Positions 1 through 64,000 of a DNA stretch of 64,000 nt are shown here, piece after piece. The stretch is from assembly GCA_030141605.1 (NCBI GenBank), contig JAQGDQ010000054.1:372001-436000 (forward strand). Direction: 5' to 3'. Position numbers and translations under genes: made by a program. This DNA comes from Tubiluchus corallicola (lineage: Eukaryota; Priapulida; Priapulimorpha; Priapulimorphida; Tubiluchidae). The notes beneath the pieces were generated by a model. That model had not been told where the DNA came from. It was given only the letters and a program-made list of their open reading frames with translations, and did not search any database. Position 1 is the first letter of the stretch. Each line of letters begins with the position of its first letter.

Positions 1-3000
1 ACTTCACCAGCATCTAACAAGCTCATTGAGTTGACAAAACTAGTGACATGTAGTAGACAGATGCTTGTAATAACCGCAATTACAATGCGCCCTCAGCATA
101 GAATTGTGTATGCAAAGGCGTGTTGTGGTGGCTGCCTTATCGCATCTCAGAAAATAAACTTGTAAATGAAACAAACAGTTCAATGAATGTTTAGTGAATG
201 CTGAAAACGCATATTATATTATAAAAAACACAGGAACGCCTACGAAAGAATGTGAACGGAACAAATGCGCGAAAAATAAATCGTGTTTACTGCTTGCAGG
301 TAGACCTGGAACTCATTATAAGTCTACATGCTCTAGTTTCAAACGTGACTTGCCAGGAAAACTCTACCTAGAATCTTGCCCGCTGTTACATGACAGACAA
401 CGTTGCAAAAAATTATTGTCATATTATAATACTAATGTCTTACTAGGACGCTAATAGGCGATGAAGAGATTTGCTAATTATGGCAAAATCGTTATTGTCA
501 GCTTTTTTAATTCAACTACTAACGACAATTTTCAAAAACGCGAATCTACTGTAAATTTACTTGCTGTCTCAAATGCCATCGCAATGTTGAAAAACCACAA
601 ATGTAGTGATGATTCCGGGTGGTCTCAAAACACAAAGTAATATGCAATTATTTTATATATTAAATTTATATACCGTACGGAGTTCAGAACTGGTATAAGC
701 TGTGACCCAGCACTCAACAAAATGACACTGACATTAGTGGCAAAAGAAAGCATTTTGTAATAGCCAAATCTGCAAAATTTCCAATTTCTAATTACCAGCT
801 AACATCATTAACTAGTTACACAGCTTATTAAAATGAAAAGCATTTTCTGCTGTAGGTAATCAAGCATTGTGAATTCAATTAAGAGCAAAATGGTAATCTT
901 AAGATAAAAGGCCAAGGCCAGCAAACATTTTCCGGCTAGTGGTACAAACACTGTACAGGTTAAAGCAATTTTCTACTCATGTTACCGTTTCAGTTGCAGA
1001 ATCTTAAGCTTGTGACTTCAACAGCAGTCTAGTTTTATTATTTATTCTATCTAAACACGCATGTAGTTGATATTTATTTACGTTATTTATAGTTAAAGTC
1101 ATTGCTTTAGGTAATGTTGTTGATGCATATTCAAAATATTTGAATAAATCGTTTAGGTTTTGCAAATTATAAATTAACCGGAACATAGTGTTGTATAACT
1201 GTTAGTTGTGATAATAACATTTTTTACTTTACTTCAAAACACTAATATGTCATGTTCCGCAAATATTTGCATGCATTATTTTGTTAAATTCATGTCCTGC
1301 ATGGCAGAAAAGCAATAGTTCAAAATAACACGGACAACGTTTATCGTACAAATAATAAATTTACACGCAGTGTTTGACAGTAGCACATTATTTAGGCTAC
1401 TGTGCTCGCTATACGGCAGTGTTAATTTATACAGGTGAATATAATCATTATTACCGTAGCAGTAAATTTACACAACAGCTTCTAGAAAACAAAAATTCTC
1501 ATTTGATGGCTCACATATCCGTAATTGCGTTTAATGCATCATATTATTCGTAAGTGGCTGAAATTTCTAGCGCAGCCTAGCAGTTTTAAACTTGAAACAG
1601 TAGCTTATGCGTCGAAAAGTCTGCAACTACGCGTTTATGCTCAGTATGAAGAAAGACAATTAAATTATTCTGCCGCTATTATTTATACACCAGGCTGCAA
1701 TATAACGAAATTACGAGGAAAACTTTCTTCGTATGTGTTTAGTAAATCTAACACGTACAGGCGAACATATGCAGCGAATTTCGTGAAATTTTCTGCTAAA
1801 ATAAACAATTCAAATCCAGTAATTTATCCTTCTGAAGCATTACACAATAGTTACTGCTTTTCTGTTTTTGCCAGTGATTCATTCTAGTAAGTTAACTGAG
1901 TTATCTGAATTGCAGCTAACCACATGGGATAACTAGAATAGTTTTGTCAGGCGCTTTGGAAAACAAGCAAGCTTTTCCGGTGATACGGGAGTGACGGGAC
2001 CGATTGACCTTTGACCTAGTAATATTAGCGCCCGCAAACAAGGTTTCACTAGTCCTATTTACACTAGACGCGTCACACCTTTGCATCTTATGTAACCATA
2101 TAAAGGCGGTAGTCAAGGAAAATTGGCTGTGTGACTTTGTTTTGATAATCTCTTTGATTTGAGTATCTTCACACTATTCAATTTCAATCTTTTATAGTGA
2201 GCTGTTTGTTTAAGAAAATTCTGGTGATGACCGATGAAGCACATTGAAACGCTATTTGCCTACGTTTATTTTAAAAGAAAGAATTCATGCAATCTTTTTA
2301 TTAGCGTTGTTATTCAAAGTGTCATTGCAAAAAGTTTAATAAAAACACAAATTAAACAAGTGCGGCTGTCTAGTTAGCAAATCCTTTTCTTAAGCTGCAA
2401 ACAAACAAACAGAGCTACAATGGCGAAAATTACAAGTATACTATACACTGTACTGCATACGTGTAAGGCACTTTAAGCAAAGTTATTTGACAATGTTTAT
2501 AAATGCGAAAATGCGCCCTGCGGCACAGTTAAAAAGCCATAATTGGACGAATTTTAGGGAAGTGCTTACATAAGTGTACATGTAACAGAAGAGTATTGTG
2601 ATTTTATACAACACTATTAACTATTACAGTCACTTTTGAAAATTAATTACAGAAAAGGTCTGCTAGAAATCACATTTTCAAGACAAGATTAACGTGGCTC
2701 TCACGCATCACAAACTATCATAAAATTAATGATAATTTTTGGCATTAGCCACTCTCATACGTACAGGACATGCATGAAGGTTGTAACCTCAGTGAGTACA
2801 CTGTTAATTTTTCAATTGGAATTATGAGACCTCGAGTCATTAATTTGTGTGAGACTCAAGATTACTTTTATATCCATCAAACCAGTTTAATTTTCGAAAA
2901 TGACACCAAATTATTCATCCATTCCAGTCTGAGTATAATAATAAATACGTGCTAACATTCACAAATCTCAAGTGTATTTTGGAAAACGTTCTCACCTTCA

Positions 3001-6000
3001 GACATTGCTAACGAACGGATGGGGTTATCATTTTGTTTGTTACGGATGACGTCATTTCCTTTGCAACAAAAACTTCCGAATTTTCACACATAAAATTCCA
3101 AAGTTCGCCATGACCTCAATAAGTGTATTAGTGAAAAGGTAGTTTTGCTCAATTATTCATATGTAACTACTAAGGTATGTTTAGTTTTTGCAAGTGTTCA
3201 AATTACAATGCTTTACAGAGCGAAATGCGTGAGAATTTATCTCCCCACATGATAACTAGTCAGTTTTGGGTGGCTCATCATCCATTGACCCGTGTTATTA
3301 CCTGACCCATGACTGACTTTATTCACAGAATATTTAAAATTTCCCCTTTTAATAATGCCGTCTTAGAAATTTTCCTGTGGTTTGAAATGTTCTTACGCAA
3401 GTAAATTGGATTTAAATTTGTTTAAAAGACACTATAATTTATTTTTTTCGCTTTTCTTCTGAAAACGGAGCTAAAATTAAATCGATACTTTCTTAACAAT
3501 TAGTAACGAAATGTTTTTAACCTAATGAATATGCTTGGCAGGGATTATTTTCTGCTTAGGCGGATGAATAACAAACGTGAAGAACGAGAAGCAAGTTGCG
3601 TTTTCTGATTAGATTAAAGCTTTTTTGTTATACACGAAATGAGAAGGAGAATTCACCACGCAAACCATGTTTTTTCCTTCAGCAGATTCAGGGCGAGATC
3701 GGAGCCTAGCCGGAGTCATTATCTAGGACAGCCCTGTAGGATGAGCCAGAGATGTCTTAGCCACGTTCGGATGTATTAGAATTATTGAACATTGGAATTA
3801 TAGAGATTTAATGAACAACAGTTAGTGGTGTTATAACTAACTTAATTATCATTTGAAACTTGATCATTAGACTCGCTATTTACTTCCTAAACATTTTTTG
3901 TATACATCTTGCACATTTTAGCATATAAATGTTTGTACGCATTCATTAGTTTGTCTGTATATAACTTTGTACAGTTGCTTTTATTTTTTTAATTGTGTAC
4001 AATATGCATTTATATATGTCATTAATTTCTTTACATTGATTTCACTTTTAATACTGATGTACTGACCCTGTAGCCAGAATTAGTATGGCGAATGAAACCG
4101 CCCAAAGTGAGTATCAAACCAGGCAACCACCAAGCCATCGAAAAGCGCAATCTCGTGGCCAATCGGCAAATTTCCCATGAATTTACACAATCATGCTTAT
4201 AATACTAAAATATCGAACAGACTGACAGAAAGCTGTTTAAGTACCCATACATTCCCAATTCTGAATTTCCCCCATATCAATTAGAACATTATACAATGTG
4301 ACTTTTTAGTTAAGCCTAAAATGTAAATCTTGCCTGCTCTAGCAACACAGACCTATAGAAACTATCATTAGAAGAAGTCATTAAAATAGGTCTTACTTTT
4401 GTAACAATAACAACAACAGCGAAAAAATATCAGAAATACAAACGTATGTTATCAGACATCACTGTAAACACACAGAGCGAGAGTAAAGTTTAAGAAAGTG
4501 CTATTTTTAGATATAGTCAACAACGATATCCAACCATATTGCCCACAAGGTAGAGGACGTGTAGAATTACTGTATATCGATTAATTATTACTGCGCAAAG
4601 TCATTTGCTGTAAAGTTGTAAACAGTCTTTAAATGTTATAAAAAGAAAACACTTTGCTTCTTTAATTTAACGATGGTCTGAAAATTAATGTTCCCGTATA
4701 GGCCTGTTTAAGAAAACCAAGAGAACGCAAATAAATGAATCAAAGCTTGTGGTCAGTAAACAGTTATTTTTATGAAAACTTATTACTGGAAATAACCTAG
4801 GAGTTAATTATTGAGAAACGCTGATAGTTACACCCTTTAATGCACGCATATACAAGTAATAAGGTCAGATTTTGAGCAAAATACGTATTTACTATCTACT
4901 ATTTACACATTTTTTCAAGCAAATACACTGTGTTTTTCAACCTAGCGAAGAAATTCACTAATACATAATTAATATACAGTAACAAGCCATGGAAAGGAAG
5001 ACACTGGGATTCTACACGGCTTCTAATTGCTTATGAAAACGTGCAGTTCTTATTGCTTTTCATTTTTAATAGCTTTGTGCTATTATAAGAAAACTGAAAC
5101 AGTAATGAAAACACATGACCCCTGGCTGCAGTGCCTGAACAATGTATAATGCTGACTAAACATAAATGTAAACGACCATAAACGTGAATTTATGAAGAGA
5201 AAAGCAAAAGCAAAAACACGCCAATATCAAAAGTCTGTTATGGAGTATAAAAACATACAAAAATATGAGTATTTTGTGGCACTTTTTAAGCATCACCTTT
5301 TACAGATTGTCAGTTGCTAATCGCCGCTCGAATGAAATGTTTTATCCCTAATTAATTCAACTTTCTCACCTTTATGATTAATGAAAATATTATTTCTGCA
5401 GTTATAGAGCATCTGTAGTTTCACCACGCACCATTCAATGTTGACGTTCACAGATCAAAGAAAAAGTCTCGGTCTCACTGACAGAATATTTTTCAAATCC
5501 GGAAGAAATGAGACAAAGTAACCGCATTTTGAGCATTTTGCCCGTTTTTGCAAAATTGTACTCCCTAGTTTGAGAGTACTGGAACAAGTCTGAGGTCGAG
5601 CTTGGTAGTTTGTAGTGGCTGCTGCTTATGTGTGAGTACACAATACCTACAAACACCGTTAGAGTAAAAAATAGAAAACAAATATTACTTGTACACAAAA
5701 TTCAGGGACAAAAGTTGAAAATATTTTTGTTTTTTTTACTTTTAATCAAACTCTAATCAATTGCAATCGTCCCATTCCAGAAGTCGCAGTGTTTACTCAC
5801 AAATAAAGTTCAATAATCGTTCATTTTTGAATTTTTGATGGTTTTATCAATTAACGATTACTGACTGTGACTGATCAAGTGACCGAGGATCAACTGACTG
5901 TTTCTCGTCAGCTTTCAACTCGGATTTCCTTTTTTGTCCAACCTCCAACCAAAAACTGTTGAATGACAACCAAACGTCTTCACAGTAAAGTTTGAAAAAA

Positions 6001-9000
6001 TTCTGCAAGGACCACACCTCTGAGAGGTCCTTTAGATCCGTAGAACTGTAGGTCCTTTAGACGCTACAGGAGAGCCGGGATCAAAAGCTAATCGGTTTCA
6101 GATGAAACACTGATGCAGCAGCGACGGTCTTAGCAACGTTTAAAAGTTACACACAAATTATTTATTATGGGTTAATTTCGATTCAGTTCTCTTTAATTGG
6201 CCTACCTAACTTTAGCATTTAGTTATATTGTATCAGGCATCATATCACAGTTTTTGTTAAAAAATAATTATTAGTTTAGTTTATTTCCACTGTGCTATAA
6301 ATAATACATTGTTATATATATTAAAATGCAAGCTATTACTACTACAAAACAAAACACAAACCACATTTTCACCAGATATTGAGACATCGGCTCAGACTAA
6401 GAAGATAGACTTGTACAGGCCAGAGCAGAAGGCAAGCTGTAGAAGGTGCAAAATAAGTAAGAAAAGCGAAATACCAGGGTGATAGCAAGGGTAATGAAAA
6501 GACAATGAAAAGAGAATGGGATGATGGTGAAAATGTAAAGAGAAACAGATCAATCAGCTAAAGTTACAGCAAAACCAGCATGGAGTCATGCCAGGGTCAA
6601 CAGACTTAGCACTTGTACTTTTGAGTTAATACTTCTTGTGCGATATGTGACTAATTAAGACTACTACACCTATACTAAAATGAGTTTATTAGTACCAAAT
6701 TAAAAGGTTCAGGTAATTCAATAATATACAACACTTTGTAATTATTAATCGGTTTGTAAAATGTACTAACGATGGTGTAATGAGCCCAAAACCACACATC
6801 CTGACACAGGAAGCACAGTCAGAAAAGAAAACTAGCTCTGTTACGGCAGTTTTATTTTTGCACGTTAATTACTTACTGCGCTAACAGACGTCGACGGTGT
6901 AAGTACCGTGACTTCAAATAAGTTCAGCTGAAAAATGTAGGGCTCAAGCGCAAACAGCTGTATATACAGTATCATAAATATTTGCTTGAACACATACAGT
7001 AGAACGCTGACGGAAAGAACGAGGTACATGTACTAGCTGCGGACACATAATATATAAGTTTTAAGCCATACATGCAGCTACTTTGTTTTAAAATTAAATC
7101 AATTCAAAGTCTGTCGAATACCTATTACATGAAAATGCTTTTGAAAATTGATTTATAAACGCAATACATTGCTTTTTTGTCCAAACACTTTAGTTTCCAT
7201 ATTTACGCTGTCGCTTTAGAATTTACGTAAAAAAGATAATTTTAGATTTTAGAAAACACAAGGCTAATCTGTTAAGTGCGGCAGAAATAAAAACCGTTAA
7301 TAAGCAGAACAACGTTTTTATAAACAATGGCAATAAAGACAAAACAAAAAGGCGCTCAAAAAAGATACTAAAGAATTACAATAGATAAAAAATCAAATGA
7401 AAAAGACAAGTCAAAAAATCATCAAGAGAAAAAATAAAACGCAAAGCGGTTGCAAGGAATTTATTACTGACAGTGACTTATACCAGTTGGACGACCAGGA
7501 TGAAAATACAATTTTCTGTCAGACTTTAATGATGTAGGCTAATGTGTGCACTGGATAGGATAAAATGCTAATGGAAGGAAGTGAAAATTATGTAAGAACT
7601 TGCTGTTTTTGAAATGAGTTTACTAAAAAATAATGCATTTTCTCCTTTTCTTCGTTATACTGAATTTCTCTTCTTTAGCGTGTTTTAATTGTATTCTCAT
7701 TTTGGTTTCTCCTCCTTTTTAATTTCTAATCACGCGTCCTGTTTACGCTTTTCTTTTCGTTTTAATAAGAGAAATTGTTCACTAGATAACATGTAGCATA
7801 AACTGATAATTTAATTTAACGTAAAGTGCCTAACTGCTGAAGGCACTTTATGAAAACTCGAAAAAGTATAAATCACTGTAGTCGTCGTCATCATCATTAT
7901 CACTATTATGATCATAATTACTGTTGTCGCCATGACGCCACGTTTTTCAGCAACAAGTCAGGGCAAGTACAGGGCATTCCTGAAATGGTCAAAATGTGTG
8001 CTTAACTGCTTAGCGACCAAAGTTAAAGTAAAGTCCTGCCTTAGTCAGTAAGTGGAAGGGTGACCATAAGAAAACCGCAATGACAATGCCAAGATTAATT
8101 AACAGTACTCCAACTACAGCGCAAATCACTTTACTAGAACCGCCTTCCCACTTCTGCTTTTTCCTCTCTTGCTTCTCTCCTTTCCACTATTTTTGTCACT
8201 CGTATTGTGTTTGTGGATGTTTCTCGTCTCTCATCTCTCTATCTATCTCTCCCTCTCTTTCTCTCTCTCCCCAATGGTGATGGCGCATCGAACATTTCAG
8301 AGATTGAGTAAAATACTACAAATCACCACAAATACTTTAGAATGGTGGCGAATCTGTTCAGGAGGGGAATTATGCAAAGGCTAGGACTCTGCTTAATTTT
8401 TTTTTAAAGAGACGTTGTGCACGCATTGATTTCTGAGTTCATAAGCATTCGTTGAGTAAATGGTGCTTCGGCCCATTTGTCTCACGTCCCATTGGACTGC
8501 CCATCTCTTTGTTACTAACTCCATCTATAATTGTTAGAGTACAAATTAATCTTAAGTTTGGGAATGCGAACCATTCTAACTTAATCTAGCTTTCTCTGAC
8601 TTTAAGCTAGCGTCGGTACCTTACATAACATTATTGAAGATCAAGGAATGATGATGAAAGAATATGATCACTGCACTAGTTTCTGTTTCATGGGCGGAAG
8701 CCTTCAGGTAAAAGAGCCTCGTGTATTTAGTAAGGTCACGTTTTAAAGACGCGATCATTTCACGTACGGTGCTCCCATTATGAGCGTCGATTCTTTTTCC
8801 ACCATGACACTATTCATTCATGGACTGAAAAAAAGCCTTCTGTCAATTTCCACCAAAATATAAGCTTTACAAAAAACTTTTACTGGGAATGCTGTATGAC
8901 GCATTTCATTAATTGTTTGCATTGCAAAAACAACAAAGTTTCAACAAAGCATTGATTTAGTGGTAATAGATGCGACTCGACCACATTAAAAATATTCAAA

Positions 9001-11381
9001 ACAGATCAATGGTCATGTAAACACAAACACAGTATTACATACATGTATCTAAGCTACTATAAAAAGTAATTTCTGGTACAAATATAAATGTTTTATGGCC
9101 TACTGCTAAACCATATAGACATCCGCAGTGAAACTAATGACCAGATGAGGCATCAAACAAAGAAACGATGATGATAATGATCCCATCTAATTAAGTCATG
9201 TCAACAATCTAATTACGTCATGTCAAGTGCCCAAATGCTGCTGAGTACTATTGATAAATTTCTGCAAGCACAAAGTCAAACAGATGAACTAAGATGGACG
9301 TAATATTGACTACAGGGCAGGTAGCAGCTACTGAACTTACTACTGTGTAAACCCATTGGACAAGGACTGACTTTTGTGAATCTAGTGCTTTAACGTGTCG
9401 GTACTAAAATCCCTGCTGTTTTGGCAAACACTGGCTTCTCGTACCTCCGCATTGACGTGCACATATTCCTGTTGAAACACCAAAGCGCACCTGCCGAGTT
9501 TGCCATGGGCAGCTTTGTTATTGGCACGTGCCGTAGTAACGCAATCGATATTATTGGCAATTTTATAATTGGATAAGCATGCACAAAAATAAACTTCGCC
9601 AGTTTTGATTTAAATCCATCGAAACGAAAGTTTTGAAATAGCAAAGTTCTGCTACTGCTAATTATGGCCATAAAGATGTTACAATAGTATGCACTAATAA
9701 ATGAAGTTTATTATTTATTTATTAAGAATCTAAGTTAAAGTCTTACGTTAATAATTTAACCTTTAACAACATTAGATTCATTGAAATTTATTACAAAAGC
9801 TAATATAGTGTCACTTTTATGTGGTACTCCAAACCTAGAGCATACACCCGAGGGTTAAATAGTTCCATAAAGGTTAAACCAATAAGCGTATTAAACTATA
9901 AATAATTAAAGTCTGTCAAAGCGTGAATACTCTGCTGGGAGTTGAATCTTCTAAATGCCCGTCGTTTCATCAAAATCTGTAGTACACGTATGTAGATCTA
10001 ACACAATGATCAGCAAAAAACTGTGTGCCACTAATGGTGTCAGATTGGAAAGCCACATTTAAGCTGGAATACGCGAAGCTGTACTTTTTTATTATAAATT
10101 TATAAACGTGCTGTAAGCGCGAAAGTAAGAACCGGTAATAACAAACTTACTTCTTCAGGTAATATGCACAAAGCTATCCCATTATTTCACGCTAAGCTTA
10201 CAGGTACGCGGGAGGGGAGGCATAATCATTTTGAAGAAGACTTCAGGGCGAGACCATAGCGAATCATAAACAAAATTAATAATCAGTATGTAGCAATGAC
10301 AAATGAATAAATGACAATAAAATTATTGTTACACAATGATCTAACGAATACTAGGATTAGCGAACAACGAAACTCGAGCAAAAAATATTAGCCTTCGTAT
10401 AAAAACCAGATGATAAGAACAACAAAAAAATTGGTCACTATAGTCGCCAGGTATTCGCACTAACCCGGCTGTACCGAAAAAATTAGGCTTACAAAATTTT
10501 TACACATAGGAAATGTCCTGGTAACTGTAACCATTAGCAAACCTAGCGAACAAAAGCTAAATTTATGCTGCTTACTATAAGCTATCGGCCTTGGGCGTTT
10601 CGTTGCCAAGTTCAGTAACAGCCTAGCCGGAAGCTTTCTTACAGCAATTTAATGCTAGCACAGATCTCGATCATATAAACAAAACGAAAATTTTCCAAGA
10701 GATGTAAATTCGTGATACACACATTACAGTCTCACATGCAGCCAGTCACACATGCACCCGTATTGCAGCAGCATTTTCAACAAGAAATTACACATAGTAA
10801 CGTTCGTTTGGACATGTAGTCATAAACTTATACAGAAGTAAAAAAACACGTTGTGAAAACACTTCAACAGGTTACTTAACACTTTATAATCATGATCACA
10901 GTTTTTCATAGTTCTCGCTCTATTTCATCTTTCATTCATTATCCCCCCTCCCCCACATCTATGTATATATTATCATTATCTCAATTATTAATCCTTCCTT
11001 TAAGATTTCCACGTACAGTTTGGCCTGTCAAGCTATGCTTGCTTTTAGGCTCAAAGTGTATGTATCAAAATTATTCTGTAATGTAATTTGCACGTGTATA
11101 CGATGCGAAAGACTCTTTTTTGTAATTTCTGGACTATATACTGCATTTGTATTTATGTTTACTTTAGTAGATAATTATCTGTATTTTAATGATAACTGTA
11201 AGATGCAGTGTGGAAATAAATAAAACTTATGAACTTATTCACCAATGCTGATCTCTGAAGATGCTTATTATCGTTACTCATTAAATATTTTTGTAAGTAT
11301 TAGGCCTATTAAGGATTAATTTTATTTCTTACAGAGGTTTCTCTCGGTCACAATTATAATTTATGGAAACTGTCTACTTAC
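1..11381. other. Gene-poor region, no gene recognised
   Basis: I find no convincing coding exon on either strand. The open frames here are short, lack splice context and resemble no family I recognise. Visible contents are simple or repetitive: an A-rich stretch at about 7310-7450 that resembles one at about 13490-13810, a CT-rich tract at about 8222-8275, and near 3745-3780 a short stretch (around ATGTCTTAGCCACGTTCGG) resembling parts of the repeat found at 20.5 and 24.7 kb. Because the receptor exon at 11.4-11.8 kb is read leftward and ends in a splice donor, at least part of this region should be its intron. Missed small exons cannot be excluded by eye. Confidence 0.5.
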
Positions 11382-11792
11382 ATAAGTAATCATTGGAATG
11401 TTCCAAGCTGTTGCAACATAAGCTTCAGCATAACACCTATCTTCTGGTCCAATGATAGCTGTCACACCTGGCATTGTAGTTTCACAAGGACCTTTTCCCG
11501 AAGAGCATTCACCAAAATACAAGTCTGTCATTTGTGCAACGCTCTTGATGCTTTCTCCGGCTTCTAGTTTACTGAAGGTCCAATTTAGTGTATGTTCACC
11601 TCCAGCAATAGGATAATTTCGATTCACATCGTCCACTGCCAACACAACGGCACCAGCCATCATTTTGGCTTCTTTGGCAAAGTTTCCTACGAATCCTATC
11701 TTGAATTCGTAGCCATTGCATTTAATACATACGCACAAAATTAACAAAAATATTGATCTACATTTTAGACAAGCCACTTTAGAAAAGTCCAT
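11382..11792 (-). CDS. ANF-receptor / receptor guanylate cyclase-like protein, first coding exon (partial)
   Basis: The exon encodes 137 residues from an ATG at 11792 (A at -3, G at +4) to a GT donor (GTAAGT) immediately left of 11382, ending in phase 0. Residues 1-27 look like a signal peptide with a Leu/Ile/Cys-rich core (residues 14-24). Residues 28-137 match the start of the ANF_receptor ligand-binding fold (periplasmic-binding-protein type I): a beta strand with IGFVGN, a helix with MMAGAVVLAVDDVN, then VTAIIGPEDRC at 110-120 and WNIPMITY at 130-137, the arrangement of natriuretic-peptide receptor and receptor guanylate cyclase ectodomains. There is an N-glycosylation sequon, NWT, at 70-72. 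By family knowledge this would be a plasma-membrane receptor, possibly cGMP-producing, but no membrane, kinase-homology or cyclase exon is visible, so another receptor of the same fold (GABA-B-like or orphan) is possible. Confidence 0.8.
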
Positions 11793-12114
11793 TGTTACTA
11801 AAATACTGCTAATTTTCGCTTGTCCTACTTCAAGTAATCATTTTATTTGTTGCAGTGCATTTATTTTTACTGAACATTGTATTAATGTCCCAATTACACT
11901 GCCTATAAACTACTGCAACACTTATTTAAATCATCTTGAACTTTCACCGCTGGACGTTCCGGGTAACCCAGCGCACAGGCAAGATTTTGTAAACAAGACC
12001 ATGCGAGGGCGAGGCCATCTTGGTTTTCGGTGCTAGCGATACTAACAGACAAAACTAAGTTTCAACGTACAAGATCCTCGATTGCAAGTTATTAGAGCTC
12101 CACGCAGGTATCGA

Positions 12115-12145
12115 ATCCGTCACTCCCATACGCGCACGTGACGCA
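12115..12145. promoter_or_regulatory. CpG/E-box-containing segment upstream of the receptor exon
   Basis: About 340 bp upstream of the receptor ATG (minus strand) is a locally CpG-rich stretch containing a perfect E-box CACGTG at 12135-12140 followed by ACGCATGC. It is placed where a promoter could lie. Nothing identifies a transcription start, so this is a positional inference only. Confidence 0.2.
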
Positions 12146-13668
12146 TGCCTTGCGAAATTACTGATTCACCGTCGTTTACACAATGTGAGATAGATTTTAC
12201 ACTTCCTGTAAGCGATTACAGATAAAAATATTCAAACGAGTTACAAATTTAATATTAAAGACTTGCTACATTAATAACACCGATGCAACCAACACGCGGT
12301 GTCGATTCTGCATTTTACACTCACTACATGACTTTCTTTCTTACTAACTTCAGATTAATATTATGGGTAAAATATGTCCGCGATTTTTCTGCTTTCAGTT
12401 TTAGTACAGCACTACGCTTATACAGTACGCTGTGCGCGGTAGCACTTGTTGTGGCCTTATCGCTCCAATGATCCCGAGGGGGGAGCTGGGTGCAGATTAG
12501 ACGTGCTACCAAAATAACACTGCTACGTGTTTGCTGCTTAGAAGTGTGCTCAATATGGTATCTTGGTGTCCTGGAGCCATCTCAAAATGACCAATTTGCC
12601 ATCTTGTCGAATTTAAATGAATAGCTCAAATGACCCTTTTACTTGCTACGAGAATTGTAAAATACTTTGGTAAAAACGATGTGCTTATCGATAATTCACT
12701 TTGATATTAAATGAGAGCACTTTGATATCTATTCTTTAATAACCCTCAGAGTGACGCATTCCTCCACTCAATACTCGCCAAATTCTACGAAGTTCTATTA
12801 GCTTAGCTTACCAGTGTCATTGGTCACCGAAAATAACAATGCGCATTCTATTTCAGAGAATCTAGCGCACGTTTCATTAAACGCCTATTGGATTAGCATT
12901 TGAATTAGCAGATATCTTTTATTTTAGAATTCTGCCTGCCCAATGTCTACAATAGACGTGACGGACGTATGATGATGATGGATTAGCATTATAGAGTAAT
13001 TCGTATTAGGCCTTGACAGTTAACATGCGTGGCCTAACGTTAAGTATTCTTTATTATAATAATTTTGTTTAAAGCATCCTGTGATGCTTAATTTGCTGTT
13101 TTAAGCTTCCCATTGGTCTCCTAAACTCTCTTGCCGCCGGAATACGAGAGAAACAATAAATTTTGCAAGTTGTTTTGAAGCCTCATTCTTGGAAACGAAA
13201 GTAGGTAGCGTCGCTAGAGGCTTGCTTGTCGAACACCATCATCCTTTACAAGTTTATACTCATTGTATTACGTAATTTACGTTAATTATGATTTGCACAG
13301 TATACCTACAGTACGAATAATATGAGACTGTCTCTAAAACTATAACAAACTACAAAGTGAGTTTAAGTGGGTGTGGTTAATTCACAGTTTAAATTATGAA
13401 AAAATACACATTACGTAGAGAAAAAGAAAACCTGGAAAACGTTTAAAATTGCCAGGGCAAACTCTCTATACAAAGCGTATGGATTGGTAATAAAGACAAT
13501 GTAAAAAACATAAAGGTAGATTTTAAAAAATAAAAGTTAAGAAGCTAATAGACAGAAAAGCAGAAGAAAAAAGTTATGGACAATAATCATTAATTAGTAA
13601 TGACAACGAAGACAATGGCAAAAAGGCAAATGCAAAAGACAGCAAGTAATAAGTAAAAAAAAGACAAA

Positions 13669-13834
13669 GATGCAGAATAAAAAAAATGCAGAATAATTAA
13701 AAGTGCAGAATAAAAAGAAGTAGATACAACAAACCTATGAAAAACAGCAGGTATAAAAGAGAAAAAACTTTAATGTCAACAATAAAAAAGGTATTGCAAA
13801 GAATTCACTTTAATTTTTACAGTAAGAAACTAAC

Positions 13835-13866
<32 letters not shown>
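13669..13866. repeat. Simple repeats: GCAGAATAAA units and (TAAG)n
   Basis: Three nearby copies of a GCAGAATAA-containing unit lie at about 13669-13715. A perfect (AGTA)n/(TAAG)n microsatellite of eight units occupies 13835-13866. Both sit in an A-rich block. Confidence 0.8.
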
Positions 13867-14810
13867 TTTGCTTAGTTTTCGTACTATTAGTTTACATTCA
13901 TAGACTACAAATGTAGACTAGAGTTCGACGCAGCAGCCAGGACGACGCTTACTGTTGCAGAAGCATTGGCAGGTGTCTAATAGGTTGAAAAAAATAGCTA
14001 TTGGTTTGTAGATACAAAATATGTTCATTTCATTTACAACTGGTTATTTTCATGCTAGATAATTCTATATTAAAATATCAAAATTTAGGATTTTAATATT
14101 TAAAAATTACTTACACGCTGCACGACTGGCTGTGTGGCGAATTGTTTTTAACTTTTAATAATTTTAAACTTAATAATTGTTCTTTATACACTTTTTAAAT
14201 CTTGTTAGACTTTTAATTGTGTCTTGTTAAATCATGGTTTTTTTGCCAAAAGTTATAACTTGGACTTCTTGCATTTATATATTATTTCTATATTACGAAT
14301 ACTATACGTTATATAGAGTACAATATTAATAAGTATAAATATAAATAAGTATATTAATTTGCACTTATTTCGAAATCACACAGGCTAGGACAGCTTAGAA
14401 ATTTTTCAGGACAAACTTTCTGCTTCGCCCCTTCGGGAAACTTCCTCTCGCGTGTGCACCTATGTTCATAATTAAGTTTCACAATCTAATGAACGCCTGA
14501 ATGACCAATTGAAATGCTCAATGCCAGGCATTTTCTGAAACGTGAATATGTATAATTAGAGCGGTGTGGGAAAACGCAGCAATTTCCAGATAAAGACATT
14601 CGACGCATTTATTTGTATTAATCTGGCTCTTTATATGCGCGTTTCGCGTTTTGAATTTCAAATTCAAGAGAACAATAGATAATAGTGTTCTATACTTCTT
14701 GGGGTTCTGGAGCATAATTTAAAACAGAGATGAGTGAAAGTTTATAACGTCACACAATAAGCTATTGGCTGAAATGAAACAAGCATACAACGACGAGAAT
14801 GTAGAAAAAA

Positions 14811-15675
14811 ATGACACAGGAAAAAATGTTATAGTAAAAATGGTGCAGGAAAAATGGCAAACTTAGTAAATTATGAATTTATTTTTACGGTTACTGTGGA
14901 GTATAATTATTTTAGTTATTTTTACCTCTTCGAGGGAAGTTATACTTTAACACAGTTTGCTTGTTTGGTTGGTTGCTTTTTGTTTGTAATAGCAGTAAAC
15001 CTATATCGCAAAATAGATGTCCACGAAGCTTTGTGGAGAAGGTTGGACAAGGGTGCCAATTTTTTTGCCCGTTCTTTTTCCGCAATACTTGACCGAACAC
15101 CACGTACAAAAACATTCGTGACGTGCTTCTTGGATCTCTCAGTGAGAGCGTTTAGCACTTCTTTCTTTATCTCCACTAGGACAAACAGTTCCAGGTTCGT
15201 TTCCAGAAATTCTCACCTGAAAAACTGTGTAACCCTGTCTGTAACATTTACTTATTGATGTATATAGCCTTATAAGCTGACTTGGTGTGTAAATGCGTAC
15301 ATATGTCAGTCTACTACCATCGCCAAAATTAGTGGCCAAAGAAAGGTGAATATGTGGAATTTTCGTGAATTCGTGATAATTCTATTAACGAATCTTTCGC
15401 TAGTCTGTATAATACCAACACAGGCACAGTATTGTACGTTTAGATTGTTTATCTTTGTTTTACGTTTTGTTAACAAAAGAATCAGACGAATAAGTTTAGG
15501 ATTGTTCGGCTTTGACAGAGTCCTGCCTCCTACTGAGCGCATTCTAGAAGTCAGCTGCTTCGTAATAACATAATGTGCCATTTTTTCCTGTGCTATTTTT
15601 ACCTGTTTTTCCATTTTGCCATTTTTTGTGCCATTTTTCCTGTGCCATTCTACCTATTTTCCCATTTATGCCATT
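14811..15675. repeat. Inverted arrays of a short unit bracketing about 700 bp
   Basis: The left arm (14811-14860) carries units of the form ATGRCACAGGAAAAA and the right arm (15575-15675) carries the same unit in reverse orientation (TTTTTCCTGTGCCAT) several times. The arms could be the ends of a foldback or non-autonomous transposon. The interior holds the unexplained minus-strand open frame at about 14940-15230. No target duplication was identified. Confidence 0.4.
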
Positions 15676-15750
15676 ATTTTATAAGCCGTTTTTGGCCAAA
15701 GAAAATCACGGTTATTGTTCAACTGTAGGCTTGCATAAGAAAATTCTGTG

Positions 15751-15820
15751 TGACGTCATAGAAGTGCGTTGCAGAAAACTTCGAAAAATCTGCGGTGACG
15801 CCGTTAATGGCATGACGTCA
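15751..15820. promoter_or_regulatory. Pair of perfect CRE palindromes
   Basis: Two exact TGACGTCA palindromes lie 62 bp apart, at 15751-15758 and 15813-15820, in a locally GC-richer segment. This octamer is the consensus CREB/ATF site. No gene start is recognised nearby, so a regulatory role is speculative and the pair may belong to a repeat. Confidence 0.3.
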
Positions 15821-17654
15821 GAACAACTGGTGACTTTTAGGCCCTGCGCAGACTGCACATCTGAAAAATGCAGCAGTTTCACTAGTGTACCAACATCGGG
15901 CGCGCAGACATGCAATTTTAAATTGTGCAACAGGCGGTATGGAGCTTGAAGTGTTGCTTGTATTTGTCTATTATTACTTCACGGGAAATATTTAGCCCAC
16001 CCAATAGCTAGTGTTTACTGAAAGAACAATTTTACAAACTCTATAACGACTTACTTGGCTCAACCAAGTAAATTCTTTTGTTATTATCGCATGGGTCCAA
16101 ATAACTTTGATGAATTGTCGAGTATTATTGGAAATTCATCACCTACAGGATCACTTGCTGGAGAAAAAGCATTACAGCACACGCATTCTCAGTGATTTTA
16201 CAACATCATTGTTAAACTTATGTTAATATTAAATCATTTTTCTGTGTGAATTTGCATAGTCGTTTTACTATTCTCTTTATACAAAATGTAAACTCGTGTG
16301 ACAGCTGTCATTAGGCACACTTAATTCGCGCACAAAAAAAGCATAAAAATGATAAATGGAACAAGGAATGAAAGAACTAATTTACAGTATGTTGTTATTA
16401 TCTATATTTTTTGTAACTTGTTGGAAAACTCGAAATCCAAATACAGTTGTAATTGAACTGTTGTTGTGACAGTCCGCAGAGGGAAGAAATTGCACTGGGT
16501 ATTTTGATTGTACTGAGAGTTCACAAAGCGTTAAACCACTTTCAAATTCCATTTTGACTTCCAATTTCCGATTTTCATTGAGTTTTAAATGATTGTAACA
16601 GCGATATAAAAAAGATAATAAAATCTACATCGATTTCTTTTTCTCTTTGAAGTGTTTAGTAATGCCTTGAGATGCTTTTTTACGCTTAGCTCTGTGTTCT
16701 GAATTAGAATACGAGCAAAAACGGCAGCAGCAATAGCCGCAGGTTGCCTAAAAATTTTTTAAAGTTTGCGACATTCCACTGAAGTCATGAAAGCTCTGAA
16801 TACAGTAATAAGCAGCGGGAAGTAGAAATGTCATCACTGCACTGAGTACGCTGTTCTTTTTCAAAACTTCGCATTTCAATCTCTATTTTCTGAATGTTAT
16901 TGAATCCCTTGAAGGATGGTAACAATGATTCGTCTCCATTAACTTGTTTTTCTTTTCTCTCTTTCGTATCTTTAATGACGCCTCTTCATAAGGCACTACT
17001 TTTTCAGATCACAACTAAAAGTTTGAGCCCAGGTTGCAATTTTTAATTGCGCAATTAATCTGCGCGCTCTCATAGATTATAGCTATTTACAGATTTTGTA
17101 ACTTTTAATTGCCAACTGAAAATTGCATGGGAGTCTCGTACTTGATCGTGCTCTATAGATGCCATTCTAGTAATAATCATTATCATAACTAGGTGAATAT
17201 CTTTGGAAGCGCAGTTCATCAGCCCCATCTATCTTTTAAATAAGGAAACCTGACATGTTTTGATTGATGAGCCCACAGTTATAGAATGTTTAGTTTGAAA
17301 CCAAATTTGGAATGTAAAGAAGTGATTTTACTTAGTAATCCTGATTTAAACAAGGGTCTTTTGTATTACAAGTCCAATGGGACGACCATCATAAACTCTA
17401 GATTTCTCATGCCTTTTGGTTACATGACATTTCTTAACTTATGTCAGGTTCTTATAAGCTCACTAACCCACCCGTTCAACATTCCAAGTGTAAGTATATG
17501 CAAATTGCTTATTAATTATATTATTTTATTGTAATTAATTTAGAGCCTGAAGCGAGTCAGTAATTATTTCATTAATTAATTACAATCTCAATTTCTATTA
17601 ATTGTAAGTTTCAAATTATTTATTTATGATAGATTGAAGATACAGTTATTGATT

Positions 17655-17750
17655 TTTTTGTTTCGAAACCAAACTTGTCCAAAATGACAGTATAATGTTC
17701 GGCATCAGATCACAATTCAAAGGTCCTTGGTTCGAATCCATGCTTTTTAT
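17655..17750 (+). mobile_element. Degenerate tRNA-derived SINE head
   Basis: The stretch contains a perfect RNA polymerase III B-box core GGTTCGAATCC at about 17729, preceded by AAGGTCCTT as in a T-arm, with a plausible but decayed A-box region about 40 bp upstream. The T-stem has a mismatch and no acceptor stem can be drawn, so it is not an intact tRNA gene. Confidence 0.4.
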
Positions 17751-18630
17751 CGGCCTTTTCCATCAAGCGAGTTTGGTCTTCATCATATCATTCACATACA
17801 TCAGTTTGAATTATAATTGTAATGCTGCTCTTTAATTTAAATTTCCAAGCATTGCTCTTATGATCTATACTAACTTGTTTTAAGTAGTATGTCAAATTTA
17901 TTATTATTATAGTGCAATCTTTATCTATTGTGAAAATGTTCATTTTGCCATTCATGTACCTTGTTTTATAGTGCTGTTCTATAAATTTTTCGTTATTATA
18001 TTTTTGACCACAGAACTGAGAGAGGGCAGCTTGAATACACCATTATTTACATTCTTGCTAGCCTTTCTCCTTCACTTATTCACATTCTTGCTTACTTATA
18101 CTTTCACGATCGAATACTAAATTATCATTGTTGTTTTTTCATTCTTAGTTTTCTTCATTTCGTTATTAATTATTAGTCACATTGAAATGCCAAACAAAAT
18201 CAAAGATTTTAATATTTTTAACTGGATGATCTTTAATTGCATCATGAACCAAGAAAACCACATTTATCCAGCTTACGTTCATTAACTGTGTTTAATCACA
18301 ACCTTGACCATGTAACTCAAGGTTGTAACCAAGGTTCTAAACCCATGGTTTTGATTGCAGCTTTATTTGCAGGAAACATTAAAAACACGTTTTCGACATA
18401 AATCTAAAACCCATGGGAGAACGATTTGTTCGTAAAAAAACACTTTCTCAAAGAGGTAAGACCAAGCCAAACTTTATTGAAACTGAAATAATAGCAAAAG
18501 TTATTTCAACTTTAGCTACATGCAACAACTGGAAGGGCTGTGGTGGCAGTGCCATGATCAGTAATTTCACAGCACTGTTAGTACAATCTAATAATGAAAT
18601 CTAAAAAGTATTCAAGTTCCTAAAATTCTT

Positions 18631-18636
18631 TTTATT
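18631..18636 (-). promoter_or_regulatory. Candidate poly(A) signal of SNX14
   Basis: TTTATT on the plus strand reads AATAAA on the minus strand, about 650 bp beyond the SNX14 stop codon. I saw no closer AATAAA in the right orientation. Confidence 0.45.
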
Positions 18637-19283
18637 GTTTTGCAGTATATACAGTGTCACAATATATACAGTCTTGTAGTACGTGAACAAATAATTGCAA
18701 TATAGTTTACTTACAAAGAATAAAAACTGAAACTTAACAAAATAAACAAGCAATCACATAACTTAACAAAATCCATGAGAATTACAATTGTATTTCTTAT
18801 TATAATTAAAATTCATAGGTTTGTCCACTGTTAAAATAAGACAAATGATTTTCAAAGAGAAACAATAAGTTTAGCACAGGCATTTCATTAGAACTACAGA
18901 ATGATATCAGTTAAACAGCTACAAATAAAACTGGAAATTAGTTAAAAAAATTGACAGGAAATGTTGATTACCTTTTTGAGATCATCTTGACGTATTTTGC
19001 AACAAAGACAAGATATTAAATACAAGGAATAATTCAAATAATTTTGACGTGATACAGGCTACTTGGTAAACATAATCAACAATTTATAACTAAAACAATA
19101 ATTGAGCATTTCTAGCAAACAAACAAAAAATATACTTGTACAGGAGTATATAAAAAACAAAACAAAATGCTGTTGGGATGTTCAAACCCATGGAATGTTG
19201 CTGATGTTAAGTACAGAGATGGTGACTTAATCTACACACGACTGAAAAAAGTAACAGTATAAAAAACAGTAACCAATTTGTGT

Positions 19284-22277
19284 CTACTGTACACATTTAT
19301 CTTCATACTCAGCTGTTGTGTCAATGGCTAATTCTCTCACTTCCGGAAACAATTCCTCCAAAATTACGTCTAGTAGCAAGTAAGATAACTGAAATATGAC
19401 AGCTACGTAATTGTCTACAGTTAATATATGAATTTGGTTATTATTTTAAATGACACACAATTATCCTGATCCAGCAAACTCATCTTTTTATTGTTACTAC
19501 ATAATATTACCGTATTAGTTTACTATTTACAGTGAAATACACAACTAACCTGTTTGTTGAGTTTAGGATGTTGTACACAACCATGTATGATATTAGCTCC
19601 CTCCAAATTTGCTTCTTCACCCATCACTCTGACAAGCAATCCTAAAAAACATCAAAAACAAAAAATCTTTTTAAAAACTGCAGACTAGAATGTATTACAA
19701 GCTCAAAAAAATTAAGTGAGCACACATTTTTGGCATAACAATCAAGTTAAGCAAGCAAGAAAATATACAAATACACACAAATAGCCTGCAGGTTAGTAAA
19801 TTTAATGCACAAATTGACTGAAAAAACTTTATATGAATTAATGTCGGGGATCTCTTGAATCTAAAATCAGTAAAAAATAAGGTAAAGAGGATAACTGTAT
19901 TTCTTAAATATGGAGTACAAACTCACCAGGTAGGAAATGTTTCATTTCTAGAAGCATCAGGTCTGATCTTTCCTTTCTTTGCTGTGCTGTTCTAGGAGGA
20001 GAATCGTCGAAGAACAATGCATCTGCATAAAATGAATAAAAAAGCCTTTTCACAGTTTCGTTGCGCGGATGCGTAGTTGCTGTAGGTTAAAGGTTAAGTG
20101 TATCACAGCAACGCGTCTTAACTACAACCGCCACGTGACATATGGGTAAAGCCAAAACGGCTGCTGCATCAGTTCAGAACTTTATTTTTTTAACATTGAC
20201 TTTACTTAATTATGCATTAGTCTGCGCATAGATTGTTTACTAGCAGGATCTTGCTTGGGAACAAGAAAAAATAAACTAGGTAAGGTTCTAGCTAGCTGTT
20301 AAAACTGTTGCTATTACAATGGCATGGGCTGCAAGGCGTTGTCAAGTATACACTGCCTGGCACTTAACCTTTGACCCTTTCACGATCATCATCAATCACT
20401 AGAACTGCGAAAAGGTTTATTATAGTAAACTAATTACTAATAACTGAGTTGAATGCCATAAAAAGAGTCTATTCAAAGTGACTGGAACCTAAATCATTAT
20501 CAGAACATGCCACTAAGATGAGACACTTAACCAGCAGAAGTGTCTCAACCATGTTTGGATGTACAAACATCGTTCCTCTAAATAGTGAAGGCTTATGCAT
20601 GATACGCCAGGAGCCACGGACCCTCGCATGAAGCATGGAAATCCTGCCACTCAGCCACAGACGTTGGTTTTATAAGCTATGAAAAATATTATGAAGTTTA
20701 TAAATGCAGACATTCTTTTTTAAAGTGATCTTAACAAATGTCAACTGTTTTGCAAAAGAACAGTCCAAAAATTGATCTTTGAACTTGTCCATACTGACAC
20801 AACAGGGACCTCATTATAAGAAGGTAGCCATTGGCTTCTTTGAGTGGCTCAGCAAACAAACGAAAAGATTTGCAGGAATACATGCCTTGCAAAAGTTGAA
20901 TTAATTTCACGATATTTTCCTCTCTCAATGCTTGACGAAGCTTCTTGTCAAGGTAGTAGTCAAAAAATGACTCTAAGCTAGATTTCAGCAGAAACCTTGC
21001 AGCTAAAAGACATCGTTCCACAGTTGTGGGAACTTTGAAAACGCGTATGGCTGTAATAAAAAAACAAACATTCATTAATGAAGTCAAAAATGTTAGGCAT
21101 AGTAATTATTAGACGTAGAAATTTAATTAAATATTTTTGAATAAAATCTAATCGGCATATAAATAGAATAATTCTATTTTGAAGCTTGAGTAACTAGACT
21201 ACACCAGTCACTAAATGAGTAGTAACTATTTTATTTTGGTGTGGAACTGCTATATGAAGTTCTGGACTGAATAGAACATCTTCAACATGGCAGATGAAGG
21301 TACCTATCTGAAGGTACATTTAACAGATACAAGCAATGGAGAACCACACAGCCATGAATCAATGCCATAAATGAGTATCAATATCTACCTGAGTCTTAAA
21401 ATAGTTAAGTTCTATTATTAATTCAGTTTGTTTCCTGTTGCTGTGGTTTCAGTTTATTGAACACACATAGAATAACTCAGTGTGTTAACAACAAGTCCTG
21501 CCAACTAAGCAAATGTGCTCTTTGCATATATCATCCATAAAATTTCTTGCACACAGAATTAAACACTTATCAAGTTTCTTTGTAACAGAAACTGTAAGTA
21601 AAGATAGCAAATAATAAATCTTTTCTTAAGTGTACTTTTACTTACTATTTTTAAAGTAGATAATACAAAAAACATCCAGTCTTCATATATTGCTAATACT
21701 TGTAGTCAAACTCTTACCAAGGTATATCAACTGATCATATACACCAGAAAAGTTCATAAACTGAGAGCTATCAGTAGTGCTGATCAAACACTCTCCACTA
21801 ATATCTTTAGAGATATCATGCATAGGGATGTTAGCATTGTTAGAGAACAAACGTTTCTTCAACTGAAAAACAAACAAATATTTACATTACATTAAACTAC
21901 CTTATATCACATTACACTAAACTAAGCAACACGACATGACATTATGCTACACAATGTTTCGATGACTTCTAGAAACGTAACATTTGCCAGAACGTAACTT
22001 TTCTACTGATCAATTATGTTCTAAATGGGTTTTGACTTTAAATATCTTCATATGTACATCACACTAATAAGATGGATTTTAAACAATAAAATAGACAAAG
22101 TGATCGCACCAATCTGTAATGTAAAAGTAATGTATTAATTCAAAATTATTTACCTACCAGTATGTCAGTAGCAGATACAAGTTCGGCATGCTTTTGTAGG
22201 ACATCAACAGGTTTAGGTTTAGTAGGCTCCGTAGACTGAAGAACAGTTGCGAGAAATTGCTCGAGCCCTTGTCCCCT
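19284..22277 (-). CDS. SNX14: SNX14 exons 20-25: PXC (Nexin_C) domain and C terminus
   Basis: Exon 20 ([10 protein letters not shown] and [10 protein letters not shown]) links PX to PXC. Exons 21-25 encode the helical PXC domain: [60 protein letters not shown] joined to [38 protein letters not shown] and [17 protein letters not shown]. The PXC domain targets SNX14 to lipid droplets in vertebrates. The join between exons 22 and 23 requires a GC donor (AAG|GCATGT at 20885-20886), which restores QDALFF in line with the family; the open frame that runs past this point on the minus strand is intron. Confidence 0.9.
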
Positions 22278-25200
22278 CTGAAAAGACAATATCACAATGC
22301 CTAGTGATAACTGTAGTACAGATTAGTAAAGGCATAACTAATATTATACAGTGCAGAAAGCAGCTGTGCATTGTGCGATTTTTGAATTTCTCTAGCGAGA
22401 AATAAAAGACAATCGTACATTGACTGTCTTAATCATCACAAGCAGCAAATTCAAATCCAGGCAGTAGAACAAGTAAGAAGAAGCACACTGAAGCCATTGA
22501 AAGATAAAAGGCAAAAGACACAAAATCAGTTCATTAACTTGCTAGAAATGTAATGTCAGCAATACAGAAATGCAACATAATTACATCCGGCAAAGAAGTC
22601 ATGACGACAATGGTGCAGGAAATGTAATTACAGTCGCGTAAAGGATACAACTGATTCCACGATTTTTAGGTTTTTAAGCTTTAAGAAGTCACCAGCCAAT
22701 TTACTGGCATTTACAAGCGCTGTTTCTGCTACACATGCTTTTTTCATAGAATTTGGCATACTATAAACCAAAATTCACGACCCAGAGACAAGGCATATTT
22801 AATGTGGACAGTTGTGGTGCATTATCAAGGCTAACCCCATCAGTCTAAGATGAGACATTACACTGCCAGAGGTATCTTACATTTCAGTGTGAATACAACT
22901 TCCCTCGACAAGGCAAATAACCAGAATCATTTTCAATCTCTGGCAAGTGAACCCACTCACAGCAAGTACTGAATCCCGTGATTACCTATCCATTCATTGA
23001 CCAATCTCAATGCTGCTCAATTTCAATCGTTAAGGACGCACCGTGACTACTCGGCTATTCCCTTTCATAAACAGCTTTAAAGCATATAATAAATGAACAT
23101 AATGTTCATTCACCTCCTTTCTTAGTTTCCGAGGTACAGAACGGACAATTCGGCTAAAATTGAGATCCGGAAGGAAGTTAGTTTGGAACTCTTCCATTGT
23201 AGTGAGAAAGTTGAACAATAATTCGCTACCTCTCAATGAAGGCTTCGCTAGTAGGGCCTGAAAAAATTTAAAACAAAACAATGATTGATATATCAGTCTT
23301 GCTAGTATGATTTATAAAACCAGACTCAATGTAGCTTTCTTATTGTTACACGTAACACACATTCGCAGTGCATGGCACTCTATATCGCATGCAAGACTAA
23401 TTGACCAAAAATGCCTACAATCAAAACTTATTGTATAATTAATTTAAAACATCAAGAATTTACATATTTACCCGTAGCCACTGTTCAAAAACATCTCGCC
23501 TAGATTCAGTAAAGTCCATCGTTTTTGTTCCAAAGGATCTCTTTGGTGGAAGTTGTATGTCCGTGAATATACCTATAGTCAAACAAGTTCGCCAAATTCC
23601 AACTGGTGTAATACAGTAATAAGGAGCAGCCAATCCATTCAATAACTTATACAGTTGTTAAAATATTTTGCAAGTTCAGTATTATCCAAATGAATATTTT
23701 TTGTGAACACATCGAAAAAAACCAAGTATTGCTACAAGAATTATCACCGGCCTTAAAACTAGTGCAATCTTAATGGTATTTAATTACGTGAAAATGTACG
23801 CAAGTAAAATTTCATTTGTCTTATTTTTGTCAAAATAATTCCAAAAGGTTTTGCCAATTTTACTTCCCAGACTTCCAGTAATTATATCAAACAATTTCTT
23901 ACAATTTAAATATTGCTTACAGTTTCAAATAATGAAAATGATCGTAATACATATATCATTAATACAGATATCATTAATTAGATACAATAGGTAATACCAA
24001 AAAGTTCTTCCACTAGAAAGGTTCAAACAACCATAAATAATTGTGATGATAATAAGAGAAGAAATTGATCAGACTAAGTGACAGTACAAAGGAAACTGTA
24101 TATAAATACCTACCATGGAACTCGGTTAACTTTGATTCTAGAGCATAAAATTCTTGGTATCGCCTCTCTACAGTCCAATGAGAGTCTTCTAGGTCATCTG
24201 AAAAACGAAAGCATTTATGGTAATGTGTCAGCACTCTTTACAAAGATGAACACTTGATACAAAGGATTGTAATATTGTTTTAACACATTACAAAAATGAC
24301 TTTTTATGAAATTCAGAATTCTGCAAGCTGGCATTCAGCATTCAAAGGCAAATCCTACTCAAATTCGATGGTAGTGGGCAGACATGGTCATTATCAATGT
24401 TAGGCGAGCCACTGAACTCGTAGATGTGTCTCAACCATGTTCAGATGTATATGCATCGTCACTATACGAGCAATATGGGTGAGCATTCTCTATCAGACAG
24501 CAAATTCAAATCAAATCAAATTTTCGACATTCGAATTCAAATTGAATCAAAATTTTGACTTTCAAACACAAACCAAAAAGAATTTCAGTTTCAAGATTAC
24601 AGTAAACTAATTACTAATAACTGAGTTGAAAGCCATCAAAGACAGAGTCTATTCAAAGTGACCAGAATCAGAATATCCCTCTGAGACACTGAGCCAGCAG
24701 AAGTGTCTCGACCATGTTAGAATGCATAAACATCCTTCCTCTTTGAGGTAAATAGTCAAGGTTTACGCACGATATGCTTGGAGCCATGAACCCTCGCATG
24801 ATGGGAAACCTCATCCATTCAGCCACAGAACTTGGTTTTATAAGTTATGAAAAGTACCACAAAGTTTATAAATGCAAACATTCTTTTTTAAAGTGATCCT
24901 AACAAATGTCAACTGTTTTGCAAATGAAAAGTCCAAAAATTGATATTTGAACTTGTGCATACTGACACAAGGACCTCATTTTCAAAAGGTAGCCATTGAA
25001 TCCAAATCGATATCGAATTCAGTTTTATTTGTTTTCGAATAACTTTTCGAAACATTAAGAAAAGGCAGTCTTGCACAAGATAAGTATGTTACTTGAATTT
25101 GTTCTGCAGTAAAAACACTAATATTATTTGTTTAAAAATTGTACACAGAAGTCACAGCTAAACTGTGTTGTTTGCATGCTGTTTCAAATGTTTTAATGAT

Positions 25201-28200
25201 AAAGAACGTTGTGTAGATGAAGTGGTAAATTAGTTGAATCCATAATTTTAGGTTCGAATCATTCGAATTAAAAAACTCATTCGTAACTCGATTCGAACGT
25301 TAGATGCACACCCCTAATGACAAACCAGCCCAAATCAATACGACAAATGAAATCGCTCAGAGTGAAAATCTAAGCAGTTCACTCACTCACTCATCAGCCA
25401 TAGTGCCATCTTAACTTTGGTTGTCAGGATGATGATGCAACCACTGAATTATGCACCTTGCCTCTTGCAAAACATATATTGCAAACTTCTTGACTTAAAA
25501 AGGTTGTATGCCCAGTATAGTTACTCTAGGCTCATTAGCAAGTAACAGTCAATGTATAGTTTTCTACAATAGTTGAACAACAACACTGCAAAAAAAGCTC
25601 AAATTTTTATTAATCAAATACTCAAAGTAATACTGAGCTTAGATCAATCAAAAGAATGCTAAGTAAAAACTAAGGCTGCAAGAATCAAAATTAAAACTGA
25701 ATAGTGTATTATGAAACTAGATAAATGAGTGTAACAGTGATTTGAGAACTGCAGCTACTAGCTCAGCTATTAGGTGAATGAGTGAATGTAGCTTACGATA
25801 GCTGCAGAAGATAGTTCAAGTAACTGGTTCTGTGTGTTCTTCCAACAAAAAATTAAAATACATTTAGTTGGTAACAGCAATTAATATTTAGAAACATATA
25901 AGTATTAGCTAACTATGTGCTACGGGCTACACGAAAATGACAGTTGGAGAACAAAATCAGTTGACATAGCTGAATATTTAAGTAGCTGGCAAGTAACTTA
26001 TAGCTGATGAACAGAGTAGCTGATACAGCCGATAGGTGAAAAAGACGAGCCATTAACTCACTGGTGTGTAAATAGTCAAACACACATACCATCATTACAG
26101 ACATCTACCCGTTGAACTTCTATGATGTAAACAAAATCCTGTTTATTTCCAGGTAAGAGTCGGACCTCTGCTCGTGGAATGAATATACGCCAGGCACTAA
26201 GATCTCGCATTAGTGAATCGACCATATCTGCATAGTCAACTTGGCTTTGGTCTTCACCAAGCTCATCTGGCTAAACATGTTAAATATTACCATTACTTAA
26301 TTTACTTTCAACTGGAGGCTTAAGTTTGATAATGCACCTTAATTGCAATGTTTTTGAAAGGCAAACATGTAAAAAAGGTTAACTTATGTTTGAACTAGAA
26401 TTTTTAGATTACAATTAAGTAAGTACTCATATCCAAACACAGTTTTGGTTTTTTCACTTTTCCTACCATTGTTCAAGTTCAATTTCTGAAAATCCAATAA
26501 TTGTGGATTCATTTCATCATCAATCATCTTGTTTAATTTGGATTCATTTCATCATCAATCATCTTGTTTAATTAAGATAATGAATAATTAGGTTTAAGAA
26601 CATGTTTTGCGTTGTTAATCTCAGTTTAAGTTTAAATGAAATGTAAACTCAAAACAACAATAGTCCAATTAGTGATCGGCATATTGCAAGCTACCCCTAC
26701 TTAGATAATAAATTAACAAGGATACGAAGCAATTAAGGGTCTGTAATACTTTGCAAGAACTCGATCTCGTCTCGTGTCTTGTAAGAAATCACATTTCTTG
26801 TCTCGTCTCGATAGGTGAGAATATACAGGTCGAGAAATGAAATACGATCACGTAGCGTAAGTTCTTGGCTTCCGAAAGTTTTTGTCTTTATGTACCTAAC
26901 TAAATTACTCTAAGTTATCATACTAACACGAATTAATTTCAAACTTTGATGTTGTTTGCGGTAGTAATAAATATTTAGTGCCACTTTGAATGCGTAGGAT
27001 GGGATGCCTTTGTTTTATTAAATAAATATTTTTTCTGACAATTTCTTGTCTTGAATCGATTCTCGCGAGAAATACAACTTCTTGTCTCACCTTGAGTTTG
27101 AAAACCCATCTTGCAGAGCCCTAGAAGCAACTAACTTTAATTTCATTCAGAGATAGTTTGGGACTACATGGGCTCTACTTGCTCAGAATAACTCTAATAT
27201 ACCATTAATCAAACCATAATTTATTTAGCAGCAATCAAGACTACACTGTCTGTAGCACTATTTTCTAATTTACTTTTTCCTCTTAACTAATCTGTGCTCT
27301 AGACAATAGGCTGCCAGTGTACACTATCTCTATGTTTTATGAAATATGATTAGTTCTTCAGTTCGACAAAGTCAATCTATAAGAATTTTCAGAATTAAAC
27401 TAGCAGGTATGGTTTTGCTTTTAATAGGCATGGAAACCCTACCCTACTTGCAAGTTCGCTTTGCCCAGAAAGTTATATTTCAATATAATCACAATGTGCG
27501 AATCACAAAACCGCAATACTGTAATTTACAATACTAATAATCAAGACACCACTCTATTATAGAGATAAGCTGCATGAGGTTATAAGAAAGTATTTCTGTT
27601 AGCTGCAAATGGTGCAGAAATGACTTATCAAAACTGAACATAAACTGTTACACACAGCACAAGATTCACCCAGAAAAATGCTTACCATGCACCCATCAGG
27701 AAGATCTCCATAATCATCCCCATCGATCATGCGCCCATCCACTGCAACAACCGCAAATCAAAACTAGTACAAAAAAGCATCTCAGTGTCACAATGGAAAG
27801 AAATGCATCATGAAATTCAAATCTAGATGTTATATGTTGGAAGGAAAAGACAAATGTAGAAAGTTAGAGCTGAAGGATAATAGAGCATATTTGTGAAATC
27901 ACTTAAATACGACACGTATATGCAAATCGCCAAAGCACCAGTTCAAACCATGCTCCCTCAGAATTTACAGCAAACACAGCACAAACCCCAAGCAGATTAA
28001 TTTATAACCAGTTCATCTTCATTCTACAAATGCATACTACATGCTATTATATGGATGATCTACATCCAAATAGTTTCAGCTTACAAAATATAAAAGCACT
28101 TTTAAAATATCACCAATTTCTTCCAGACCTAGAAATTATAAACAACATACTAAACAGAAATCTAAAAATATTTCAACCAATACTGTCAATAACTATGTCA

Positions 28201-31200
28201 AATTAAAGGCAAACAACTGCATTTTTGTTATATATTGTTAACAAGGTACTGCACATGACGGGCTTCCAAAAATAGCTTATCGAATAGCAAATCCAAAGCA
28301 CTACACAAGCAGTTGCACAAAATCGGGAACTCTGATATCTTAATCAATACTTCGCAAACATTTCATATAATTTTGTACTTGCTATGCTATATTCATTAAC
28401 TGGTGTTAGAAGAAACCACTCAGGCACATTAAAAGTATCTAACAGGTTGCAACATGACAGAGAATAAACAACAACAACACAACCTAAACCTGAGACCTAC
28501 AGCACCCTGAGGAAACTACATGACAGCCATTCACCCTGGTACAGCTGTTTTTGAAAGAGAATCTATACAAAGCCCAGTTGATTCTCTTTTAAAAAAGTTT
28601 CAGAACTGCTTCTGCACAAAGTGCCACATAAATGGTTATTTGTAAAACAAAATTTTGAAAATGTCTGTTGGGTTATTTTGTTATATTTTGTTTCGCATTT
28701 CCTGTTTCCTATTTAATATAAAGATAATCCATTCACAGACATTTGATATGTCAAAAGTAAAGAGCTGGGGAAACCATTTGCTCCAATAATTCAAAATTCT
28801 TTTCATTTTAGAGCTCCAGAAAAAAAAGAAAAGCACTGTTTTAAAGTATTGAATGTCTTCCTTACCAAGGTTGAACATTACCAAGATTTAAGGCTTGCCA
28901 TAAATAACATATTTTACTGCCCAGATTTTATCAGTTGCAGCAATCAAATGCTCAATAAGTATGAGGAAGTTTATTTGCAAATGTACAAATGTAATGGCAA
29001 CATGACAAATGCACAGCAAGGCAGGCTAAAACTTCTTCCCAAGTTTTTAAGGTCACTTTAAGAGCAAAATACCGCATTAATGTCTAACCTGTGCTAGTTT
29101 TGAAAACACCTTTCAATCTGTTACTTAGCTTTGACACGGCTGCCAACGTTTCGCTTGTCTTTTTTGAAACTCTACAACACAAAATAATTGAAAATTATCA
29201 AATAGGACCATACGAAAAACTGAGAAGCAAAGACACAAAAAACCAACTTGTGTTAACGAAGACAAATATGGTATTAATGGTAGCTGAATTTTACTAACAA
29301 ATTGACTGCTATAAATGCTCTAGTATCACACACTTTATCTTGTATATATCACAGTTTATATATGCATGACTAAAACTGCAAGTAATTAAAAAATACTGCT
29401 GATATGCTTAATAATATTTTAAAGTTAAAATAATGCAAAATATCACCACCACCACCATGCCATCACCAATAAAATTAAACAGGAGGCTATAGTTCACAAT
29501 GCTAATAACTACTGTTAATATTTCTCTGTCTACACAAACAGCAGAGTAATAATAATTGGTAAATGCACGACAATAAATGTATTCCACGTCAGTTAAAGTG
29601 AGATATAAGATGGTGTGAAGAAGATGATTGCTAGATTATTGTTTTAGTTGAATTATGTGACTGATAAAGAGTGTGGTGCGAATATTAAGACAAACGTGTC
29701 AAAAATTAATTAATGATGATATTTTATAAGAGCAAATGTCAGAATAGAGAGAAACTAAAGACGGACACATCACCCCAAGCATGCTTTGTACCTGTTACTA
29801 TCTGAATACTTCGACAGTGAAGAGCTTTAAAACAAAATAGAAAAAAATTTGATAATTTGTTGTCTATACTTGTTTGTACTACATTAAGATAATGTCATTG
29901 TATTGTAGTGATGGGAATCAATGCAAAAATTGCAAGACAATTTCGACAAACGATAAGAACTTGTGATACGATTTCGATTTTAATAAGACCTTTACAAAAA
30001 CTGTGGTATGATTTCGATAAACGATAAGGATTTGCGATAGGATTTCGATAAACGATAAGGACTAGCGATACGATTCAGATTTTGATAAGCATTTTATACA
30101 ATTTGATACAATTTTAACTTCTAAAATACATGTTGTCTTTAAACTAGTTTATATATTTAAATGGTGACCTTACGAGTGTGTACATCAAAGGTTTGCACTC
30201 ATGAAAGTATTGTGGATTTTTGTGCATGAAAATGTGGTACATTTCAGTTACTAAACATTAGTTTTGGTACTCCAAACTGTCAATGGAGTCAAACCACAGT
30301 TTTCTCCTTTTACAATAAAAAGAAATGCAAATTGTAAAGTTACATATATTCAAGACTATTTTTAACATGGAGTTTTTTTACCACACACAGAGAACCCACA
30401 TTTTGTTGCAAATGAAAAAATTGGCAAGCATAAGTTGGCACACATTATTACGCAGATTAATGAGAGAGAGAGACTGTTGCTTTAATTATTATAAAAAAGC
30501 CCGGAATCAACAAGAGATCTGAGAAGAATAAACTAACAATTTAGTTATATGCAAGGTATTTATTTAGTTTAGATGCAAGGTAATCTGACAAATTACTACT
30601 TGTATTATATTTTCCACATGAGCAGAAAGCAAGATTTAAAAATACACATAAACTGACACAACTGTCACGAAATATTGGACGAGCTAGCTGGAACAGTACT
30701 AGCAGATTACTCAGAGTGACTGTCTTCCTGACTACGTTTAAAGTTAGTTTCGAAAATTGGAAAGTACCCTTTTCCAATTTTTCAATAAAATAACAAAACC
30801 AGCTCAGGAAAACAGTCGCTCTGATGGCACTATTGTAACAGGTACAGCCAAAATTTTCTTGGCAAGTTTTGATAATGAGTGCATTAAAAATTCTGTGTTC
30901 GTCCAGAATGTTAACACATCTGTGTCGCTTGCACCTAGAACCAGATGTTTACGTCTTTTTCCACTGTATGCCTGTGCTCTTTAGAAGAATTTGCATTCAT
31001 TTCTGATTCTGAGTCATCTATCAACAATTTCTTTCACTTTGGCATATCTGAAAATTAAAAAGAAAACATAAATTTAGAATAACTTTTGTGAAAATAGGTT
31101 TTCTTATTTGACCTGAATTATAATATTACAAGATTGAAAATTACAGCGAGACATGTACTTTCACTATGAACAGAGACACCACAGTTTCGTTTCATCATGC

Positions 31201-34200
31201 CAATAAGTGTTTCAGAATTATAGGTTTATGTATGCGACACAAAGTCAGGTGGTTATCAAAAATTTAATAATCATAATTTTAGGTATAAAAATGAGCATCA
31301 CTTCTGCAATTGCTACAGATCTATGTTTTATTTTTTGTCATTAAAATTCTTTCAAAACCTATTTTAAAAAGCTTATAACTATTGTTAGCTTGTAGGTTTA
31401 TACGTGCAATACTAGTAATTCACTTCCTACCTTTCTGCCTGCAAGACATAGACGTCATGATGGGACTACTGACACTTGGCATAGGTACATCGTCAACTTC
31501 GTCAAGTCTAACAAGTTCGACAAAAGCGCATTTTGATGTGATAGGCCTAGTGATGATTGGCATGGGTACATCTTCAACTTCATCAAGTCCAACATGCTCG
31601 ACAAAGGCGCATTTTAGAAGACTTTTTGTGTCATGTATAATCCTTTGGTACTGTGGTCAAGTGCAGTTGCTATGTTATAAATCATTAGTAAATAACTCTA
31701 ATCGTTCATTTAGATTCAAAACAAACTCATTTTTAATCATAGCAGTGTCTGAATCGTTTGCTCGCTAGCAATTCTCAAGATGTCTCAAAGCAGGTAAAAC
31801 TACACTTATAGGAAACATAACGTTCTCCACCAAGTAGATCTGTTAACAGACATTCAAGTTTTGCCCATTCAACCTTTGTCAATGCAAGACTGGTATCAAG
31901 CTCTATAACAATCTCAGCTTTTAGGTGAACAAGCGTCTGTATAGCACAGTATAAACTGTTCCACTTTTTTTCCATTTTCCTCAGCAGAGGCCCTCAAAGC
32001 TGCAGTCTAAACACTCAACTGGTAAAAATGTGAAATGACTCTTCTTACTATCAAGATATTAGTTTTTGCTTCTTTACGAGCAGCTTAAAGTGAGGAGTTA
32101 ATTGCATGATACACACATATAGCTGAAAACTGTGATCATCATTTACTTCTGGTAGGCTTACATCAGCAATGTTTGCTACATTGCACAACTTAATCACCAT
32201 TTCTACAAACATTCGTAATGCTTTGATGACACTCTCACTTTGATATGAATTCTTGGAAAATATTTTATTAAAAATTCCAAAGTCAGAAAGTAATTTTGTA
32301 AGTATGCTACACATTGGTAAGTAGTTCTCTCAGGACAGCGACTGCTGCTAACTGAAGAGAAACAAGATTCCATTGGTCGTCCAGAAATCATAGGTAATGT
32401 TTAAACTTTGCTGCTCACACAGGACCTCACATATCTCAAACTTTGTCTGTTCAAACTATTTTTGTATGTCCTCAGTAATAGTTTTTCTTGACGGTAACCT
32501 GTAGTCTATATTTTCAAAAGCAACTTGCATCAACAGCCAACATGCCCATCAACTCACGAATTTGTTTAGCTTTACCCTTACTAACTAGCTTCTGTATGGA
32601 AACAAATGCGTCTCCAACTGATGGAGTAACTGCAAGTGCCACCTTAGGAAGGACACGTGAAGTGGGATGCTCTTGATCATATACAAAAAAAACAATATAT
32701 TTTATGAAATACACCTACAGCTTGTAGATGAACTATGAATATAGCTTGTACTATACTATGCTATGCCATACCATGCCATGCCATGCCATACCATACCATA
32801 CCAATGATACCATACTATACTGTACTGTACTATACACTATACTATATGGACTGAGGCCCGGAACTCATTGTTACTAACACATATACTGCTTATTTTAGAT
32901 TATTATATAATCTTTAAAGGCCTTAATTAAATGATGACAAAAACTGCAAACTCAGTATTTTGATACATTTGCTCTGTACAAAGCATGATGAAAGTTAAAG
33001 CAACTGTAATGGTCAATTTCATTCAACTAGAACATTAGGCAGTAGATTACAATACACACGCAAGGACGTATATTACTTGATTGCAGGGACAGGTACACTT
33101 GTTAAATATCTTTTCGTAAGTCTATTTCAAACTCAGACTACATAGCTTAATAAAGTTTAAAAAAGTTTAGGCACACATTTATAAGGTCTATACTTGCAAT
33201 CTTGTGTGTAGCAAAAAGAAGTAATTTTTTATGAGTGAATAAATTTTCCACATGCATACAATTTATTTTACAGTTGTTTGCATGTAATAAAACATACGTA
33301 CGCATAGCCTGATTTTGGGAGAAACCTGAATGACAAGTATGAATTAGCTGCAAATTTATGTATATCCTTTGCTTCTTTTACATACAAATATGTAAGTCAT
33401 TGTATGACATTACGTATACATGTATGAAGTTATAGCAGTGCAATGGAGCAAGATATCTGATAATTTTTGTGCCCAAGGTAAAACATATATTATACATATG
33501 CATAAGCTAATGTGCAACTATAACCGGTAAATATGTCATGTTTTACTAATATATGATTGCATCATAATCTGCAAACTTATAATGTATAACAGCAACTGGA
33601 TATAATGCAGCACTATAATTGGCATAACTGCTAACTACATATTCTTATTCTTATTTTAATACATCATGATCATTACACAGTTGTTGTAAATGTTGTCAAT
33701 GTAGTGAAACTGTGACTGATTGATTTTTGACCTGTTTGAATTGTCTGTTTGTCAACTGTTAAAGTCTTGTGCTACTGTGTTATGTGTATTATAACTGTTT
33801 AAGGTATTCTCACTTTAGTTTATCTGTTATTTTGCATACACTAACAAAAGGCTTTAATTAACAAATATATATATTTCTTAAGTTACTAACACAATTTTTA
33901 TTGTAAATTTATAATATACATAATTATAATTATTATATAATTACAATTATTAAACATGTCTCACAACAGGTTGCTAACAGTGTCACTCGATTAACTAAAT
34001 AAATATTAATGTCACACAAATAGGGGTGGCTGCTAGGTGACCTCTTGGTCTTTCGCCACCCGTCTCAATGTAGTGTTTATCATCTTAAAGAAAAATTGTA
34101 TGTCATTATACGTGAAAATTTAAATAAGATGATAAAATCTAATCTAACCAGGCATTACGTGCGAAAAATATGAGAGCTGTCATCGTTAAAGCACTATTTT

Positions 34201-37200
34201 TTACCTTGTCCATATGCGTTTTCAGCACAGTTATGCTATTCAAGAATGTGTAACGTCGTCTGCAAAGTTTGCACTTTGCAGTTTTATCCACTTTGTTGAT
34301 TAAAAAATGATCAACATATTTCCACATGACGAATCTTGCAAAAGCAAAATTTTCCGTGAAACGGAAAATATTCAACTGTGGAATGCAGACAGCAAATCAC
34401 TGCATGTGAATCATGTGACTACTGGCCACCCAGGTTGTTGTGTTATTTCAGGAGACTGCAGTATGCACGTGTAGTTCGTTTATTTTGAAGGTACAGAGTG
34501 CAAACTGCGAAGCATCATTTTATGTAATTAATGCTACCTTGTCTTGAAGTTAATAACACGATAATATAAACTATTGTTCTCAATATGTTTATTATTGCTA
34601 AGGCACACAAATCGCCGAAATGACACATCAATTTCGATATTGATGCTCCGATTGTATAGATTTTCAGTGGTAATAATCATTTATTTTATCGATCTAATAA
34701 CTGATAAAAAATGGATTTTGTTTTGTATCGATTTGAAAAAAAATCGATTTTCCGTCAATAAAACAATATTCGATTCCCATCACTACTTTGGAGTAAACAG
34801 AAACTGGCTTACAAGTGAAAAAACCAGACAGGCATTTTGAAAAAGATCATTATAATCAAATATACACCATAGTTTGGCAGAATGTTTTCTGTATGTTGTA
34901 GTTAAATAATTGAAAAATTAACAATATTTGTTAGTATATGATTCAGCATAGCTATGTGTGAAAATCACAGATGTAATTCTCTCAAAATTAATATTTATTT
35001 GTATTGAAAACAGACAAATACATGAAGTAAATATGAACAACTTACAAAACGCAATGTAAAAAAAGTTCACAGATTTTACTAACCTGGATGTACTTCTTGA
35101 AATCTTGTTTGCCAGCCTATCACCACAAATCATTTTGAAATACTGCAATAATAAATAATAAATTTATTGGATAAATGAACAGCGACAATAAAGCAAATGA
35201 GATCACCATTTTAACAGTATGCTGAAAAAAATCGAAGAAGACTACAACTAATGTTGTTCAGTCAAAACTGCATAAAGCACATTTTGTAAACACTGCCTGA
35301 AAATGATAATAGTTTAATATATAATTTGACACAAAAAGAAACATTGTTAAAAAATTTTTTACCACGTATTTAACAAACGTACTCACATCATCACTGTGAT
35401 GAAACATTGGACAAAATGTTTTGTCTAGTAATTCATATGCATGATCATAAGCTTGAAAAAGAGGAGGTGTCGTCCTTAAACGAATCACATTTTCAGGCGG
35501 TCCATCCAGAACTAAAATCATTAAATGAGTTTGAAGTGTCAAAGCATCTTCTAAATAATCAAGTGCTAAGTGTAGGTTCTACTACAGTTATTAGCACTAA
35601 GCTTTTATCAAAACCTCTATTATAAGAAATCAAGGCTATGGCTTAATTATTACTTATTTATCAACAGTAAATCATATGTGAATATGAATACATTCGAATA
35701 TAATCAAGAGCACGATAATGCAACAAAAACTACCATACTAGCCAAAACACAAGCACAAATTCTAGAAAGGTGTACACAACAGAAATTTAAAAGGCACTTT
35801 CACAGTTCCTTAAACGTTAATCTTCCAAAACTTTAAAAGACATTAAATTAAAAATTAAAATATTACACAAAACACTAACACTATATTTACATGCTAACTT
35901 GCACAGTTTATAAATGAGATTTTGTCATGTGAGTGTTTTAAAGCACTGATACAAATTCAAAAAGCTTACAGCCAAAAAATGAATAATATGAGAATAAAAA
36001 TTTTATTCTTAATAGTAATATTTTGAAAAAAGATTTGTCGGAGGAGAAGTGCTACCTCACTCAAGCATTTTTCAACAATAGATGCCATATCCCTTCTTTC
36101 AGTTCAAAGATAGAACACACCAAATTCAAGAATAAAATCACATACTTGCTTTTAATTTTTCAACAGTTCCTTTAGGGAAAAGAATTTTGTCAACAGCACT
36201 TTCTGCGCAGTAAGTGTTAAAAATGTCACTGGCTTCCTTGTGTAATTTCACCAAGTCACTTTCCGTCAAATCTGGATTTAGTATCTTTTTATTAAAGTCA
36301 TCTGAAAAGATTTTTGAAAAATAATATTACTAAATTTAGCTTGGCTAGACGACAGTAAATTATGGTATCTAACAGCAGTAGCTAATTATACTAGGTAACA
36401 TCATACACTGGATAAAAAAAAATTGGTACTGCAGTTTACACAAAAGCCTATATTGCGATTAACTAGTGGTTTAAGTGGTATATTAGTTATGACAGCTTCT
36501 AGGAAACATGACTGATAATAACCCAGAGTTATGGAGTTAGTTGTGGTGTGCTGTGGAGCTTGTTAAAATGAATGATAAGCACAGTGAATTTCCAGATGTG
36601 GTGATGAATCCTGTGCTCAAAATGCCATAACACAGTAGGTGTTGAACAAAGTTTAAAGACGTATGTCTGCTTATTTGAAAAAAGAAAACAAAAGTTGAAA
36701 ACTGTATAAAACATTTTTTGTGCACAAAAGCAACAACCCCAGGTTGTTTCAACACTATTAATTAGCAGACTAACTAGAATGAATATTGATGTTTTTTCTT
36801 TAAAATAATTTGGGAAGTATACTCATCACAGCATCCATTTCCAATACTAGACAAGCTGGCCAATACCCATTCAAACTTTCTAAGCTGACCTCTATGTATC
36901 ATCAGTACTCAATATCAGTATCGCCTATCAATAAGATATCTTCGATAAAGAAAATATGATCACCTATGCATGATACTTACCCACATCAAAACAAAACTGC
37001 AATACGTTTATGACTGCTTCACCCTTCAAAAACTGAATGAAAGGATACAGAAGTTGTTGATTATTTATAATCTCTGACAAGGTGACGTAAACTAACTGAA
37101 ATAAAATAAATATATTTTACTATGTATTTTAGTCTGCACAAACCCATACAAATATGATTGCAGTATTTTTCGCAAATAAAATAATCAAAGTTATTAAACC

Positions 37201-40200
37201 TTGATCTACTAATCTTCTAATGATAATGCAAAAATGGTTTTAGATAAGCATCACTTAAAAAAACAAATTACTGTAATTAAAAATTCAAATTAAATGTCAG
37301 TTAATAAATTTACATTGCCATACCATACTTACATTTTTGGTTTTCGGTTTGGTTGCAGTGCAAAAGTTTGCCAGCAAACACACGGGAGGAGAGAGCGGAT
37401 TATTACCAAAAGTTATCTGAAATATTATAATGTACAGACATTCATATTATCAGTATAAATAAATTTAAAAGATTTGGTCAATCGTTTACATGTATACAAA
37501 TAATCAGCACCTAGTCAACTAGTAATTTAATGAATAAAGCTAATGATTATGCAGTTAAAAGCCTCTACTAATTCATTTTATTCAGTTGGTGACAGTTTTA
37601 AACATGCAGAAGCATACTGCTGCCAATAACCATCTACATTATATCTTTTTATAGTGTATGCTGTCTAGAGTTAGTATTTGAATAATTTATTGTCTCTTTG
37701 CAGATCGCATACACAAATAACGGCAATGTTCAAATATTTCTTACGAGACAGAATGACAGAAAGGCCATATGGTCATCACAGTCATACCGCGTTATGATGG
37801 TTAATTTGCAATGCTAGTTTGTCTTATTTGTAAATAAAAATTCCAAATAAAAAATCATGACAATTACATACTCAAGAATATTTAGCAAATAAAACTTGCC
37901 TAAAATAGATTTTAAACTAACAAGATCATTACGAATCACAATAACATCAATGTAAAAAAAGCACATGAAAATTCATTGCAATAAAACATGCAAACAATGA
38001 AAACAAGAAACAAGAGAAAAAGAATTATGTCAAAGGTCAAAATTTCATGTGAAAGACTCAAGAACTTCATGTATTTAACCACTTCACTGCCATGCAATTT
38101 GTATTCCACTGGCGCGCAAGAATATTCTAGTAAAATGAAAAGTTGCTACTGCTATAGGCACTGCAATGTTATTATAGTATGGTTGTTACTACATCACAAC
38201 CACTTCTATTGTTACTGTTGATGCCATCATAACTGTTGTGACAACCGCGCCACCACCACCACCATGCCCTGTGTTTGTTACTACCAGTGTCATTGTTGCT
38301 ACCATATCTCGTAGATGTATTAGCAAACTTGTCAGAATGATAAAGAATGTTGAGAAAAAAGGGAAAGCAGAAAAGAAAGAAAAGTAGAAGAAAATAAAAG
38401 CAGAGTGTCTGATATGCAAAATATTGTTGTGTTGTTACAAAATAAATTTTTACTATGATTTAAATTCACAAAAATACTATAATTGTAATAATGTTAGTGT
38501 CAATGTCATTGTCGTCATCATCATCAACATCATCATCATCATCATCAGTGTCCCCGCCATCATCATCAGTATCACCACCGTCATCACCTCTACACTTGAA
38601 ATGGTACTTTGTGATTCTTAAAAAAGCATTGCATGTTCAAGCATACATACACGAGCAAATATTGCCTAATTTATATGCATGTGTTTACATGCACAAGTAT
38701 GCACACACCACACAAACATTCACACATATGCAAGCACACACGCATCACGCAAGCATTCACACATACAGTTTTCGCAACTTTTTGTCTATCCTTTACAGTA
38801 TCAGTACAATTCGAATGTTGTATTTTGTACAAAATTTTTTGTAAATTATGTAAGAGCAGTGCTGTCAAATGTTTGACCCAATAGCCATTCTAGTGTGTAG
38901 AAGAAATATGGGCAGGCCTGATGCTGTAATTTTTAGCTTGGATGTACACAATTGATCAACCATACAATGATGAAACAATCATATCTAATTACATGCATGA
39001 ATTGATGACTCAATCCCAAATTTTGCAAGCTAGTCCCTAATTGGCTTCACACTGCATCTTTTCTGGACCATTTGAAGACAAAAAATCGACAAAGATACAG
39101 GAAAGCTTATGCATATATACATGAAATACTATTTTGTTATTATAGTTATTGCAATAATAACCATTTGTTATTGCAATATGGAACCAAATAAATGAAATGA
39201 AAATAAATGACATGAAATATATTGCTAGTGTTACAGAAAGTGATATGATGAAAGACTATATATACTTACCGGCTCATTGTCAAAAAACAGAAGCAAAAGA
39301 TAATTCACCACATCCTAAAAACATGATAAAATAAATGCCAAATTAAGCAATTGGTGGAACTGCTCAACCGAGTTTTTTCTTTTACCTGCAGTGTAATGGG
39401 TTCAATTCCCCATGGTCAGATAATTCCAAAGACTTCATTCAGTGTTTATATGCAAGCTTCCTTACAATACTTCCAGAACTGTTATAAAACAGGTACTTAC
39501 TGGATCTGCAATAATATCCATAACTGGAAGTAGTGCTTTACTGATAACAATTTCCTGTATTAGACTTGTTATACTCCTAAACAAAAATTAAGTTCTATTA
39601 GTAGAAGCTACACTTTTTACAGAAGCTGCAGTTATATTAGCAATCAACTTCTAATGTGCACATAGAAATTACTAACTATAATCATAATTCATGTTGTCAA
39701 ACTACAGTTTCTGTCACATTTCTAAAATGTGAGATAATTAAAGAATGGGTTAATCACTAAAAGTTGTGCCGCCTTATTGGTCTGTCTTATACTGAGGTTC
39801 AATAATCCAGTTTTAGAAATTTTCAGTAATTAACCAGTGAAATTCAATGTTACAATCTAACATTCCTAAATCATGTATACTAAATGAAGAAGTTTTAGCA
39901 TTAACTGTAGAAAAACTGCTAAAAAGTTTTTATCTGTTTTAGAATGCTTCAATGCTTATCGTCACCACATTTACCTGCAGTTGAGATTAACGTGAGGTAG
40001 GCAAACAGGTAAAAGGTGTCGAACAATTCGTTTTAAATAATTCATCTCTGCACTTCGATTTTTAGCTGCTCGATGGAGGCATTTATCATAGTAATTTAGT
40101 GTCATCTGCTCCACAGTAACTTGCTGATTTTCAGTTTGCTTGAGATTACGACAATCTTCTAAAGCTTGTACATACACATCGATGTGTTGTAATGCACGTG

Positions 40201-43200
40201 GAAAAAATTTGTCTGTGATCAATCGAGCCAAATCAACCTAATAAAAAGAACAATAGTAAAAAAATACAACAAATGCAAGCTTAAAATGAATTATTCATAA
40301 GCGTGATATATACATATGCAGTAGGCAACTACTTAACAGACTCACTTAGGGATGAAAGTGTTTTGATCTTATTAATCGACTGAATGTATTATCCGATGGG
40401 TGTACTATTACTAAAGGTATACACTAGAATCATATCTTTTTGAAAAATATAATTTTTAAAAAGGAACTAGTGTTTAATGGTGCCTGTGGCAGTGAGTAAG
40501 GGAATTCCTCAAAATTATCCTTCATAAAAACTGCTAAAAATACCATATCTGTCTTAATTCCTGAAAATTAACATACATAAAATTTTGATAGTTCAGTTTT
40601 TTGAGGATTGCCACACAGGGATGATGTGGTAACAAACCAGGGATGTTACCGAAATGATAATTTCATTTCAGTTTGCCGATAATTGCACTTTTGATTAGGT
40701 TTTGTAGTATTTATCCAGCTCACCTTTTTTCTCCTAGATGTTAAAAAATTGCTGAAAAATTTTGACTAAAATCTTCAAATAAAGCTTAATTATCGTTTAT
40801 TTAACTTTTTGTACCATTTATAGCATGCTTTTTACGGCAAAGCGGCATATTTTCACTGCTAACCACTGTGAAGCCTTAAAGAATCTAGGCACAATCAATC
40901 GAAATATCAAAGCATAATTTGAATAAATCCATGTATAATTTTATGTAATATAGCAACAAAACATTTACAAAATAAAATTTGTTAATTTTTTTGAACCTCA
41001 TGATCTTTAACCATGAACATTGTTCTACTTTTTGGTTACGATTTTTTGCCTAGTTACTTCACCAAGCTTGTATCAGAGTAAAATATAAGCAAACAAGCAA
41101 AACAAAGTATTTTATTTATTTCAGAATTTTTTTCACTTTTGATAGTAGTTGGTTTTGCAAAAATGATTTCAGTTCGGCTTGCTTTTGTTTCCTATGTTTC
41201 ATAAGTTTCGGTTTCGATTTGTAATTTCAGCTCCGGCTAACGTCCCTGGTAACAAACAAGCACTCAATAAATTATATAAATTAACAATGATACAGTTACA
41301 CTCACTACTAACCTTTAACAGACGGCGGACTAATATCGCTGCAACAAATCTGAGGTTTACTTTCGCTTCATTTACAAAGTTTCCATCGTCGCTGATGTCA
41401 CTGTAACAGGAACAATAACAATAATCATCTAGCCAGATTATCCACATTGACATCTTGATATGAAACTACAATTTCATGTAGAAAATTTGTTTTACAGCTT
41501 TTAACCTATTGTAACGTTATGCAACCATTTTACTTTATACACTGCCTTATTCCCATGGACTTGAGGAACATATTTTAATATACGTCACTAATTTGGTATA
41601 GTATTTGAATCATTTATGTTAATAATTTCTGGAGTTTATGCTACAAATTATTACCACATTAGGTTTTTGGTACCTACTTGTAGAAACACACTTAGGCAAG
41701 AACATGAAATCACTACATGTGCAAATAGATGGAATAAAACTGCAAAGCATAAATGGTAGAAATTCAGGGGTACAACTTAAGTGCATGTCTTTAGAAAATC
41801 AAACTACTTACTCAAAGGCTCAATAAGCTTATACTTGTACCTTTGAAGTTGACACTGTGCAGCTGAAATTTTTATTTCAAGTTACCGACCATAGAAACAA
41901 GCAATTTTGATCTGCTCACCTGTACCACGGATAAATATAATGCTGGACTAGAGTATTCAAAAATTCTTCTAATGCACTATCTACTTTCTCAGGAACAGTA
42001 ACACCTGTCCAAGGTCTTAAGGCTATTATGCTTAAACCAGACCTATATTAAAAATATAAAAAACAAACATTTCGTTAAATTTCAGTAATTAGAATTAATA
42101 ATTAGAACCAAACATACTTCTATAACTACCACACTTGGGGATTTTAACTAAAATATAAATATTAGAAAAAAAGAAGGCCCTGCAAAAAGTGCATAATTAT
42201 ACTTGAAAATGAATATGAGTTACTAACAACGCAACGATGCGTGAAGATTTCATGAAACACCTCCATTTCTTGTTTATCCAGTTAAATTTGTCAACAAATA
42301 ACTCTAACATATATTTTTATTTACTAAATACTATATGTGTGTTTGCAAAACCAAAACTGTCCATAAGTCGGCATTGTTAACACTAAGTTATGATGAGTCA
42401 AAGTAGAATGTACCAAAAATTTGGTCAAATATCAATTAATTTATTTTCTATATTGGACTTTTATATTCTAGCATTAGATCATCAAGAAAATGTTCAAAAA
42501 TACAAAAACCTAATTTTACAATCCTATACCCACTTTTCTGGCTAGAAACTAATACTACAATTGTGAAAAACTAATTTTCAAACTCCGATTGCTGCTCGTG
42601 GAAGCAATCATTTTGCTTCAGGTTTTTTCTGTTGCCCAGATTTTCGTCAGGAAGAGCCATCTACTGGATTTAGATATCATGTCGATATTTTCTCACAAAG
42701 CCGTAGCAACCAGCATTTGTGCGATCTGACAAAAACCAATGGCTAACTTTGATAACAGCGACTTTCTCGGGTTATGTTTTGCAGTACGAAGAGTGCACCT
42801 CAACTTCAACATGGATTATCACATCTTAGAAATAGCATAGAGTGATTAGGTTGGTATCAAAATGATCTTCATAAAATGGAGATTCAGAATATGTGAATAA
42901 CTAGAAGCTTAACTGCCGACTTATGGACAATTTTGCTATGCAAGAACACATATTATGTATATAGTAAAAGTCATCTAGGAAGCAAGAAACAACAGATTGT
43001 ATAATAAAAATAACCCATGAACCCTATAATCTCCCAGAAATTGCCAGCACTGGAAAACAATGTAACATTTTAGCAAAAGGTAGACCTTCATAATGCTCGT
43101 TATATCAAGCTCAGAAATTATTTAAAACAACTTACCTATGTCTGGGGCACTGACTGTTACCACAAACAGTACACATGCTAAGAAAAGGTTCCCTTTGTTC

Positions 43201-46200
43201 AGTGACACTTTGAGGTGGAGATCTTTCCCACCATCTTAAAATGTTTGGCATTGTGTTATCCCAACTGAAAACCAAATTTTATCATCAAAATTCCTGGGTA
43301 ATTGAGAAAGCTTAAATTGATAATGGCGTCAAGAAATGTGCCGGCATGGCAGATTCTCGAGGCATGGCGTCTTTGCCCTTTATTAACCTGGTTGCCAAAT
43401 CTGGTCAGCAAACAGGTTGTGTTACGCTCAAGTGAACACGCAACAGTTTTCTGTGAATGAATAGCTTTTGGGGCCATATGGTCTGCTAATTACCTTTGAG
43501 TAGCACATATAGGCATTCATTATAGTTAGGCTTCTCATCATGCATATAACACCCTAGGGCTATCTGTATGGTATTGAGGTAGCATAGTGCCTTTTGCCCT
43601 GCACAATGTTATTTCCGAAGTTTCTTGTTAAGGAAAATATATAGCCTCAGATTATAAGGTATGAAATGCTTCGTTATTCCATGATGTTATAAAAATATTT
43701 ATTGATCAGTAAACACTATGTAAACATATAGACTTTTCATAAATGCATCTATCATGTACTAATACTAATACTAAAATGTAGTTGATCATTTCTGATATAA
43801 TGTCGCAGGCTTTGATTTACTGACGTAAACTACTTATTGCGCATTATCATCTATGCATTGTAAATATCATCATGTGAATTGTGAATTAAATAACTATGTG
43901 CACACTGTAATCCCTTGAACTTGTTTTTTCTCAAGCATACAACATGAGTTAATCATGCTTAAATGTATATTTGTTCGGAAAACAAAGTTTAGTATTTGAA
44001 TTTGGGGCAAAATTTAAAGTTCATGATAACTTCTCCCTCTTTTATGACTGACACGTCAATAAAAATTCACAACTTTCACTTTGTGTTCAACAAATGCCTA
44101 ATTTTTTTTAAAACAAACTGTTTTAAAACAAGTTTGTATAAAAATTGTTGGTGCTGTTACTTGCCACAACATAATTGAAATTTGTTGTTCTAAATTCTCT
44201 AAAACAAACTCTCATCATATAATATCTGCCAGAGGTTTTTTCAATCAGTTGTAAACTGCAACCAAAAGCTTGAAAATGAAACATGCTTAGAAGAAAATCA
44301 CAAGACACTTTACAAGACAAATTACAAGAAACAGTATATATATATATATATATATACATAAATACAAGTGGTTTCACATATTTATATATAGAACCTCTTA
44401 AAAGTAAGTCGTGTCACAATAACTTAATTATAAATGTTCCAATTATAAATGCTGGCTGTATTTTTATTAAGTACAGAACTTTATCATAAGTATAGATAAA
44501 GTTTATATCTGCCAAGTGTAAAATACATAGGAAATAGTAAACATACCTATACTTGTTATACGATATAAACACTCCAAGTGCAAACGGACCAGCAAAACAT
44601 AAAAACAGAGGCCACAAGCTGAAAATACAATGTTAAATAAAAATATAAGCATCATAGAAAATTTAATAGGTTTCCTTAATTTACTAAATCAATAATTAAT
44701 TTAATTATTAAGCTAATTTATTAGCCTAATATATATTAACCCTTTCACTACAGAAGGTGGCACACTGCCGCCCAAGTTCAGGACTAAACACAGTCACCCA
44801 GGTCTGTTTATTTCACAGCTACAGCCATGGAAAAACATTATAAAAAAGTTAACAGCCATGGGATTGGGGTTGCTTCGCAACAAGTAACACTAACCAGCCA
44901 ATCAGCATCTGAAGCCATGTACATTCCGCAACTGTACTGTATAGTATGTTCTCATGCAAAATTGCTTGTTGGTAGTTGGCAAAAGGTATGTTTAGTTACT
45001 TGTTCTGCATTCCTATAAAATAATTGCTTATCATGGATTAGTAATATGACTTTAGTGAAAATTGGCTTCTAAATATATGTACGTGCTTATTTGTGTGTGT
45101 GTGTGTATGCGCATGCGTGCGTGCATGAGTGCATGTGTGCAACTGTGCATGTATACAAATAAAACTAATATGCAATATTAGTGTTAAATAACAAACAATT
45201 ATTTGTTTATTTACAAGATTCTTTTTAGTAGCACACCACAAGAAGTTATGGTCAAATGTGCAAAAGCCAAGCAAAAAAAGTGTTAAAAAGCAACTACGTA
45301 GCAAAAGGGTTAATTTTACTAAATATCTTAATTTTTCCAAACCCACTTTCTCAAATTTTATGAAAAAATACACAAGCAGCCTCAAGAAAAAATAGAATTG
45401 TGGAACTGTTTGGTGTCTTGGAAAAAAGTAAGCACACTCCCAAAAAAAGAGGAACAGTGTACAAAGTGCAAAGAATTTACTTAAGGAGATGTCAAAACGG
45501 TCAACCTATGAAATCAAAAGGGCATATTTCGAGGTTTCTTTCTTAACTTAATGCTGCAGAAATCCTTAAGGCTGGATAGGATAAACATTGGAGTGCTCTG
45601 ATGACTGGGGAATGCGACGATCTAGTGACGTAAGGCGCCTGCAGTTAAAGCAGAAGGTTAAAACTTAGATTGTGTTCCAACTTTAACGTTTAGTATCAAA
45701 ATTTAATTAACTTGGGAATTGTAACATCACTTTAGCTGGTGCCTAAGAACACCATGCAAGACAGTCAATCACCGTGTATCGTCTCGCCGGATTACTGCAG
45801 TACCATCCATCATACTGCACTGCTGCATACTACAGCATGGCGAATAAATAAATCTAAATTTACTGTGGTATCGCGGCGCCACAGTACATGGACAGTACAT
45901 TGAGCCTGTACACGGGGATGTCGATCAAGTACATTAGTTTATGCTGTAATATTGATTTTGTTATGTACTGTGCTATGTGGAATAAACAAATCTTGAATCT
46001 TGCGAGAATATTCCATGTACAGGATATCTGATCACATAATTTACCATTTACTATCTCCTAAGATCTCTTGTCAGGGCTTTTGCCATCCCATCTCTACACA
46101 CTTTACATAGTTTGTTGTAATTGTGTTATAAATATATTGGAGATAAATAAACTTTTGAATTGAATTGATTAAGGTGCATTAGTGCCCTAAGGACACCCAG

Positions 46201-47360
46201 GGCCTGGTGCCCCTGAGTTGCCACATCCACGTTTCGCCACTCAACGCATATATATATATATATATATATTTGAGTGATATAAGTGATGACATTATATCAG
46301 GTGGCGCTGAAAAAATGTCCGGAAGTCTCGACTACAATAATATTTGAAACAAATGCACTACAAAGTTGAAATTTCACAGCATGACACTAGAATACATTAA
46401 CTTTTGGCTGTGAAAGTTACAAAGTTTATAATTTGAGTACTTTTTAAGTTATGGCTAAAAAGCTCTTGCGTGTTAAAAATTAAATGTCTGAACAATGTCA
46501 GCTATAATCGTTGGCCGCTTTAACGTATAAAGTATTCTGTACATACAGCAGCAAAACAATAAAGAAATCAACCAGTTTACATCAAGGGTTTTGCCAAAGA
46601 AAATAAAGCACTGATAAAAATTCGTTGCAAAGAAAAAATGGGATTTAATTATATATATAGCTGTTTGATGCAGAGGAACTATAGACAAAATTGTTGAGCG
46701 TTGGTAAAAAAAGGAATAAATAGGAACTATTTTGGAAGAAATAGTTGTCTAGTTAGCAGGAAAAATGCTGGACGCATAAATCACTTAGTGTAAATTTTAA
46801 CAATAGTGACAAAATTTTTACAGCATTTATTTTTTGACTTGTTGATTTAAAACTTCTGCATCTTTTTGTTGTTTGTACATAAACGAATGTAACGTCAATA
46901 AGGTAATTTTCAAGCGATGGCGTCATTTTCGTATTAAAATATTGTATCAAAATTTCAACACATTTTTGCGCCACTTGATACACAAAACAAACTCTATATT
47001 GCTCTAGATAAAATTTGTCATTCAAATTCTTTGACTTCAAAATGAAATTTTAATTAAATAAGTCAGCCACAAAAACGATAGCCAACAGAAAAAACTGTCA
47101 TTCTCCTGCAGCCCTCTAGGTCATGTTTTCAATTTATTTTTTGCATTAATCCAGCTCTGCTTCTTGTGCTGGGTTCCAGGGGCTCACTATTATTGATTTT
47201 CAAAAAAAAAACTATTAAAAATCTAAATTTACCAGTACACGGCGTAACTCAAAATAACCAAGACAAGGCAACAAGTTGGAATAACTAAACTATAATGATC
47301 GTGAAAATGTCTTTTCACTTTACTTAAAAGAAAATTTTCAACACACTCTACATCATCCAT
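19284..47360 (-). CDS. SNX14: Sorting nexin-14 (SNX14), complete, 25 coding exons
   Basis: Reconstructed 5' to 3' exons: 47233-47360, 44547-44618, 43136-43264, 41920-42042, 41313-41400, 39975-40237, 39501-39576, 39270-39314, 37333-37416, 36981-37095, 36146-36301, 35387-35511, 35084-35142, 29799-29824, 27686-27741, 26090-26270, 24114-24197, 23472-23572, 23114-23257, 22158-22277, 21718-21862, 20886-21050, 19927-20022, 19550-19641, 19284-19388. They sum to 2,778 nt, 925 codons plus TAG, close to the roughly 946-residue vertebrate protein, and every phase joins. Domain order (two N-terminal membrane segments, PXA, RGS, PX, PXC) is that of SNX14, the RGS-PX protein that anchors in the ER and tethers it to lipid droplets. 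The ATG at 47360 was chosen because it has A at -3 and G at +4 and places about 24 residues before the first membrane segment; the upstream open frame has no ATG. All introns are GT-AG except intron 22 (GC-AG). SNX13 or SNX25 are the alternatives, but the PX and C-terminal matches favour SNX14. Confidence 0.93.
20044..20415. mobile_element. Foldback MITE in SNX14 intron 22
   Basis: The left end CCTTTTCACAGTTTC matches the reverse complement of the right end CCTTTTCGCAGTTCT, and further in the motif AAAGGTTAAGTG is repeated in inverted orientation (about 20089 and 20365), so long imperfect inverted repeats frame 372 bp. The element starts about 21 bp upstream of the exon 23 acceptor. No clear target duplication could be read; the superfamily is undetermined. 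Confidence 0.55.
20424..20833. repeat. Dispersed repeat, copy 1 (SNX14 intron 22)
   Basis: About 410 bp, from AGTAAACTAATTACTAATAA to GGTAGCCATTG, matching 24601-24998 in the same orientation with scattered substitutions and small indels. It ends about 50 bp from exon 22. No terminal inverted repeats are seen. A shorter related stretch (GTGTCTCAACCATGTT...) lies near 24428, so the unit is part of a repeat family. Confidence 0.8.
23472..26270 (-). CDS. SNX14: SNX14 exons 16-18: PX domain
   Basis: The PX domain runs from about residue 540 ([12 protein letters not shown]) through [32 protein letters not shown] (R587, R588, Y589, F592, the PX signature strand), [17 protein letters not shown] and [12 protein letters not shown]. 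In phosphoinositide-binding PX domains the RR(Y/F) arginine contacts the 3-phosphate. The basic pair is kept, but SNX14 PX domains are known as poor PI3P binders, so membrane specificity cannot be read from this alone. Intron 16 (24198-26089) contains a hAT-type MITE with a nested repeat. Confidence 0.9.
24474..25316. mobile_element. Non-autonomous hAT-like element in SNX14 intron 16
   Basis: The right end reads TGCACACCCCTA, a common hAT-type terminus, and the left end TATGGGTGAGCAT matches its reverse complement at 11 of 13 positions. The internal ends share AATTCGAA-rich sequence. Flanking 8-mers (acgagcaa and atgacaaa) agree at only 5 of 8, so the duplication has decayed or the boundary is off. 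A 398-bp dispersed repeat is nested inside. Confidence 0.45.
24601..24998. repeat. Dispersed repeat, copy 2 (SNX14 intron 16)
   Basis: Second copy of the repeat at 20424-20833, same orientation, located inside the hAT-like element in intron 16. Neighbouring sequences differ abruptly at both ends. Confidence 0.8.
26734..27123. mobile_element. 390-bp hAT-type MITE in SNX14 intron 15
   Basis: Left terminus TAAGGGTCTGTAA and the reverse complement of the right terminus, TAGGGCTCTGCAA, agree at 10 of 13 positions. The flanking 8-mers gaagcaat (26726-26733) and gaagcaac (27124-27131) form a 7/8 target-site duplication, the length expected for hAT. The interior is rich in TCTCG/TCTTG motifs on both sides and has no coding capacity. 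Confidence 0.75.
27686..29824 (-). CDS. SNX14: SNX14 exons 14-15: linker, including a 26-nt microexon
   Basis: Exon 15 (27686-27741, 56 nt) encodes an acidic linker ([18 protein letters not shown]) with clean splice sites. Exon 13 ends in phase 2 and exon 15 starts needing one upstream base, so a piece of length 2 mod 3 must lie between them. The segment 29799-29824 fits: 26 nt, polypyrimidine tract plus AG acceptor on its 5' side and GTAACA donor, giving SSSLSKYSD-type serine-rich sequence. With it the whole gene is in frame. Another small exon inside intron 13 or 14 cannot be excluded. Confidence 0.55.
31447..31614. repeat. 81-bp tandem duplication inside the old hAT
   Basis: Two copies with period 81 bp (for example GCGCATTTT at 31526 and 31607). 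On the minus strand each copy reads as a 27-residue unit containing [16 protein letters not shown], so the duplication preserves frame. It could be an original transposase repeat or a late slip. Confidence 0.75.
32751..32848. repeat. Degenerate (CCATA/CCATG/CTATA)n microsatellite
   Basis: A run of CCATA, CCATG and ACTAT pentamer-like units inside the degenerate hAT element of SNX14 intron 13. Confidence 0.85.
35084..37416 (-). CDS. SNX14: SNX14 exons 9-13: RGS-like domain
   Basis: Exon 9 is a proline-containing linker. Exons 10-12 give the RGS-homology helices: [19 protein letters not shown], then [37 protein letters not shown], and exon 12 with [18 protein letters not shown] and CPMFHHSDD. 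Exon 13 ([18 protein letters not shown]) closes the domain. In SNX14 this domain is reported to interact with G-alpha-s poorly or without GAP activity; nothing in the sequence decides that here. Confidence 0.88.
38512..38590. repeat. (TCA)n microsatellite in SNX14 intron 8
   Basis: Imperfect TCA/ACC triplet tract. Related CCA/ACC triplets lie at about 38248-38266 in the same intron. Confidence 0.85.
39270..42042 (-). CDS. SNX14: SNX14 exons 4-8: PXA domain
   Basis: Exons 4-8 encode about residues 111-308. The PXA domain begins near [10 protein letters not shown] and HYIYPWY in exon 4. It continues through [15 protein letters not shown] and [12 protein letters not shown] (exon 5), the long exon 6 starting [13 protein letters not shown] and containing [14 protein letters not shown] and [11 protein letters not shown], and ends with [20 protein letters not shown] (exon 7) and [12 protein letters not shown] (exon 8). 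PXA is an all-helical domain found with PX in the SNX13/14/19/25 group. Introns 4-7 are short; intron 5 holds a hAT-type MITE and intron 7 (186 bp) a SINE-like fragment. Confidence 0.9.
39340..39420 (+). mobile_element. SINE-like tRNA-derived fragment in SNX14 intron 7
   Basis: Contains ATTGGTGGAACTGCTCAACC, A-box-like, and about 35 bp later GGGTTCAATTCCCC, a good B-box within a T-arm-like palindrome (GGG...CCC). It occupies much of a 186-bp intron. The anticodon region is not foldable as a normal tRNA. Confidence 0.35.
40638..41248. mobile_element. 611-bp hAT-type MITE in SNX14 intron 5
   Basis: Left end CAGGGATGTTA and the reverse complement of the right end, CAGGGACGTTA, differ at one of eleven positions. 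Direct repeats gtaacaaac flank it at 40629-40637 and 41249-41257, consistent with an 8-bp hAT duplication plus one chance base. It ends 64 bp from the donor of exon 5. Non-coding interior. Confidence 0.75.
43136..47360 (-). CDS. SNX14: SNX14 exons 1-3: membrane anchor and Cys/His cluster
   Basis: Residues 25-43 (exon 1) and 44-63 (exon 2) are hydrophobic and should form the ER membrane hairpin or pair of helices. Intron 1 (44619-47232) splits them and carries several mobile elements. Exon 3 encodes residues 67-110, rich in Trp (WW at 78-79) and ending in the cluster C98-x2-C101-x4-C106-x2-H109. As I recall the vertebrate protein, the same Cys/His spacing occurs there just before the PXA domain, so the cluster looks conserved. 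Whether it binds metal is inference. Confidence 0.88.
44335..44356. repeat. (TA)n microsatellite
   Basis: Eleven TA dinucleotides in SNX14 intron 2. Confidence 0.9.
44740..45309. mobile_element. piggyBac-like MITE in SNX14 intron 1
   Basis: The 570-bp segment begins CCCTTTCACTACA and ends in the reverse complement of CCCTTTTGCTACG (10 of 13 identical) and is flanked on both sides by TTAA (44736-44739 and 45310-45313), the obligatory piggyBac target duplication. It encodes no transposase. It contains a (TG)n tract at 45092-45107. Confidence 0.75.
45820..46170 (+). mobile_element. Possible 5'-truncated LINE 3' tails
   Basis: Three successive A/T-rich termini resembling retroposon tails with AATAAA-like signals: CGAATAAATAAATC near 45841, GGAATAAACAAATCTTGAATC near 45979, and GATAAATAAACTTTTGAATTGAATTGA near 46142. 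Short tandem units such as GAATT at the 3' end are typical of CR1/L2-type elements. No coding sequence is preserved here, so assignment is tentative. Confidence 0.3.
46248..46269. repeat. (AT)n microsatellite
   Basis: AT dinucleotide run just left of the mariner-like MITE in SNX14 intron 1. Confidence 0.9.
46297..46978. mobile_element. mariner-like MITE in SNX14 intron 1
   Basis: The left end TCAGGTGGCGCTGAAAAAAT matches the reverse complement of the right end, TCAAGTGGCGCAAAAATGT, allowing a three-base gap. Both sides are flanked by TA (46295-46296 and 46979-46980), as for Tc1/mariner or pogo insertions. The 682-bp interior has no recognisable transposase. Confidence 0.65.
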
Positions 47361-47772
47361 GTTTGTTTGTGTGAGGGCAGCACTGTGAAAATGTTCTCTT
47401 GTTAATTCTCTTTTTGCTGCTTCCAAAACAGTCGGTATGGTAAAATTATTATTTCGATATAAATCTCTTTTAATCTTCAACACTCCCCAGTAAATTCGAA
47501 CACGGATGGTTTAAGATGAAACACAAAGCATCAATTCGTATATTATTAAAAATATGAAATACAGCGTGCCCTTTTATTAGGTGAAATTCTCTCATTTACT
47601 AGATTGAGTTGTACAATTTTTTGCATTAAACTCATCGAAATTGCTTGCGAGAAAAAAAACATTATGAATGCCTCGCCCTATATTTAGTAGTTCTGAAACT
47701 AATTATAATATTTGTGTCTTTAATGTGTGTTTTGTGTGTCACAAGATATGACTAAATAATGTAAATTATACG

Positions 47773-48188
47773 TTGGCCAGCAAGGCCCATAATGTAATTA
47801 AGAAGAACTTGTGTGTGTTGTGTACTAATGTTGATTGTCTAACCAGCACATTTAATGAGTTCAGAAGTGCAATCTACGACCTTGATCCAGATGTTAAGTT
47901 TTTATACGAAATCAAACCAAAGAATGCTATTTATCCACTAACAGCAAGTGAACTTGTACTTTCTCATTATGAATGTTTCCCAGAGTTAGCGGCAGAGGAA
48001 TAATACTTTATGTTAAAGCACCATTCATTCATACAAACTACTCAAGTATCATATCCAGGGTAGCTGGTCAAAACGACAAGATGTATTTTCATTCAGAGTT
48101 GTCGATCAGTTGAACAGGCTCCCAGCAAATGTAGTTGAGGCAACAAACATTGAGCAATTTGTGGCATGTCTTGACATGTGCTGGTAAC
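47773..48188 (+). mobile_element. CR1/L2-type LINE remnant, internally deleted
   Basis: The plus strand starts with an endonuclease-like N terminus (KKNLCVLCTNVDCLTS, then PDVKFLYEIKPKNAIYPLTA), shifts frame to GRGIILYVKAPFIH, then passes directly into a segment matching the extreme C terminus of the LINE reverse-transcriptase protein (FSFRVVDQLNRLPANVVEAT, IEQFVACLDMCW, stop). The reverse-transcriptase core is absent, so about 2-3 kb have been deleted. Assignment to CR1/L2-type rests on the endonuclease opening and the WNxLP-like C-terminal motif. Confidence 0.7.
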
Positions 48189-48531
48189 GGAATCTTTCAG
48201 CATTCATAGATCCCATGTTAACCCAATGTGAACAAGATGCCCGTGTGGCATGACCTCCCTGTATCTACAGTGGTGCCACTATATTAACATCTCAGTTACA
48301 GCAAGTTTATTATAGTGTAGGGCAAGTAGCACATCTGTTAATGCCCCTATCTCTGGATTATTGATGCAACTTTTAATGACAGTGCTACATTCCATATATG
48401 GCATGATTTGTTTATATGTCGGCAGCAACAGTTAACTGCATTGTTAATTGATATTTTGCTAGGGGTATGAGTCCCTACTAACAAATCGCTTTTAAATTAT
48501 TTGGCCTGGTCCGTGCTTGTCTGCCACATTA

Positions 48532-48820
48532 TTTCTGTAATGCAGTGGTCTGCAAGTGACCATATGACTGACGCATATTCCCTAATGGAACAACTGCTTC
48601 ACGGAGAGAAATAATTACTGCGGTATTTCTTGGTATAATATAACGCATGATCATACCAGTGCGACGGCTACTCTTGTGATTCACAAAGGCATTCCATTTG
48701 AGGTAGTTGGTGAATAATATTACCCCCAAGTCTCTAATGCAACTTTTTTCTCCTATTTGTACATCATTAGAAAAATAAGGATTTGTAGATTTAGGGTTTC
48801 TTTGTTCAAGGGCATTAACC
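48532..48820 (-). mobile_element. LINE reverse-transcriptase C-terminal fragment
   Basis: On the minus strand an in-frame stretch reads RNPKSTNPYFSNDVQIGEKS, CIRDLGVILFTNYLKWNAFV, then RTGMIMRYIIP and LQTTALQK. The DLGV...LKWN...H motif with the following aromatic/basic helix is the signature of the region after the catalytic palm in CR1/L2/RTE-type LINE proteins. It is truncated at both ends and opposite in orientation to the fragment at 47773-48188. Confidence 0.7.
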
Positions 48821-49449
48821 GTTACCTACACTTAGTGTAAAAAAATCTGGATGACGAAAAACCTGGGTGTCTAAGAGCCTTGTGAGCAGCATTCTGCTAA
48901 AGTAATTCAAGAAATCTTAGCAATTTTGTCGAAACTACCAGTTTGAATTGTAATGCTGTGCATGTTATTAGATGCTACAGTAGTAGGATTTTATGAGTTG
49001 GACATGCTTAAACTGAATGCGGTAGCATTTGTATATTTGAAGTAGGACAAAATTATCAAAAAAGGTAGTGATTTTTATGTAAAATTTAAAAGTAAAGGAA
49101 ATTATAATTACCTTCATATTTACTACCGAATCGCTTCTGCAGGCGAAACTAAACCGTATTTGTTTAAAAATCGCCACTGGATTGGGTTGGATCTTAAGTA
49201 ATATCAAATACCAGCTGATCAAATTGAACCAGAGCTCCGATGTGATTTCAGTGCTCCGGTTTTGGCTGAACTTTGTGAGATCCCTATTGCTTTTACACAT
49301 GCTAGCTTAACTGTTTAGCTTTGAGGACAGCTTCACATTCTAAAGATGTCAGCCTGCCCAAGATAGTGTTAATAATTAATTTGTTGAAAAATTATGTTTT
49401 TCTGGTCTTTGTGTCATGACCTCAGTGATGTATCTATGTTGTACATTAA

Positions 49450-51885
<2,436 letters not shown>

Positions 51886-52014
51886 CATCAATTATCTATA
51901 TGTATTAGTTGTCAAGAAAAAAAGAAAAAACACATTGTACATAATGAAGTCGGTGCTTTATTTTATATTCATTTGAGCTTGTTCAACACAAAGAACAATT
52001 TTTTTTCCTTTAAA

Positions 52015-52020
52015 AATAAA
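52015..52020 (+). promoter_or_regulatory. Poly(A) signal of RPS15A
   Basis: AATAAA 130 bp after the RPS15A stop codon, in a T-rich then A-rich context typical of a short ribosomal-protein 3' UTR. Confidence 0.7.
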
Positions 52021-52075
52021 ACTCTATGTTTACAGTGCCGTGCACACCTAAGAAAGATGTGTAAATTTGAAAGTA

Positions 52076-53240
52076 CAGTCCAATTCCAGGTAATACAATT
52101 CGATTTATAACAAAACTATCAGTAGTATAATAGAAGCTATGTAATCGCATATGGTCACAAACTGGTTATTACAAAACCTGTTTTGTGTGACATTTTCCCA
52201 ATGTTCGCTAATAGATGCTCTTCGCCTAGTCTAGTTGATTGTTTTTACAACCCATTATGAATACATTTGCATGAATTGGCCAGCGCAATATTTGTCGTAG
52301 TTTAAACTTTAAAGGTGATTTAAATTAGTCAATATTCAGTGATTGTCCCAAACTTTCAATGTACAATACCATTGGCAACAGCTAAAAAAAATTAGGAATA
52401 AAGACTGAAGGAATTTCTTTAGAATGGAACATACAAGTAATTTGTGAAGCAGAAAAATGAAAATCTGACAAAAAGACTGTTATCGCAAAAGATGTGGGTC
52501 TTAAAAATGTAGCCACTCTTGCTACTGTATTAAAAAAAAAATTGAGAAATATGAAAAAAGTCAGCAGTAAGAAAATGGCTGTGGCTTGGTCAACACAAAA
52601 ATCTGTAGGCGGCTCAAAATCTCATTCACAAAAAATTCTAATCAGTGGGCCTATTCTACAGGAAAAAGCAGAATTTTCTAGAAAAATGCATAGAGAATTT
52701 CAAAGGGCAGGGTGGCTGGACAAATTGAAACAGCATTATGACAGAGCTTTTAAGACTGCAGAGAATCTGACATTGATCCGGAGTGCATGAAGCAGTGCCA
52801 CCGTGACATATATATATATATATATATAAAACGCAGATGAGACTGGTCTATGTTTTCGTATGTTACCTGATAAAAATGTGATGTTTAAAGGTGATTCGTG
52901 CAACCTGTGAAGATCGAAATGTTTTTGCCGTATTATAACGACTCCTGAATTTTGGTACAGGAGTCGAATATTTCATTTCGACAGACAATGCCTTGAGATT
53001 TGTGGATGAACCTTTGAAAGATGAAATATTTTGCAGTTTTGTCAAGTACCAGTTACTGGCGAGGATGGTGACGATGATGATCCAGAGCCTGAATTAGCAC
53101 CCATAATCTGTGAAACGATTCTGTATATGAAAAGACTGCAAAACTTTGTAGAAATTCACACCAACAAAATGGCAATGCAATGCGAAGTTCAAGTTCAACT
53201 GACTTTATTGCAAACTTTGCTTGTGAGAATGCAAAACTGA
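52076..53240 (+). pseudogene. pogo/Tigger transposon remnant A
   Basis: A possible 5' end, CAGTCCAATTCCAGG preceded by TA, is at 52076. From about 52420 the plus strand encodes a decayed CENP-B-type DNA-binding region (VIAKDVGLKNVATLATVLKK, then ILISGPILQEKAEFSRKMH and GWLDKLKQHYD). After a (TA)n insertion, about 52838-52915 reads NADETGLCFRMLPDKNVMFK, the segment carrying the first catalytic Asp (NADE) of Tigger transposases. A further deletion joins this to an acidic C-terminal stretch (EDGDDDDPEPELAP). Stops and frame changes make it nonfunctional; the other catalytic Asp region is missing. Confidence 0.7.
52808..52828. repeat. (AT)n microsatellite
   Basis: AT dinucleotide run interrupting the Tigger A remnant. 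Confidence 0.9.
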
Positions 53241-53299
53241 GTAAAATTACTGATTTTAAGTAATAAAATATGAGTGACTTAATTGTAGCACATTTCTAC

Positions 53300-53437
53300 T
53301 TTGATGGAATTTCTTCTGATAAACAATGTAATTTAAAATAATCATTCAAATTAGTCTAGGTTCAAATCTTTGATGGAGTTTCTTCTGATAAACGATGTAA
53401 TTTAAATTAATCATTCAAATAAGTCTAGGTTCAAATC
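53300..53437. repeat. 69-bp unit duplicated in tandem, with B-box-like core
   Basis: Two adjacent copies (53300-53368 and 53369-53437) differ at about five positions. Each ends in AGTCTAGGTTCAAATC, which contains a pol III B-box-like GGTTCAAATC. It could derive from a SINE or tRNA-like head that was duplicated. No cloverleaf is evident. Confidence 0.85.
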
Positions 53438-54012
53438 CCAAAAGTGTCACAGATTTTTTTTACTTCAATTGTCACACTGATATTTACAGTGTAAGCCTTC
53501 ATTGCTGCATACAAACAACTGCCGGCAGTCGAATTGTTGACTGCGAAAACCTTCCAACTTTGACAAAGATTCTCCCTTTTAGTTTAAATCACTACTATTT
53601 GTTACTGCCGGTCTTCCCTTCCCTAAACAGCTAGGCTTTGCTTACACCTATCCAATTGTAATATAATAACAGTGGCTTTAGTAGCATTTTGTTGACTAGG
53701 CAGGTGTTTAACTCTGTGATGTGCTGCTGCTAGACTGACTGACTGGCAACATGCTGATACAATTTTGCAATACCCGTGGGAAATGGCGGGGGTGGGATAA
53801 ATAAGTTTAAATTATGTTCACTGATCAAAAGAAAACTGGAGTAGCAACTACTAATGGCAGACTATAAAAGTAACATATTATGAGTTAGTAAAAATCCATG
53901 TAATGGATAGTATGAAATGTGTTTAATACAAAAAAGATATATTGGCTTTTTGAAAATTGTATTACCGGAAATTGACTGTATGTCAAAAGTATAACAAAGC
54001 AATAACCACTGT
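53438..54012. other. Gap between Tigger remnant and hAT element
   Basis: No gene or clear element. A short palindrome GCAGTCGAATTGTTGACTGC is at about 53526. Otherwise unremarkable AT-rich sequence. Confidence 0.4.
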
Positions 54013-54020
54013 AATTCAGT
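54013..54020. repeat. Left target-site duplication of hAT element
   Basis: AATTCAGT, identical to the 8-mer at 57157-57164 on the far side of the element. Confidence 0.92.
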
Positions 54021-54030
54021 CAGGGTTGGC

Positions 54031-54117
54031 AATCCCGTTGAATCCCGTTTCCCGGGATCCCGGCACATTTGGCCAATCCCGGGAGTACAATTATAATCCC
54101 GGGATCCCGCGGGATTA
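54031..54117. repeat. Left subterminal CCCG array of hAT element
   Basis: Several AATCCCG and CCCGGGATCCCG motifs on both strands within 100 bp of the left end. Subterminal repeats of this type are transposase-binding sites in characterised hAT elements; binding here is inferred. Confidence 0.65.
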
Positions 54118-54434
54118 ATTAAAAAATAATACTTATTATGTAGATACAATCCGCATGTTCTCACTCCGCTGCATGTGCGTGTATTGGCATGTCGATCGCC
54201 TAGGCAACTAACTAGGCATAGGCAGTACAGTACAGCAGCTCAGCTACACGGGTAATTCAGTTCAGATATAGCATTGTCATTGTTTTAGTAGCCGGCGAGT
54301 GAGTGAGACGCATAGGAAGGAATATTGACATTTGAAATTTGTAGTATTGTGTGGACTGTGTGCGACGTTGCCTTATACTGCCTGATTCTGATTGTGCATC
54401 TTGTTCTGTGATTGGTGTCTCTGTTCTGAGTTTT

Positions 54435-56471
54435 ATGATGGCCAGTTCTGACAATAGTTCTGCTGTAGTTGAGAATGAAAAATCGAGCGTTTCTTCAAAA
54501 GGTGGTAGTGGTACTGATACCGGACAGAAGGTACAATCGAAAATTTCGATGCCTACAGGTTGTACTAGTAAAATATGGAACTACTTCGCCGTTGATCCCA
54601 ATGACACAAAAAAAGCAAAGTGTCAACTATGTAAGTCGGTAATAAAGAGAGACGGAGGCTCTACATCCGGTATGAAGCGACACCTTAAGGCAATGCACAA
54701 GTCTATATCATTGGAAAAGGATGGGGAGGATGGAGAAGGTATATCAAAACCAAAGAAGGCAAGAATCCAACTCCAACAGCGCATAGATAAGTTTACTGCT
54801 CCAGATAATAAAGCTGAAAATTGCATGCCTGTACTGATATGTAAATTAGCGGCCGTTGACCGAATATCTCTAAATACTATCGCAAAGAGTGAATTTATAA
54901 GAGATGGTTTCGAAAGGAGAGGTTTCAATCTACCTAAAAGCCACAACACTCTGCGAAAAATAATTGTTGGTCACAGTGAAGAGTTGAAAGACGAATTGCG
55001 GGAGAAATTCAAAGAAATAAGGCGAAGTGATGACGTGAGCTTTGGGATAACGTTGGACGAATGGACATCTAACCAAAATCGGCGTTATGTCAATGTTAAT
55101 TTACATACATATAATGAATACTGGAATCTTGGCCTGGCTCGAGCGAAGGGCAGTATCACTGCTGTTAAAACTGTCGAAATAGTAAAGATGAAGCTCAAAC
55201 GTTATGGTATTGAATTGGATGATGATGCATGCCATGTTATATGTGCGACTACGGACGGCGCATCTGTCATGCTCAGTTTCGGACGTAAGATCGCCAGTGA
55301 ACATATGGCGTGCTACGCCCATGGTATACATTTAGCGGTACAGGATGTTATATATAGTGGTATGGAAGAGGAAGATGAAGATGAAGAGGATGATGATGAT
55401 GATGATTTAGAAGATGGAGAAGAAGTTATCGATGATGAGGATGACGATGATGATGATAATGAAGTTAATGAGGATGAAGAAGCCTTGCCAGTGCGCCCAA
55501 TGAACCCTATTATCAAAGATACAGTGAAAAAAGTGCGTAAAATAGTGGTGAAAATTCGCAGAAGTCCGTTAAAAAATGACAAACTCCAAGATTATAATAT
55601 GGATGCTCATGGAAAAACTCTATCTCTGATACGAGACAATAAGACCCGGTGGAACTCATGTGTTGACATGGTGGAACGGTTCTTGAAAGTAAAGCCACAA
55701 GTTGAGAAAACTATGGTTGATTTCCCAAAGATGAAACAAAATTTCATCACTGATGAGGTTAATATGTTGGAAGATTTAGTAGCAGCACTGACCCCGGTGC
55801 GAATCGCTGTAAAAAAGCTACAGGACAGGAGTATGACTTTATTGGCCGCTGATACCGTCTTCTGCTTCATGTTGAAAACTCTAGGAGAAAAAGATACAGT
55901 TCTCTGCAAGAACATGAAAATGGCTATAGAGAAAAGGTTCTTCGAGAGACGTCCTGCCAAGCTACTAGATATGTACAAGTACTTGCATAACCCGGATTCT
56001 CCAAAATCTGCTCCGATATTCCCTCAAATGAAAATGGCAAACAAGAAGGATATTAAACAGTCTATCATTGCACTTTACGACAAACTTCACCCTGCGCCTG
56101 TCATTGAGGAAGCTCGGATCATTCCAGATCCAGATGATAATGATGAAGCAGTTGTAGTCAACAATCCACCACCACCCGTTTCAATGGCCGAAGCTTTAAA
56201 TAAGGAAATAGAATCAATGATGTCTTCAGGAGCGGTTGCAGCAGTAGAGAAAAAAGGGGACTTCAACTTAGATTTCAAGGTTTGGGAGACAACATCTGTC
56301 AGGCCAAAACGACTGGAAATAATATACCGCAATCTAGCAGCTATACAGTGCACTAGCTGCGAAGCGGAACGTGCGTTTTCCGCGTGCGCTTTATTCAACA
56401 CGAAACTTCGTGCACGCATGGGAGATGGGCTTCTGGACGCACTCACTTTTCTGAAAGCATATTATACTTAA
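54435..56471 (+). CDS. hAT transposase with BED zinc finger
   Basis: 678 residues from the first ATG (54435; a second ATG follows immediately, with better context). The frame is open further upstream to a GTG at 54351, but no ATG lies there. BED finger: W48, C63-x2-C66-x16-H83-x4-H88. RNase-H-like catalytic core: D208 in TLDEWTS, D274 in TTDGAS, then CYAHGIHLAVQD, and after the insertion domain E645 in CEAERAFS, within a hATC dimerisation region ending ALTFLKAYY near the C terminus. These Asp/Asp/Glu are the expected catalytic set by analogy with Hermes. Residues 311-349 form an almost continuous Asp/Glu tract just after the second Asp, where hAT proteins carry an insertion domain. By analogy it would excise and reintegrate the element in the nucleus; a domesticated ZBED gene is excluded by the flanking inverted repeats and target duplication. 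Confidence 0.95.
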   Translation: MMASSDNSSAVVENEKSSVSSKGGSGTDTGQKVQSKISMPTGCTSKIWNYFAVDPNDTKKAKCQLCKSVIKRDGGSTSGMKRHLKAMHKSISLEKDGEDGEGISKPKKARIQLQQRIDKFTAPDNKAENCMPVLICKLAAVDRISLNTIAKSEFIRDGFERRGFNLPKSHNTLRKIIVGHSEELKDELREKFKEIRRSDDVSFGITLDEWTSNQNRRYVNVNLHTYNEYWNLGLARAKGSITAVKTVEIVKMKLKRYGIELDDDACHVICATTDGASVMLSFGRKIASEHMACYAHGIHLAVQDVIYSGMEEEDEDEEDDDDDDLEDGEEVIDDEDDDDDDNEVNEDEEALPVRPMNPIIKDTVKKVRKIVVKIRRSPLKNDKLQDYNMDAHGKTLSLIRDNKTRWNSCVDMVERFLKVKPQVEKTMVDFPKMKQNFITDEVNMLEDLVAALTPVRIAVKKLQDRSMTLLAADTVFCFMLKTLGEKDTVLCKNMKMAIEKRFFERRPAKLLDMYKYLHNPDSPKSAPIFPQMKMANKKDIKQSIIALYDKLHPAPVIEEARIIPDPDDNDEAVVVNNPPPPVSMAEALNKEIESMMSSGAVAAVEKKGDFNLDFKVWETTSVRPKRLEIIYRNLAAIQCTSCEAERAFSACALFNTKLRARMGDGLLDALTFLKAYYT

Positions 56472-57050
56472 ATATGTTGGCTTTATGCAATACTTTCTTG
56501 GAGTTGGAGTACGGAGTACGGACAAGGGGTACTGTACTGCTACTGACTGACTGGATTTGAAATTTGAGCTTACATCTAAAAGATAACTTTTGGTTGTTTG
56601 AGTAGTTTGTCTTGTCAAAGTTTGTCTCTCCTTTTTCTGTGCTCTTCTTGCTGACTGATGGATGATTATTATTATGCTAATCTCAATTTAAAATCACAAT
56701 GGCATGTCTGTATTTTCTCATGCCATCGTGCTATAGTATCGCATCGCATCGCAATCGCACATCATATCGATATCAATGTAATTAATTATGTTCTATTCTA
56801 GTTTAGAAAGAATATTACATGCGTTTGTATTAGTAATTAATTATGTATATACTCGGGTCCACGCCAGAATTATATTGTAAGTGATTAGCTTCTAAACACT
56901 AAACTCGTTATGTCAGTACATACTCTACATATTTAGAACTCAGTCAACTACTATAAACATGGCGTGGCCCCGAGTATAGTGTTTTTGTTTATTTTTTGTT
57001 GGTATTTATGGTCTGTCAAAGTTCATCATTAGCTCAAACATCACTGTTTT

Positions 57051-57143
57051 CCCTCAATCCCGTCCAGTCCCGTTTCCCGTCCCGTTTCCCGGGATTGCGC
57101 CAATCCCGTTCCCGTTTCCCGGTCAAGCGATCCCGGGTCGGGA
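57051..57143. repeat. Right subterminal CCCG array of hAT element
   Basis: At least five AATCCCG/GTCCCG/CGTTTCCCG motifs, inverted relative to some on the left side, ending next to the right terminal repeat. Confidence 0.65.
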
Positions 57144-57156
57144 AATGCCAACCCTA

Positions 57157-57164
57157 AATTCAGT
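57157..57164. repeat. Right target-site duplication of hAT element
   Basis: AATTCAGT, an exact copy of 54013-54020. Confidence 0.92.
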
Positions 57165-57658
57165 AAATACAATAAAAATGGACGGAATTGTAATATCACA
57201 CTTTTACGAGACTAAACTGAGTATACAAAATTATGTATTTCAATTTAGAACACCGATAAGAAAATCGGAGGGAAAAGAATGCGTTCAACTGTGGACCTAG
57301 TGAATTGCCTATTTACACTCAAGCTTGGTTTAGCAGATGTGATTCGTTAAATTGCTATTTCCGCAAATTTTGCTTGTGAGACATAGCAGTGCATGAGATG
57401 CACAACTCAAGAATACGAAAATTTTTGGCATTCAATTAAATATGCTAGTTAGCTTTTACTCTGCTGTAATTGAAATTTTTAAGTTTGCCACCTGCTTGCC
57501 ATGGTTTGCATTAGCTTGTCTTTTCTCTTTAACTTGTTAAACCACCAAAGGTCATTGACTGCTCCAGCAAAATTTGCCACCAATCTGAAACTATTGAAAT
57601 TTGGCTGTTCACCAAACCTGAGACACCATAATTATGTCTTAGGCTCTGTTAGTACCAC
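57165..57658. other. Gap between hAT element and CLUAP1 3' end
   Basis: No gene or mobile-element signature recognised; AT-rich. Confidence 0.4.
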
Positions 57659-57664
57659 TTTATT
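57659..57664 (-). promoter_or_regulatory. Candidate poly(A) signal of CLUAP1
   Basis: TTTATT on the plus strand (AATAAA on the minus strand) about 510 bp past the CLUAP1 stop codon. Confidence 0.4.
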
Positions 57665-58169
57665 AAAGTGACAAATTCAATGCTTGACAGTCCCTATGTC
57701 TTTACAGCCTGTATTATCCAAGTCAAAATCCAACAACATGCTGTTAAAAATCAAGAAGTAACTAAAAACCTTTGAGAAATTTGCCTTTCTACCTTGAAAG
57801 ACCTGTCTACTTGGACAAAAGTTGGAGAAGCTCGATCAGTTTAGTTGGAGAAGGTCACACTACAAAACTGTTACTCATCATTATCACATTGCCAGCTGTA
57901 AGCAAACATTACTATTAAGATTACTTTATGTAACAGGCAATTCACAGCTGTCACATTAATAACAGCAGCATTGTGAATTCAGTAGCAAATAAAGTAGTAA
58001 TACAAGAGAGCATGCAACAACCAAAAAAAAACAAAATTATATCTTGCAGTCTACGTATTTACAGGTGGGCGGCACGAGACGAACAAACTTGTGACTAATT
58101 TTGCCAACTTAATTTGGAAAATACATTTAAATGACTAGAACTAAATAGAGATAAACAGATGTGGAATCT

Positions 58170-61100
58170 TTAGAAATCACTATCACCAAGTTCTTCTGCT
58201 TGCGCTTGCTTCGAGGAACCAGCACCAGCAAACTCGTCTCCTATTTCTACTTCTTCATCGCTGTCTTCATCTATATCCAAGTCAGAACCAGATTCCAGGG
58301 ACTGAAAATAAAATATTCCACTTATAATATGATTGTGCACTGATTGGTCATAACTATAATATATTTAGTAGCTTAACAGGGATTTATGGAACTGATATAA
58401 ACAAATCTTACTTGTTCTCATTATTATTTTTTAAAATGTGTTTTGAAAGAACCATTCCTAAATGAAAAGTGTAACAAAAAAGGCATGTAAATAAAATAAA
58501 TGAACTAGTGAGATTCTGCCTGAATGACGCGATAATAATGAATCGAGTAAATGGCTAGATTCTGGTCCTGCCACAGTCATCTATATTAAGTAAGCCTGCT
58601 GTAAAAGTGCTGAGTTGTGGCTTTTGAGGTGCACTAAAAACATACACGCATCGTCTGACTATGCATTACAGAAACTGACTCGCAATTTGTCACAGTATTT
58701 ATGTGAAGACTTACTATGAAACTGAACATAAACACGTTGTAAAATGTTTTTCTGTAAGTTTTGTGCTGAGACAGACTACATTTGTTTTTCTGGAGGAAAA
58801 CATAGTATTTCCTAAACTTGCAATTGACCTCGAAATTACTTAGTAGGATATAATTCCCGAAAAAACTGACTGCCAAATGTAAAAATAGCCCAAACGGCCA
58901 GAAAATGCCCCTAATGTTGGTCTTACGGTTTTTAAGCTTTTTCAGTCAGACACAAATTGATCTCAAACTAATCTATTGCCATTCAAATAATTTCAGCTAT
59001 ACATTTACATACATAAATAACTAGTTTTGCGAATCATTATCAAATAACGACCTCGCACTGTTTCTGGCAACATCAGCATTACTTTTGTCATGGTCTTGCC
59101 ATTACATTCACATGTCAGATTCTTAGAAAAAAGTAGTATAAAAAGTTCATTTCTCTATTCAAACTAACCTCGTCATCTTCATCGTCTCCACCTTGCATGC
59201 TACCAAACATCTGAACATTTTCACCTGCAACAATCCATCGCTTGAAATTCGCCCCGCTTTTAACAAATACTATTACAGCTGAGTGCATTCCATGACAGGG
59301 AATTCAGTCGAATGCCAAATAAACATTTTTTAAAGATTTCAAATGAAACTCCATGCCTTCAATGCCAACAAGAAATTATCTTACAACAGTTACAAAAATT
59401 GGACTTAACAGTTGTGCAGCAGAAAATTGCACAGTTTGCCAAGTGGCAAGAAAACTTACAGTAGCTTGATCACTTGTATTACATATAGTAGTTTAACACT
59501 CGGATGTACTATGCTATGTTGCAACTTAATCTAGTACGCTTAAACAAACTTGTTATGAAAGATTTTTAATGAATTTTTGAACTAATGATTTTAAGAAATT
59601 ATGAAAGATAAAGATGTGACAAATAAGTACATCAAATAAACCAAGCAAAAACATCTTTCTTTTTCGCTTTACTTATTTTCTATATCACATGGATATACCT
59701 GCTCCCTTGTGGCCACCACTGCGACCTGCTGACCTACGCATGTTTCTCAATGGTCTTCTCTGTCGTTCCGTTGTTTCACCTATTGGCAAAATTTGTAAAG
59801 ACTTACAATAATTAGGACAATGAAGAAAAGCCATGAAGCAGCAACGATTTTGTTTTTGCAGTGCATTTTAGGCAAAATGTGTTAATCACAAGGTACTAAA
59901 ATCAAAATGAGAAACACAAGCTAGCCACATTTAACGGTAACAACAAAAATTAATGCAGTGAACATGAAAACCTGATATTACTACATTATCAATAAGTGGA
60001 GACTGAAGAATGTGGTAATTAAACAATGGATGCACCTGTTGGGTAGTCTATCAACCATCTCACTTTTTCTATTAATGCAAAATGCAATAATGGATTACAT
60101 ATATCTAGAACACAAAAAATGTGCAACACTCAAAATGAAAATGCTGCTGCGTGGAAGAAAACTGGTAAGACAATAAATAGTCCATGAAATTACTTATTTT
60201 AGCACTAATTTTACTTTCGCTTATTTTACACACATAATTTTTGTATGAAAATATTGTCATGTGAAATAAAGTGTACCTCATCTATGCACCACTTTCCATG
60301 TTAGGCTACTAGCAAATTACTTGATCTCATTACTCATGCAAAATTACAGACCAGAGGTACAGCTCAGCGAATGATGTGTCTGCTTTCCACCCGAGAGGTC
60401 ATGAGTTCGATACAACAGCTGGGTCACACCAAAAACTTTAAAAATGCTTCCTGCTGTCGCTCTGCTTGGTTCAAGGCATTTAGGATAAAAGTGTTGTAAT
60501 GATAATTTCTGTTATATAGTTGGAGAATTGTTAGTTGCAGTCACCAAAAAGCTCTTTGAGCTTATGTTAATTGTTAACACATAAATTTGGCTTTAAGTTG
60601 TTATTATTAATAAGCTTTTATTAATTTAGTGACCTCAGTAACTTGACACTCCATATTATAAAGGGGAGGGGCATTATAACGAGGTTTGACTGAACAATGT
60701 CACTTTGCTGATCATACATCTCATTAAGCATGCATCCCATTTATACTTTTTATGGCTCATGTTTACCTTATGCTAAGGCGGACTTCAGTACACTTCACAA
60801 TACACTGGGATAGCGAAACAGGGATGTTTTACCATCTGCCGTAGGCATTTAAGGGATCATCAAGAAATTTTTTCAGTTACGTATGTACAAACAAGTGAAC
60901 ATAATATAATTTTGTATGGCAAGTTTTTTGAGAAACTTTAAAATTTCGTTTTCTTCCCATTTGAGGTTTATAAATGACAGCTGGCCTCTTTTTGTATGTG
61001 CAAAAAAATAATTCAGCCAAAATTATTTCAAGAAGGTAATTTATTAACAGTGTGAATGCCACTCACCAAGTATATCGTCTTCGAGTTCACCAGTATTAGC

Positions 61101-62232
61101 CAAGTCTATCTCAGTAGCTCCTTCACCAGCAGCCAAAACAAGCTTGTTTTCTTCATCGTGCATTCTACGAGCCATTTCCTTGAGTTTAGATTCGGCTTCC
61201 TTCAAATAATGTGTAATGTGTAATATCACAATTTGTTGTTTTCTGATGTGTTTTGATTAGTCTTTTTTTAGCAAACAGTCCTTTGTAAGTAAACGATTTT
61301 GAGTATTTTTAAATGAAATGAAATTTACTTGTCAATGTCATTGTCGCCTGCAAGACATACAGTCATCAGGCTAATTAAAACAAAAATAAGACTGCCCAGC
61401 TAAAAAGTTAAAAGTAGGTCGCGATTGCCATTGAGATGCCTGACCAAAAATGTGATAGAGTACAACCTATAAGAATGATAGTTGTATTTTTTTCAGGCAG
61501 CATTGATGTTAAAATTTCCTAACTAATAGTGGCCTATCCTGCAACTTATCACAGAATTTAATCATTCAGAAATATCAGCTAAATGGGAATTTTTAAAAAC
61601 CATAGCCAAGCAGTTTAACAGTCAAGTTAGGAGGATTTTACAAAATGCTCTCTCGTTAAAAATAATATTTAATTTTACAAAAAACCTGTACACAAACTAA
61701 GACGTGAATGTAAAAAAACTCTGTTCATAAATACTACAAAATTTGTGTGACTTTATTTATAAATAAATTGATTTGAATGAGTGTACCTGAAATCGCTCTT
61801 GATCCAATCGTTCATACTCCTCCAACTGACCCTCTAGATACATCAAATTGCGATATTTATCAACATACAATTTATAAACCTCCTCCAATTCACTTTCCAG
61901 TCGCTCATATTCATCCATAAAGGCAGGCCTTTTACACAAAACAAAATGTAATTGGTAAGTCACTAATTTGCAGTTGTTGATTACCACTTTTCACTATCTT
62001 ATGTCAGTAAAAAAAATAATATATGTTGTTCTGACAACAGCTGTTTTTGTTACTAAAACAGCAAAGCAGATTAGTGGCACTATAAATATATTGCTTACCG
62101 AACAGTTTGAAGTGTAGCAAGCCGTTTTTGATTTCGCTCTAGTTCAGATTTCTTTTTGTCGATTTTGGTATCAAGGTTTGCTTCGTTAGTAGCAATGTTA
62201 TTCAAGAGATCCATGGTCTTTTCTAGGTCAAC
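58170..62232 (-). CDS. CLUAP1: Clusterin-associated protein 1 / IFT38, C-terminal half
   Basis: Six exons 5' to 3': 62099-62232, 61787-61928, 61067-61199, 59699-59779, 59169-59224, 58170-58301 (stop TAA at 58170-58172). They join in phase to 225 residues. Exon order matches the CLUAP1 coiled coil: [80 protein letters not shown], then [20 protein letters not shown], a basic stretch [22 protein letters not shown] and an acidic tail ending GDSDF. CLUAP1 is an IFT-B subunit needed for ciliary assembly. The vertebrate protein is about 413 residues, so the N-terminal calponin-homology-like half is missing here and must lie beyond 64 kb; exon 62099 begins at phase 0 after an AG acceptor. Confidence 0.92.
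60351..60530 (+). mobile_element. tRNA-derived SINE in CLUAP1 intron
   Basis: The head has an A-box-like GTACAGCTCAGCGAATG followed by GAGAGGTCATGAGTTCGATAC, a B-box (GAGTTCGATAC), spaced as in a tRNA. It continues into a body (CTTCCTGCTGTCGCTCTGC, TTGGTTCAAGGCATTTAGG) of the kind found in composite metazoan SINEs. No obvious target duplication was read. Confidence 0.55.
60650..60692 (-). mobile_element. Tigger-type terminal repeat fragment
   Basis: On the minus strand from 60692 the sequence reads CAGTCAAACCTCGTTATAA, followed by TGCCCCTCCCC. CAGTCAAACCTCG...ATAA is the typical Tigger/pogo terminus. No partner end or TA duplication is visible, so it is a solo end or part of a truncated MITE. 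Confidence 0.5.
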
Positions 62233-62379
62233 CTAAAATGCAAACAAAATTAGCATTTATTAATAACACAGAAATGAAGTGTACTAGCCAAACAATAATA
62301 GCAACTGAGTAGTGTTAAAAGCAAGGATTACAAAACACATAAATGATACATACTTTAATTTATAAAATCTTCCAAATAT

Positions 62380-62520
62380 TTTGTGTTGTGTGGCATTGTG
62401 TGGTGGTGTAGATTAGTGTAGGTGTGATGCTGGTCAAGTGGTGTGACATTGGCAATGTAGTGTTGTACTGGTCATGTGGCGCAGGTGATGTGGTCAGGGT
62501 CAACATTGTGGGTTTGTGCT
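62380..62520. repeat. Degenerate GT-rich minisatellite
   Basis: About 140 bp of irregular GTGGTGTG/GTGTAG/TGTGGC units in the CLUAP1 intron 5' of the first visible exon. Unit length is not constant. Confidence 0.6.
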
Positions 62521-62585
62521 GGATCCGGATTACAAATTAGTGTAAACAAAGTTCATTTTCAGGGTCACTGAGTAATTTTGAAGTA

Positions 62586-64000
62586 CAGTAGTCGCCGCTT
62601 AATAGACTCAAAAACGCCTGGAACTGGCCACTTCTATTCAAATATACATAAAAAATATCGCCAATTGACTCAAATAACTTTGCTTAATTGATTCAATATT
62701 TTTCCTTCGCCTACTTAAAATAAGACACTTGTACGTGCCCAAACAGCCTTTCCTACTTTTATGTCATCATTACTTCCCTTTTGTGCATTATATATGTAGA
62801 AACAATCATGTTAAGTACCATTTTGTTTGTAAACAGGTACGTTTATCATGCGCTAATCTGCTAGTGTAGGGGTTTTGCTTTGAATCTGTTACCCGCTCAC
62901 CCACTGTTACCCAAAGAATTTCTGGAAGCTAAAAATTTAATCACTTGCCTAGCAGTTTCCTTCTGATGCTCTAGTTGCAAATCACGCTTTCAGGCTTAAT
63001 GAGTTAATAGTCAAAGATACAGGTACAGTAATCAGCCAGTATTCCTTGTGACTTACAAGAGTAAACATCATAACATCATACAGCAAATAAGGGCATAGAG
63101 TTAAGAAGTTTGAAAAATTGATAAGCGTAAAGATTTAACAGTTAAGGAAAGCCTGCAAACACCACATCACTTATTCAACCCTGTGATCAAGGCATTATTT
63201 GAACACTGAAGGCATACTATAGAAGAGAAATGCGAGCGAGAGTGTTAGAAGCAATGGATTCAGACGATGTCACTGATCAATTAAGCACAAACGACTTAGC
63301 CAAAAAACTAGCTTCCTGAACGCTTTACATTTACTGGCTATGTAATGGAGTAATATTAAGTGAGCGAACTGTTTTAGTAATGCCCAATTCATTTGTGATT
63401 CAATTCCCACTACGTTGCAAGAGATTAGCCGGTTAACATCTGTTCCACCTGGTATGAGCAGCAGCGAGTTTGAGACTTGGTGGAAATTGATTTGGCCATT
63501 CAGGCCACGTCGCAAATAACCGATGACGAAATCATCACCATTGCAAAGACGAGACAAGAAGAACCTAAAGAGGCCACTTGCGAGGAAACAAGGGCACCAC
63601 CAACTGCAGCTCAAGCATGCCAAGTGCTAAATGTTTTACGAGAATACGTGCATCACACAGCAACAGATTTTCAATATTTTTATAACTTTGTGAGGGAACT
63701 TCTTCGCAAGAAAATGAAGCAGCTAACTTTGAAGGAATTTTCGTAATTTTTGCAAATAAACAGACTTGTGTGATTTAGAAAAGTACAATTTTTAATTTAT
63801 TGTCAATTCGCTTATATACATTAATATTTTAAAATATTTTTTTCTAATTTTTAACTGCAATAAGGAATTTAGACATTACTTCGTTTCTAAAATTGATTAA
63901 AAGTCTTTGCAGTGCATAGTAAGCTGATGACTCATACTTCTATAGCAGTAATATAACACCCATCGTTAATAGGATTTAATCGGTTAATTAGGTCAAAACA
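62586..64000 (+). mobile_element. pogo/Tigger element B, internally deleted, right end outside window
   Basis: A Tigger-like terminus, CAGTAGTCGCCGCTTAATAG, preceded by TA, lies at 62586, and further subterminal motifs (CAATTGACTCAAATAAC) follow. The C-terminal part of a transposase is at 63170-63746. Only about 580 bp separate the left end from the third catalytic Asp region, so most of the coding sequence is deleted. The last bases of the window (GATTTAATCGGTTAATTAGG) resemble the subterminal sequence in inverse orientation, suggesting the right end is just beyond 64 kb. It sits in an intron of CLUAP1. Confidence 0.6.
63170..63746 (+). pseudogene. Tigger transposase C-terminal remnant
   Basis: Reads PCDQGII, stop, TLKAYYRREMRARVLEAMDS, DDVTDQLSTNDLAKKLAS, stop, and after a frame change VEIDLAIQATSQITDDEIIT followed by EETRAPPTAAQACQVLNVLR to a stop at about 63746. 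The (Q)PCDQGII motif contains the last catalytic Asp of DDD-type Tigger enzymes. Stops at two positions show it is dead. Confidence 0.7.

Follow-up and report, generated by a model that had tools for sequence, protein, structure and literature searches.

A young five-copy hAT transposon family in the genome of the priapulid Tubiluchus corallicola

For the hAT transposon Hermes of Musca domestica, the BED fingers of the transposase are known to contact subterminal repeats at the left end of the element, and the spacing of these repeats is critical: cleavage suffers severely when they are moved 1 bp further away from the tip (PMC10368747). An Ac-type target preference, i.e., nTnnnnAn, is also given for Hermes (PMC10368747), and the target consensus of the Buster group is nnnTAnnn (PMC3499496). 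Judging from its sequence features, an element in the stretch of T. corallicola DNA analysed here (64,000 nucleotides; referred to as the window) belongs to the same superfamily. The element proper spans positions 54021–57156 (3,136 bp; 54013–57164 when both target-site duplications are included), and its features are listed in Table 1. We read it as an autonomous-type hAT DNA transposon that was recently inserted and forms part of a five-copy family (probability about 0.93).

Table 1. Features of the hAT element, in window positions.
Feature	Position	Strand	Basis or remark
Left target-site duplication AATTCAGT	54013–54020		Identical to 57157–57164
Left terminal inverted repeat CAGGGTTGGCA	54021–54031	+	10/11 bases equal to right end
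Left subterminal TCCCG/CGGGA array, 11 sites in first 130 bp	54033–54114		Site count and shuffles
Junction of private 6-bp loss (one repeat unit) in left array	54042/54043		Unit present in the four sister copies
Junction of private 22-bp deletion, 5′ untranslated region	54158/54159		Versus C1809 and C1219 copies
Transposase reading frame, 678 aa, single exon	54435–56471	+	Open from ATG 54435 to stop
BED zinc finger (CxxC...HxxxxH)	54567–54701	+	Pfam zf-BED, E 2.4e-12
D208, catalytic, in ITLDEWT	55056–55058	+	Opposite D of DMWT in divergent hAT of same genome
D274, catalytic, in TTDGAS; CxxH motif next	55254–55256	+	Alignment with divergent hAT
Acidic D/E-rich tract between CxxH and TRWNS	55362–55484	+	Window copy lacks 6 bp (2 aa)
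hAT C-terminal dimerisation region, with E645 (56367–56369)	56283–56456	+	Pfam Dimer_Tnp_hAT, E 2.5e-5
Right subterminal TCCCG/CGGGA array, 11 sites	57058–57143		Site count and shuffles
Right terminal inverted repeat TAGGGTTGGCA	57146–57156	-	10/11 bases equal to left end
Right target-site duplication AATTCAGT	57157–57164		Identical to 54013–54020

The first-pass annotation had proposed a young hAT transposon, a reading to be given up should the element turn out to be single-copy. Searching the genome (343.5 Mb in 2,344 contigs) recovered five copies on five contigs with 98–100% identity, i.e., C516 (the window copy; 3,136 bp), C1809 (3,170 bp), C2239 (3,134 bp), C2151 (3,133 bp), and C1219 (2,829 bp), located at unrelated sites and differing by two to four private substitutions each, which bears out the proposal. 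All five copies carry the 8-bp target-site duplications typical of hAT elements, each perfect and each different (AATTCAGT, GATGGGAG, AGACACAC, ATCATGGA, and TTTATAAG), and the one in the window is perfect as originally annotated. Given the base composition of the window, a chance match of this kind would occur at approximately 3e-5 per site, or approximately 4e-23 for all five copies. The annotated 11-bp terminal inverted repeats are also present, in line with the short repeats (10–25 bp) of hAT elements of 2.5–5 kb, but they are not perfect: the outermost tip base differs, being C on the left and T on the right in all five copies.

Such very high identity between copies could in principle stem from segmental duplication or from assembly duplicates (haplotigs) of one locus that mimic a family. 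This is refuted, to the point of retaining practically no probability, by the similarity stopping exactly at the element tips, with unrelated flanks and differing duplications, and by the window flank being single-copy. Moreover, the C1809 copy sits inside an old transposase gene whose domains are HTH_Tnp_Tc5 and DDE_1. When the sequences on either side of this copy are spliced together with the duplication kept only once, the DDE_1 reading becomes continuous again (...DNARAHPNEEQLVSEDGRIRCMFLAPNVTSLIH...), and this provides independent confirmation of the duplication as well as of the element's limits. Because this old gene contains stops, it had probably decayed before the insertion took place. 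The search for the C1809 empty site returned only the copy's own flanks, so that no paralogous empty site was found in the assembly, and for the C2239 flank it returned repetitive neighbours, none of which convincingly spanned the junction. The flank of the C1219 copy contains telomere-like interspersed repeats (TAACCC/TAACAC-type).

The window copy encodes the uninterrupted BED-type transposase that had been annotated, with an N-terminal BED zinc finger (PF02892, 47.1 bits) and a C-terminal hAT dimerisation region (PF05699, 24.4 bits vs. a cut-off of 21.4), both of which are expected of a hAT transposase. NCBIfam gave no relevant match for the protein, and a DUF659 match around D208 and D274 was weak and below cut-off (E 0.12). 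Among solved structures, the Hermes transposase was the best relative, matching in the C terminus only (phmmer E 1.6e-5). When aligned to a divergent hAT transposase on contig C539 of the same genome (approximately 21% identity in the last 300 residues), the protein appears to contain the complete D-D-E triad together with the CxxH and RW motifs: D274 lies within a stretch opposite TDEGSN, CYAH opposite CADH, TRWNS opposite TRWNS, and E645 opposite the E of SERVFS. The numbering of D208, D274, and E645 in the first-pass annotation proved exact when counted from the start codon. For the RNase H fold that accompanies these motifs in hAT transposases, a single-sequence structure model was uninformative (mean pLDDT of 38).

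BED and hATC domains in one open frame are also a feature of ZBED genes, and would fit a domesticated, ZBED-like host gene instead of a transposon. However, this reading, which we regard as exceedingly improbable, is refuted by the presence of five near-identical copies that all have their own tips and duplications. The coding differences among the copies are, moreover, mostly replacements or frameshifts, so that function has not visibly been preserved since insertion.

Both ends of the element are densely packed with TCCCG or its complement, with 11 sites per 130-bp end vs. a single one in the 2,876-bp middle. These counts are far higher than in shuffled ends, which contained on average 0.17 (left; maximum of 4) or 0.41 (right; maximum of 5) sites. 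By analogy with Hermes, the arrays are likely targets of the BED finger. Transposition would then involve binding of the TCCCG-rich subterminal arrays by the BED finger of the transposase, cutting at the YAGSGTTGGCA tips, and joining of the ends to the target with an 8-bp stagger. Separately, a 27-nt inverted repeat (56848–56874 and 56952–56978; 85% complementary, with 77 nt in between) lies in the 3′ untranslated sequence; a large deletion has removed most of this repeat from the C1219 copy.

Pairs of copies differ by 5–15 substitutions (0.16–0.54%). In gap-free columns, private substitutions amount to three in C516 and C1809, two in C2239 and C2151, and four in C1219, with a mean of 2.8 (approximately 0.09%). 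Under assumed rather than measured rates between 2e-9 and 1e-8 per site per year, the copies would be about 0.1–0.5 million years old, and assembly errors, if any, would lower this age further. The transposase frame is intact in three of the five copies (678, 680, and 680 aa) and shifted in the other two, by a 1-bp deletion in C2151 and by an 8-bp deletion in C1219, which additionally suffered a large 3′ deletion. At least two lineages of copies can be distinguished, since C2239 and C2151 have in common a replacement of 5′ sequence and five substitutions, four of which lie within or next to the replaced part, and the same altered tip base (CAGCGTTGGCA) is found in both C1809 and C1219. In the former pair, approximately 50 bp of 5′ sequence (cf. 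54132–54159 of the window) has been swapped for a short, unrelated A-rich filler, which might resemble the outcome of faulty gap repair after excision. The family is thus young and has recently been mobile, and on its sequence its autonomy is plausible.

The window copy itself had been annotated as apparently intact. This holds for its reading frame, catalytic residues, and tips, yet the copy is not pristine, as it carries three private indels, i.e., the loss of 6 bp from the left array (at element position 22/23), of 22 bp from the 5′ untranslated region, and of 6 bp from the acidic tract. The stretch affected by the 22-bp deletion has been replaced differently in C2239 and C2151. Two private amino acid replacements, M to I (55019) and T to I (55747), are present as well.

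The suggestion that this copy could be mobile is consequently upheld only in part: the young family and the intact frame agree with it, whereas the private change in the left array does not, and the search for an empty-site allele in the assembly found only the copy's own two flanks. We give the window copy at best an even chance of still being able to move, and perhaps appreciably less. This doubt stems mainly from the 6-bp loss in the left array, and draws on what is described for Hermes. It is nearly an even bet, if slightly below one, that the family is young but that the window copy is now immobile, with a crippled left end or transposase. The position of the lost unit, when set beside the effect of a 1-bp repeat shift in Hermes (PMC10368747), would fit such immobility, as would the two private replacements and the loss of two amino acids; on the other hand, the lost unit is one of a redundant array and may have been lost before insertion, and the acidic tract is simple sequence in which a change in length is likely tolerated.

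Regarding the further claim that the remaining elements of the window are all deleted or decayed, a light check agreed as far as it went, the one other hAT trace seen being a remnant of an older element whose dimerisation domain contains a stop codon (30768–30929, minus strand). Outside of the hAT sequences, the window contains an open stretch with a match to the ANF_receptor ligand-binding domain (11364–11837, minus strand; E 3.7e-7), which probably represents one exon of a gene for a receptor, and a 69-bp unit in two tandem copies (53299–53437; 94% alike), situated approximately 600 bp to the left of the element.

When the genome was searched with the protein, with 310 bp of the left end, with 297 bp of the right end, and with tip patterns, the five copies alone were recovered, besides weak pattern matches near control level, although weak matches may be missed by these searches. 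Neither MITEs nor decayed relatives were found in the genome. Approximately 110 further DNA matches in the genome all fell in the GAT/GAA-rich acidic tract and were discarded as simple sequence. No relatives were found in viral contigs or prokaryote genomes, and a literature search for the exact tip sequence gave unrelated papers only. A mitochondrial COX1 gene was likewise looked for in the assembly, and none was present. Elsewhere in the genome, more than 100 other hAT dimerisation-domain traces occur; those on C2237, C2278, C539, C1143, C390, and C2290 lie within open frames of 647–891 aa and may represent further intact hAT families or domesticated genes.

The sudden appearance of the family, with no older relatives recovered, suggests a recent arrival, perhaps by horizontal transfer. 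A very recent horizontal arrival, with five insertions so far and the invasion at its start, before miniature non-autonomous derivatives have formed, is a tentative scenario to which we assign somewhat less than even odds. Alternatively, the family may have persisted vertically in very few copies before a small burst. Its low copy number, the near identity of the copies, their intact transposase genes, and the failure to recover older relatives make the family a candidate both for present activity and for recent horizontal arrival. Moreover, the natural differences among the five copies, especially those in the left subterminal repeats, provide a ready comparison of end requirements.

Set against described systems, this is a new five-copy family within the already well-known hAT superfamily, and otherwise an ordinary one. 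It resembles Hermes in its length (approximately 3 kb), imperfect terminal repeats, subterminal repeats, and 8-bp duplications, as well as in a transposase that combines a BED finger and an hATC dimerisation region with an apparent D-D-E catalytic core and that matches Hermes in its C-terminal sequence. Unlike Hermes, however, the family has different tips, TCCCG as its subterminal motif, and an acidic tract before TRWNS, and sequence similarity is detectable in the C-terminal region only. With only five target sites, the nTnnnnAn preference is not clearly seen (T at position 2 in two, A at position 7 in three, and both in one). With the Buster group (TcBuster, SPIN), the family shares 8-bp duplications and a BED-hAT transposase, but none of its sites, which number only five, has TA at positions 4–5. 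Finally, the size range of 2.5–5 kb, the short terminal repeats, and the 8-bp duplications are shared with the Tip group (BuT2, Tip100; PMC3942097), although the transposase gene consists of one exon in this family vs. five in BuT2 (PMC3942097).
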